From contig JAADJB010000008.1 of NCBI GenBank assembly GCA_013151035.1, positions 99,208 to 148,345 of the forward strand: a stretch of 49,138 bases of DNA, given 5' to 3'. Both the position numbers and the translations under genes were made by a program. The notes under the pieces are model-generated. The model saw only the letters and a list, made by a program, of their open reading frames with translations, was not told the DNA's origin and ran no database searches. This document shows positions 1 to 49,138 of the stretch, one piece after another (position 1 is the first letter of the stretch; each line of letters opens with the position of its first letter). This DNA is from Gammaproteobacteria bacterium. Lineage in GTDB: Bacteria; Pseudomonadota; Gammaproteobacteria; JAADJB01.

Positions 1-453
1 GACACCAATACCCATAACTTCCATAAAAACCCCATGCAGGGTTGTTTTTGTAGCCAGTAGTTCATTGAGGTAATAGTGCAGGCTTTCAATTAATAATTCA
101 CTACTCAGACTGGAATTAAAGATAGGTATTTTTGTTTTTCTGGATTGTTCCAGCAATTCATCAGAGGGTATTTGTGATTTGCTGATAAGAATGAGTACTG
201 CTTTACCAGAGAAAAGCTTTCGAAAGGCATCATGCCGGGCATCGTCATGCATGCCTTGTATATAAGTGAGTTCTGTTTCACCAAGCACTTGTATGACATT
301 GGGTCTGATGAAGTTGACATGTCCTATTAACGATTGCTCCTGACTATTAATCGGATTGGTGTTAATAGTGGGGTATTCTTCCGCTTGTCCGGTAAGCCAT
401 TTAAGCCCCAGTTTTTTTTCCAGATCATGGAATATAGTATAGGCAGTGATCAT
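1..453 (-). CDS. hprK: HPr kinase/phosphorylase, N-terminal part (cut by window edge)
   Basis: Reading the minus strand from an ATG at 453 gives 151 uninterrupted codons to the window edge. The translation starts MITAYTIFHDLEKKLGLKWL and contains GHVNFIRPNVIQVLGETEL, the typical HprK N-terminal domain pattern. It ends in MEVMGIGV, just before the expected P-loop, so the catalytic C-terminal domain lies outside the window. The start codon overlaps the ptsN stop (ATGA), which implies translational coupling. The family phosphorylates or dephosphorylates HPr on serine and, in Proteobacteria, is usually found with the PTS-Ntr genes, as here. This is seen by direct translation; the frame is not the longest open frame in the region but is the only one with family similarity. 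Confidence 0.88.
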   Translation of the reverse strand, partial: MITAYTIFHDLEKKLGLKWLTGQAEEYPTINTNPINSQEQSLIGHVNFIRPNVIQVLGETELTYIQGMHDDARHDAFRKLFSGKAVLILISKSQIPSDELLEQSRKTKIPIFNSSLSSELLIESLHYYLNELLATKTTLHGVFMEVMGIGV

Positions 454-920
454 GCCGGAACTTTATTATCTGCCCAGTCGGTGAATACGCTGAATAGTTC
501 CTCACTGGAGGTGGTGTTGCGCAGATGGGTGCAGAAATCATTCTGACTAAGAAGGCTGGCTAGTTCAGCGAGTAAATCCAGATGTTCCTGATCAGATTCT
601 TCGGGTACCAGTAAGGTAAACAGGATGTCAACAGGTTGATTGTCGATGGCATCAAAGTCAATCGGGGTATTGAGTTTGATCAGGCAGGCAATCGGCTTTT
701 CCAGGTTTTTAATACGTCCATGTGGAATGGCAATGCCTTTACCTATGCCGGTGCTGCCTAATCGTTCTCGATCAATCAGGATATTGAAAATATGTTCTTC
801 TGATAGATTAGCCTGACTACTGGATACGACCTGACTTATTTTTTCCAGCGTTCTCTTCTTACTGCTGGTGTTTGACCAGCAGTAAGTTCTGGAAGGTGTA
901 ATTAAATGGTTGATGCTCAA
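450..920 (-). CDS. ptsN: Nitrogen-regulatory PTS EIIA protein (PtsN, EIIA-Ntr)
   Basis: The protein has 156 residues and a PTS EIIA type-2 fold pattern. The phosphoacceptor histidine lies in GIAIPHGR (about His67), followed by the expected core TPIDFDAIDNQPVDILFTLLVPEES. PtsN takes phosphate from the EI-Ntr/NPr relay and regulates potassium uptake and nitrogen and carbon balance by protein contacts. The start is a TTG at 920, supported by an AGAGG ribosome binding site 9 bases upstream; no ATG gives a full-length product. The gene lies 22 bases after hpf and overlaps hprK by 4 bases, the usual rpoN-hpf-ptsN order. The first 20 or so residues (polar, Ser-rich) differ from the E. coli protein. 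Confidence 0.95.
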   Translation of the reverse strand: MSINHLITPSRTYCWSNTSSKKRTLEKISQVVSSSQANLSEEHIFNILIDRERLGSTGIGKGIAIPHGRIKNLEKPIACLIKLNTPIDFDAIDNQPVDILFTLLVPEESDQEHLDLLAELASLLSQNDFCTHLRNTTSSEELFSVFTDWADNKVPA

Positions 921-942
921 TTTCAGGAACCTCTAAAATATC

Positions 943-1296
943 TTATTCTATTTCTGTTTCTATTTCTGTTTCTATTTCTTGTGTTTTCATACTGACTGCT
1001 TCACTGCGGTGATGATCTTTTAGTTTTTCTTTATGCTTTTTAACCTGTCGATCTAGTTTATCAATCAGTCCATCAATCGCCGCGTACATATCTTCCTGTT
1101 CGGCATCGGCAAATAATTTACTACCGGTTAGATGCACCGTTGCTTCAGCATTATGTCGGTTTTTTTCTACCGTTAGAACGACGTGAACATCGGTAACATT
1201 ATCAAAATGGCGTTCCAGTCGTTCCATCTTGGAGTTTACATAATCACGTAGTGAATCAGTAATATCAATATGGTGTCCAGAGAGATTGATCTGCAT
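943..1296 (-). CDS. hpf: Ribosome hibernation promoting factor (short HPF/YhbH type)
   Basis: The protein has 117 residues and starts MQINLSGHHIDITDSLRDYV, the typical HPF/RaiA beta-alpha-beta start. It continues with DVHVVLTVEKNRHNAEATVH and AEQEDMYAAIDGLIDKLDRQVKKHKEKLKDH. Short HPF binds the 30S decoding region and helps form 100S dimers in stationary phase. It sits between rpoN and ptsN as in most Gammaproteobacteria. The oddity is the C-terminus, where a 12-bp tandem repeat encodes repeated Ile-Glu-Thr-Glu units (positions 949-979 on the DNA), giving a glutamate-rich tail beyond the conserved domain. Confidence 0.95.
   Translation of the reverse strand: MQINLSGHHIDITDSLRDYVNSKMERLERHFDNVTDVHVVLTVEKNRHNAEATVHLTGSKLFADAEQEDMYAAIDGLIDKLDRQVKKHKEKLKDHHRSEAVSMKTQEIETEIETEIE
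949..979. repeat. 12-bp tandem repeat inside the 3' end of hpf
   Basis: The unit TATTTCTGTTTC (plus strand) is repeated about 2.6 times without a mismatch. Read on the minus strand it encodes Ile-Glu-Thr-Glu units in the HPF tail. Because the unit is a multiple of three, copy-number change would lengthen or shorten the tail without a frameshift. Confidence 0.9.
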
Positions 1297-1321
1297 ATTA
1301 TTTTCCTTTGTTTGTCCGGTG

Positions 1322-2782
1322 TTAGAGTAAATGTTTTCTTTCGTTAGATGGAGGAATATTCATTGCCTCCCGATACTTGGCTATCGTTCTCCGCGCGATA
1401 TTGATGCCATCCTCGGATAGCATGTTTGCAAGTTTATTATCACTCAAAGGTTTTTGATGATTTTCTGTTGAAATTAACTTCTTGATTTTTTCATGTATTG
1501 CTGTGGAAGAGCATTCACCTCCTTCAACTGTATTGACGTGGCTGGAGAAAAAATACTTGAATTCAAAAATGCCTCTTGGCGTATGCATATATTTTTGTGT
1601 GGTGACCCTGGATATTGTTGATTCGTGCATTTCTACATCTTCAGCAATATCTCTTAGGATAAGGGGTTTCATTGCCTCCGGGCCATAATCAAGAAATGCC
1701 TTCTGGTGTTTAACGATGCAAGTGGCAACTTTGATTAGAGTTTCATTACGGCTTTGCATGCTCTTCAAAAACCAGCGTGCTTCTTGTAAGTGATTTTTCA
1801 GGCAATTATTATCCGAACTATTATCAGCACGTCGTATCATACCGGCATATTGGCTGTTGATTCTTAATCGGGGAGCGGCCTCTGCGTTCAGATGTACTTC
1901 CCATTGGCCTTTATTGCGGGTGATAAATACATCAGGGACAACATATTGGGTGTCGTTGGGTGCGATATCAGAGCCTGGGTGAGGTTTCATGGTCTGAATT
2001 AAAGAGATGGTCTTGTTCAGGTCCTTTTCATTCATACGCATTTTCTTCATTAAAGACTTGAAGTCATGAGAGGCCAGCAGGTTGATATGTTTTTCAACGA
2101 GGATGAGCGCTTTATCCCGCCATGGTGTATCTTGTGGTAATTGTTTTAATTGTATACTCATACACTCTGCCGGGTTCCTCGCACCAACACCTGCGGGATC
2201 AAATTGTTGTATGCGATGTAATACCGCTTCAACCTCATCATATTCAATATCATTTTTCCTATGAATGCCTTGATATAGATCATCTAAACTGACAGACATA
2301 TAACCATCAGGGTTAATGGCATCAATAATGGATTCAGCAATCATGTGGTCGGTGTCGCTAAAGGGGCTTAGATCCAGTTGCCACATCAGGCGATCATGCA
2401 AGGTCTCCTCACCATTGCTTTGTGTGTCATAGTGTTCATTACCGCTATCGGGCGTAGAATGTTGGCTACTAACAGCATCGTATACGTCCTCCCAGGATGA
2501 ATCGACAGCTAGTTCGTCGGGCAGGGTTGTTTCATTTTCATCGTAATTAACTTCCTGATCCGGGCTGGTCTCCTGCTGTGAATGCTCCTCAGTATTCTCT
2601 ATATCCGATTTCTCGTTATTGATTTCGTCATCAACCGACTCAAGCATCAGATTTGAGTCCAATACCTGCCGCACTTCTAATTGTAGTTCGAGACTGGAGA
2701 GTTGCAGGAGTTTTATCGCCTGTTGTAACTGCGGAGTCATGGCCAGATGTTGGCCGATGCGTAATTGTATTGATTGCTTCAT
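1322..2782 (-). CDS. rpoN: RNA polymerase sigma-54 factor
   Basis: The protein has 486 residues, normal for the family. Region I is the Gln/Leu-rich start (QLRIGQHLAMTPQLQQAIKL) that contacts bacterial enhancer-binding proteins. An acidic region II spans about residues 50-125. The core-binding domain follows, then an HTH segment, and the RpoN box ARRTIAKYRE at about residues 463-472, which recognises the -24 element. Sigma-54 directs activator-dependent transcription at GG/GC promoters. The gene lies 108 bases after lptB, and that gap contains a good sigma-54-type promoter (2828-2842), which suggests self-regulation of rpoN-hpf-ptsN-hprK. Confidence 0.98.
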   Translation of the reverse strand: MKQSIQLRIGQHLAMTPQLQQAIKLLQLSSLELQLEVRQVLDSNLMLESVDDEINNEKSDIENTEEHSQQETSPDQEVNYDENETTLPDELAVDSSWEDVYDAVSSQHSTPDSGNEHYDTQSNGEETLHDRLMWQLDLSPFSDTDHMIAESIIDAINPDGYMSVSLDDLYQGIHRKNDIEYDEVEAVLHRIQQFDPAGVGARNPAECMSIQLKQLPQDTPWRDKALILVEKHINLLASHDFKSLMKKMRMNEKDLNKTISLIQTMKPHPGSDIAPNDTQYVVPDVFITRNKGQWEVHLNAEAAPRLRINSQYAGMIRRADNSSDNNCLKNHLQEARWFLKSMQSRNETLIKVATCIVKHQKAFLDYGPEAMKPLILRDIAEDVEMHESTISRVTTQKYMHTPRGIFEFKYFFSSHVNTVEGGECSSTAIHEKIKKLISTENHQKPLSDNKLANMLSEDGINIARRTIAKYREAMNIPPSNERKHLL

Positions 2783-2825
2783 AAGACTTTGGGTAAGCGG
2801 ACCTCATAACAGAGAACGTATGTTA

Positions 2826-2843
2826 CTGCATTTATCGTGCCAT
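2826..2843 (-). promoter_or_regulatory. Candidate sigma-54 promoter upstream of rpoN
   Basis: On the minus strand the gap between lptB and rpoN carries TGGCACGATAAATGCA. The -24 GG (2841-2840) and -12 GC (2829-2828) are exactly 10 bases apart, and the match to the consensus TGGCACG-N4-TTGCA misses one position. The expected transcript start, near 2816, is about 34 bases before the rpoN ATG. The match is seen in the sequence; promoter activity is inferred. Confidence 0.55.
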
Positions 2844-2890
2844 CGGAACTTTTCTTAAGTTAAATATAGTTTTTATTGCTAACTGATTGT

Positions 2891-3616
2891 TCATAAAGAG
2901 AAATTTTCGCCAAGGTAAACCTCGCGTACCTGCTGATTCGCCATGATTTCAGTAGCTGTTCCGGCTGCCAGAATGTGACCGTTATTGAGAATATAGGCGC
3001 GATTACAAATACCCAATGTTTCACGTACATTGTGGTCGGTGATGAGGATGCCAATACCGCGTTCACGTAGATGTTTGATGATCTGTTGTATATCAAGAAC
3101 GGAGATAGGATCAACTCCGGCAAAGGGTTCATCGAGTAAGATAAAATCCGGTTCAATCGCAAGGGTTCTGGCAATTTCCAGTCGTCGTCGTTCACCACCG
3201 GATAAACTGATAGCAAGCTGTTTTTTGAGGTGACTGATATGGAGGTCATGCAGAAGATTATCCAGTTGTTCTTCTCTTGCTGCAGAATTGAGTTCCGCAC
3301 GGGTCTCAAGAATGGCCATTATATTATCAGCGACACTGAGTTTTTGAAAAATAGAAGGTTCTTGTGGCAGATACCCTAGTCCCTTGCGTGCACGAATATG
3401 TACCGGAGTGTTTTCAATGGATTGATCATTTAATAGAATATGACCGCTATCATTTTTTTCCAGTCCAACAATCATATAGAAACAGGTGGTCTTACCTGCA
3501 CCATTAGGTCCTAGCAGGCCAACGACCTCACCACTGTTGATTTCAAATGACACATCATCAACAACGGAACGGCCATTAAAGTTTTTTTTCAGGTGACTAA
3601 CAACAAGTTTGCTCAC
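2891..3616 (-). CDS. lptB: LPS export ABC transporter ATPase LptB
   Basis: This 241-residue ABC ATPase has Walker A GPNGAGKT (residues 36-43), signature LSGGE (138-142) and Walker B FILLDEP (158-164). LptB powers extraction of lipopolysaccharide from the inner membrane by the LptFG permease and its passage along the LptC-LptA bridge. It follows lptA by 11 bases in the same direction, with rpoN downstream, the standard order lptC-lptA-lptB-rpoN. An overlapping open frame at 2860-3309 has no family signature and was discarded. Confidence 0.98.
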
Positions 3617-3627
3617 GTTACTTACTC

Positions 3628-4143
3628 TTAAGGAGTGTTCGGGGTAATGGTAATCTGGATTTGTTTGCCCGCAGGGGCACCATAGGCCTGGACATGATCT
3701 TTTTTAATATCATAGATGATTTTTTCACTATTGAATTGATTCTTGTTCTGTTGCAAGAAGGCATCGCCGGTCAGGGTGACCTGATCCTTGCGGGTTACAT
3801 AGACAATGGTTTGTGCCTGTGCCATAACAGGGGAGGCTTGTGGCTTGGCCTGATACTGATAACGGGCGGGTGTTCCTTTAGCCGTTATTGATCTGATCTT
3901 GCCTTGAGGATGGTTAATAACAAGACGATCAGCCGATATTAGCAGACTGCCCTGGGTGATTTTTACATTGCCCTGATAGGTACTGACTTCACCCTTGTTA
4001 TCAATATCGGCATTATCTGCCTGTATCGTTAGTGGTGTCTCTTTATCTTTTTCCAGGGCATAGGCATTACTGGAAAAGAGTATATAAATGAATATTAGAA
4101 GATAAAGCAGAGGAAGTCGTGGATGGGTATGATCAGTTGACAT
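3628..4143 (-). CDS. lptA: Periplasmic LPS transport protein LptA
   Basis: The protein has 171 residues with a cleavable signal peptide (hydrophobic stretch at residues 10-25; likely cut after AYA at 29). The OstA-like beta-jellyroll domain shows the pattern [36 protein letters not shown] (given only as its key segment) and later [14 protein letters not shown]. LptA oligomers form the periplasmic bridge that carries LPS from LptC to LptD. The gene lies 5 bases downstream of lptC and 11 bases upstream of lptB. Confidence 0.95.
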
Positions 4144-4148
4144 GATGA

Positions 4149-4730
4149 TTAATCTTTTATTGTTGAGACAGGGTAATAGGTGCCCTGAACCTTTGATAAC
4201 AAAGTCAGGTGTTCGTTATTAAAATCCAGATTCATGCCTAGGGAATGTATTTCAATCTGTTGACTATAATAGTAAATCATATCTTGAGTTTGTGCCTTCT
4301 GGCTTTGCAAATTGATTGATAAATTGTCAGTTTCAATACGGATGCCAGCCGGGGTATGTTGTGGCTTTTGTGTGATACGCACTGCACCTTGTAATTCAAT
4401 TTGTTTCTGTTGTTCCTGAATGAGACCCTTGCTGGCGCGTATATGAGTGGATGATATATTGTTAGCGGGATAAAAATCCAGTTCAGGATTTAATAATTGC
4501 ATTTTATTATCGTTGTACTGCTCCATTTTTTCTGATTGTATCCGGTGTTTAATGCGTCCACTATTATCCAGTTCAGAAACCGTAAAATTCTTGATGACGG
4601 TGATGGGCTGGCGCTCATCGGCCCGTTTAATCGAAACACTGTCTTTTTGTTGCAGTGAATAATAGATCCATCCGGTTATTAGTGCGATTGCAATTAAAAA
4701 AACAGTAAGCAAGTGACGATAGCTTTGCAT
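4149..4730 (-). CDS. lptC: LPS export protein LptC
   Basis: The protein has 193 residues, with a single N-terminal membrane anchor at about residues 7-25 and a periplasmic OstA/LptC-type beta domain. LptC binds the LptBFG complex and passes LPS to LptA. Identity rests on the anchor plus jellyroll pattern (VSELDNSGRIKHRIQSEKME, ELQGAVRIT) and on its place between kdsC and lptA. It begins 2 bases after the kdsC stop. Confidence 0.92.
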   Translation of the reverse strand: MQSYRHLLTVFLIAIALITGWIYYSLQQKDSVSIKRADERQPITVIKNFTVSELDNSGRIKHRIQSEKMEQYNDNKMQLLNPELDFYPANNISSTHIRASKGLIQEQQKQIELQGAVRITQKPQHTPAGIRIETDNLSINLQSQKAQTQDMIYYYSQQIEIHSLGMNLDFNNEHLTLLSKVQGTYYPVSTIKD

Positions 4731-4732
4731 TA

Positions 4733-5269
4733 TTACGCGGAGCTTTTCGGTAAATACTTGCTGAATTCATCTTCAAGTTTGTCCTGAGCCTTGAGGATGA
4801 ATTCGCAGACATCCCGTGCTGCACCTTCACCCCCGTTATGGGGTGTAACCCAGTCAGCGTGTTGTTTGACCAGGCTATGACCATCGGCAACGGTTACTGC
4901 AAAACCAGCCTGTAATAAAACGGGAAGGTCGACAATATCATCACCGACATAGGCAACCTGTTCCCGCTTTAAATTCAGTTTTTCCATGATCTCGATGAAT
5001 GCTGGACGTTTATCCAACTTGCCCTGGTAGACATGCTGGATGCCGAGGTTTTTCATTCGGTGTTTGACAACATTCGATGTGCGGCCAGTGATAATAGCGA
5101 TATCAATACCATTGTGTATCAGCATCTTCATGCCGTGACCATCACGGGAATGGAATGCCTTGTATTCCTGGCCATCATCACCAAAGATGAGCTGACCATT
5201 AGTTAATACACCATCGACATCAAAGATAACCAGTTTTATCTTGCTTGCTTTTGACAGAGCTGCTTCCAT
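4733..5269 (-). CDS. kdsC: 3-deoxy-D-manno-octulosonate 8-phosphate phosphatase KdsC
   Basis: This 178-residue HAD-superfamily phosphatase lacks a cap domain, as in KdsC. Motif I DVDGVLT (Asp17 nucleophile, Asp19), motif II in IAIITGRTS, and motif III/IV in YVGDDIVDLPVL are intact. It removes phosphate from KDO-8-P to give KDO for the LPS inner core. The gene abuts kdsD and lptC with almost no spacing, so substrate supply and LPS export share one transcript. Confidence 0.97.
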   Translation of the reverse strand: MEAALSKASKIKLVIFDVDGVLTNGQLIFGDDGQEYKAFHSRDGHGMKMLIHNGIDIAIITGRTSNVVKHRMKNLGIQHVYQGKLDKRPAFIEIMEKLNLKREQVAYVGDDIVDLPVLLQAGFAVTVADGHSLVKQHADWVTPHNGGEGAARDVCEFILKAQDKLEDEFSKYLPKSSA

Positions 5270-6241
5270 TTAGACGACTCCGGCACGTAATAGATCGTGC
5301 ATGTTGAGTGCGCCCAGTAATTGTTTATCAGGGGTAGTGATTAACAGGGCACTAATCTTGTTTTGTTCCATCAGACTCAAGGCCTCTGCGGCCAGTTGTT
5401 GCGATGAAATGGTCAAGCAATCCTTTGTCATTACATCTGCGACCCGGGCTCGGTGAATATCAAGTTCATGATCCAGTGCTCGGCGTAGATCACCATCAGT
5501 AAATATACCCAGTACGTGGTCGTTATCATCAACTACAGCCGACATGCCCAGTCCTTTGTTAGATACTTCGAGCAGGGCATTGCGTAACAGGTCATCGGGC
5601 TTGACACGCGGAATAGCCTCTCCTGTGTGCATGATATCTTCGATCCTGAGTAGCAATCGCCGCCCCAGGCTACCGCCTGGATGAGCCAGTGCAAAATCCT
5701 CCTCGGTAAACCCGCGTGAGTCCAGCACAGCAATTGCCAGCGCATCACCCATTGCTAATGCGGCTGTGGTGCTGGCGGTAGGGGCTAGCCCAAGTGGGCA
5801 AGCCTCTTTTTGCACGCTGACATCGATATTGACAGAGGCGGTCTTTGCCAATGTTGAATCAGGTCTGCCAGTTAATGCGATCAGAGGGACATTCTGACGT
5901 TTGATGAGTGGCAGAATGGTGAGTATCTCTTGTGTTTCACCGGAGTTAGACAGGGCAATAACAACATCTTGCGGGGTGATCATACCGAGATCACCATGAC
6001 TGGCCTCGCCGGGATGAACAAAGAATGAGGGGGTTCCTGTACTTGCCATGGTGGCGGCAATCTTACTACCGATATGGCCTGATTTACCCATGCCAGTGAT
6101 AACGACCCGCCCTGTACATTGCAGGATATAGTGACAAGCTTGGACAAATTTATCGTCAATGTGTTGCTTGAGCTGAACCAGTGCCTCGGTTTCAATATCA
6201 ATAACTGCGAGTCCCAGTGCTTGCAGGTTCTTGTCAATCAT
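5270..6241 (-). CDS. kdsD: D-arabinose 5-phosphate isomerase KdsD
   Basis: The protein has 323 residues, with a SIS sugar-isomerase domain (GMGKSGHIGSKIAATMASTGTPS; SNSGETQEI) followed by two CBS domains from about residue 205 to the end. KdsD interconverts ribulose-5-P and arabinose-5-P, the first step of KDO synthesis. Its stop codon directly precedes the kdsC start, as in the usual yrbG-kdsD-kdsC-lptCAB cluster. The start at 6241 gives the standard family length. Confidence 0.97.
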   Translation of the reverse strand: MIDKNLQALGLAVIDIETEALVQLKQHIDDKFVQACHYILQCTGRVVITGMGKSGHIGSKIAATMASTGTPSFFVHPGEASHGDLGMITPQDVVIALSNSGETQEILTILPLIKRQNVPLIALTGRPDSTLAKTASVNIDVSVQKEACPLGLAPTASTTAALAMGDALAIAVLDSRGFTEEDFALAHPGGSLGRRLLLRIEDIMHTGEAIPRVKPDDLLRNALLEVSNKGLGMSAVVDDNDHVLGIFTDGDLRRALDHELDIHRARVADVMTKDCLTISSQQLAAEALSLMEQNKISALLITTPDKQLLGALNMHDLLRAGVV

Positions 6242-6261
6242 GGTCTGGTCTCATTTACTAT

Positions 6262-7227
6262 TTATTGAGCATTGAAGTATAACAGGGTCTGGTAAGCACC
6301 ATAAGCGAATAATAAAAGAGCCCCTTCTACACGAGTAATACAGCCATTTTTCCTGTAGCCATAGGACAATGCGATCAGCACAATGGTCAGGATCAGCATA
6401 ATGGGGTAGTCGCGACTGATGACTACACTGGCAAAGCCGCCTGGGTTGATTAGGCCGGGGATACTGAGTACGGCAAGAATATTGAATATGTTGGAGCCAA
6501 TAATATTGCCAATAGCAATATCGGGCTCATTTTTAAGGGCACTGGCGATGGATGCTGCCAGTTCAGGCAGACTGGTGCCCAGAGCGATGATAGTCAGACC
6601 GATAATAAGGTCACTAACCCCTAATGTGGTGGCGATTTCGACTGCGGCCCATACCAGTAGTTTGGAGCTAAGGAGCAAGACGATCATACCAATAACGAGC
6701 CAGAACAGGGCGCGACCTGTACTCATATCGGTAGGGATTTCTTCACTGAATTCCTGTTCAATGACATCCGTTTTTCGTTGCTGCAGACTGCTGATGATCA
6801 GCCAACTGAGGAATAGTATGAGTGTGGCTATCAGGATTAATCCATCGATAAAACCCAGTTCACCATCAATCAGTAATACATAACCTAGAATTGTTATCGC
6901 TAACAGCACAGGGAGTTCACGTTTAATGATGCTGGAATTAACGATAAGAGGTGTAGTTAATGCGGTAATGCCAAGAATAAGACCGATATTGGCAATGTTG
7001 GAGCCAATGGCATTACCAATTGCCAGACCGGTATTGTCCTGCATGGCTGCTACCGCAGAAACCAGCATTTCAGGGGCTGATGTGCCCAGACCAACAACAG
7101 TCAGGCCTATTATTAACGGGGAAATGCCCAGGTTATTTGCACAGGCAGCAGCACCGTGAACAAAACGTTCTGCACCCCAAACCAATAGAATAAAACCGCC
7201 AATCAGGGTGGCTATGTAAAGTATCAC
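6262..7227 (-). CDS. yrbG: Calcium/sodium:proton exchanger family protein (YrbG-like)
   Basis: This 321-residue integral membrane protein has about ten transmembrane segments and two inverted Na_Ca_ex repeats. Each repeat carries the ion-binding motif: GLTVVGLGTSAPEMLVS (from residue 41) and GLTIIALGTSLPELAAS in the second half. The acidic residues of both alpha repeats are present. The family exchanges Ca2+ for Na+ or H+; the substrate here is not known from sequence. It is the first gene of the minus-strand LPS cluster and diverges from mlaF. Confidence 0.93.
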   Translation of the reverse strand: MILYIATLIGGFILLVWGAERFVHGAAACANNLGISPLIIGLTVVGLGTSAPEMLVSAVAAMQDNTGLAIGNAIGSNIANIGLILGITALTTPLIVNSSIIKRELPVLLAITILGYVLLIDGELGFIDGLILIATLILFLSWLIISSLQQRKTDVIEQEFSEEIPTDMSTGRALFWLVIGMIVLLLSSKLLVWAAVEIATTLGVSDLIIGLTIIALGTSLPELAASIASALKNEPDIAIGNIIGSNIFNILAVLSIPGLINPGGFASVVISRDYPIMLILTIVLIALSYGYRKNGCITRVEGALLLFAYGAYQTLLYFNAQ

Positions 7228-7281
7228 TATTTATTTTCTCTTGTTAATGCCACGACCGGATTTTACATCAAAATAGGGAGC

Positions 7282-7306
7282 GGAGGGATTAAATAATAAT
7301 CCCTCC
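7282..7306. promoter_or_regulatory. Perfect 10-bp hairpin between divergent yrbG and mlaF
   Basis: GGAGGGATTA and TAATCCCTCC form a perfect inverted repeat with a 5-base A/T loop. It lies between two divergently transcribed genes, so a role as a 3' terminator is unlikely. It covers the expected -35 position of the mlaF promoter (TATAAT at 7321-7326). An operator is the simplest reading; this is inference. Confidence 0.5.
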
Positions 7307-7320
7307 GTCCCCATTTTAGA

Positions 7321-7326
7321 TATAAT
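7321..7326 (+). promoter_or_regulatory. Consensus -10 box just upstream of mlaF
   Basis: TATAAT lies only 8 bases before the mlaF ATG at 7335, and no Shine-Dalgarno sequence or good -35 element is visible. If used, the transcript would begin at or within a few bases of the start codon, giving a leaderless message. It may be a chance A/T-rich match. Confidence 0.35.
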
Positions 7327-7334
7327 GCCTAGCT

Positions 7335-8141
7335 ATGGATAGCAATAGCATCGTAGATGTCAAAAATGTAAGCTTCTCCCGTGGACAACGGCGGATATTC
7401 GAGGATATCAGCTTTTCCATTCCACGCGGGAAAATAACAGCGATTATGGGTCCCAGTGGAACCGGTAAGACGACCTTGTTACGCCTAATGGGTGGGCAGT
7501 TACGGCCTTCTTCGGGTAGTGTCCATGTGCTGGGTGAGGATGTTGCCCGTTTGAATACCCGTCGTTTGTATCAATTGCGTCAGCGTATGGGGATGTTGTT
7601 TCAAAGCGGTGCCTTGTTAACAGATTTAAGTGTGTTTGAGAATGTAGCTTTTCCCTTGCGTGAACACACAGATCTTGCAGAAATAATGATTCGTGATCTG
7701 GTGTTGATGAAGTTACAGGCAGTGGGCTTGCGTGGTGCACGAGATTTGATGCCGGAAGAACTGTCCGGGGGTATGGCGCGGCGGGTTGCTCTGGCGCGGG
7801 CGATTGTCCTTGATCCGACCATGGTGATGTATGATGAGCCTTTTACTGGGCAAGATCCGATCTCGATGGGTATTTTGGTGCAATTGATTCACAGTCTGAA
7901 TCAAGCGTTGGATATTACCTCGATTATTGTGACCCATGACGTGCGCGAGGCTCTGGCTATCGCTGATCATATTATCCTGATCTCTGAGGGTCGGGTTGTT
8001 GAGCAGGGTAAATCCGATCAACTCGGTGATTCAGGTTCACCCTGGGTTAAACAATTTTTACAGGGTATGCCGGATGGCCCCGTGCCTTTTCATTATCCTG
8101 CGCCTGACTTTTCTACTGAGTTATTTGCATCAGAGACATGA
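7335..8141 (+). CDS. mlaF: Phospholipid ABC transporter ATPase MlaF
   Basis: This 268-residue ABC ATPase has Walker A GPSGTGKT (39-46), an LSGGM signature and Walker [14 protein letters not shown]. The Gly-Gln-Asp after the Walker B glutamate is typical of MlaF/Mkl ATPases. With MlaE, MlaD and MlaB it moves phospholipids between the inner membrane and periplasmic MlaC, keeping the outer membrane asymmetric. It is the first gene of the operon and overlaps mlaE by 4 bases. The start has no visible ribosome binding site, but no alternative start is available. Confidence 0.97.
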
Positions 8142-8941
8142 ATAAATCGCTATCTCATTTGCTGGATGCTTTTGCCTGGATGGGGCGCAAAGGATTAAAT
8201 TTTTTTATGCGTCTGGGGCGTGCTCACCTGTTCTTGTTTAAAATTCTGTGGGGGCTGGGTTACGTCCTTGGCAGAGGTCGCCTGGTTATTGCTCAGGTAC
8301 ATAATCTGGGTGTCTTATCGTTACTGATTACTATTGTTTCGGGTCTGTTTGTTGGTATGGTTCTGGGCTTACAAGGTTATAATACCCTGGTCGATTTTGG
8401 TGCAGAGGAGTCGCTGGGTGTGCTGGTGGCGTTATCACTGGTGCGTGAGTTAGGTCCGGTGGTTGCGGGTTTATTATTTGCCGGTCGGGCAGGTTCTGCA
8501 CTAACGGCTGAAATTGGCTTGATGAAGGCCACTGAACAGTTGTCAGGGATGGAGATGATGGCGGTTGATCCCATCAAACGCGTAATTGCCCCAAGGTTGA
8601 TAGCGGGTTTTATTTCATTACCTCTGTTAACAGCTATATTTGCCGCAGTCGGGGTGTTTGGTGGGTATTTTGTCGCGATTGGTCTGCTGGGTGTCGATAG
8701 TGGTGCCTTTTGGTCACAGATGCAGGCCAAAGTTGATTTGTATGAAGATGTTTATAATGGGATAATCAAGAGTGTTGTGTTTGGTTTTGTGGTGACCTGG
8801 ATTGCGGTTTTTGAGGGTTACGACAGCGTGCCAACCTCTCAGGGTGTCAGTGCTGCAACTACACGTACTGTGGTGCATAGTTCGCTGGCAGTATTAGCAC
8901 TGGATTTTGTTCTGACTGCGCTGATGTTCGGGGATTATTAA
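8138..8941 (+). CDS. mlaE: Phospholipid ABC transporter permease MlaE
   Basis: The protein has 267 residues and matches the MlaE/YrbE permease family: [20 protein letters not shown], then the conserved [20 protein letters not shown] and [21 protein letters not shown] coupling segments, with about five hydrophobic helices. It forms the membrane dimer of the MlaFEDB complex. The start overlaps the mlaF stop (ATGA) and mlaD follows after 6 bases. Confidence 0.97.
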
Positions 8942-8947
8942 TAGATT

Positions 8948-9412
8948 ATGGATAGAGAACGATTATTAGAGATTACTGTGGGGATGTTTGTGGCAGCGGG
9001 TTTGGCTGGCTTGCTGGTACTTGCTTTACAGGTTAGTAATCTGGGTTCATTGATCGAAAATAATGGCTATCAGATATCGGCCAATTTCGAGAATATTGGT
9101 GGTTTGAAGGTGCGAGCACCGGTGACTGTATCCGGTGTCAAGATTGGTAAGGTGACTGCTATTAATTATAATGATGAAGATTTTGAAGCGGTGGTAATCA
9201 TGGAAATTAACGACCGTTTTCGACGTTTTCCAATTGATACCTCAGCAATGATTTATACCTCGGGTTTATTAGGCGAGCAGTATATTGCGCTTGATCCAGG
9301 AGGGGAAGATGCCGTCCTGGTTGATGGCAGCCATCTGTCCATGACTCAATCGGCAATAGTGCTGGAAAAGATGATTGGTCAATTTCTGTTTAAGCAGGCA
9401 GAGGGTCAATAG
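8948..9412 (+). CDS. mlaD: Mla substrate-binding MCE protein MlaD
   Basis: The protein has 154 residues with an N-terminal membrane anchor (about residues 8-27) and one MCE domain. The domain pattern is YQISANFENIGGLKVRAPVT followed by VSGVKIGKV and DTSAMIYTSGLLGEQYIALDPGG. MlaD hexamers form the periplasmic ring that receives lipid from MlaFE. The length is typical for single-MCE MlaD proteins. The next gene (TolC-like) starts 2 bases after its stop. Confidence 0.96.
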   Translation: MDRERLLEITVGMFVAAGLAGLLVLALQVSNLGSLIENNGYQISANFENIGGLKVRAPVTVSGVKIGKVTAINYNDEDFEAVVIMEINDRFRRFPIDTSAMIYTSGLLGEQYIALDPGGEDAVLVDGSHLSMTQSAIVLEKMIGQFLFKQAEGQ

Positions 9413-9414
9413 GG

Positions 9415-10776
9415 TTGAAAGTTTTTTTTATTTTTTTACTGGCCTTTTTGTTGCCTGTTACGCCATCAGTTGCTGAGAAATTCACTCTGCAACAGGCTAT
9501 TGACCGCGCCCTGCAACAAGATCCCCGAATTCAGGAACGTAAGCACAATGTTGCAGCCGCCCGCGCTTTGTTGAAAGAGGCATTGGGTAGTGATGATTTC
9601 TTTATCGATGCTAATGCTTTTATGGGCATTGTGCCCGGAGTGGAGGGTGGCTTATATCAGAATGGTGCTAAGACCTGTGTTTCTCCCTGCCCCTTGCGCA
9701 GGGATGTCTATGATTTTAATGATGGTCTTTCATTATGGACCTCGGTTCAGGTCAAACTCATTAAACCGTTGTATACCTTTGGTAAGGTCTCTAACTATGC
9801 TGAGGCTGCCCAGGGTAACGTTGATGTGAAACGAGGCGATGTGTCTTTGCAAAGAAATCAGACCCGACTTGATGTGGCAACGGCCTATTATGGCTATCTT
9901 GCGGCACGTGATACGCGTTATCTATTGCAGGATGTCAGTAAGCGTTTGGATAAGGCGCTGGATCTGGTGAATAGCTGGCTGGATTCTGATAGTGGGCAAG
10001 TCAAGCAATCGGACAAGTTTGCTCTGGAGACAGGGATTGCAACATTGAATCGTTATCTGGCCGAAGCCCAGGCAATTGAGAATATTGCCATGTCGGGTTT
10101 ACACTTGTTGTTGGGCGTGGCGCATGATGAAACGCTGGAACTGGTTGATCGCAAAATTCGTCCCTTACCCTTACCGGATATGGATCTGGATGAATTGCGT
10201 GACAAGGCCTTGACGCAGCGCCCTGAGATTGATCAGTTAAAGGCAGGTTTACGTGCCCGCCGTGCCTTGGTGCTGGCAAAGAAAGCCGACAAAATGCCGA
10301 ATATATACACTGGTATTATTGCCTCATTTGCTAATGCAACCAATCGTGATGAATTAAAAAACCCTTATGTGATTGACCCGTTTAATCATTATGCGGCTAC
10401 TCCTGTGTTGGGTCTCAAGTGGGACTGGTCAGATGGTGTGCAGTCGGCTAGAGTTGCGCGTGCCCAGGCTGAGTTGGATGCGTTGATAGCCAAACGTTCC
10501 TATGCCCGTATCGGGATTCCGTTTGAGGTTGAAGAGCAATATTACCAGGTGCTTGCACATTATCGTGCGGTGGAAGAGATGCGCCTTGCCAGTCGTGCGG
10601 GGAGACGCTGGATGATCAGTAGTTATTCGGACTTTGAAGCTGGGTTTGAAGAGTCGACCAAGGTCATTGAGGCATTTAAATCCTATGTGTTGGCACATAG
10701 TGAATATCTGAAAATGGTGAATGATTATAATATCTATGTCCTGCGCCTGGATAATGTGACAGGGGTTCAGCATTGA
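9415..10776 (+). CDS. TolC-family outer-membrane protein within the mla operon
   Basis: The protein has 453 residues with a signal peptide (cut near SVA, about residue 20) and TolC/OEP architecture: FTLQQAIDRALQQDPRI at the N-terminus and two halves rich in long helices, each with a predicted strand pair. A Cys-x3-Cys pair (CVSPC) lies in the first extracellular-side segment. The start is TTG at 9415, 2 bases after mlaD, and the stop overlaps the mlaC ATG. Known TolC proteins form trimeric channels through outer membrane and periplasm. In many beta- and gammaproteobacterial mla operons this position holds the lipoprotein MlaA (VacJ), and no mlaA is present in this window. A role with Mla is inferred from position only. 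Confidence 0.85.
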   Translation: MKVFFIFLLAFLLPVTPSVAEKFTLQQAIDRALQQDPRIQERKHNVAAARALLKEALGSDDFFIDANAFMGIVPGVEGGLYQNGAKTCVSPCPLRRDVYDFNDGLSLWTSVQVKLIKPLYTFGKVSNYAEAAQGNVDVKRGDVSLQRNQTRLDVATAYYGYLAARDTRYLLQDVSKRLDKALDLVNSWLDSDSGQVKQSDKFALETGIATLNRYLAEAQAIENIAMSGLHLLLGVAHDETLELVDRKIRPLPLPDMDLDELRDKALTQRPEIDQLKAGLRARRALVLAKKADKMPNIYTGIIASFANATNRDELKNPYVIDPFNHYAATPVLGLKWDWSDGVQSARVARAQAELDALIAKRSYARIGIPFEVEEQYYQVLAHYRAVEEMRLASRAGRRWMISSYSDFEAGFEESTKVIEAFKSYVLAHSEYLKMVNDYNIYVLRLDNVTGVQH

Positions 10777-11396
10777 TGTCTCTTGTACAGGGTAAATTGT
10801 TTTTTTTAGGTCTATTGATGATGGCTCTGCATGTCAACGTCCATGCTGCACAGATGGAACCTGTCCCGCAGAAAATAATAAGAGAGGCAACAGATCAGTT
10901 GCTTGAGCGATTCAGGCAGGAGGAGATGTTAATTCGGACTCAACCGGGTAAGCTTTATGACCTGGTGGTGGATGTCGTTGTTCCTACCTTTGATTTCTGG
11001 CGTATGTCACGTTGGGTGCTGGGAAAATACTGGCGTAAGGCAAGTGTCAAACAACGGCAACGTTTTGTTGTTGAATTTCAGCAGATGTTGGTGCGAACCT
11101 ATAGCGCAGCCTTACTGGAATATAAGGGTCAGGAACTGGTTTTTTTGCCGATGAAAGGGCCATCAAAAAGGGGGGAGGTCACGGTTCGGGTCGAGATAGA
11201 GCAGGCCGGGGCATTTCCTATCCCAATATCCTATCGTCTTTATCAAAAGGACAATGAATGGAAGATCTTTGATGTCAAGATTGATGAGATCAGTATGGTC
11301 TCCAATTACCGTACAACCTTTGGTTCCGAGATCCGTAAGCATGGCATCGACTGGCTTATTCGTGAGTTAGCAGCCAAGAATGGTAAGAAGAATTGA
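10776..11396 (+). CDS. mlaC: Periplasmic phospholipid-binding protein MlaC
   Basis: The protein has 206 residues with a signal peptide ending near HVNVHA (about residue 24) and the Tol-Tol-Ttg2/MlaC domain. Diagnostic stretches are DVVVPTFDFWRMSRWVLGKYWR, FVVEFQQMLVRTYSAALLEY and DEISMVSNYRTTFGSEI. MlaC shuttles phospholipid between MlaD and the outer membrane. The ATG at 10776 overlaps the stop of the TolC-like gene; a TTG three bases upstream is a less likely start. Confidence 0.96.
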   Translation: MSLVQGKLFFLGLLMMALHVNVHAAQMEPVPQKIIREATDQLLERFRQEEMLIRTQPGKLYDLVVDVVVPTFDFWRMSRWVLGKYWRKASVKQRQRFVVEFQQMLVRTYSAALLEYKGQELVFLPMKGPSKRGEVTVRVEIEQAGAFPIPISYRLYQKDNEWKIFDVKIDEISMVSNYRTTFGSEIRKHGIDWLIRELAAKNGKKN

Positions 11397-11397
11397 T

Positions 11398-11706
11398 ATG
11401 ACCCTGGCTGGGCTGGAATCAATCTCTGAGTATCGTTTCAGGCTTACCGGTGGGTTAACCCTGTCGTCAGTGGCGGAGCTGAATCAGTTGTTTTACGCAC
11501 AGGTGCCCGTTATCGATGGCGTGAGCATTGAGCTGGATGCGGTCAGGCGGGTGGATAGCGCCGGGTTGGTTTTACTGTTGAGCTGGATGCGTCTATTCAA
11601 GACGCAGGGCATCGCTATTCGTTTTCTTGATCCGAGCGCACAAATGCGATCAATTGCCGAGCTAAGTGATCTTGATAGTATCCTATTTTCAGACACAGGA
11701 TCATAG
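11398..11706 (+). CDS. mlaB: STAS-domain protein MlaB
   Basis: The protein has about 102 residues and a STAS fold. The central pattern VSIELDAVRRVDSAGLVLLLSWMRLF matches the anti-anti-sigma-like loop of MlaB, with the conserved DSAG. MlaB binds MlaF and is needed for its activity. The ATG at 11398 was chosen because it has an AAGAAG ribosome binding site; an in-frame ATG at 11380 inside mlaC would add six residues. It closes the Mla set; ibaG, often next, is absent. Confidence 0.9.
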   Translation: MTLAGLESISEYRFRLTGGLTLSSVAELNQLFYAQVPVIDGVSIELDAVRRVDSAGLVLLLSWMRLFKTQGIAIRFLDPSAQMRSIAELSDLDSILFSDTGS

Positions 11707-11708
11707 GC

Positions 11709-12635
11709 ATGTCTAGCGCTATTCAGTTTAGTCATTTATCAAAACGATTTGACCATCTTCAAGCACTGGATGATATTGATTTTGTGATTAATGAAGGTGA
11801 GTTTTTTGGCTTATTGGGTATGAATGGGGCAGGAAAATCAACCTTGATTCATATTATGGCGGGTCTGTTGCGAGCTAGTTCGGGTAGCATCAAGGTGTTT
11901 GGTCAGGATGTGGTGCAGGACTATCGTGCCACGCGCCAGATGTTGGGTGTGGTGCCTCAGGAAATTGCCTATGACCCGTTTTTTACTGTGCAGGAGATAT
12001 TACATCTGCAATCCGGGTATTTTGGTTTTGGTCAGGAAAATCATGCCTGGATTGGTGAATTGCTAGAGACATTGAGTCTGTCAGATAAGGCCGATGAGAA
12101 TATTAGTCGCCTTTCCGGTGGTATGAAGCGTCGTGTCTTGATTGCCCAGGCACTTGTTCATCATCCGCGCGTTATTGTGCTGGATGAACCAACTGCCGGT
12201 GTTGATGTTGATTTGCGCAAGGCCTTGTGGGAGTTCTCTCAACGTCTACATCAGCAGGGGCACACGGTGTTGCTAACCACCCATTATCTGGAAGAGGCAG
12301 AACATTTATGTGAGCGTATAGCCATTCTTGATCAAGGTCACCTGTGTGCATTGGATGATACTAAAAACTTGTTATCACAGTATCCTTATCGTCTGCTATG
12401 TCTGACGTTAAAGAATAAGAATGATGTGTTGCCACCGGAACTACAGAAAAAACAACTGGAGTCCAGTGGTGATCAAAGGGTGCTACGTATACACCGGACG
12501 GAAGATCCCATCCTGCAGGTGCTCGATACGATTAAGGAAGCCGGCATTGAAATCCTTGATCTAAAGATGAAGGAACCGACACTGGAAGATGTCTTTCTTA
12601 AACTGACCCACGGACATCGTGCGGAGCGCATTTGA
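11709..12635 (+). CDS. yadG: ABC-2 type exporter ATPase (YadG-like)
   Basis: This 308-residue ABC ATPase has Walker A GMNGAGKS (about 36-43), signature LSGGMKRR, Walker B VIVLDEPTAGVD and the extended C-terminal domain of the CcmA/YadG drug- and polysaccharide-export subfamily. It pairs with the permease directly downstream. The substrate is unknown. It starts 2 bases after mlaB, so it is probably co-transcribed with the Mla genes; the gene content between mlaB and murA differs from E. coli. Confidence 0.9.
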   Translation: MSSAIQFSHLSKRFDHLQALDDIDFVINEGEFFGLLGMNGAGKSTLIHIMAGLLRASSGSIKVFGQDVVQDYRATRQMLGVVPQEIAYDPFFTVQEILHLQSGYFGFGQENHAWIGELLETLSLSDKADENISRLSGGMKRRVLIAQALVHHPRVIVLDEPTAGVDVDLRKALWEFSQRLHQQGHTVLLTTHYLEEAEHLCERIAILDQGHLCALDDTKNLLSQYPYRLLCLTLKNKNDVLPPELQKKQLESSGDQRVLRIHRTEDPILQVLDTIKEAGIEILDLKMKEPTLEDVFLKLTHGHRAERI

Positions 12636-12636
12636 T

Positions 12637-14684
<2,048 letters not shown>

Positions 14685-14716
14685 TATGCTTTTAACTGAA
14701 AAAATGTGCTTGATAA

Positions 14717-14746
14717 GTTCGAGCCATGAATCGCCCTTCTCTTGAG
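14717..14746. repeat. Single end of the long palindromic element family (murA-hisG gap)
   Basis: The sequence GTTCGAGCCATGAATCGCCC plus CTTCTCTTGAG matches the left part of the elements at 15508 and 42837. No matching right half was seen, so it is a solo end or decayed copy. Confidence 0.6.
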
Positions 14747-14800
14747 TTTAAGGGGGTGGTGGTGGTGATAATTAATTAGACTTTTCTAAAGTGAATAAAT

Positions 14801-15439
14801 ATGAAAGATCAACTAACAATTGCGGTTTCCAAGGGCAGAATATTTAAGGATACACTGCCATTACTGGCACATGCCGGTATTGTCCCACTGGATGATCCCG
14901 AGAAGTGTCGCAAACTGATTCTGGATACCAATCACGATGATATTAAGCTAGTGATTATTCGTGCCTCGGATGTGCCCGTGTTCGTGCAATATGGTGCGGC
15001 GGATGTCGGTGTGGCAGGTAAGGATGTCTTGATGGAACATGGTGGTGCCGGTCTGTATGAGCCGCTGGATCTAAATATTGCCTGTTGCCGTCTGATGGTG
15101 GCGGTGCCCGAAGGCAAACCGGAACCGCGTGCGCCGATGCGAGTGGCGACCAAATATGTGGAGAGTGCCAAACGTTATTATGCCTCGTTGGGGCAGCAGG
15201 TTGAGATCATCAAGTTATATGGTTCGATGGAGTTGGCTCCTCTGGTTGGTTTGTCTGATTGTATTGTGGATGTGGTTGATACGGGTAATACCTTGAAGGC
15301 TAATGGTCTGGCAGCAACCGAATTAATTGCGAATATTAGCTCACGCCTGATTGTGAACAAGGCATCGATGAAGATGAAGCATGAGCGGGTGGTTAAGTTG
15401 ATTGAGCAGCTTGAAGAGGCAGTTACAGCTAGAAGGTAG
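14801..15439 (+). CDS. hisG: ATP phosphoribosyltransferase, short form HisG
   Basis: The protein has 212 residues, the short form without the C-terminal regulatory domain, which needs HisZ as partner (not in this window). It shows [16 protein letters not shown], the [14 protein letters not shown] loop and the PRPP-binding segment [18 protein letters not shown]. It catalyses the first step of histidine synthesis. The TAG stop lies inside a copy of the short palindromic repeat (15436-15456). Confidence 0.97.
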
Positions 15440-15456
15440 GGTGCGTATTACGCACC
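15436..15456. repeat. Short palindromic repeat (GGTGCGTATTACGCACC family), copy 1
   Basis: The core GGTGCGTA-T-TACGCACC is a perfect palindrome preceded by GTAG. The TAG of this prefix is the hisG stop codon. This is one of at least ten copies in the window. Confidence 0.9.
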
Positions 15457-15467
15457 AGAAACAAATG

Positions 15468-15488
15468 GTAGGGTGCGTACCACGCACC
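15468..15488. repeat. Short palindromic repeat, copy 2
   Basis: GTAG prefix plus core GGTGCGTACCACGCACC, same orientation as copy 1 and 11 bases after it. The arms pair perfectly around a 3-base centre. Confidence 0.88.
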
Positions 15489-15507
15489 AAAGAAATGCTG
15501 TGAGTTC

Positions 15508-15621
15508 GAGGCATGAATCGCTCCTCTTTATCAGAGACACGCCGTGAATACGTCCGTGTAGGCTCCATGCCCGCATCCCTGCGGGCAAGGGTCTCTGCTA
15601 AAGAGGAGCAATCCCTGCCTC
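15508..15621. repeat. 114-bp palindromic element, full copy 1 (MITE/REPIN-like)
   Basis: The 31-base ends (15508-15538 and 15591-15621) form an imperfect inverted repeat with the shared block CTCCTCTTTA next to CAGAGAC. Inside is a second hairpin, TGCCCGC...GCGGGCA. The element shares ends and the internal ACGCCGTGA and GCTCCATGCCCGC blocks with 28488-28598. It carries no gene. It keeps an open frame into hisD by chance. Confidence 0.85.
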
Positions 15622-15639
15622 TTGTGGTTATTGGTAACG

Positions 15640-15660
15640 GTAGGGTGCGTATTACGCACC
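15640..15660. repeat. Short palindromic repeat, copy 3
   Basis: GTAG prefix plus core GGTGCGTATTACGCACC, identical in core to copy 1. It lies 17 bases upstream of the hisD start. Confidence 0.88.
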
Positions 15661-15677
15661 ATGAAACAGGAACAGGT

Positions 15678-16982
15678 ATGAATATCAAACGGTTAAACGC
15701 AAACCAGGATGACTTCCAAAGCCGTCTGGATAATTTATTATCCTGGGAGGCGAGTGCCGATGACCAAATTAATCAGACGGTCAGATCAATCATTGCTGAT
15801 ATCAAGAAGCGAGGTGATGTGGCATTGCTGGAATACACTACGCGTTTTGATCAATTGAAAGTGAATGCGGTGGCAGATCTGGAAATATCGCCACAACGGA
15901 TTCAGCAGGCATTGAAAAATATTCCTGTTGAACAGCGTGAGGCACTGGAGTTATCGGCACAACGTTTGCGTGCCTACGCAGAACATCAAAAGATAGAATC
16001 ATGGTCTTATACCGAGGCGGATGGTACTTTGTTGGGACAGAAGATTACCCCGCTGGATCGGGTCGGTCTTTATGTGCCGGGTGGCAAGGCAGCCTACCCA
16101 TCTTCTGTATTGATGAATGCAATTCCAGCCAGGGTGGCGGGGGTCGCTGAGTTGATTATGGTGGTGCCGACACCCGGTGGTGTGGTGAATGAACTGGTTC
16201 TGGCGGCGGCAGCAGTAGCAGATGTTGATCGTGTCTTTACCATTGGTGGGGCACAGGCCGTGGCGGCACTAGCCTATGGGACGGATACCATCCCGCAGGT
16301 AGACAAGATTGTTGGGCCGGGTAATATCTATGTGGCAACCGCCAAGGGGCTGGTATTTGGTGATGTCGGTATTGATATGATTGCCGGGCCTTCGGAGATC
16401 CTGGTGATCTGTGATGGTGATACTGACCCGGACTGGATTGCGATGGATCTATTCTCACAGGCGGAGCATGATGAGGATGCACAGGCGATTCTGTTATCAC
16501 CGGATGAGGGTTTTCTGGATAAGGTTGAGGCAAGTATTCAACGCCTGATCAAGACCATGCCAAGGGCAGTCATTATTGAACAGTCGATTAGTACGCGCGG
16601 TGCCCTGATCCTGGTGAAAGATTTGCAGCAGGCGGTTGAGATATCCAATTATATTGCCCCTGAACATTTGGAATTATCGGTAGCTGATCCAGAATCACTG
16701 GAACAGGATATTCGTCATGCGGGTGCAATCTTTATGGGACGTTATACGGCTGAGGCACTGGGTGATTATTGTGCCGGGCCTAACCATGTATTACCCACCT
16801 CGCGTACCGCACGTTTCTCATCACCACTGGGGGTCTATGATTTCCAGAAGCGTAGTAGCCTGATTAATTGTTCAGCGTTAGGTGCGGCAACACTGGGTAA
16901 GACGGCGGTGGTGTTGGCGGAAGGCGAGGGGTTGGTGGCTCATGCCCGTTCAGCGGCCTATCGTGTCGAAGATGCGAAATAA
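15678..16982 (+). CDS. hisD: Histidinol dehydrogenase
   Basis: The protein has 434 residues from the ATG at 15678. The HisD pattern is complete: [22 protein letters not shown], the [22 protein letters not shown] segment (key part), [29 protein letters not shown] with the zinc ligands, and [13 protein letters not shown]. It oxidises L-histidinol to histidine with two NAD+. The open frame runs 55 codons further upstream, but that part is encoded entirely by repeats (15508-15660) and has no HisD similarity, so the conserved start MNIKRLN was chosen; ACAGG at 15667-15675 can serve as ribosome binding site. Confidence 0.97.
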
Positions 16983-16995
16983 AGAGGGTGTAATA

Positions 16996-18108
16996 TTGAC
17001 CACGAGTAAGGATATTATTCAGCGCATTATCTCACCGCAGATACGGGCACTATCAGCCTATTCTGTTGCCTCGGCTGAGGGTTACATCAAACTGGATGCA
17101 ATGGAAAACCCTTATCAGTGGTCGAGTGATTTGCGTGATGTCTGGTTGCAACGTCTGCACGATGCCCCGATTAACCGTTATCCCGATCCTTCAGCTAAAA
17201 ACTTAATGAAGCAACTAGCGGCAGTGATGGCAGTGCCGGATGGCATGTCGCTGGTGCTGGGTAATGGCTCTGATGAATTGATACAGATGTTGATTATGGC
17301 GGTTGCCGGGCAGGGTGCGGTAATGAGTCCAGAGCCGGGTTTTGTCATGTACAAGATGCTGGCAACTATGCTGGATGTTGAATACATCGGTGTGCCATTA
17401 CAAGATGATGACTTTCAACTGGATATGTCTGCGATGCTGGCGGCGATTAAGCAACATCAACCGGCACTAATTTTTCTTGCTTATCCCAATAATCCAACCG
17501 GTAACTTGTATCATGAGGGTGATATTGAACAAATCATTCAGCAGGCACCGGGGTTGGTGGTGATTGATGAGGCCTATGCCGCATTTACCGAGCACAGTTA
17601 TATGTCTCGATTGGGGCAATATAATAATGTGCTGGTGATGCGTACCGTATCCAAGATGGGTCTGGCAGGTCTGCGCCTGGGTCTGTTGGCCGGTGCCCCC
17701 GAGTGGATACAGGAAATCAACAAGATTCGCCTGCCCTACAATATTAATGTATTAACCCAGATAAGCGCCGAGTTTGCCCTTGAACATCATCAGGTGCTGG
17801 ATCAGCAGACCGCGATGATTCGTAATGATCGTGCCGGATTATTCGAACAGTTGGGCGATCTTCCTGGACTGCATGCCTTTCCCAGTGAGGCTAATTTTAT
17901 TCTGCTACGTGTTCCACAAAGTGCTGCCGATAAGATCCACCAGGCCCTACGTGATGAGCACAAGATCCTGATCAAGAATCTACATGGTAGCCACCCCCTG
18001 TTACAGGATTGTCTGCGTGTTACGGTGGGGACAGTTGATGAGAACAAGGCATTTGTGCAGGCGTTGAAGATGGTTTTGGTGCGTAATACGCACCCTACCC
18101 CTTCGTAG
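16996..18108 (+). CDS. hisC: Histidinol-phosphate aminotransferase
   Basis: This class I/II PLP aminotransferase has about 370 residues. Substrate and PLP motifs include KLDAMENPYQW, LGNGSDELIQMLI, FLAYPNNPTGNLY, DEAYAAF and the Schiff-base lysine in RTVSKMGLAGLRLG. The TTG at 16996 has an AGAGGG ribosome binding site 7 bases upstream; an ATG at 16972 overlapping hisD is an alternative. The last nine or so residues (VRNTHPTPS) are encoded by a short palindromic repeat at 18078-18098 and are not part of the family, so the original stop appears to have been replaced. Confidence 0.95.
   Translation: MTTSKDIIQRIISPQIRALSAYSVASAEGYIKLDAMENPYQWSSDLRDVWLQRLHDAPINRYPDPSAKNLMKQLAAVMAVPDGMSLVLGNGSDELIQMLIMAVAGQGAVMSPEPGFVMYKMLATMLDVEYIGVPLQDDDFQLDMSAMLAAIKQHQPALIFLAYPNNPTGNLYHEGDIEQIIQQAPGLVVIDEAYAAFTEHSYMSRLGQYNNVLVMRTVSKMGLAGLRLGLLAGAPEWIQEINKIRLPYNINVLTQISAEFALEHHQVLDQQTAMIRNDRAGLFEQLGDLPGLHAFPSEANFILLRVPQSAADKIHQALRDEHKILIKNLHGSHPLLQDCLRVTVGTVDENKAFVQALKMVLVRNTHPTPS
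18078..18098. repeat. Short palindromic repeat, copy 4 (inverted, inside hisC 3' end)
   Basis: GGTGCGTAATACGCACC followed by CTAC, which is the reverse orientation of copy 1. It lies within the hisC reading frame and contributes the C-terminal residues of the protein. Confidence 0.88.
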
Positions 18109-18131
18109 CACCCTAGCTGTGATTTTTTTAT

Positions 18132-19280
18132 TTATTCCTGCTGCGGGCGACGAATTAAACGAACCTGTTTTTCAAACTCATTACCCATGCGCACAATGCG
18201 TAGCTGAATGGTGGTTCCCGGTTTCAGGCGTGAGTTCTGGTTCATGGTATTGCGTGCATTACTGACCGCTTTATTGTTGATATGGGTAATAATATCGCCC
18301 GGTTGAAGACCGGCCAGATGAGCCGGGCCATTACGAAAAATACCGGAGATCAGTACACCATGATTACCCTTGAACGAGAGTGATCTTGCCAGTTCGGCAT
18401 TCAGATCCTGTGCCTCAATGCCGAGCCATCCACGCACCACACTGCCATGTTCAATGATCTGTTTCATGATGTCTTTGGCAAGGTTGACCGGGATGGCAAA
18501 ACCAATGCCCTGTGATCCCCCGGACTTGCTGAAGATGGCGGTGTTGATACCAATTAATTCACCATAGGCATTGATTAATGCACCACCGGAATTACCGGGG
18601 TTGATGGCGGCATCAGTCTGGATGAAGTCTTCAAAGGCATTGATGCCGAGCTGATTTCTGCCCTTGGCACTAACAATGCCGAGAGTGACGGTTTGTCCCA
18701 CCCCGAATGGGTTGCCGATGGCAAGGGTGACATCGCCAACACGCAGGCTATTGGATTCACCAATAATGATGCTGGGTAGATTATCGAGATTAATCTGTAA
18801 AACCGATAGATCGGTATCAGGATCGCTACCGACAACACTGGCTTGCACGGTACGACCATCGGCGAGTAGGATCTTAATTTGATCGGCACCGGCAATGACG
18901 TGATTATTGGTCAGGATGTAACCTTGTGTGCTAATAATAACGCCTGATCCGAGACTGGTTTGTAGACGTTGGCGTTGTTGTGAGAGATTCTTGCCAAAGA
19001 AATATTGCATGATCGGGTTGTTGAACATTAACTGTCGACGTTCGGTGACCAATTTGCGAGTATAGATGTTGACCACGGCGGGTTTTGCGATAGCGACGGC
19101 ATCGGCGTAGGATACCGGGCCGCTACCGGCGGGTCGGGTATGCGGTGCCACTTGCTGGATCTCAACCAATTCAGGGGGGCGAGAGATAAGTTCAGGCCAT
19201 AACAGTAGCAGGAGACCTGCTGTAGCGAGTCCGGTCAGGATGGACTGGATAATAAAACCTGAATAGAATTGTTTTTTCAT
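18132..19280 (-). CDS. degS: Periplasmic serine protease of the DegS/AlgW type
   Basis: The protein has 382 residues, with an N-terminal membrane anchor (about 10-31), a trypsin-like domain with the triad His127 (TNNHVIAG), Asp157 (DTDLSVL) and Ser231 (NPGNSGGAL), and one C-terminal PDZ domain (about 285-375). A single PDZ and uncleaved anchor point to DegS/AlgW rather than DegP. The family cleaves the anti-sigma factor RseA/MucA when misfolded outer-membrane proteins bind the PDZ. It converges with hisC, separated by 23 bases, and diverges from the Nif3-like gene. Confidence 0.93.
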   Translation of the reverse strand: MKKQFYSGFIIQSILTGLATAGLLLLLWPELISRPPELVEIQQVAPHTRPAGSGPVSYADAVAIAKPAVVNIYTRKLVTERRQLMFNNPIMQYFFGKNLSQQRQRLQTSLGSGVIISTQGYILTNNHVIAGADQIKILLADGRTVQASVVGSDPDTDLSVLQINLDNLPSIIIGESNSLRVGDVTLAIGNPFGVGQTVTLGIVSAKGRNQLGINAFEDFIQTDAAINPGNSGGALINAYGELIGINTAIFSKSGGSQGIGFAIPVNLAKDIMKQIIEHGSVVRGWLGIEAQDLNAELARSLSFKGNHGVLISGIFRNGPAHLAGLQPGDIITHINNKAVSNARNTMNQNSRLKPGTTIQLRIVRMGNEFEKQVRLIRRPQQE

Positions 19281-19367
19281 AGAGCGCCCGGTTGTTGAGG
19301 GTGATTGTTGGTTGATAGGGGTTATAATTACAAAAATTGAATTAATTAACCAGAGGTTCCTTGCCTA

Positions 19368-20114
19368 ATGATTACCTTGCATGAAATGCTGCATCACCTG
19401 GATGATCTGCTGGCGGTGGGTCAATTTAATGATTATTGCCCTAATGGGCTACAAATAGAGGGGCGATCCGAGATCAAGACCCTGGTGACGGGGGTTACGG
19501 CGAGCCAGGCATTGATTGATGAGGCGGTTGCTATGGGTGCCGATGCATTGCTGGTTCATCATGGTTACTTCTGGAAAGGTGAGGATGCGAGGATTACAGG
19601 TATAAAACGTCGTCGAATTGCCAGTCTATTGGCCGCAGATGTCAGTTTACTGGCCTATCATCTGCCACTGGATGCGCATCCCCGCCTGGGTAACAACGTT
19701 CAGTTGGCTGAACGCCTGGGGTTTATCCGGCAGGCTACGGCTGCGGATGGCTTGCTGATGAGTGGGTGTCTGGAGCATAAGATGTCGATTGAGCAGTTGG
19801 CTGACCATATTGGTCAGAGTCTGGAAAGGGATGTTTTGTGTGTCGGCGACGGGCCGGCACAGATTGAATCGCTTGCCTGGTGTAGTGGTGCGGCCCAGTC
19901 TTATATTGATCAGGCGGCCGATCTGGGGGTTGATGCCTTCATTAGTGGTGAGATATCAGAGCCAACGGTGCATATTGCGCGGGAACGTGGAATTCACTAC
20001 TTATCTTGCGGTCACCATGCCACTGAACGCTATGGTGTGCAGGCTCTGGGTGAGTATCTGGCGCAACATTTTTCACTGACTCACTACTTTATTGATATTG
20101 ATAATCCAGTCTGA
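19368..20114 (+). CDS. Nif3-like dinuclear metal-binding protein (YbgI family)
   Basis: The protein has 248 residues. The metal-binding histidines occur in ADALLVHHGYFW and near the end in SCGHHATERYGVQ. The start MITLHEMLHHLDDLL and FNDYCPNGLQIEG are diagnostic. Some members are called GTP cyclohydrolase I type 2, but that activity is not proven in general, so the role is unknown. The RBS region AGAGGTTCCTT before the ATG is shared with dnaQ and nearly with ptsN. The TGA stop sits inside the left end of a MITE-like element. Confidence 0.93.
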   Translation: MITLHEMLHHLDDLLAVGQFNDYCPNGLQIEGRSEIKTLVTGVTASQALIDEAVAMGADALLVHHGYFWKGEDARITGIKRRRIASLLAADVSLLAYHLPLDAHPRLGNNVQLAERLGFIRQATAADGLLMSGCLEHKMSIEQLADHIGQSLERDVLCVGDGPAQIESLAWCSGAAQSYIDQAADLGVDAFISGEISEPTVHIARERGIHYLSCGHHATERYGVQALGEYLAQHFSLTHYFIDIDNPV

Positions 20115-20234
20115 GACCTTTGCATGATAGAGGCAGGAAACGCAGTTAATATCTGGATATTGACAAGTTTTCTAACGAAAAGCAGCAGGGTTTAAGCTGT
20201 TTTTACTTGTGAATCTATTATGCAAAGATCTCAG
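20111..20234. mobile_element. 124-bp MITE-like element with 20-bp terminal inverted repeats
   Basis: The left end CTGAGACCTTTGCATGATAG (20111-20130) and the reverse complement of the right end (20215-20234) agree at 18 of 20 positions. No reading frame lies between them. The GAGACCTTTGCA terminus resembles ends of some IS5-group elements from memory; the parental element is not in this window. An internal hairpin with a T-run (20178-20204) could stop transcription from the Nif3-like gene. Confidence 0.6.
20178..20204 (+). terminator. Weak terminator-like hairpin after the Nif3-like gene
   Basis: AAAAGCAGC and GCTGTTTTT form a 9-bp stem with one G-T pair and a 9-base loop, ending in a run of five T. 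It lies inside the MITE-like element. Confidence 0.4.
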
Positions 20235-20235
20235 T

Positions 20236-20264
20236 TTGACTGATATTTATCATGAAATTATAAT
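20236..20264 (+). promoter_or_regulatory. Near-consensus sigma-70 promoter for petABC
   Basis: TTGACT (20236-20241), a spacer of exactly 17 bases, and TATAAT (20259-20264) give 11 of 12 consensus positions. Transcription would start near 20271, leaving a leader of about 160 bases before petA. The -35 box begins 2 bases after the end of the MITE-like element. The rest of the gap to 20430 holds a direct repeat TGTGGATTCG (20334 and 20360 regions) and no gene. Confidence 0.7.
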
Positions 20265-20430
20265 TTTTTTCCTTTAATAACATTAATTTTATGTGCTAAA
20301 TCCTGTATGATGTGCCCCCAAGCTCGGATCTGTTGTGTGGATTCGAATTTTACAGGATTTGTGGATTCGGCGTGGTACGGGTCTGTTTGTTTTATCGTAT
20401 AGTTGTTCAATCGAGTGGAGAAAATCCCCC

Positions 20431-21024
20431 ATGAGTACAGATGGTGTAGATAATAGCCGACGTCGGTTTTTAACCGTGGCTGCTACCGTCGTAGGTGGCG
20501 TAGGAGCTGCATTTGTTGCCGTTCCTTTCGTTGCCTCGATGCAACCCAGTGCGCGTGCCAAGGCCGCAGGCGCCCCCGTAGAAGCTGATATCAGCAAGAT
20601 TGAGCCGGGGCAAATGATCCGTGTTAAATGGCGTGGCAAGCCGGTCTGGATTCTGCGCCGTACGCCAGAGATGCTGGCAGGCATGAAGGCCATTGAGTCC
20701 TCATTGCGTGATCCGGCATCCAATGAGTCGATTCAGCCTGAATATACGAAGAATGAGTTCCGTGCTATTAAGACAGAGTATCTGGTTGCGATTGGTATCT
20801 GTACGCACCTGGGTTGTTCGCCAACCTATCGTCCAGAGGTGGCTTCGGCTGATCTTGGGCCTGAGTGGAAGGGGGGTTTCTTCTGTCCTTGTCATGGTTC
20901 ACGTTTTGATCTTGCCGGTCGCGTATACAGCGGTGTGCCTGCGCCAACTAATCTGGTCATCCCTGCGCACTATTATATGGGTGATAGCAGAATCCTGATT
21001 GGTCAAGATAAAGGAGTCGCATAA
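20431..21024 (+). CDS. petA: Ubiquinol-cytochrome c reductase, Rieske iron-sulfur subunit
   Basis: The protein has 197 residues from the ATG at 20431; upstream in-frame codons are part of the leader. A twin-arginine-type N-terminus (NSRRRFLT) precedes the membrane helix (about 14-33). The [2Fe-2S] ligands are in CTHLGC (Cys124, His126) and CPCHGS (Cys152, His155), with the disulfide cysteines 129 and 154 present. It moves electrons from quinol at the Qo site to cytochrome c1. Its stop overlaps the petB start (TAATG). Confidence 0.98.
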   Translation: MSTDGVDNSRRRFLTVAATVVGGVGAAFVAVPFVASMQPSARAKAAGAPVEADISKIEPGQMIRVKWRGKPVWILRRTPEMLAGMKAIESSLRDPASNESIQPEYTKNEFRAIKTEYLVAIGICTHLGCSPTYRPEVASADLGPEWKGGFFCPCHGSRFDLAGRVYSGVPAPTNLVIPAHYYMGDSRILIGQDKGVA

Positions 21025-22250
21025 TGAGTAATAAAATGACGGATTTACTCGGTTGGGTTGATGCACGTTTCCCTCTAAGCAAGTTGTGGAATGAACACCT
21101 GGCTGAATATTATGCGCCCAAGAATTTCAATTTCTGGTATTTTTTCGGTTCATTGGCACTGTTAGTGCTGGTTAATCAGATCATTACCGGTATCTGGCTG
21201 ACGATGAACTACAAACCGGATGCTGAGCTGGCCTTTGCCTCGGTTGAATACATCATGCGTGATGTTGAGTGGGGCTGGTTATTGCGTTATATGCACTCGA
21301 CCGGTGCTTCGGCCTTCTTTGTTGTGATCTATTTGCACATGTTCCGTGGTCTGTTGTACGGCTCTTACCGTAAGCCACGTGAATTGATATGGATCTTTGG
21401 TATGTTCCTTTATGTTGCCTTGATGGCAGAGGCCTTTATGGGGTACCTGTTACCTTGGGGTCAGATGTCTTACTGGGGTGCACAGGTGATTATTTCCCTG
21501 TTTGGTGCTATCCCGGGTATTGGTGATGCGCTGGCATTATGGATTCGTGGTGATTTCGTTGTATCGGATGTTACCCTGAACCGTTTCTTTGCCTTCCATG
21601 TTATCGCTGTGCCGATTGTTCTGTTGGGTCTGGTTGTTGCTCACATCCTGGCATTACACGAAGTCGGTTCTAATAACCCGGATGGTGTAGAGATCAAGAA
21701 GCACAAGGACGAAAATGGTATCCCTCTGGATGGCATTCCATTCCACCCCTATTATTCGGTTAAGGATATTGTCGGTGTGGTTGTCTTCCTGATGTTCTTC
21801 TCGCTGATTATCTTCTTCATGCCGGAAATGGGTGGTTACTTCCTGGAGAAGGATAACTTTGTTCCTGCTAATCCGCTGAAGACACCGGAGCATATTGCGC
21901 CTTTATGGTATTTCACGCCATTCTATGCGATCTTGCGTGCAGTGCCTGATAAGTTCCTGGGTGTTGTTGCTATGGGTGCTGCCATTGTGGTGTTGTTCTT
22001 CCTGCCATGGCTGGATCGTAGTCCTGTGAAGTCTATTCGTTATCGTGGTGGTATTTACAAGACGGCGTTGGCCTTGTTTGTGGTCAGCTTCTTCATCCTG
22101 GGTTGGTTAGGTATGCAAGCACCTAATCCAACGCTAACGATGATCTCACGCATTTGTTCTATTATCTATTTTGCCTTCTTCCTGTTGATGCCAATTTACA
22201 CGAAGATGGACAAGACCAAGCCTGTTCCAGAAAGGGTGACATTCAAATGA
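21024..22250 (+). CDS. petB: Ubiquinol-cytochrome c reductase, cytochrome b subunit
   Basis: The protein has 408 residues with eight hydrophobic helices. Haem ligands occur in helix B (YMHSTGASAFFVVIYLHMFRG) and helix D (FFAFHVIAVPIVLLGLVVAH), two histidines each. It carries both quinone sites of the bc1 complex. The Qo motif that reads PEWY in mitochondria is PLWY here (HIAPLWYFTPFYAILRAVPD), so the usual glutamate is absent; related changes such as PVWY are known from Gammaproteobacteria. It is translationally coupled to petA and petC. Confidence 0.98.
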   Translation: MSNKMTDLLGWVDARFPLSKLWNEHLAEYYAPKNFNFWYFFGSLALLVLVNQIITGIWLTMNYKPDAELAFASVEYIMRDVEWGWLLRYMHSTGASAFFVVIYLHMFRGLLYGSYRKPRELIWIFGMFLYVALMAEAFMGYLLPWGQMSYWGAQVIISLFGAIPGIGDALALWIRGDFVVSDVTLNRFFAFHVIAVPIVLLGLVVAHILALHEVGSNNPDGVEIKKHKDENGIPLDGIPFHPYYSVKDIVGVVVFLMFFSLIIFFMPEMGGYFLEKDNFVPANPLKTPEHIAPLWYFTPFYAILRAVPDKFLGVVAMGAAIVVLFFLPWLDRSPVKSIRYRGGIYKTALALFVVSFFILGWLGMQAPNPTLTMISRICSIIYFAFFLLMPIYTKMDKTKPVPERVTFK

Positions 22251-22972
22251 AAAGTAAAATTTTATTAGCTTTTGTGAGCCTGTTTTTTTCAGCCGCCAGC
22301 CTTGCGTCCGCCGGTGGACACCTGGATCATGCCAAGGTGGATGTCTCCGATCAACAGTCACTGCAACGTGGTGCAACGATGTTTGTTAACTACTGCATGG
22401 GCTGTCATTCTGCGGGTTATATGCGTTATAACCAGATGTCAGCGGGTCTGGGTCTGAGTGAGACCGAGATTATGGATACCCTGATGCCGGCCAATGCGAA
22501 GATTGCAGAACATATGAATTCTGCTATGCCTGCTGCTGATGCAACCGTTTGGTTTGGTACTGCACCCCCTGACTTGAGCTTGGTTGCCCGTTCACGCGGG
22601 GTTGATTGGTTGTACACCTATCTGCGTTCCTTCTATAAGGATGATTCACGTCCGTTTGGTGTTAATAATCGTGTGTTTGCTGATGTGGGTATGCCTAATG
22701 TCCTGTGGGAACTACAGGGTATACAGGTTCCTGTCTATGAGACGGTTAATGGTATACAGGTGATTGAGAAACTGGCACTTGAAACACCCGGTACAATGAG
22801 TCCTGAGGAGTATGATGCAGCAGTGTTGGATCTGGTGAGTTTTCTGTCTTATATCGCCGAACCGATACAGTTAGAACGTCAGGCATTGGGTATAAAGGTC
22901 TTGATCTTTCTTGCCATATTCCTTGTTATTGCCTATTTGTTGAAGAAAGAGTACTGGAAGGATATTCATTAA
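22247..22972 (+). CDS. petC: Ubiquinol-cytochrome c reductase, cytochrome c1 subunit
   Basis: The protein has 241 residues with a signal peptide ending near LASA (about residue 22), a haem-binding CMGCH (50-54), the typical GTAPPDLSLVARSRG segment and a C-terminal membrane anchor (about 210-230). It accepts electrons from the Rieske protein and passes them to a soluble or membrane cytochrome c. The ATG at 22247 overlaps the petB stop; upstream in-frame codons inside petB were not used. sspA starts at its last base. Confidence 0.97.
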   Translation: MKSKILLAFVSLFFSAASLASAGGHLDHAKVDVSDQQSLQRGATMFVNYCMGCHSAGYMRYNQMSAGLGLSETEIMDTLMPANAKIAEHMNSAMPAADATVWFGTAPPDLSLVARSRGVDWLYTYLRSFYKDDSRPFGVNNRVFADVGMPNVLWELQGIQVPVYETVNGIQVIEKLALETPGTMSPEEYDAAVLDLVSFLSYIAEPIQLERQALGIKVLIFLAIFLVIAYLLKKEYWKDIH

Positions 22973-23598
22973 TGGCTGTTGTAGCGAGTCGTCGATCGAT
23001 AATGACGTTATTTTCCGAGGCGAGTTGTCCTTATAGCCATCGGGTTCGATTAGTGTTGGCTGTTAAGGGTATCACGGTTGAGATTAATGATGTTGATCTG
23101 GATAATCCACCGGAGGATCTGATTGATCTGAATCCTTACCGTACGGTGCCAACCCTGGTTGACCGGGATCTGGTGCTATATGGTTCTCAGGTTATTATGG
23201 AATATCTAGATGAACGTTTTCCACATCCGCCATTGATGGCAGTTGATCCGGTATCTAGAGCAAAGTCTCGATTGATGATTTACCGAATTAACAAGGATTG
23301 GTATGGTCTGCTGGAGGCATTGACCGGGAAAAATGAGAAGGCTGCAAACAAGGCTCGTAAGATGTTGCGTGATAGCCTGACCTCTAGTGCAGAAGTTTTT
23401 GCCGCTAAGCCTTATTTTCTTAATGATGATCTCAGTCTGGTTGATTGTTGTCTGGCACCGTTGTTGTGGCGTTTGAGATCATACGATATTGAGCTGCCCA
23501 AACAGGCGCGGGCTGTGCTTGAATATGCCAATCGAGTGTTTGATCGGGAAGATTTTCAAGAAAGTCTGACAGAGATCGAAGAAGAGATGATGGACTAA
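22972..23598 (+). CDS. sspA: Stringent starvation protein A
   Basis: The protein has 208 residues with a GST-like fold: a thioredoxin-type N-terminal half (MTLFSEASCPYSHRVRLVLA, NPYRTVPTLVDRDLVLYGSQVIMEYL in key parts) and a helical C-terminal half. SspA binds sigma-70 RNA polymerase and alters promoter use in stationary phase and acid stress; it lacks glutathione transferase activity. It overlaps petC by one base and is followed directly by sspB, the usual petABC-sspAB order. Confidence 0.95.
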   Translation: MAVVASRRSIMTLFSEASCPYSHRVRLVLAVKGITVEINDVDLDNPPEDLIDLNPYRTVPTLVDRDLVLYGSQVIMEYLDERFPHPPLMAVDPVSRAKSRLMIYRINKDWYGLLEALTGKNEKAANKARKMLRDSLTSSAEVFAAKPYFLNDDLSLVDCCLAPLLWRLRSYDIELPKQARAVLEYANRVFDREDFQESLTEIEEEMMD

Positions 23599-23988
23599 AT
23601 GACCTCGAGTCGTCCCTATTTAATCCGTGCTCTTTATGAGTGGATTATGGATAACGAGTATACCCCTTATATCCTGGTGAACACCGGGGTTGATGGGGTA
23701 GAGGTGCCGAGTGCGCATATCAAGGATGAACAATTAACTCTGAATATTAATCCGTTAGCCGTACAAAATCTTTCTATGGGTAATGAATTTATTAGTTTTA
23801 GTGCGCGTTTTTCAGGTAAAACAACCGATATTTTCTTGCCAATCGCCTCGATCCTTGCAGTCTATGCGCAGGAGAATGGTAAGGGAATGGTTTTTTCCAT
23901 AGAAGAGAATGAAAATCCTGTGCCACCAGAACCAGGGCCTGATGCTAGTAAAAAGCCCGGTAAGCCGCAACTAACCGTGGTTAAATAG
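23599..23988 (+). CDS. sspB: ClpXP protease specificity factor SspB
   Basis: The protein has 129 residues. The substrate-binding domain begins SSRPYLIRALYEWIMDNEYTPYILV and is followed by a flexible proline-rich linker (PVPPEPGPDASKKPG) and the C-terminal ClpX-docking segment KPQLTVVK, which matches the XB motif of E. coli SspB. It delivers ssrA-tagged peptides to ClpXP. It converges with the HDOD gene after 10 bases, with no room for a separate terminator. Confidence 0.95.
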   Translation: MTSSRPYLIRALYEWIMDNEYTPYILVNTGVDGVEVPSAHIKDEQLTLNINPLAVQNLSMGNEFISFSARFSGKTTDIFLPIASILAVYAQENGKGMVFSIEENENPVPPEPGPDASKKPGKPQLTVVK

Positions 23989-23998
23989 CTTATCGACC

Positions 23999-24862
23999 TT
24001 ATTCGGCAAGGGATTGAGCCATTGTTCGGTTCTTTTTATCCTGCATACAGAGCTTGCTGATTTCCTTGAGTATGCGTTCCTTTTTTAATTCCTTGATATT
24101 AATGTCTTCAATCAAATCTTCATTCTCAAAGATCACTTCCGGGTTGTGATACATCAGGTTTGATACATTGGAGCAATAACGGATTAATGTAGCCTCTTTC
24201 CAGTGATCTCCCCGGTATGCGGGATCAGACTGATATTCAATCATACAAATAATATCTTCGGGCAATTCCCAGGACTTCACCAGAGAGGTGATTGCCTGGT
24301 ATTCGTTGATTCCGATTTCTATAGATTCCATGTTAATAATGACATCTTCATCCATGTTGCTACAACTGGATAAAATCTTGTCCATCTGTTGAGGAAAGCT
24401 ATGTGCCAATATCAGTCGGCCAAGGTTATGGATTAAACCGGCGAGATAAACACTGTGAATCTGTTCTTTAGAACGGCCAATGTAAGGTGCTAGACCGGCA
24501 CATAACGAGGCGGTCTCTATGGATTGATACCAATAGTGGTCAATATGAAAGTGTTGGCACTTTTTACTATTGAAGGGTTTATTCAAGGCGATACCGAGGG
24601 CGAGATTTTTAACCAGATTCAGACCTAATACACGAATAATGGCATCAACAATGGTATATATCTTATCGCGATAACCAAAATAGGCTGAGTTGGCTAAACC
24701 GATGATGCGGGTCGTGAGTCCGGGGTCAAGTTGAATGATGGTCGCTAGTTCGTGGATATTAATGTCTTCACGCCCAGCCTCATAGATGAGTCTTTGTGCC
24801 ACAGCGGGAAGAGGTGGCACTTGCAGGATTTCAGAATATTTGTCGTCAGGTATTTTATTCAC
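23999..24862 (-). CDS. HDOD-domain signalling protein
   Basis: The protein has 287 residues, nearly all one HDOD domain: LPPLPAVAQRLI-type start (QVPPLPAVAQRLIYEAG), LATIIQLDPGLTTRIIGLANSAYFG and YLAGLIHNLGRLILAHSFP. HDOD is an HD-related module without reliable phosphohydrolase residues (the HD pair reads HN here) and is used in stress, motility and c-di-GMP signalling. The specific role is unknown. It lies 10 bases downstream of nadC on the same strand. Confidence 0.9.
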   Translation of the reverse strand: MNKIPDDKYSEILQVPPLPAVAQRLIYEAGREDINIHELATIIQLDPGLTTRIIGLANSAYFGYRDKIYTIVDAIIRVLGLNLVKNLALGIALNKPFNSKKCQHFHIDHYWYQSIETASLCAGLAPYIGRSKEQIHSVYLAGLIHNLGRLILAHSFPQQMDKILSSCSNMDEDVIINMESIEIGINEYQAITSLVKSWELPEDIICMIEYQSDPAYRGDHWKEATLIRYCSNVSNLMYHNPEVIFENEDLIEDINIKELKKERILKEISKLCMQDKKNRTMAQSLAE

Positions 24863-24872
24863 GGTTCCCGCA

Positions 24873-25709
24873 CTACTCGAATAGCATCGAAAGATCGACA
24901 GCCTGTATGTTTTTGGTCAGGCTACCGGTTGAGATCCAGTCAACTCCGGTAGCGGCAACCGCAGATATGTTTTCCAGCGTAATACCGCCGGATGCCTCTA
25001 ATGAGGCTTTATTATCATTGATTTTAACTGCATCTTCCAGTTGTGCCAGGCTAAAATTGTCTAATAACAGACGTTCAGCCCCATTATCAATGGCGATACG
25101 GAGCTCATCCAGTGACTCAACCTCGACCTCTATGAAGAGTCCTGTCTTCAGTTTTTGAGCCTGCTGTATGGCCTTCACGATACCCCCTGCTGCCTGGATA
25201 TGATTTTCCTTGATAAGGATGCCATCGTACAGTCCAGTGCGATGGTTTTTACAGCCTCCTGTTTTAACTGCATATTTTAGCTCCAGTCGGAGGCCGGGAA
25301 TAGTCTTGCGGGTGTCCAGTATCTGCGTTTTTGTATCGGATACCTGATCAGCATAACGTCTTGATAAGGTTGCTACGCCGGACAGGGTTTGCAGGAAATT
25401 CAGGGCAGTTCGCTCACCGCTTAACAAATTCCTGGAATTCCCCTGTAGTGTGCATAGCATTTCATTTTTTGCGATGATATCTCCATCCTGATAGTGCCAG
25501 TGAATAGCTATCGTCTCATCAATCTCTTGCAGTGTTTGCTCAAACCATTCACAACCACAGAGAACAATGGGTTCACGGGTAATGACCCTGGCCTGGCTGA
25601 TGTGATCGGCAGGGATGAGTGCCGCAGTAACGTCTCCGGAGCCAATATCTTCCTGCAAGGCTCGGGTGACACTATTTGAAATATATTCTTTATCTGCTTG
25701 AGAATGCAT
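24873..25709 (-). CDS. nadC: Nicotinate-nucleotide pyrophosphorylase (carboxylating)
   Basis: The protein has 278 residues with the quinolinate phosphoribosyltransferase pattern: ALQEDIGSGDVTAALI, LLSGERTALNFLQTLSGVAT and DTRKTIPGLR followed by KYAVKTGGCKNHR and LIKENHI. It converts quinolinate and PRPP to nicotinate mononucleotide in NAD synthesis. Its start codon overlaps the stop of the upstream FKBP gene by one base. Confidence 0.97.
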   Translation of the reverse strand: MHSQADKEYISNSVTRALQEDIGSGDVTAALIPADHISQARVITREPIVLCGCEWFEQTLQEIDETIAIHWHYQDGDIIAKNEMLCTLQGNSRNLLSGERTALNFLQTLSGVATLSRRYADQVSDTKTQILDTRKTIPGLRLELKYAVKTGGCKNHRTGLYDGILIKENHIQAAGGIVKAIQQAQKLKTGLFIEVEVESLDELRIAIDNGAERLLLDNFSLAQLEDAVKINDNKASLEASGGITLENISAVAATGVDWISTGSLTKNIQAVDLSMLFE

Positions 25710-26062
25710 TATTCAGAAATGGCAAGTAACTCAATTTCGAAGATCAAGGTTGCATTGGCTGGAATGGCACCACCACCAGCACCTTGTGGTCCATAGCCAA
25801 GATCTGAAGGGATGGTTAATTTTCGTTTGCCACCAATCTTCATACCCTTAACACCTTCATCCCAGCCGCGAATAACATAACCCACATCAAGAGGGAAATT
25901 AAAAGGTTCATTACGCGCTACGCTGGAATCAAACTCGGTACCATCTTCCAACCAGCCGGTATAATGCACCGTTACCGTCTGTCCGGCACCGGTTGCCAGT
26001 TGACCGTCACCTAAAGTGAGATCGTCATATTGCAGTCCTGATTCTGTGGTATGTTCAGACAT
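25709..26062 (-). CDS. FKBP-type peptidyl-prolyl cis-trans isomerase
   Basis: The protein has 117 residues and is a single FKBP domain: VTVHYTGWLEDGTEFDSSV, the central VIRGWDEGVKGMKIGGKRKL, and GYGPQGAGGGAIPANATLIFEIELL. No signal peptide is present, so it should be cytoplasmic. ATG 26062 was chosen over one 90 bases upstream because it has an AAGGA ribosome binding site and matches family length. It is coupled to nadC. Confidence 0.93.
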   Translation of the reverse strand: MSEHTTESGLQYDDLTLGDGQLATGAGQTVTVHYTGWLEDGTEFDSSVARNEPFNFPLDVGYVIRGWDEGVKGMKIGGKRKLTIPSDLGYGPQGAGGGAIPANATLIFEIELLAISE

Positions 26063-26197
26063 GGATATTCCTTCGATGATTAGATTTCTTGTAGATAGAT
26101 TGAGATTGTAGCAAGTGTATTCAGTCTTGTCTTGAAAGAAAATCTGATTCATGCAAAGCTTCCATGCTATTAATACTTAAGGGATATAGAAGCCTCT

Positions 26198-26932
26198 GTG
26201 AAAAAGCAATTTTTAGCCTTGTTTTTATCAATGCGCGGTAGTATTGCGGATCTTTTACCGATAATTCTGGTGATTGCATTCTTTCAGTTGCTTGTGATTC
26301 AACAGCCGATTCCTGATTTGTTGGATATTGTAATGGGTGTGGTTTTTGTGGTGATCGGATTGAGCCTGTTTGTACGAGGTCTTGAACTGGGTCTGTTCCC
26401 GATTGGTGAATCCATGGCCTATGCCTTTTCTAAAAAAGGAAGTTTGTTCTGGTTGCTGTGTTTTTCATTTGCCCTTGGTTTTGGTACTACAGTGGCAGAA
26501 CCGGCATTAATTGCTGTGGCTAATGAGGCGGCAGCGGTTGCCGCTGATGCCGGGGTTATTGCTGGCAGTGATGAGGCAACAAAGGCTTATGCCTCAGGTC
26601 TACGTTTTACCGTGGCAATATCCGTTGGTTTTTCCCTGATACTGGGTGTGTTTCGTATTGTCATGGGCTGGCCAGTGCATTATTTTATTATGGCAGGTTA
26701 TACGCTGGTCGTTATTATGACCGGGTTTGCACCTAAAGAGATTATTGGTATTGCCTATGACTCCGGTGGGGTAACAACCTCGACGATTACTGTCCCGCTG
26801 GTGACTGCATTAGGGGTGGGTCTGGCGCTATCGATCAAGGGGCGTAACCCGATGGTTGATGGTTTTGGTCTGATTGCCTTTGCCTCCTTGATGCCGATTA
26901 TCTTTGTGCTTGCTTACGGGATGATTATGTAA
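26198..26932 (+). CDS. DUF1538 membrane protein, first subunit (UmpA-like)
   Basis: The protein has 244 residues with about six or seven hydrophobic helices. DUF1538 landmarks are [21 protein letters not shown], the TTVAEPAL motif and the glycine-rich [21 protein letters not shown], then [14 protein letters not shown]. The start is GTG at 26198. The second subunit starts at its last base, so the two are made together. From memory, a DUF1538 pair of Halomonas (UmpAB) was reported as a two-component Na+(Li+,K+)/H+ antiporter; that function is inferred here, not shown. Two regulator-like genes follow. Confidence 0.88.
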
Positions 26933-27714
26933 TGCAGTCGCTTATCGAGTTACTCATGGTTTTTTGGCAGACGGTACAGGATGTGTTGCCGATTGCCGTT
27001 ATTATCTTTGGTTTTCAACTGCTGGTTATTCGTCGTCCGATACCTAATCTGGGCAAGGTGTGTGTCGGCTTTGTCTATGTGTTGATTGGTTTAACCTTTT
27101 TTCTTGAAGGGTTGGAACATGCCTTATTTCCACTAGGTAAACTTATGGCAAAGCAGTTAACGGATACCCGTTTTCTCCTGGGTGATGATCATTTGCCGAG
27201 TTATATTCTGCACTGGTCTGATTATACGTGGGTCTATCTGTTTGCTGCAGCGATTGGTTTTGCTACGACAGTGGCTGAACCGGCATTATTGGCGGTAGCC
27301 ATCAAGGCAAAGGATGTCTCGGGTGGTGTCATTGGTGTCTGGGGGCTGCGTATTGCCGTGGCGGTTGGTGTTTCTTTTGGTCTTACCCTGGGCGTGTTCA
27401 GGATTATTACCGGAACCCCATTACATTATTATATTATTACCGGTTATGTCATTGTGATTATCCAGACCTTTTATGCACCACGTATGATTATCCCTCTTGC
27501 CTATGATTCCGGTGGTGTAACGACCTCGACGGTAACCGTGCCTTTGGTTGCTGCCCTCGGTCTGGGTTTGGCAAGTACAGTACCTGGACGAAGCCCCCTG
27601 CTGGATGGTTTTGGTTTGATTGCCTTTGCCAGTCTATTTCCGATTATTTCGGTGATGGTCTATGCGCAATTAAGCGAATGGTGGTCAAGAAGGAATAAAA
27701 ATCTTAATGAGTAA
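26932..27714 (+). CDS. DUF1538 membrane protein, second subunit (UmpB-like)
   Basis: The protein has 260 residues and is homologous to the preceding gene product along its length: [54 protein letters not shown] and [14 protein letters not shown]. It differs mainly in a longer loop after the second helix (residues about 66-100). The one-base overlap with the upstream gene and the duplicated motifs suggest a heterodimer with pseudo-twofold symmetry. The motif repeats are seen; transport is inferred from the family. Confidence 0.88.
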   Translation: MQSLIELLMVFWQTVQDVLPIAVIIFGFQLLVIRRPIPNLGKVCVGFVYVLIGLTFFLEGLEHALFPLGKLMAKQLTDTRFLLGDDHLPSYILHWSDYTWVYLFAAAIGFATTVAEPALLAVAIKAKDVSGGVIGVWGLRIAVAVGVSFGLTLGVFRIITGTPLHYYIITGYVIVIIQTFYAPRMIIPLAYDSGGVTTSTVTVPLVAALGLGLASTVPGRSPLLDGFGLIAFASLFPIISVMVYAQLSEWWSRRNKNLNE

Positions 27715-27734
27715 TAAAACTTGCGGAGAAAGAT

Positions 27735-28085
27735 ATGCATTTTAAATTATTGATAGCATTGATTGAGGATGATAAGACGGAAGATGTTCTTGATGCAGCT
27801 AGAAAGGCGGGAGCAACGGGTTCTACGGTGATTAATCACGCTCGGGGTGAAGGGTTGGAAAAGACCAAGACCTTTTTAGGTTTAAGCCTGGAGACACAAC
27901 GCGATATGTTGTTATTCCTGGTTGAAGAACATTTAAGTCGAACCATTCTGGAGACTATTTCAGAGATTGGTGAGTTTGAAAGTAAACCGGGGACAGGAAT
28001 TGCCTTTCAAATTGATGTGGAAGATGCGGTGGGTGTGAGTCATCAGATAAATAGTCTTACCGAGAAAGTAGAGGAACAACTATGA
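27735..28085 (+). CDS. P-II-like signalling protein
   Basis: The protein has 116 residues with a ferredoxin-like P-II fold pattern: KLLIALIEDDKTEDVLDAARKAG, ATGSTVINHARGEG and LVEEHLSRTILETISEIGEF. The T-loop region is short and lacks the tyrosine that is uridylylated in GlnB/GlnK, and the GDGKIFV segment is replaced by KPGTGIAFQIDVEDA. It is therefore not a classical nitrogen P-II. The position between transporter genes and a CBS protein resembles SbtA/SbtB-type pairs, where a P-II-like protein gates a transporter; this is inference. AAGATATG-type spacing with GGAGA at 27725-27729 gives a good ribosome binding site. Confidence 0.85.
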   Translation: MHFKLLIALIEDDKTEDVLDAARKAGATGSTVINHARGEGLEKTKTFLGLSLETQRDMLLFLVEEHLSRTILETISEIGEFESKPGTGIAFQIDVEDAVGVSHQINSLTEKVEEQL

Positions 28086-28489
28086 ATGATAAAAAACGAT
28101 TCTGTGTGCGTGATGTCATGAAGGCTAAATATGACATGGTTGATGGTATGACGACTGTCAGTGAAGCCTTGAACAAGATGAAGTATATTGAGACCAAGAG
28201 TTTGATTGTGGATAAACGCGATGAAGATGATGAGTATGGTATGGTGATGCTGGCTGATATTGCCCGACAGGTGTTGGCACAGGATCGTTCGCCGGAGCGT
28301 ATTAATATCTACGAGGTGATGAGTAAGCCCGTGCTTACGGTTCATCCTGATATGGATATTCGCTATTGTGCACGTTTATTTGATCGTTTTGGTCTGTCTC
28401 GGGCACCTGTAGTGAGTGGGAATCATATTATTGGTATTGTTAGTCTGACTGATATGGTGCTGAAAGGCATGTGTAATGAGGATGAGTAG
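28082..28489 (+). CDS. Stand-alone CBS-domain pair protein
   Basis: The protein has 135 residues and consists of two CBS domains (about 9-65 and 74-130): VRDVMKAKYDMVDGMTTVSEAL and YEVMSKPVLTVHPDMDI...IIGIVSLTDMVLKG. Such pairs bind adenine nucleotides (AMP, ATP, or S-adenosyl compounds) and usually regulate a partner. The start overlaps the P-II-like gene (ATGA), so it belongs to the same operon as the DUF1538 pair. The TAG stop runs into the left end of the palindromic element at 28488. Confidence 0.9.
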   Translation: MNDKKRFCVRDVMKAKYDMVDGMTTVSEALNKMKYIETKSLIVDKRDEDDEYGMVMLADIARQVLAQDRSPERINIYEVMSKPVLTVHPDMDIRYCARLFDRFGLSRAPVVSGNHIIGIVSLTDMVLKGMCNEDE

Positions 28490-28598
28490 ACAGGGATTGC
28501 TCTTCTCTAACAGAGACACGCCGTGAAACCATCCATGGTGCTCCATGCCCGCGTCCATGCGGGCAAGGGTCTCTGTTAGAGAAGAACAATCCCTGTCT
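28488..28598. repeat. 111-bp palindromic element, full copy 2 (MITE/REPIN-like)
   Basis: The 30-base ends (28488-28517 and 28569-28598) are inverted repeats with one mismatch; shared blocks are CAGGGATTG and TTCTCTAACAGAGAC. An internal hairpin TGCCCGC...GCGGGCA matches copy 1 at 15508-15621. The strong hairpin should end transcription of the DUF1538 operon or fold in its 3' end. Confidence 0.88.
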
Positions 28599-28638
28599 CT
28601 TGAGTGTTCAATAAAAGAAAACAGGATGAGTAATTGGT

Positions 28639-29202
28639 ATGAAGGCAAATGAAATAAAAAGGGGCATGGTGTTTTTGTATGATGGTCGTAACATCATGGT
28701 TAAACATGTGCAGGTGCAATCACCGTCATCGCGCAGTGGTAACACCCTGTATAAGGTTGCAGGCAGGGATATTGTCTCGCGGCAGAAGTTTGAACGTAGT
28801 TTCAAAGGCGATGAGGTGGTTGAGGCGATTGATGTACAGCGACGGGATGTTCAATTGTCGTATCGGGATGGTGATGGCTGTACCTTTATGGATATTGATA
28901 GCTATGAGCAGTATACCCTGGCTGATGAAGTGGTGGAGGATGAATTGCTGTTTTTGACCGATGGTCTGGAGGGTATTAAGGCGCTGGTTCATGATGATGC
29001 GATTCTGGGTATTGAACTGCCCGCTACGGTGAATCTTGTTATTGAAGAATGTGCACCGGGTATGAAGACAGCATCTTCTTCTGCACGCACTAAACCGGCA
29101 ACCTTGAGCACGGGTTTAGTGGTGCTGGTACCGGAATATCTAACCCCGGGAGAAAATATCAAGGTGAATACCGAAACCCGGGAATTCATGTCCAGGAGTT
29201 GA
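28639..29202 (+). CDS. yeiP: Elongation factor P-like protein (EfpL/YeiP)
   Basis: The protein has 187 residues and three beta-barrel domains: KOW-like MKANEIKRGMVFLYDGRNIM, the middle domain with CTFMDIDSYEQYTL and the C-terminal GMKTASSSARTKPATLSTGL signature. The tip of the first domain reads SPSSRSGNTLY; Arg32 corresponds to the conserved arginine of EfpL and replaces the modified lysine of classical EF-P. The family relieves ribosome stalling on difficult proline-containing motifs. It is separated from the CBS gene by the palindromic element. Confidence 0.93.
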   Translation: MKANEIKRGMVFLYDGRNIMVKHVQVQSPSSRSGNTLYKVAGRDIVSRQKFERSFKGDEVVEAIDVQRRDVQLSYRDGDGCTFMDIDSYEQYTLADEVVEDELLFLTDGLEGIKALVHDDAILGIELPATVNLVIEECAPGMKTASSSARTKPATLSTGLVVLVPEYLTPGENIKVNTETREFMSRS

Positions 29203-29209
29203 TGATCTT

Positions 29210-29560
29210 ATGACTGTATCAATATTACATAATCCGCGTTGTAGCAAGAGCAGAGCGACCCTGGCACTATTGGATGAGCATGATGTCAAGGTGGACGTTA
29301 TCCTCTATCTTGAGGATACCCCTTCTGTTGATGAGTTAAAATCGATTATCAGCAAGCTGGGGATTGAGGCACATGAGCTTATTCGCTTCAATGAATCGGT
29401 GGCAGGTGACCTGGGTATTAAGACAACTGATGAACGTTCGCAACAGGAATGGATTGAATTAATGGTTAATAATCCGATCCTGATTGAACGACCGGTGGTT
29501 ATTAGCAGTGACAAGGCAGCCATTGGTCGACCGCCAGAGAATGTGCTGGATATTATCTAG
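29210..29560 (+). CDS. arsC: Glutaredoxin-type arsenate reductase (ArsC family)
   Basis: The protein has 116 residues. It shows the catalytic cysteine in HNPRCSKSRATLALL (Cys11), the pattern VILYLEDTPSVDELKSIISKL and the RPVV-type segment ILIERPVVISSDKAAIGRPPENVL. It reduces arsenate to arsenite with glutathione and glutaredoxin. It starts 7 bases after yeiP, and its end overlaps the end of the convergent Smr gene by 8 bases. No arsR or efflux gene is nearby, so a redox role outside arsenic resistance is possible. Confidence 0.9.
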   Translation: MTVSILHNPRCSKSRATLALLDEHDVKVDVILYLEDTPSVDELKSIISKLGIEAHELIRFNESVAGDLGIKTTDERSQQEWIELMVNNPILIERPVVISSDKAAIGRPPENVLDII

Positions 29561-30092
29561 TCCTCAATAACACATTAACCGCTCCAGTACCGCCGTGGGC
29601 TCGATCCGTGGAGCAAAAGGCGAGCACCTCATGGCATTGGCGTAGCCAGTTATCGACCTTGTGTTTTAATTTCGCTTGTCCGTTATGAGAATGATGTCCC
29701 TTGCCGTGAATAATACGGATAAATCGTAGCTCTAGTCGGTAGCAGTGATTGAGAAACTCCAGCAGTGTCTGACGTGCATCAGGCACGGTTAATCCATGCA
29801 GATCCAGCGTGGCTGTGTTATTAAATCGCCCGCTTTTTAGTCGCCGCAGGGTGTTGTGCTGTATGCCTGTGCGTGAGAACCATAATTCATTAGGATGGGC
29901 ATCGGCAGGTTCGTATTCATCCGAGAATCGATCCTGTATGATGTCACTTATAAAGTGTTCTACGGGTCTTGGTCGAGGGCTGGGCGGTTTTCGGAAAGGT
30001 GCTATGTGGTCTTGTTTGACCGGTTTGACCTGACCAATGTTCTCACGAAACAGGCGGCTATCCTCGATACTGATTTTGTTGCGTTTGGACAT
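29553..30092 (-). CDS. Smr-domain endonuclease-like protein (SmrA/YdaL-type)
   Basis: The protein has 179 residues with a polar N-terminal half and a C-terminal Smr domain: ATLDLHGLTVPDARQTLLEFL, then FIRIIHGKGHHSHNGQAKLK and FCSTDRAHGGTGAVNVLL. The LDLHG and HGKG motifs are intact. Smr domains nick DNA or cleave mRNA on stalled ribosomes (SmrB); this gene is closer to the short proteobacterial DUF type. It converges with arsC and diverges from surE. Confidence 0.9.
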   Translation of the reverse strand: MSKRNKISIEDSRLFRENIGQVKPVKQDHIAPFRKPPSPRPRPVEHFISDIIQDRFSDEYEPADAHPNELWFSRTGIQHNTLRRLKSGRFNNTATLDLHGLTVPDARQTLLEFLNHCYRLELRFIRIIHGKGHHSHNGQAKLKHKVDNWLRQCHEVLAFCSTDRAHGGTGAVNVLLRTR

Positions 30093-30154
30093 AATGAATA
30101 TGAAACCTCGGTTGCCTATATTGTAAAACCTTTTTTGCGGTGATAGTAGATGTA

Positions 30155-30901
30155 ATGAAGATATTGATAAGTAATGATGATGGTTATCAGTCCGAGGGAA
30201 TTGCTATATTAAGTAAAAGCCTTGCGGATATGGCTGAGATCTTTGTGGTGGCACCGGATCGGGATCGTAGTGGTGCCAGTAACTCCCTGACCCTGGATTA
30301 CCCATTGCGAGCCAGACAGATCAGTGAGGGTGTGATGTGCGTGGATGGTACGCCAACGGATTGTGTGCATCTTGCCATTACCGGTTTGCTGGATGATGAA
30401 CCGGATATTGTTGTATCCGGTATTAATGCCGGGGCTAATTTGGGTGATGATGTGTTGTACTCAGGTACCGTGGCGGCTGCAACAGAAGGACGTTTTTTAG
30501 GTTTGCCAGCAATGGCTATCTCTCTGGTGACGGATGGTAACAAGACTCATTATGATACCGCCGGACGTGTGGCTCGGGATCTGTTGCAACGTTTGCTGGA
30601 ACAACCTCTGCCAGTTGATACCATACTGAATGTGAATGTGCCTAATCGACCCTGGTCTGAGTTATCTGGTTTTAAGGTTACTCGTCTTGGCAATCGACAT
30701 AAGGCGGAACCGGTGGTGCGTGAACATGATCCTCGTGGTAAACCGATTTATTGGGTCGGCCCACCCGGTAAAGAGGCCGATGCAGGCGCTGGAACTGATT
30801 TTCATGCAGTGAAAGAGGGTTTCGTCTCGATCACGCCTATTCATACCGATTTGACGCAACATGATGCTATTCATATCCTGAATACCTGGGTGGAGCGGTG
30901 A
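30155..30901 (+). CDS. surE: 5'/3'-nucleotidase SurE
   Basis: The protein has 248 residues from the ATG at 30155, which gives the invariant start [15 protein letters not shown] with the metal-binding Asp-Asp. Further motifs are [27 protein letters not shown] and [22 protein letters not shown]. SurE dephosphorylates nucleoside monophosphates under stress. An in-frame GTG at 30140 would add five residues. It overlaps pcm and opens the surE-pcm-yqaA-nlpD-rpoS block. Confidence 0.97.
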
Positions 30902-31560
30902 TGAATAATGTCATGCGCGGGATGGGTATGACCTCACAACGGACGCGAGATCGTATGATAACGCGTCTACAGGATAAGGGGATCAAGGACCAACGGGTCC
31001 TGGCAGCCATGCGTGAGTTGCCACGTCATTGCTTTGTTGATGAGGCGCTGGCAACCCGTGCTTATGAGGACACCGCCTTGCCGATTGGTCATAGTCAGAC
31101 TATATCGCATCCCTATACCGTGGCACGCATGACGGAGTTATTGATTAATGGTGATCTACCGGAACGGGTGCTGGAGATTGGTACCGGATCGGGTTATCAG
31201 GCAGCGCTGTTGTCAAAAATTGTCCCCATGCTCTATACCGTTGAACGCATATCAGTATTACAGCAACAGGCGAGAAGACGTTTTCGTGAACTGAACCTGC
31301 CTAACATTCGTTGTAAACATAGTGATGGTTCCTGGGGTTGGGTCGAGCAGGGTCCTTTTGATGCTATCCTGGTGACAGCGGCTCCGCAGGAGGTGCCTAA
31401 TGCCTTGCTGGAACAATTGGCAATCGGTGCGCGGCTTATCTTGCCGTTGGGTGATCAGGTGCAGCGGCTGGCTATTGTGACGCGCAAGAGTGCCGATGCT
31501 TATGAACGAGAAGATTTTGAAGATGTGAAATTTGTACCGCTGTTAACGGGTGCGAGTTAG
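30901..31560 (+). CDS. pcm: Protein-L-isoaspartate O-methyltransferase
   Basis: The protein has 219 residues. It shows the PIMT pattern: HCFVDEALATRAYEDTALPIGHSQTIS (key part), the SAM motif VLEIGTGSGYQAALL, and ILVTAAPQEVPNALLEQL. It repairs isoaspartyl residues in aged proteins. The start shares bases with the surE stop (TGATG); a GTG one codon earlier is possible. The neighbours match the stationary-phase block of Gammaproteobacteria. Confidence 0.97.
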   Translation: MNNVMRGMGMTSQRTRDRMITRLQDKGIKDQRVLAAMRELPRHCFVDEALATRAYEDTALPIGHSQTISHPYTVARMTELLINGDLPERVLEIGTGSGYQAALLSKIVPMLYTVERISVLQQQARRRFRELNLPNIRCKHSDGSWGWVEQGPFDAILVTAAPQEVPNALLEQLAIGARLILPLGDQVQRLAIVTRKSADAYEREDFEDVKFVPLLTGAS

Positions 31561-31578
31561 GGGAGTTCTGATTTAGCA

Positions 31579-32154
31579 ATGTTTACACGTTTGTATAATT
31601 TTATGATGCTTTGGGCGCAGAAGCCCCAGGCCCCCTGGTATCTTGCCGGGCTTAGTTTTGCTGAATCATCGTTTTTTCCTATACCCCCTGATGTGATGTT
31701 GGCGCCGATGTGTCTGGCAAAACCTGCTGCGGCATGGCGTTATGCTTTTTTGACCACGATAGCCTCGGTAGCGGGTGGTTTATTGGGTTATGTGCTGGGT
31801 TATTTTGCTTTTGAGATGATGCAGGCGATTATTGTTTCGGCGGGTTACGAAGCAGCTTATCTGCATGCCAAACACTGGTTTTCTGAATGGGGTTTCTGGG
31901 CTATCTTTCTGGCGGGTTTTTCGCCGATCCCCTATAAGGTTTTTACGATTACGGCAGGGAGTCTATCGATGGGCCTGTTTCCCTTTGTTCTTGCTTCTGT
32001 GATTGGACGTGGCCTGCGCTTTTATCTGGTGGCGGGGTTGCTGGTATGGAAGGGGGAACGGATGGCTCAGTTATTACCACAATATGTAGAACGAATAGGT
32101 TGGGGCGTGATTGTGCTTGTGGTGACTCTTTATTTTTTAATTCAATGGACCTGA
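31579..32154 (+). CDS. YqaA-family (DedA-like) membrane protein
   Basis: The protein has 191 residues with four or five hydrophobic segments and the SNARE-associated/VTT pattern: SFAESSFFPIPPDVMLAPMCLA, GGLLGYVLGYF and the conserved FSPIPYKVFTITAGSLSM. The family is related to DedA membrane proteins, some of which move lipid carriers; the substrate here is unknown. It lies between pcm and nlpD as in many related genomes. Confidence 0.9.
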   Translation: MFTRLYNFMMLWAQKPQAPWYLAGLSFAESSFFPIPPDVMLAPMCLAKPAAAWRYAFLTTIASVAGGLLGYVLGYFAFEMMQAIIVSAGYEAAYLHAKHWFSEWGFWAIFLAGFSPIPYKVFTITAGSLSMGLFPFVLASVIGRGLRFYLVAGLLVWKGERMAQLLPQYVERIGWGVIVLVVTLYFLIQWT

Positions 32155-32166
32155 TGAGTCCAGTAT

Positions 32167-32967
32167 ATGAATTGGCTGCCTGTTTTATTACTGTTTTTAA
32201 TCACAGCCTGTAGTGCTCCTGTGGTTCGGCCACCCGTTGTTGATCATGGTATTAAACCACTGTGGGTGCCAAAGTATCATCGGGTTAAAAAGGGCGACAC
32301 ATTATATTCAATTGCCTGGCAACATGGGCGGGATATTGCTCAAATTGCCCGCTGGAATAATATCAAGGCACCTTATACGATCTATGTTAATCAGAAATTG
32401 TTATTACAGGCAGGGAAAACACGGGTAACGATAGCGACAGCAAGTAATAAACAGGCATCGAACAAGGCGGTAATAAAGAACAAGCCAGCAGCAAAGAGTA
32501 AGGTTACCTATATTAAACCTTCTAATCATGCTTTATCAAATAACAAAAATACAAATAAAAAACGTATTAAAAACAATGAATTTAATCATGTTGGTAAGAT
32601 AAGATGGCAGTGGCCGGTAGAAGGTCGTTTGTTACGCAAGTTTAATAAAAAAACCTCGGGTAAGAAGGGGATTGCAATTGCCGGTCAGTCTGGTACCGTG
32701 ATTCAGGCAGCAGCGGCGGGCAAGGTGGTTTATAGTGGCAGTGGACTTGTAGGCTATGGTCGCCTTATTATCATCATGCATAGTAAGACCTATTTAAGTG
32801 CTTACGCACATAATAGTCGGTTACTGGTCGGTGAAGGGGATCTGATCAAGGCGGGGCAAAGGATCGCCTTGATGGGGAATAGTGGTACACAACGTACGAT
32901 GTTACATTTTGAGATAAGACGTAATGGTAAGCCAGTTGATCCATTGCGTTATCTTCCTCGACGTTAG
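32167..32967 (+). CDS. nlpD: Amidase-activator lipoprotein NlpD
   Basis: The protein has 266 residues. It has a lipobox LITAC with the lipidated cysteine at 15, one LysM domain (about 38-82), a lysine- and asparagine-rich linker (about 85-140) and a LytM/M23 domain (about 145-262). The M23 metal-binding residues are lost (MLHFEI in place of HLHFE), as in E. coli NlpD, which activates AmiC rather than cutting peptidoglycan itself. It lies 15 bases upstream of rpoS; the rpoS promoter is commonly inside nlpD. Confidence 0.96.
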   Translation: MNWLPVLLLFLITACSAPVVRPPVVDHGIKPLWVPKYHRVKKGDTLYSIAWQHGRDIAQIARWNNIKAPYTIYVNQKLLLQAGKTRVTIATASNKQASNKAVIKNKPAAKSKVTYIKPSNHALSNNKNTNKKRIKNNEFNHVGKIRWQWPVEGRLLRKFNKKTSGKKGIAIAGQSGTVIQAAAAGKVVYSGSGLVGYGRLIIIMHSKTYLSAYAHNSRLLVGEGDLIKAGQRIALMGNSGTQRTMLHFEIRRNGKPVDPLRYLPRR

Positions 32968-32982
32968 GGGGCAGGGAGATAC

Positions 32983-33900
32983 ATGAGCGATAGTAGTGAC
33001 AATAAGAAGGATAAAAAATCTCAGTCTGAGGGTGATGTCTCCAGGATGGCAGGTAAGACCACGCGTGAACAACTGGATGCGACGCGTCTTTATCTGAATG
33101 AAATTGGTTTTTCAGCATTATTGTCAGCAGAGGAAGAGGTCGCATACTCACGTAAGGCGCAGAAAGGTGATGAAGAGGCTCGCAATCACATGATTGAGAG
33201 CAATCTGCGTCTGGTGGTCAAGATTGCTCGTCGCTATCTGCATCGTGGCCTTGCCTTACTGGATTTGATTGAGGAGGGTAATCTGGGTCTTATTCGTGCG
33301 GTTGAGAAGTTTGATCCGGAACGTGGCTTTCGTTTTTCAACCTATGCAACCTGGTGGATACGTCAGAATATTGAGCGTGGCATCATGAACCAGACGCGCA
33401 CCATTCGTCTGCCCATCCATGTGGTTAAGGGTATCAATGTCTATCTGCGTGCGGCAAGGAATCTATCGCAGGCATTGAATCGAGAACCGACAGCAGAAGA
33501 GATCAGTGAGCTACTGGACAAGCCGGTTGCAGATGTAAAGAAAATGCTCAAGTTGAATGAACGTACTTCGTCACTGGATGCCGTGAGTCATTATGGTTCC
33601 GAACACTCGGTGTTGGACACTATCCCGGATGAGCATGATGTTGATCCCTCCAGCCTGCTGGAGCATGAGGATGTGCAGGTTAATATTGATCATTGGTTAT
33701 CGATGCTCAATCCCAAACAGCGTCAGGTGGTAGAACGACGTTTTGGTCTGCATGGATCCCGTGTCTGTACCCTGGAAGAGGTCGGTAAGGAGATTGGGGT
33801 AACGCGTGAACGTGTGCGTCAGATTCAGTTAGATGCCCTGCACAAGCTGAAGCGTATCCTTGAGAGTGAGGGGTTTTGTAGCGATACCTTATTGCACTGA
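32983..33900 (+). CDS. rpoS: RNA polymerase sigma factor RpoS (sigma-38)
   Basis: The protein has 305 residues. Regions are clear: [20 protein letters not shown] (1.2), [37 protein letters not shown] (2.1-2.2, key parts), [15 protein letters not shown] (2.3-2.4), and the region-4 helix-turn-helix [19 protein letters not shown]. It is the general stress and stationary-phase sigma factor. The N-terminal leader is charged and variable. Its stop overlaps the 3' end of a convergent lipoprotein gene by 12 bases, with no terminator between. Confidence 0.97.
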
Positions 33901-35421
33901 TAAGCTTGTAGTATTGGTTGCACTGCCACTGATAAGCATTGATGCCCCAGTATTGATGGTAACGGTGCTTGTTCTTACCGGGATCGTTGTACCAATAGTC
34001 AAAGACGTTAAGGCACTATCTATAGTGGTTGTGTTGGTGATTGGGGGTGTCAGATTGCCAGTTGTAAGAAATGATCCAGGATTGACCCTGAGTGTAACTT
34101 CATTAAGGGGTCGACTGGGATTGATGCGCAGACCACTTCCTCCTGTAATTCCCGGGGTTAGACCGATGACATTCGTTACGCTGGATGCTGCTCCAGACCA
34201 TGAAACTACTGTACTAGACCATGAGCTGGCATTTGAGGGGGGTGGTGTTCCCATTCTTGTACTGAGAGTTATGATTATCCCTGTTTCCAAACCAGGATTT
34301 ATGGTTGTTATAGTGCCTTCGCCTGTTAGGCTTGTTACATCTGTGACGCTCTTGACGTCATAGTTATAGTCGGTAGTAACGGGTGTGAAATACCCCAGGA
34401 GATTGCCATTGCTATCGGTGAGATCGAACTGGTAATTAAACAATAAGGTGTAGTCGATAGTGTTATTGCTGTTAGACCAGACATATTGCCCGAGTGAATC
34501 AAGGTTGAAGTCACTAGCGATAATAGTGGCAGAATTATCGAAGGAATTATCCGTGAGGGAGGCCATATCAAGCTGATCGGTTACTAACAAGGTGCCATCA
34601 CGACGCATAATGAACAAGGCCTGATCTCCGTTGTTGTAGGGAGAATCTGTGCTGGCCTCGCTGTACGTCATGGTCAGGATAATAACTGCTTCATAATTTC
34701 CTGGATGTCTTATACCACCGATCTCCTCGGTATTTATCCTGCTAAGATCGACGTTATCGTAAAAGAGAACAAATGCATTATTATTTTCTCTAATATTAAA
34801 TGATCCTGCATACATATTGATGTTGACTTGCAATGTATCTAGCAGCTCATCGAAGCCGGATCCATCTGCATTAAATGCGGCTGAAAAAAAGTTATAGCTG
34901 CTGGGATCAAGCCCGATGCGGGTAAAATAATTATAGAAGTTGGCATTGATTTTAGCCTGAGCGATGGTTAAGCCCCATGCGGTAATCGTGCCAGACCGGT
35001 TTGCCCAATTGGTTCTAAGTGTATCCAGATCTTCCTGGTTATTGGCGAGGAACAGAGCCAGGCTGGTTAGAGGTGTGATGTTGACAGTTCCTGATGCCGT
35101 AGCATAGGAGTATTGTACGGGTAGATTGCTATCATTGGGTATGGCTCGAAGTATAAAGGGAGCCGTCATGCCGGAGACATCAATTGAATAGCTTCCATCC
35201 GCTTGTATGGGGACGTTGATTTCAATGCCATTGATATCCGTGATGTAGACATATCCCGCGATAGGAGCACCAGTCGCTGCAGTACCGGACAGGACGTTTG
35301 CTACTGAACTACTGCTACCACCACCACCGCCACCACATGCACTGAGTAGCATGATAGTGAATATTAGCAGACTCGCTCTTAGTGTCTGCAATCTGCATAG
35401 CTGATGAGTTGAGTTATCCAT
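33889..35421 (-). CDS. Large predicted outer-membrane or surface lipoprotein of unknown function
   Basis: The protein has 510 residues. The signal peptide ends in the lipobox LLSAC (Cys29), followed by a glycine run, a serine run and a carboxypeptidase-regulatory-like beta domain ([23 protein letters not shown]). The remainder is rich in Asn, Ser and Thr with a low-charge, beta-rich look, and no catalytic motif was recognised. A strong GGGGAAG ribosome binding site lies before ATG 35421. Gly-rich linkers after lipidated cysteines are common in surface-exposed lipoproteins. It converges with and overlaps rpoS, so it may be affected by antisense transcription. The region is less conserved in appearance than its neighbours and may be acquired. 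Confidence 0.8.
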
Positions 35422-35544
35422 AGCATCTTCCCCTGATTCATTATTATGTACCTGATATGCGCTGAGTACATTTATTATGTGGTTGAGTATACCCTGAAGC
35501 AGGGGGGAGGCGCTACTTTACTGGATTTCGTTAAACTATCAGCG

Positions 35545-35922
35545 CTATAGCGACCTGACTGTCCTGGTAATCCATGGCTGCAGGTGTGCCATATCGCAGC
35601 TATCAGTTTCAAATAGATTCATGAGAAATCCATGTGCGGTCTTTGCCCCTACAACAAAGTGGTAACCATTCATACGCAGGAAGACATCGGTGGCAAAAAA
35701 GGCAACGCGTTTATTACCATCGATAAAGGGATGATTCTTGATTAATGACTCGAATAGCGCCGCAGCCATTTCAAACAGACTATGGTAATAACCGGTTTGT
35801 GGACGATATAATGCACTCTCCAGCAGGCCTAAATCCCGTACACCCTCGGCACCACCGAATCGTTTAAGTAGTACAGAGTGCATCTCCAGTACTTCATCCA
35901 GGGTGAGAAAGTGATTACTCAT
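35545..35922 (-). CDS. doc: Doc-type (Fic fold) toxin of a toxin-antitoxin pair
   Basis: The protein has 125 residues. The Fic/Doc active-site motif reads HPFIDGNKRVAFFA, and GVRDLGLLESALYRPQTGYY matches the death-on-curing family. Classical Doc phosphorylates EF-Tu; the GNKR form is also found in Fic AMP-transferases, but the size and the upstream antitoxin fit Doc. The start overlaps the antitoxin stop (ATGA). Confidence 0.9.
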   Translation of the reverse strand: MSNHFLTLDEVLEMHSVLLKRFGGAEGVRDLGLLESALYRPQTGYYHSLFEMAAALFESLIKNHPFIDGNKRVAFFATDVFLRMNGYHFVVGAKTAHGFLMNLFETDSCDMAHLQPWITRTVRSL

Positions 35923-36131
35923 TTAGCCAAGAGCTCACCCAGTTCTTCATTGTCTCGAATGGAATCATTCAGGTGTGATAATACGGCAGGACGCACGCGT
36001 CGACGTTGCAAATACTCCGTAATGGCTTCATTGACCATGCCAGATATATTTTGATGGGACTCGTGGGCTGCAACCTTGAGTTCTTCCCAGACGGCCTCAT
36101 CAACCTTTGAACTGATTTTTATATTTGCCAT
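35919..36131 (-). CDS. Antitoxin with ribbon-helix-helix-like N-terminus
   Basis: The protein has 70 residues: ANIKISSKVDEAVWEELKVAAHESHQNISGMVNEAITEYL fits a ribbon-helix-helix DNA-binding segment (key pattern only), followed by a short charged tail, RPAVLSHLNDSIRDNEELGELL, likely to bind the toxin. No ribosome binding site is visible before the ATG. Two nested inverted repeats lie directly upstream, as expected for self-repression. Confidence 0.85.
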   Translation of the reverse strand: MANIKISSKVDEAVWEELKVAAHESHQNISGMVNEAITEYLQRRRVRPAVLSHLNDSIRDNEELGELLAK

Positions 36132-36134
36132 ACG

Positions 36135-36166
36135 GTCAGGTTAGTTGACATAACCTGACATGTCAA
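36135..36166 (-). promoter_or_regulatory. Operator and -35 region of the doc toxin-antitoxin operon
   Basis: GTCAGGTTA (36135-36143) and TAACCTGAC (36151-36159) form a perfect 9-bp inverted repeat. A second, overlapping pair is TTGACA (36145-36150) and TGTCAA (36161-36166). On the minus strand the latter reads TTGACA, a consensus -35 box, 17 bases before a weak -10 (TAACCT) that would put the transcript start at the antitoxin ATG. Confidence 0.6.
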
Positions 36167-36200
36167 ACCAGGGTATGGGGGCTACGCTATTACCCGAAAG

Positions 36201-36247
36201 GTAGGGTGCGTATCACGCACCATGGTTTTGGTGCGCAGGCACCCTAC
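36201..36247. repeat. Inverted pair of short palindromic repeats, copies 5 and 6
   Basis: GTAGGGTGCGTATCACGCACC (core only 17 bases) faces a second copy, GGTGCGCAGGCACCCTAC, across 8 bases. The CTA at 36244-36246 is the stop codon (TAG) of the Mth938-like gene on the minus strand. The pair resembles a REPIN, two REP units in inverted arrangement. Confidence 0.85.
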
Positions 36248-36639
36248 GGGACTATCAGTGCTACGGCGACCTGACGACCCTCGGATAACAAAATGTTATA
36301 GGTGCGGCTGGCGGCGGCGCTACCCATTACCTCAACGCCAATACCTTTTAATAGAAAGTGTTTAAGCAGGGTGGTGGATAATATCTGTTGCTGGCTGCCG
36401 GTGCCTATCAGCAAGACCTCAGTGGTCGGGCTAATGGCATCAAGGATAGCCTCTGCCTCGATGTTATCTGCTGTCTGGATATCCCAGGGTTGAATCTGTC
36501 CAGCACTGATGATAATGCTGTGTGTGAACTGTTTATTGTTGATGCGTACGCAGCCGGGCTCATAGGCCCGAATGAGGGTCTGTTGTGAATCGTCCAGTTC
36601 AGAAAAGCGCATAGCCATATTATAAACGACTATATTCAT
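36244..36639 (-). CDS. Mth938-like domain protein (DUF498/DUF598)
   Basis: The protein has 131 residues. The pattern YEPGCVRINNKQFTHSIIISAGQIQPW, then EVLLIGTGSQQQIL and GIGVEVMGSAAASRTYNILLSEGRQVAVALI matches the family related to mitochondrial NDUFAF3. In bacteria its role is unclear. Alternative starts at the eighth or tenth codon cannot be excluded because no ribosome binding site stands out. It diverges from alaC, and its stop codon lies in a repeat. Confidence 0.88.
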   Translation of the reverse strand: MNIVVYNMAMRFSELDDSQQTLIRAYEPGCVRINNKQFTHSIIISAGQIQPWDIQTADNIEAEAILDAISPTTEVLLIGTGSQQQILSTTLLKHFLLKGIGVEVMGSAAASRTYNILLSEGRQVAVALIVP

Positions 36640-36720
36640 TAAAAAAATAGAACTATCCCTGCTAATTAAGTATTATTAGGGATTATTAGCTGATTATAAC
36701 TATTTTGGATTTGATACGCT

Positions 36721-37920
36721 GTGCTTGACGAGTTCCCGAGAATAAAAAGACTACCCCCCTATGTATTCAATATCGTCAATGATTTGAAGGCTCAGGCGCG
36801 TGCGCGGGGGGAAGATATTATTGATTTTGGTATGGGTAATCCGGATCGACCGACACCGGATCATATCGTGCAGAAACTGGTCGAGGCGGCACAACGGCCT
36901 GATACCCATCGTTATTCGGTTTCCAGAGGTATCCCACGGCTACGCAAGGCGATTTGTGACTGGTATGCTCGACGCTATGATGTTGAGCTTGATCCGGAGA
37001 CCGAGGCCATTGTCACCATTGGCTCGAAAGAGGGGTTGGCGCATCTGGCATTGGCGACGGTGGGGCCGGGTGATGCGGTACTGGTGCCCAACCCTGCCTA
37101 TCCGATTCACCCCTATGGTTTTGTTATAGCCGGGGCAGATATTCGCCATGTGCCATTAGTGCCGGGGGGCGACTTCTTCTCTGAACTGGAAAAGGCGATT
37201 AAAGACTCCTGGCCTAAACCCAAGATGTTGGTGCTGAATTTTCCCGGAAATCCAACCACTCAGTGCGTGGACCTGGATTTCTTTGAAAAGGTGGTGGCGA
37301 TTGCGCGCGAACACAAGATCTGGGTGGTGCATGATATTGCCTATGCTGATCTGGTGTTTGATGGTTACAAAGCCCCCTCTATTCTACAGGTTGAGGGTGC
37401 AACTGAAGTGGCAGTGGAATTCTATTCACTCTCCAAGAGTTATAATATGCCGGGTTGGCGGGTCGGTTTTATGTGTGGTAACAAGACCCTGGTGGCGGCA
37501 CTGGCACGAATAAAATCTTATCTGGATTATGGTATGTTTACCCCGATACAAGTGGCGGCTATTCATGCGCTGGAGGGGCCGCAGGATTGTGTGCAGGAGA
37601 TTTGTGATACCTATCGTTGTCGTCGTGATGTGCTGTGTGATGGACTGAATTCGCTCGGCTGGGTAGTCGAGAAACCGAAGGCAACCATGTTTGTTTGGGC
37701 ACCTATTCCTGAGCGTTACAAGGCGATGGGTTCGTTGGAATTCACTAAGAAATTATTGACTGAGGCGAAAGTGGCCGTATCACCAGGCATTGGTTTTGGT
37801 GCCTATGGGGATGATCATGTGCGTTTTGGTTTGATTGAGAATGAACATCGTACACGTCAGGCCATTCGTGGTATTCGTGATATGTTTCGTAAAGATGAAG
37901 AGCAAGGGGTAACTTTTTGA
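36721..37920 (+). CDS. alaC: Alanine transaminase-type class I aminotransferase AlaC
   Basis: The protein has 399 residues from a GTG start. It has the PLP enzyme landmarks [46 protein letters not shown] and the Schiff-base lysine in [16 protein letters not shown]. The family produces alanine from pyruvate and glutamate (AlaC/YfdZ). It overlaps hom by 4 bases, a known alaC-hom arrangement in Gammaproteobacteria. Confidence 0.94.
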
Positions 37921-39227
37921 AACCGGTAAATATTGGTGTGTTAGGGTTGGGTACTGTTGGTGGTGGTACAGTTAATGTGCTGCAACGTAATGCAGAAGAA
38001 ATTGAACGTCGTGCGGGTCGTCGTATCCATGTGTCACATGCCTCTGCACGTGATCTGAAACGTGCCAGGATCTGTAGCACTGAGGGTATTAAGCTGAGTG
38101 CAGATCCCCATGACGTGGTTAATGATCCGGAAGTGGATGTCATTGTTGAACTGATTGGCGGCTGTGATCTGGCACTGGAGCTGGTATTACAGGCAATTGC
38201 CAATGGCAAACATGTGGTAACGGCTAACAAGGCTCTGATTGCCTTGCATGGTAACGATATCTTTGCCGCCGCACAGAAACAGGGTGTGATGGTGGCGTTT
38301 GAGGCCGCTGTGGCGGGTGGTATCCCTATTATTAAGGCACTGCGTGAGGGGCTGGCGGGGAACCGTATTGAATGGTTGGCGGGTATTATCAATGGTACCG
38401 GTAATTTTATCCTGACTGAGATGCGTGACAAGGGTCGTGACTTTTCTGATGTGCTGAAAGAGGCACAGGAACTTGGTTATGCTGAGGCCGATCCCACCTT
38501 TGATGTTGAAGGTATTGACGCGGGGCACAAGCTGGCAATTCTTGCCTCACTTGCTTTTGGTATCCCCTTGCAGTTTGATAAGCTCTATGCCGAAGGCATT
38601 ACAAAAATTACTCGTGAGGATGTCAGTTATGCCGAGGAACTGGGTTATCGTATTAAACACCTGGGTATCTCGCGACGTACCGATAAAGGCATTGAATTAC
38701 GCGTCCATCCAACCCTGATTCCACATCGCCGTCTGATTGCCAATGTTGATGGTGTGATGAATGCAGTGCTGATTCAGGGCGATGCTGTGGGGCCAACCCT
38801 GTATTATGGTGCGGGTGCGGGTGCCGAGCCAACCGCCTCTGCTGTGGTGGCTGATTTGGTTGATGTGGTTCGAGTGCTGACGGCTGATCCAGAAAATCGT
38901 GTGCCACACCTGGCGTTCCAGCCGGATGCCTTGTCGGATATCCCAATCTTGTCTATGGATGAGGTGGAAACGGCCTATTATTTGAGAATCCAGGTTGCTG
39001 ATCAGCCGGGGGTGTTGGCAGATATTACGCAGATTCTGGGCACGCTGGGTATTAGCATTGAGGCGATGGTACAGAAGGAGCCCGGTCTCAATGCAGACAA
39101 CGTGACTATTATCCTGCTGACGCATCAGGTGCGTGAAGGTCAGATGAATGATGCTATTAAGCAGATTGAAGCACTCACTACGGTGCAGGGTTCAGTTAAT
39201 CGTATTCGAGTAGAAAACCTGGGTTAG
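37917..39227 (+). CDS. hom: Homoserine dehydrogenase
   Basis: The protein has 436 residues from a TTG overlapping the alaC stop. It carries an NAD(P)-binding [13 protein letters not shown], the substrate domain ([37 protein letters not shown] in key parts) and a C-terminal ACT domain from about residue 350 ([19 protein letters not shown]) for threonine feedback. It reduces aspartate semialdehyde to homoserine. thrC, usually next, is not in the window. Confidence 0.97.
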
Positions 39228-39285
39228 AACCGGGTACAGTGCGGGCACCCATATCCTGTCGTTCATTCGTGTTGTTTTAGGGGGA

Positions 39286-40479
39286 ATGATTATTCGAGCT
39301 TTATTATATCTGTTGTTGCCTGTCCTGTTTTTGGGCGGGGCTTTATTGTTTTATCAGAAGGTGCCGTATCCGGCGCAGCATTATCGTGATGTTCTGGGCC
39401 TTATCCCCTACTTGTTATTAATCGCTGGCCTGGTGCTGGCATTTCAGTTTAATCGCGCACGTTTATTCTTTATTCAGGTTTTGTTCGCGCTGGTTTATCT
39501 GATGCCTCTGGTTTTACCGCAGGCCATAACGGGGTTGACGATATTACTGTCTGTGCTGGTGTTCCCGTTAGTGCTATTGCTTGTCTTGTTGCCAGAGCGG
39601 GGGATATTCACCCGCATGGCGCTGTTTCATTATATCGCCTTGTTATTGGGGGGATTACTGGTCGCCTGGTTGTCTATCGGGCAACCCACCTTGCCAATGA
39701 GTTGGATTGAACATAGCTATGTGCCTGTGCGTTATATGGATTGGACGACACTGGCTCAGACCGGTGTGTTGTCGATGTTTGTCAGTTTTATTTTACTATT
39801 GGCCTTTTATATTGCCTGGCCTTCGATGGATGTTGCCGGGATACTTGGGGCACTGGCATCTTTTGCTATCCTGTTTCATTATCAGTTTGAAGGTCTGGTT
39901 ATCGTTTATGTGGCGATTGCCTTTGCCTTGATGTTTATCTTCCTGATCCTTCAGGAAACGTATCGTATGGCTTATATTGATGAGTTGACGGAGCTTCCGG
40001 GACGGCGTGCGCTGAAGGAAAAGTTACAGAATATATCGGGAAAATACAGTGTTGCGATGCTGGATATTGATCATTTCAAGAAGTTTAATGATACCTACGG
40101 ACATGACGCGGGTGATAGTGTATTGCGTATGGTAGGTGGCCGCCTTCGATCTGCTGAAGGAAGTAAAGCCTATCGTTATGGTGGTGAAGAGTTTACTATC
40201 CTGTTTAGTGGTAAAAAAGTACCGGAAACAGTGGCCTTATGTGAAAATATACGGCATTCCATTGAATCGGCTGATTTTGTAATCAGACGACAGGATCGAC
40301 GCAAGGACAAGAAAGGCGCGAAAAAGGCCCGTTTCACCAATAAAAAGGTGACAGTAACTGTGAGTATTGGTTTGGCAGAGAATACCGCGCACATGGCGAA
40401 TGCATGGGATGTAGTGAAGGCGGCAGACAAGGCGCTTTACCGCGCCAAGAGAAAGGGACGAAATTGCACTTCAAAATGA
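39286..40479 (+). CDS. Membrane-bound diguanylate cyclase (GGDEF)
   Basis: The protein has 397 residues. Seven or so hydrophobic helices fill residues 1-225, followed by a GGDEF domain (about 230-395): YIDELTELPGRRAL, MLDIDHFKKFNDTYGHDAGD and the active site RYGGEEF (GGEEF at 299-303). The inhibitory I-site RxxD is missing (Ala290-Glu-Gly-Ser293), so feedback by c-di-GMP is not expected through that site. A basic insert RRQDRRKDKKGAKKARF precedes the last helix. The membrane part has no recognised sensor domain. It lies 74 bases upstream of the HD-GYP-like gene. Confidence 0.92.
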   Translation: MIIRALLYLLLPVLFLGGALLFYQKVPYPAQHYRDVLGLIPYLLLIAGLVLAFQFNRARLFFIQVLFALVYLMPLVLPQAITGLTILLSVLVFPLVLLLVLLPERGIFTRMALFHYIALLLGGLLVAWLSIGQPTLPMSWIEHSYVPVRYMDWTTLAQTGVLSMFVSFILLLAFYIAWPSMDVAGILGALASFAILFHYQFEGLVIVYVAIAFALMFIFLILQETYRMAYIDELTELPGRRALKEKLQNISGKYSVAMLDIDHFKKFNDTYGHDAGDSVLRMVGGRLRSAEGSKAYRYGGEEFTILFSGKKVPETVALCENIRHSIESADFVIRRQDRRKDKKGAKKARFTNKKVTVTVSIGLAENTAHMANAWDVVKAADKALYRAKRKGRNCTSK

Positions 40480-40553
40480 CTGCTTTTTTAGGTAAAATGG
40501 CGAGGATGACTGTGAATAATAACGATAAATATCTATATGGGTATGGGAGTTGA

Positions 40554-41780
40554 GTGTTGATATCTAAAACGCCATTAAAGAAAGAAGATATAAAGCTGGG
40601 TGAACCTATTCCCTGGGCAATATACAGTTCTACCGGCATTTTGCGTTTAAAAGCCGGTCTCTCTATTTATTCAGAAAAAAATCTGGATATACTCATTGAT
40701 TCCGAGATGTTACGTGATGATGGACCAGGCATGAATGATGATAAACTGGAATCTGTCAAAGAGGATGTGGCTGAGGTAAAGGATGATTTTGATGATCAAT
40801 TTGATCCCTCGGAATTTCAGCCTGCCGATATGGCCATTATCGAACATAACTCAGAACGTCCCTTTACTCACATTGATCAGTTTATTCGTAGTATAAAACC
40901 CCTGCTGGAAGATATTGTTGCGGGTGTTGAAGGGACCGATGGGCGAGTGATTATTCTAGCGAAGAATATCCAGGTCTTTATGGAAAGCTATTCCGATGCC
41001 GCCATTGGTGCTATCCATCTTTATTATCCACATCCCTATTCCATTACTCAGCCTATCTATGCGGCCTTTCTGGTTGATCTGGCCTGCCAGGCTATGAACT
41101 ACAGTGGTGAGGATCGTCTGTCTACGGTGGCTGCTGGGCTGACGGCAAACCTGGGTATGTATAGTATTCAGGATGACCTGAATAATCAGGTTGCTCCGCT
41201 GACAGATGAGCAACGTAAACAAATTGAGCATCACCCCCTGATGAGCGTGCATATGCTGAAGAAGATTGGCGTCAGTAATCATCTGTGGATGGATGCTATT
41301 CTGGGACATCATGAGCGTGCTGATGGCTCGGGTTATCCTACGGGTGTCGGTGCGGATATGATCCCGGAGGCATCACGCCTGCTGGGGATTGCCGATAGTT
41401 ATCTGGCGATGATTACCAAACGTGCCTATAACGATTTATTACAGCCCAGACTCGCCTTGCAACAAATATATAGCTTGGCAACGGCCGAGGATAAGTCGAC
41501 TTTTATGTCCTTTATAAAACAATTAGGTATCTATCCTCCGGGTACTTATGTGCGTCTGGCCAGTGATGAGATTGCCATTGTAATCAGCAAGACCAAAAAG
41601 GATTCATTGTCTTGTGTGGTGGCCTGTGTGCTGAGCCAGAATGGCCTGCGTCTACCCAAGGTGCTATTCAGGAATACCCATGATCCCTCTTATAAGATTG
41701 TTGACTTCTTGCCGGCAGATGATCTGCCTAATGTTGATCCATTTGAATTGTGGTCCAGCGCTAATCTGAATGTCTCGTAG
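40554..41780 (+). CDS. Degenerate HD-GYP-type c-di-GMP signalling protein
   Basis: The protein has 408 residues. An N-terminal region (1-130) of unknown fold with an acidic stretch around 60-85 is followed by an HD-GYP-like domain (about 145-350). The GYP part is intact: EHHPLMSVHML and GHHERADGSGYPTG (252-263). The first metal-binding pair, normally LHDIG, reads TANLG (197-201), so His and Asp are lost. Phosphodiesterase activity is doubtful; binding of c-di-GMP is possible. The start is GTG at 40554 with GGGAG just upstream. It lies directly after a GGDEF gene. Confidence 0.88.
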   Translation: MLISKTPLKKEDIKLGEPIPWAIYSSTGILRLKAGLSIYSEKNLDILIDSEMLRDDGPGMNDDKLESVKEDVAEVKDDFDDQFDPSEFQPADMAIIEHNSERPFTHIDQFIRSIKPLLEDIVAGVEGTDGRVIILAKNIQVFMESYSDAAIGAIHLYYPHPYSITQPIYAAFLVDLACQAMNYSGEDRLSTVAAGLTANLGMYSIQDDLNNQVAPLTDEQRKQIEHHPLMSVHMLKKIGVSNHLWMDAILGHHERADGSGYPTGVGADMIPEASRLLGIADSYLAMITKRAYNDLLQPRLALQQIYSLATAEDKSTFMSFIKQLGIYPPGTYVRLASDEIAIVISKTKKDSLSCVVACVLSQNGLRLPKVLFRNTHDPSYKIVDFLPADDLPNVDPFELWSSANLNVS

Positions 41781-42849
41781 TTCTTTGGGAAACGCGCAAC
41801 GAATTCATCTTATAGTGCCAGAGTTATTATCCAGACCGATGCTGGATATGGCCTCTTGCCATCCTTATAATCCTGATCAGCATTCACTGCATACTTTGTT
41901 ATCGAGGGCATCATCTGTCCAGCATACTGCGCTAAATTTCGATCATGCGTTATTTTCATTATTAGGTGTAGAGACAACAACGCAGCAGGATCTGCCGCTG
42001 GCTGCCTGTGCGGCCAGGGTGGAGCTAAAGCAGAATGACAGCGACTGGTTGTTACTTGAGCCTGTTCACTTGCGTGCCGATCAGGCAACATTGCGTTTAT
42101 TTGATGCTCAGGTATTAGGGCTTGAGGCTGAGGAGATAAATGCCTTGTTTGCCGCCTGCCAGGCTTTTTTTGCAGAACATGGTCTGGTGCTGGAACGAGG
42201 TGAAGGGCAATACTGGTATCTTCAGTTTTCACAATGCACTGCTATTACAACAACCTCTTTATATGAGGTGATAGGGCAGAGTATTGATCCCTTGTTACCC
42301 GTGGGGGACGATGCCATGTATTGGCATCGACTGATGAATGAGTTGCAGATGATGCTGCATACACACCCGGTTAATGTTGAGCGCGAAGATAAGCGTCAGC
42401 CTATGGTGAATAGTGTCTGGCTCTGGGGTGGCGGTTCATTGCCAACGATAAAAAACAGCACGTTTTCCAGCGTTTGGGGCGGTGCAGTTGAGGCGAGGGG
42501 ATTGGCGCAGGCGGTGGGTGTTGTTCATGCCCCTTTACCCAGTGGGCTATCTGAGATTAACTTGCAACAATTATCTGCGGGTGATCATTTGCTGATTATA
42601 GATAGTTTGCTGCGTCATGCGGCTTATCAGGATGTGGATGACTGGTTTGATGCCCAGGTGCAATTGTGTAGAGATTGGTTTCAACCGTTGCTGGAGGCTT
42701 TGCGTGAGAGACGGGTTGATGAACTTGTGATTTATCCGGTTAATGGTCGTTGTTATCGGGTGGGTCGTCGGCATTTGTATTGTTTTTGGCGACGGGTAAA
42801 GAACCTGAGTGCGTTTAAAGAAAATGTACCTGGTAGGTTCGAGACATGA
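41770..42849 (+). CDS. COG4255-type conserved protein of unknown function (upstream of recJ)
   Basis: The protein has 359 residues. It matches from memory a gammaproteobacterial family often annotated as phosphoglycerate mutase or RPFE-type regulatory protein: LLEPVHLRADQATLRLFDA, WYLQFS, the conserved NELQMMLHTHPVNVER and NSVWLWGGGSLP. No phosphatase metal site is complete, so the enzyme name is not supported. It overlaps the HD-GYP gene by 11 bases. The last residues, GRFET, are encoded by the end of a palindromic element (42837-42864). Confidence 0.85.
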   Translation: MSRSSLGNAQRIHLIVPELLSRPMLDMASCHPYNPDQHSLHTLLSRASSVQHTALNFDHALFSLLGVETTTQQDLPLAACAARVELKQNDSDWLLLEPVHLRADQATLRLFDAQVLGLEAEEINALFAACQAFFAEHGLVLERGEGQYWYLQFSQCTAITTTSLYEVIGQSIDPLLPVGDDAMYWHRLMNELQMMLHTHPVNVEREDKRQPMVNSVWLWGGGSLPTIKNSTFSSVWGGAVEARGLAQAVGVVHAPLPSGLSEINLQQLSAGDHLLIIDSLLRHAAYQDVDDWFDAQVQLCRDWFQPLLEALRERRVDELVIYPVNGRCYRVGRRHLYCFWRRVKNLSAFKENVPGRFET

Positions 42850-42864
42850 ATCGCTCTTCTCTTG
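42837..42864. repeat. Single end of the long palindromic element family (COG4255 gene 3' end)
   Basis: GTTCGAGACATGAATCGCTC followed by TTCTCTTG matches the left end at 14717 and 15503. It provides the TGA stop of the upstream gene. A small hairpin ACGAGT-TTTG-ACTCGT follows at 42870-42885. Confidence 0.6.
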
Positions 42865-42941
42865 CAAATACGAGTTTTGACTCGTGCCATCTCTCACATT
42901 GGCCTACATGAGAGACAAGTTCAACATACAAATGACAGAGA

Positions 42942-42961
42942 TAGGGTGCGTACCACGCACC
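42942..42961. repeat. Short palindromic repeat, copy 7
   Basis: TAGGGTGCGTACCACGCACC, with the same core as copy 2. Confidence 0.85.
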
Positions 42962-43033
42962 ATCCCAGACTACCCGTGTAAGCGGGATGTGTGGCCGGTG
43001 GGATGTCAGTGTGGTACCTGTGGTACGTGCTTA

Positions 43034-43069
43034 AGGGGACACAGCAGATAAAGCCTTGCTATGTCCCCT
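43034..43069. repeat. GGGGACA hairpin in the pre-recJ gap
   Basis: AGGGGACACAGCA pairs with TGCTATGTCCCCT around a 10-base loop with one mismatch. GGGGACA ends recur in the palindrome at the right edge of the window. Confidence 0.6.
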
Positions 43070-43245
43070 CGAAGAGTTCCACGAACTTCAACCATCGTGC
43101 GGAAATAGGTGATTTTCTATGGCACGTTATGGTTTTCCTGTGCAGCAGGTTAGTAAAAATCTGGCAGTATTATTATCACTGGATGTTGGAGTGATTTTAA
43201 TGGGTGAACAACCGAAAATCGCTAATCCAACCTACATCTTTTATG

Positions 43246-43321
43246 TCATCCTCGCGCATGCGGGGATCTATAAAACTTTGATATACTACTCAGGATGGAT
43301 TCCCGCCTGCGCGGGAATGAC
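43246..43321. repeat. Pair of CCCGC/GCGGG hairpin repeats before recJ
   Basis: The left unit (TCATCCTCGCGCATGCGGGG, 43246-43265) and right unit (TTCCCGCCTGCGCGGGAA, 43300-43317) face each other across an A/T-rich 35-bp spacer. Related units occur at 45087, 48057 and 48121. The type is widespread in Proteobacteria as REP-like DNA. Confidence 0.8.
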
Positions 43322-43349
43322 AGATTAATGGGGCAGCAGTGGAATAGTA

Positions 43350-45068
43350 ATGAAGATTAGATCATTTCCAGTTAATAATATTGAGGATGATTTATCACAG
43401 GATCTTCATCCCATGCTCAGAGCAATTTTTTTGCATCGTAATATTAGTTGCCATGAACAGTTGAATACCGGCATGGATGCGCTTGCCAATTTTCATTCAT
43501 TAAAAGGAATCGGTGATGCGGTGGCGTTATTGGAGACGGCTCTGCGTGAACAACAGCGTATTCTAATAGTGGCGGATTTTGATGCGGATGGTGCGACCTC
43601 TTGTGCTCTTGCCCTGCGTGCCCTGGCGATGATGGGGGCAAGCGATGTTCATTATGTGGTGCCGAATCGTTTTGAATATGGTTATGGGCTGACCCCGGAG
43701 ATCGTTGAGGTAGCGGCGGGTTATCAGCCGGATCTCCTGGTTACAGTGGATAACGGAATATCCAGTATTGATGGCGTAGCCGCTGCGCGTGCCAAGGGAA
43801 TACGTGTGTTGATTACCGATCACCATCTACCGGCACAGCAATTACCGGATGCTAATGCCATTGTGAATCCGAATCAGCCGGGGGATGAGTTCGTGAGTAA
43901 GAACCTCGCCGGGGTGGGTGTTATTTTTTATGTGTTACTGGCACTACGATCTTCCTTGCGTGATAGGGGTTGGTTTGATCAACAGGGGATTGAATGCCCT
44001 AATTTGGCAACCTTACTGGATATTGTTGCGCTGGGTACGGTTGCTGATGTGGTGCCGCTGGATCAGAACAACCGGGTGCTGGTGAGTCAGGGGATTAAAC
44101 GGATTCGTGCTGGTCGTTGTGTGGCAGGCATCAAGGCCTTGCTGGAGGTGGCGAATCGTCCTTGGCAGACCTTGGTGGCAGGTGATCTTGGTTTTACCGT
44201 TGGTCCACGTTTGAATGCGGCGGGTCGTCTGGAAGATATGTCGTTAGGGATTGAATGTCTGTTAACCGATGATCCACAACGTGCCAGGGAGTTGGCACAA
44301 CAATTACAAGATCTTAATTTACAACGTCGACAGATTGAGGGTGATATGAAGGTGCAGGCAGAAGAGATCCTGTCACATCTCAATATGGTGCAGGCATCGG
44401 CCCCTCGGGGTCTGTGTCTATATGATAAAGACTGGCACCAGGGTGTGATTGGTATCCTTGCCTCCAGGATCAAGGAACAATATCACCGGCCAGTAATTAT
44501 CTTTGCCGATGGCGATGAAGGTATGATCAAGGGTTCGGCGCGTTCGATTGCTGGTTTTCATATCCGTGATGCACTGGATCAGGTGGCAAGTCGCCATCCT
44601 GATTTGATTAGCAAGTTCGGTGGGCATGCGATGGCGGCAGGTCTCAGTATTCGTTATGCCGAGCTGGATCGCTTTACCTGTGTCTTTAATGAAATTGCCT
44701 GTGAACACTTAAAAAGTGAAGACCTTGAAGGCCATATTCTTAGTGATGGTCACCTGGATATCGCAGACCTGGATATCAATTTTGCTGAGCAACTGGAACA
44801 AGCGGGGCCATGGGGACAATGTTTTAGTGAACCGTGTTTTGATAATGACTTTATTATTCTGAATCAGCGGGTAGTGGGTGAGAAACACCTTAAACTGGTC
44901 GTCGCCCATCCTGATCACCCGGCACAGGCAATTGATGCCATCGCTTTTAATCAGGCACCAATGCCAACGAATGTGCAACAGGCTCGATTAGCCTATCGGC
45001 TGACGGTTAATGAATTTCGTGGTGTTAGAAAAGTGCAGTTGAATGTTGAAGCTGTTTTATTAGGTTGA
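43350..45068 (+). CDS. recJ: Single-stranded-DNA-specific exonuclease RecJ
   Basis: The protein has 572 residues. It carries the DHH phosphoesterase motifs: VADFDADGATSCALALRAL, VTVDNGIS, ITDHHLPAQQLPDANAIVNP, and later LDIVALGTVADVVPL; the DHHA1 part shows GVIGILASRIKEQYHRPVI and SKFGGHAMAAGLSI. It degrades single-stranded DNA 5' to 3' in recombination and mismatch repair. The length is normal. ATG 43350 follows a repeat-rich gap; the 3' end meets mltD head-on across a perfect hairpin. Confidence 0.97.
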   Translation: MKIRSFPVNNIEDDLSQDLHPMLRAIFLHRNISCHEQLNTGMDALANFHSLKGIGDAVALLETALREQQRILIVADFDADGATSCALALRALAMMGASDVHYVVPNRFEYGYGLTPEIVEVAAGYQPDLLVTVDNGISSIDGVAAARAKGIRVLITDHHLPAQQLPDANAIVNPNQPGDEFVSKNLAGVGVIFYVLLALRSSLRDRGWFDQQGIECPNLATLLDIVALGTVADVVPLDQNNRVLVSQGIKRIRAGRCVAGIKALLEVANRPWQTLVAGDLGFTVGPRLNAAGRLEDMSLGIECLLTDDPQRARELAQQLQDLNLQRRQIEGDMKVQAEEILSHLNMVQASAPRGLCLYDKDWHQGVIGILASRIKEQYHRPVIIFADGDEGMIKGSARSIAGFHIRDALDQVASRHPDLISKFGGHAMAAGLSIRYAELDRFTCVFNEIACEHLKSEDLEGHILSDGHLDIADLDINFAEQLEQAGPWGQCFSEPCFDNDFIILNQRVVGEKHLKLVVAHPDHPAQAIDAIAFNQAPMPTNVQQARLAYRLTVNEFRGVRKVQLNVEAVLLG

Positions 45069-45086
45069 TTGCATGTATAGGAAGAG

Positions 45087-45110
45087 TCATTCCCGCATAC
45101 GCGGGAATGA
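45087..45110. terminator. Perfect hairpin between convergent recJ and mltD
   Basis: TCATTCCCGC and GCGGGAATGA form a 10-bp stem with a 4-base loop. It lies centrally between two gene ends, so it can stop transcription from both sides. It is also a member of the CCCGC/GCGGG repeat family. Confidence 0.7.
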
Positions 45111-45117
45111 TAATAAG

Positions 45118-46764
45118 TTACCCCTCAGCCTGTTTGGTGATATCAATCATAATCTTCAGCCGCTGTCCAGGTTGTAGATATTTGTCTCTTGAAATCTTGT
45201 TCCAGCGACAGACATCGCGAGTTAATACCTTGAAGCGTTGACTGATCCTGGCGAGTGAATCCCCACGCCGAACGGTATAACGAATGGTGCGCAGGCGCGT
45301 ACTCTTTGGAGTGATAGTAAAGGGGTTGTTACGCACCACGGTAGTTTTTTGAGTATCAAGGATGATGATTTTTTGTCCTTGTCGCAATATATCCCTTGGT
45401 GCCATGTTATTCCATGCCGCCAGTCGGCGCACGGACACCTTGTATTTGCGTGCCAGATCCCATAGGGAATCACCCGCTTGTACGATGAGGGTGGTTTTTA
45501 TGCGGCTACTAGACTGGGCAATCTTGCGGTTATGACGTTGACTCAGGCTCAGACTGTATTGATCAAGATTCTTTTGTGCCACCGGTATCAACAGGTGTTT
45601 ACCCGCACGGATCTGACTACTGCTGATATTATTGGTGTCCTTAAGTAAGCGGGTGGTGGTGTGGTAACGCTGGGCAATATGTCCTAAGGTCTCGCCGGAC
45701 TTGATCTTATGACGTTTCCACTGGATGCGATCTCCTGGATCAAGTGCTGTAATTTGTTGGTGGAAATGTTGTGCCTGGGCAATGGGTAACACTAAGTGAT
45801 GAGGCCCGTTGGGGTCTGTCGCCCAACGATTAAAGCCGGCATTTAGCTTATAGAGTTGTTCCAGTTTAACATCGGCCAGTCTTGCTGCCAGTGCCAGATC
45901 AATCTGTCCCTGGGTATCAATGACTTGAATAGCCGCTTCATTTTTGATCTCGGGCAGTTTAATATTATATTGTGCGGGATCTTTTATGATACGGCTCAGA
46001 GCAAGCAGTTTAGGCACGTAGTGACGTGTCTCCCGGGGTAGATCAAGATCCCAGAATTGCATACTGCGACCTTTTTTCTTGTTGCGTTGCAGAGCCTTGT
46101 TAACGGTGCCGGAGCCTGAATTATAGGCCGCCAGGGCGAGTAGCCAGTCACCATTAAATTCTTTATGGAGTTCTTTGAGATAACGAATGGCTGCACGGGT
46201 GGAGGCAATGGCATCGCGTCTGCCATCGTACCACCAGTTTTGTTTGAGGCCGTACATGCGACCAGTGGAGGGGATAAATTGCCACAGACCTGCGGCTCTG
46301 CCATGGGAGTAGGCGAAGGGATCGTAGGCACTCTCGACGATGGGTAGCAGGGCAATCTCGGCGGGGACTTGTTGTTGTTCGAGTTCGGTCAGAATCCAGT
46401 GTAGCCAAGGTTTGGCACGGTTGAATACGCGTGCAAGATAGGCCGGGTGGCGGGTGTACCAGTCAAGATGTCCGTTAATGCGTGGGTGCGTGGATGGTTC
46501 CAGACGAGAATTCCCCCGCAGTCTTGACCATATATCATGTTTGTCGATGGTTGGCGGTTTAATCGCTGCAGATACGACGGTATCTGTTACTTCGACAGCG
46601 ACGACATCGGGTGTCTTTGTTTCCTTGATCGGCTCACGTTCGGTTGCCAGAACAATGGTGTTGTTTGGTTGGGCTTTGGTTGGTTTAGTCTGCTGTTGCA
46701 GAGCACTACAACCCGTGATAAGCCAGAGCATCAATAAAAATGGAATCAAACGTCGTTGTGTCAT
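45118..46764 (-). CDS. mltD: Membrane-bound lytic murein transglycosylase D
   Basis: The protein has 548 residues. The lipobox LITGC puts the lipidated cysteine at 19. The SLT domain carries the catalytic glutamate in LPIVESAYDPFAYS (Glu134) and GRAAGLWQFIPSTGRMYGL, followed by ALAAYNSGSGTVNKAL. Three LysM repeats end the protein (KIKSGETLGHIAQRYH; VQAGDSLWDLARKYKV; VRRGDSLARISQRFKV). It cleaves peptidoglycan glycan strands with anhydro ends. The ATG at 46764 gives the signal peptide directly; a start 45 bases upstream would put 15 polar residues in front. Confidence 0.96.
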   Translation of the reverse strand: MTQRRLIPFLLMLWLITGCSALQQQTKPTKAQPNNTIVLATEREPIKETKTPDVVAVEVTDTVVSAAIKPPTIDKHDIWSRLRGNSRLEPSTHPRINGHLDWYTRHPAYLARVFNRAKPWLHWILTELEQQQVPAEIALLPIVESAYDPFAYSHGRAAGLWQFIPSTGRMYGLKQNWWYDGRRDAIASTRAAIRYLKELHKEFNGDWLLALAAYNSGSGTVNKALQRNKKKGRSMQFWDLDLPRETRHYVPKLLALSRIIKDPAQYNIKLPEIKNEAAIQVIDTQGQIDLALAARLADVKLEQLYKLNAGFNRWATDPNGPHHLVLPIAQAQHFHQQITALDPGDRIQWKRHKIKSGETLGHIAQRYHTTTRLLKDTNNISSSQIRAGKHLLIPVAQKNLDQYSLSLSQRHNRKIAQSSSRIKTTLIVQAGDSLWDLARKYKVSVRRLAAWNNMAPRDILRQGQKIIILDTQKTTVVRNNPFTITPKSTRLRTIRYTVRRGDSLARISQRFKVLTRDVCRWNKISRDKYLQPGQRLKIMIDITKQAEG

Positions 46765-46786
46765 AGTGTATTTACGGTGTATCACG

Positions 46787-46807
46787 GTAGGGTGCGCATC
46801 GCACACC
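46787..46807. repeat. Short palindromic repeat, copy 8 (diverged)
   Basis: GTAG prefix with core GGTGCGCATCGCACACC, in the gap between divergent mltD and the methyltransferase gene. The arms are less regular than in other copies. Confidence 0.75.
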
Positions 46808-46829
46808 AAAAAAAGGTATTATCTCATAC

Positions 46830-47609
46830 ATGAAAGTAGATACCACTGGAACTGACCTTCATTATACCTCAGGTCGCCGCCTGTGTGACTGGTATCGGCA
46901 GCCATTGGGGCAACTGTTGGCTCAATGTGAGCATCAGGCGCTGGATGATGTTATTGGCGAGTTGTTTGGTTATCAGCAGCTAACAATTGCCTCACCCTGG
47001 GACTATGATTACCGCAATAAGGGGCGGATTCAGTATCAATATCATCTCGGGCTGGGGTCGATGCGCGTGCGTGATATGGATATCGTGGGTGCCGCCGAGG
47101 CATTACCAATTATGACCGATAGTGTTGATCTGCTGGTTTTACCTCATCTGCTGGAACGGAGTGATGATCCGCATCAGGTCTTGCGTGAGGCAAATCGTTG
47201 CCTGGTGTCCGGCGGGCATCTGATTATCTTTGGTTTTAACCCCTTTAGTCTCTGGGGGGGGTGGCGCAAACTGGTTAGCTGGCGTGGTCTGGCACCCTGG
47301 AACAAACGTTTTTATTCGGTGTTTCGGGTTAAGGACTGGTTATCATTATTGGGTTTTGATGTGTTGCAGGAACAGCGCATGTTTTATCGCCCACCGATTA
47401 ATCACGAGCCGATTATGCGTTATCTGGGGGTGATGGAAAAGATTGCCTGGCCCCTGCCAACAGCGACTTATATGTTGTTGGCACAAAAACGGGATATTAG
47501 CTTTACTCCGATTAAGCCGACCTGGGCTCGGGTGCCGGGCATGTTACCCACGGGACTGGTTGAACCTTCTACCCGAGGGATGCAAAGAAAGGGGATTGTA
47601 GATGAATGA
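46830..47609 (+). CDS. SAM-dependent methyltransferase-like protein (YafS type)
   Basis: The protein has 259 residues. The Methyltransf_11 region is seen as [55 protein letters not shown] (key parts [13 protein letters not shown] and GFNPFSLWG). The usual glycine-rich SAM motif I is not evident upstream, where the sequence reads [13 protein letters not shown]. The family is found next to rnhA and dnaQ in Gammaproteobacteria, as here, but the substrate is unknown. It overlaps rnhA by 8 bases. Confidence 0.88.
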
Positions 47610-48048
47610 ACAAGTTGTTGAAATTTATACCGATGGAGGTTGCCGTGGTAATCCGGGTATCGGTGCCTGGGGAGTTTTGTTGCGCTACAACGGCACAGAA
47701 AAACAGTTTTCAGGGTCAGTACAGGAGACCACGAATAACCGCATGGAGTTGACAGCAGCGATTAAGGGGCTGGAAAGCCTGACTAGAGGCTGCAAGGTTC
47801 GTCTGACCACCGATTCACAATATGTGCAAAAAGGTATTACTGAGTGGATTATCGGGTGGAAGGCAAGGGGTTGGAAGACAGCAGCAAAGAAACCGGTTAA
47901 GAATGTTGATCTATGGCAACAACTGGATAAGTTGGCAGCGAATCATGATGTTGAATGGCATTGGGTGCGCGGTCACAGTGGACATGCCGAGAATGAGTTA
48001 GTCGATCAACTCTGTAATCAGGCGATGGATCAACTGGAGAATAAATAG
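47602..48048 (+). CDS. rnhA: Ribonuclease HI
   Basis: The protein has 148 residues. The catalytic DEDD residues are in [35 protein letters not shown] and [14 protein letters not shown]. It removes RNA from RNA-DNA hybrids. Its start is within the methyltransferase gene. Repeats fill the gap to dnaQ, so the classic rnhA-dnaQ pair is separated by 116 bases. Confidence 0.98.
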
Positions 48049-48056
48049 ATGACCTG

Positions 48057-48081
48057 TCATTCTCGCGCAGGCGGGGATCTG
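48057..48081. repeat. CCCGC/GCGGG-family hairpin repeat after rnhA
   Basis: TCATTCTCGCGCAGGCGGGG followed by ATCTG, a diverged member of the family seen at 43246 and 45087. Confidence 0.7.
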
Positions 48082-48084
48082 TGG

Positions 48085-48105
48085 GTAGGGTGCGTACTAC
48101 GCACC
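48085..48105. repeat. Short palindromic repeat, copy 9
   Basis: GTAG prefix plus core GGTGCGTACTACGCACC, placed between two units of the other hairpin family. Confidence 0.87.
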
Positions 48106-48120
48106 AATAGCTTTAAGTTA

Positions 48121-48142
48121 TCCTCGCGTAGGCGGGGATCTG
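48121..48142. repeat. CCCGC/GCGGG-family hairpin repeat before dnaQ
   Basis: TCCTCGCGTAGGCGGGGATC, a direct near-repeat of 48060-48080 that flanks the short palindromic repeat. Confidence 0.7.
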
Positions 48143-48164
48143 TAATTAATTAGAGGTTCCTTAA

Positions 48165-48884
48165 ATGCGTCAAATTGTACTTGATACAGAAACCACTGGC
48201 CTGAGTCCAAAGCAGGGTCATCGCATTATCGAGATCGGTTGTGTTGAGCTGATTAATCGCCGTCTGACGGGTAATAACTGGCATCAATACCTGCAACCGG
48301 ATCGAGAGATTGATGCTGGGGCGATGAATGTACATGGCATTACTAACGAATTTCTGATTGATAAACCTCGTTTTGAAGATGTTGTTGAAGAATTTATTGA
48401 GTTTATCGGTGATGCCGAGCTGGTGATCCACAATGCACCCTTTGATACGGGCTTTCTGAATCATGAACTGGAACGATTAAGAGCCGGTTGGGGCAAGGTA
48501 TCGGATCGTTGTGGCATCCTGGATACCTTAAAATTGGCGCGTGACAAACATCCCGGTCGAAAGAATGATTTGGATAGCCTGTGTAAACGTTACGAGATAA
48601 ATACCGAGCGAGAGTTACACGGTGCCTTGCTTGATGCCGAGATCCTGGCTGAGGTCTATCTGGCAATGACCGGCGGGCAAAGTTCTCTCCTGGCTGATGC
48701 GCAGGAAGAGGGTGCCGAGAATTCCGCTGGTCGCTCATTAGGCAAGGTACAACGGGATGGATTGGAACTCGTTATTATTCGTGCCAATGAGCAGGAAAGC
48801 GAGGCTCATCAACAGACCCTTGAGCGTCTAAAAAAGGCGAGTGGTGCAGAATCCGTCTGGGCACAATGCGAGAATAAGACGTAG
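48165..48884 (+). CDS. dnaQ: DNA polymerase III epsilon subunit (proofreading exonuclease)
   Basis: The protein has 239 residues. The 3'-5' exonuclease motifs are LDTETTGLSP (Exo I), HNAPFDTGFLNHEL (Exo II) and HGALLDAEILAEVYLAM (Exo III, with the epsilon-type histidine). The C-terminal part should bind the alpha subunit. The ribosome binding site AGAGG in AGAGGTTCCTT is shared with the Nif3-like gene. It is followed by a short palindromic repeat and tRNA-Val. Confidence 0.97.
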   Translation: MRQIVLDTETTGLSPKQGHRIIEIGCVELINRRLTGNNWHQYLQPDREIDAGAMNVHGITNEFLIDKPRFEDVVEEFIEFIGDAELVIHNAPFDTGFLNHELERLRAGWGKVSDRCGILDTLKLARDKHPGRKNDLDSLCKRYEINTERELHGALLDAEILAEVYLAMTGGQSSLLADAQEEGAENSAGRSLGKVQRDGLELVIIRANEQESEAHQQTLERLKKASGAESVWAQCENKT

Positions 48885-48887
48885 CAG

Positions 48888-48908
48888 GTAGGGTGCGCAC
48901 TGCGCACC
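48888..48908. repeat. Short palindromic repeat, copy 10
   Basis: GTAG prefix plus core GGTGCGCACTGCGCACC, 3 bases after the dnaQ stop codon. Confidence 0.87.
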
Positions 48909-48946
48909 ATTCTGTGGAAATCCATAGCTATTATTTACAAAACGAG

Positions 48947-48975
48947 TTTACTAACGTCCCCCATTGCTGTATCTT
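48947..48975 (+). promoter_or_regulatory. Candidate promoter of tRNA-Val
   Basis: TTTACT (48947-48952), a 17-base spacer and TATCTT (48970-48975), each 4 of 6 to consensus. The GC-rich stretch TGCGC right after the -10 box is typical of stable-RNA promoters under stringent control. The mature tRNA begins 12 bases downstream. Confidence 0.45.
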
Positions 48976-48987
48976 TGCGCACTCAAC

Positions 48988-49064
48988 AGGCGCGTAGCTC
49001 AGTTGGTTAGAGCACCACCTTGACATGGTGGGGGTCGTTGGTTCGAATCCGATCGCGCCTACCA
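48988..49064 (+). tRNA. tRNA-Val (anticodon GAC)
   Basis: A 77-base cloverleaf with encoded CCA. The acceptor AGGCGCG pairs with CGCGCCT. The D arm is GCTC-loop-GAGC, the anticodon arm CCACC-TTGACAT-GGTGG places GAC at 49022-49024, and the T arm carries TTCGAAT. All expected invariant positions (T8, T33, TTC of the T loop) are present. Confidence 0.97.
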
Positions 49065-49093
49065 AAATTAATCGTAAAACCGGGGACAGACCC

Positions 49094-49138
49094 CAATTAA
49101 ATAAGGGCAGACCTAAGGTCTGCCCTTATTTAATTGGG
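49094..49138. repeat. Long perfect palindrome at the window edge
   Basis: Two 23-base arms around one central A pair perfectly; the arm begins CCAATTAAATAAGGGCAGAC after a first C. GGGGACAGACCC directly precedes the left arm, and the right arm runs off the window, so a matching outer arm may follow. It may be a strong terminator or one end of a mobile element. Confidence 0.8.

Follow-up and report, generated by a model that had tools for sequence, protein, structure and literature searches.

A TolC-like outer-membrane protein encoded within an mla operon of the gammaproteobacterial genome studied here (the source genome) probably serves as the outer-membrane partner of MlaC in the place of MlaA. 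We call this protein, and the clade to which it belongs, TolC-M. In Escherichia coli, the outer-membrane partner of MlaC is MlaA together with a trimeric porin, and the outer-membrane step of the Mla pathway, its direction included, is still debated. If our assignment is correct, a second and unrelated fold in the place of MlaA would separate what this step needs from the particulars of MlaA, TolC-type channels would gain a function in partnership with a soluble carrier of lipid, and Mla systems that look incomplete in MlaA searches would be explained. Roughly one in eight of the genomes sampled from the class is affected by the finding, and many of these belong to sulfur and sediment bacteria.

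A TolC-like gene within an mla operon

The window (the whole stretch of DNA analysed, 49,138 nt) contains one tight gene run, mlaF-E-D-tolC-C-B, at positions 7335-11706, as delimited by open reading frames and by Pfam and NCBIfam searches. MlaF, MlaE, MlaD, MlaC and MlaB of the Mla system are all present together in this operon. The genes, and the sites within them that are discussed below, are as follows.

7335..8141, + strand: mlaF, ABC ATPase (PF00005, 109 bits; best NCBIfam match PRK11831 MlaF, 393 bits, below the cut-off of 441)
8138..8941, + strand: mlaE, permease (PF02405, 247 bits; NF033619, 409 bits, above the cut-off of 315)
8948..9412, + strand: mlaD, short MCE protein of 154 aa (PF02470, 78 bits; TIGR04430 OM_asym_MlaD, 180 bits, above the cut-off of 135)
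9415..10776, + strand: tolC-M, TolC-like outer-membrane factor of 453 aa with a TTG start (PF02321; AlphaFold2; Foldseek)
9676..9690, + strand: codons of C88-x3-C92 in TolC-M, between predicted strands 63-74 and 105-120, first beta hairpin
9976..10026, + strand: N-repeat tip of the periplasmic helices of TolC-M, codons 188-204 (WLDSDSGQVKQSDKFAL), with two more residues than the tip of ordinary TolC paralogues
10603..10671, + strand: RRW and the C-repeat tip DFEAGxEExxK of TolC-M, codons 397-419 (alignment of 48 relatives against nine paralogues)
10776..11396, + strand: mlaC, periplasmic lipid-binding shuttle (PF05494, 184 bits; AlphaFold2, pLDDT 85)
11214..11216, + strand: codon F147 of MlaC, partner-tracking site at the beginning of strand 146-158
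11380..11706, + strand: mlaB, STAS protein (PF13466, 49 bits; PF01740, 32 bits)

NCBIfam cut-offs are passed by MlaE and MlaD, and the equivalog cut-offs are missed by MlaF, MlaC and MlaB. The original prediction, made from the sequence of the window, placed a TolC-like gene between mlaD and mlaC and coupled to both, and the coordinates, read directly in the sequence, bear this out: two bases lie between the end of mlaD and the TTG of tolC-M, and the TGA stop of tolC-M (10774-10776) overlaps the ATG of mlaC by one base (10776). This ATG is the start of mlaC; an in-frame TTG at 10773 is a mechanical reading-frame start. Downstream of mlaB are an ABC-2 transporter pair (ATPase and permease, 11709-13401) and then murA and hisG; the pair between mlaB and murA occurs in some TolC-M loci and is missing from others.

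The prediction was also right that no mlaA lies in the window, in that none is found among the Mla genes there, but its hint that mlaA might be missing from the genome was wrong. The genome-wide search that it proposed, carried out with PF04333 on the whole source genome (2.4 Mb, 97.65% complete), detects a single MlaA, which scores 224 bits and is encoded on a different contig (G000:C10:19513-20085). There mlaA is flanked by mlaD2 and mlaC2 in a second operon, mlaE2-D2-mlaA-C2. The source genome has two Mla operons in which the same slot holds a different gene, tolC-M in one and mlaA in the other; TolC-M serves one of them and MlaA is kept in the other. The statement that many related operons have mlaA in this slot is only partly right: among the related loci read, it is correct for L170 and L171 and for the mlaE2-D2-A-C2 type (L026 and L139), whereas mlaD and mlaC are adjacent in most MlaA-positive genomes. 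An oppositely oriented mlaF paralogue converges on the second operon (L026:6015-9466, on G000:C10); an operon of the same type is found in genome G305 (L139).

Distribution of TolC-M and its coupling to mlaC

An alignment-based search identified TolC-M in 44 of the 369 genomes sampled from the class; the 44 belong to 21 families. The scores are separated by a wide gap: all 44 proteins reach at least 440 bits, followed by a split fragment at 112 bits and then by matches of at most 72 bits. With the TolC-M protein as query against 56 genomes (the source genome and relatives), five strong matches (428-557 bits) were obtained in other families, all encoded in mlaFED-tolC-mlaC operons that adjoin murA-hisG. 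A scan of named genomes with the single protein found no relative; relatives there were recovered with an alignment of six homologues as the query. At the resulting 80 named loci, mlaC directly follows tolC-M in every case with sufficient sequence (78/78), and mlaD is immediately upstream in 65. Among the hosts are Sulfuriferula multivorans, Sulfurimicrobium, Sulfuricella, Sideroxydans, Candidatus Tenderia, Chromatiaceae and the Olavius algarvensis Gamma 3 symbiont; S. multivorans (L095) was the only named isolate encountered. Relatives of about 30% identity, also in mlaFED-tolC-mlaC order, occur in three genomes from outside the class. In genome G369, mlaC seemed to be missing only because BLAST overlooked it, and an HMM places mlaC right after tolC.

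The arrangement is not a matter of chance, because it recurs in 21 families. The original prediction had named two observations that together would speak against its reading of the gene, a normal mlaA elsewhere in the genome and a TolC clade found as often beside unrelated transporters as beside mla. The first of these was found, as described above; the survey of neighbors, in contrast, finds the clade only beside mlaC and not beside unrelated transporters.

Near-exclusion of TolC-M and MlaA

MlaA is found in 286 of the 369 genomes, and its distribution is strongly skewed: it occurs in 4 of 44 genomes with TolC-M compared to 282 of 325 without it (Fisher p = 1e-25). Among the 341 genomes with MlaC, the corresponding counts are 4 of 44 and 277 of 297 (p = 2e-32), and MlaA is also missing from the three tolC-M genomes outside the class. 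Relatedness as the sole cause of this exclusion is countered by a tree of 71 genomes, built from MurA and HisG taken from the loci (a tree of MurA alone was used as well), on which independent and dependent two-trait Markov models were compared (Pagel test). With MlaA-positive comparison genomes picked by the analyst at about their natural share, the likelihood ratio is 40.0 (4 df, p = 4e-8), and in the fitted rates MlaA is lost almost only where TolC-M is present. Only three independent swaps on strongly supported branches could be scored, and these agree with the expectation (sign test p = 0.25). The possibility that MlaA was merely missed by the search was rejected, as the hits are bimodal, with a best E value per genome of at most 1e-48 where MlaA is found and none at 0.001 elsewhere. 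A complete single-contig genome (G034) is also without MlaA.

TolC-M and MlaA occur together in four genomes, namely the source genome, G100, G127 and G196. The last three could be swap intermediates or cases of division of labor; in each of them (L140, L141 and L142) a lone mlaA lies away from the mla operon. Another 20 genomes have MlaC and neither of the two proteins (G016, G091, G093, G116, G162, G316, G356 and 13 others). Some of these are incomplete assemblies, and others may use a third outer-membrane partner. The overall pattern is correlative, and the 20 genomes with neither protein and the four with both are consistent with a loss of MlaA for another cause, such as the loss of its trimeric porin, TolC-M being an additional and unrelated member of the operon. 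We consider this very unlikely given the correlated evolution on the tree, with MlaA loss rates confined almost entirely to lineages with TolC-M, and the conserved coupling of tolC-M to mlaC.

TolC-M and MlaC as the stable unit

MlaC is kept in all 44 TolC-M genomes and MlaE in 42. Genomes G264 and G360 (97% and 92% complete) keep the coupled tolC-mlaC pair, and neither has MlaE or an MCE-domain protein anywhere in the genome. Their pair (L137:9773-11730 and L138:7004-8967) adjoins murA-hisG, where the sister genome G153 has the full operon, and 15 of the 80 named loci locally resemble this arrangement. In two loci (L145 and L087) mlaD and tolC are separated by other sequence; no insertion between tolC and mlaC was seen in the loci read. 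At L145:8497-10647, the two unrelated genes between mlaD and tolC are dehydrogenase-like and LysR-like by sequence appearance. The survival of the pair after loss of MlaFED, together with insertions on the mlaD side only, indicates that the stable unit is TolC-M plus MlaC.

These observations bear on the possibility of a trans-envelope conduit, in which the hexameric MlaD ring would replace a membrane-fusion protein and dock the TolC-M trimer, MlaFEDB-TolC-M would move a lipid or another hydrophobic compound through, and MlaC would load the conduit or fill a gap in it. The 3:6 symmetry fits, as in TolC with MacA or AcrA. The position of mlaD directly upstream of tolC-M in most named loci is consistent with such a conduit, as is the finding that Pfam and NCBIfam searches identify no membrane-fusion protein among the Mla genes of the locus. 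An mlaEFD-tolC arrangement is also known in Veillonella (PMC10665443). Nevertheless, we consider a conduit unlikely. The tolC-mlaC pair outlives the full loss of MlaE and MCE proteins, insertions part tolC from mlaD and never from mlaC in the loci read, and MlaD is short, at 154 aa.

A partner-tracking site in MlaC

Residues that differ with the partner were sought by comparing 41 TolC-M-linked MlaC sequences with 57 MlaC sequences from other operons, using 50 label shuffles. Position 147 stands out, with Phe in 28 of 41 TolC-M-linked sequences and 1 of 57 others (divergence 0.67, compared to a shuffle maximum of 0.32); sites 142, 134 and 170 are next in divergence. No clear signal comes from the MlaD and MlaE proteins of these operons (0.31 and 0.30, with shuffle maxima of 0.27 and 0.31). 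Their lack of such a difference argues against operon ancestry alone as the source of the group difference in MlaC, and the lack of clear partner-tracking sites in MlaD is a further point against a conduit through that protein. F147 goes with TolC-M on an MlaC tree built without that site, although scorable pairs are too few for significance. It is missing from 13 of the 41 TolC-M-linked proteins, whole families included, and as a mark of the partner is a trend rather than a rule.

In the AlphaFold2 model of MlaC (pLDDT 85), F147 directly follows a hairpin turn, and in E. coli MlaC the aligned residue is a Pro. Contacts with MlaA have been reported for K128 and also for V171 and S172, and contacts with MlaD for I130, R147 and R153 (PMC10719372, PMC10245069). 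By alignment, the F147-equivalent site is near reported MlaA and MlaD contact residues in the E. coli sequence, with V171 and S172 further on.

Fold and helix tips of TolC-M

TolC-M matches PF02321 (OEP) in two stretches, with 104.2 bits against a gathering cut-off of 22, and reaches 65.4 bits with TIGR01844 (efflux/type I secretion TolC), short of the curated cut-off of 225.15. A single-sequence search of the PDB gave only spurious matches and no outer-membrane factor. The chain was modelled with AlphaFold2 from 48 homologues (pLDDT 89.5), as a single chain; a trimer in the outer membrane is predicted by family. The model has helices at 124-191, 198-233, 340-408 and 414-449, two of them 68 and 69 residues long, and four long strands. 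Foldseek matches it to structures of TolC, OprN, OprM and CusC with E values down to 1e-18, the best PDB matches being TolC, OprN and OprM. As modelled, TolC-M has the fold of TolC, in which each chain contributes four strands to the barrel and has long helices in the periplasm. TolC-M thus resembles the TolC/OprM/CusC factors in its fold, its two-repeat helical barrel and its PF02321 domain, but is too distant in sequence for a single-sequence match in the PDB.

The tips of the periplasmic helices also set TolC-M apart. When 48 TolC-M sequences were compared with nine OEP paralogues from the same class, the paralogue tip motifs VGLxxITDV and VGTRTxVDV were missing, with GxxKQSD and AGLEExxKV in their place. 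D200 in the N-repeat tip is invariant (48/48), and the C-repeat tip reads FEAGLEExxKV where ordinary paralogues have FEVGTRTxVDV. Position 416 is K or R in 41 of 48 TolC-M sequences and D or E in seven of nine paralogues, while RRW (397-399) is invariant in TolC-M only; a GIP motif is likewise invariant in TolC-M. In E. coli TolC, the corresponding tip is the docking site of membrane-fusion proteins and makes up the aperture. By analogy, the changed tip implies that the partner of TolC-M there is likely different from that of ordinary TolC.

The PF02321 domain and the TolC fold would also be expected of an ordinary efflux outer-membrane factor that sits in the operon by happenstance. We give this explanation hardly any credence, as TolC-M was not found away from mlaC, its scores are far from those of other TolC proteins (at least 440 compared to at most 112 bits), the ordinary tip motif is gone, and each of the five TolC-M genomes that were tested has further OEP proteins. 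The Cys-x3-Cys pair noticed earlier is real: C88 and C92 are each Cys in 30 of the 48 relatives, and thus common rather than universal. Provided that TolC-M follows the TolC topology, their position between strands 63-74 and 105-120 would place them in the loop at the cell surface within the first beta hairpin.

A proposed role for TolC-M in lipid transport

The proposal in the original prediction that the protein is an alternative outer-membrane partner for MlaC is well supported by the genomic evidence, that is, by the near-exclusivity with MlaA, the fixed tolC-mlaC adjacency and the persistence of the pair in genomes that have lost MlaFED. The source genome, on the other hand, also has mlaA, and the partnership itself is a predicted one. 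We infer physical contact between MlaC and TolC-M, a phospholipid cargo and a role in outer-membrane lipid balance. Phospholipid would be exchanged between MlaFEDB and MlaC at the inner membrane, and MlaC would cross the periplasm and dock on the long portion of the TolC-M trimer that lies in the periplasm, as it does on MlaA elsewhere, through a contact surface around the F147-bearing beta hairpin. Lipid would then move between MlaC and the outer membrane at TolC-M, by default in the retrograde direction, by analogy.

The chief difficulty for this model is how lipid enters or leaves a TolC-type tunnel. TolC channels are hydrophilic tunnels, and no lateral gate for lipid is known in them. Exchange at the outer surface or membrane-proximal part of TolC-M and transit through its lumen are equally possible. 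An efflux-like lipid route, the other suggestion of the original prediction, and lipid exchange at the outer membrane would look alike in the present analyses. We propose only tentatively, and with more doubt than confidence, that what truly accepts lipid from MlaC, or donates lipid to it, at the outer membrane is the TolC-fold trimer, such that TolC-type proteins can exchange phospholipid with a soluble periplasmic carrier, in some lineages without MCE proteins or MlaFED.

Alternatively, TolC-M and MlaC could export a lipid or another hydrophobic molecule to the surface or beyond, fed by MlaFEDB where present and apart from the maintenance of asymmetry. TolC-fold proteins as a class are export ducts, the tip and aperture residues are altered (K or R at 416, where paralogues have D or E), and two genomes hold MlaC and TolC-M without the inner-membrane complex. 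Export is distinctly unlikely, however: the near-exclusion of MlaA suggests the same role as MlaA rather than an added one, and no biosynthetic genes consistently accompany TolC-M in the loci read.

Relation to known systems

No report of a proteobacterial mla-tolC arrangement was found in the open-access literature searched. The TolC-M arrangement is a variant of the Mla system that is new so far as this literature shows, and the results suggest an unrecognised outer-membrane end of the Mla lipid pathway in many uncultured and sulfur-oxidising gammaproteobacteria. The nearest precedent is the mlaEFD-tolC-tamB cluster of Veillonella parvula, which is reported to occur in all Negativicutes, where MlaA and MlaC are missing (PMC10665443). 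The phylogenomic analysis of that study scored MlaA-F, and TolC in proteobacterial operons is not discussed in the sections consulted (PMC10665443). The likeness to V. parvula is that tolC comes directly after the mla genes for the inner-membrane complex and that MlaA is missing. Veillonella, however, lacks MlaC, and its MlaD is long and has a predicted outer-membrane barrel; in the sections consulted, its TolC is used as an outer-membrane marker and stands outside the proposed model (PMC10665443). In contrast to this minimal MlaEFD type, MlaD here has 154 aa, MlaC is found in every case, and its gene is coupled to tolC.

The Brucella Mpc system, a chimeric Mla-Pqi, is similar in having an Mla-type ABC/MCE complex with an outer-membrane component other than MlaA (PMC12436622). 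It has a needle-like MpcD, a PqiC-like lipoprotein and no MlaC, whereas the system described here has a TolC-fold protein with MlaC (PMC12436622). Homologues of MlaF, MlaE, short MlaD, MlaC and MlaB in one operon are shared with the OmpC/F-MlaA-MlaC-MlaFEDB system of E. coli, from which the present one differs in the TolC-fold protein encoded between mlaD and mlaC and in the absence of MlaA from 40 of the 44 TolC-M genomes.
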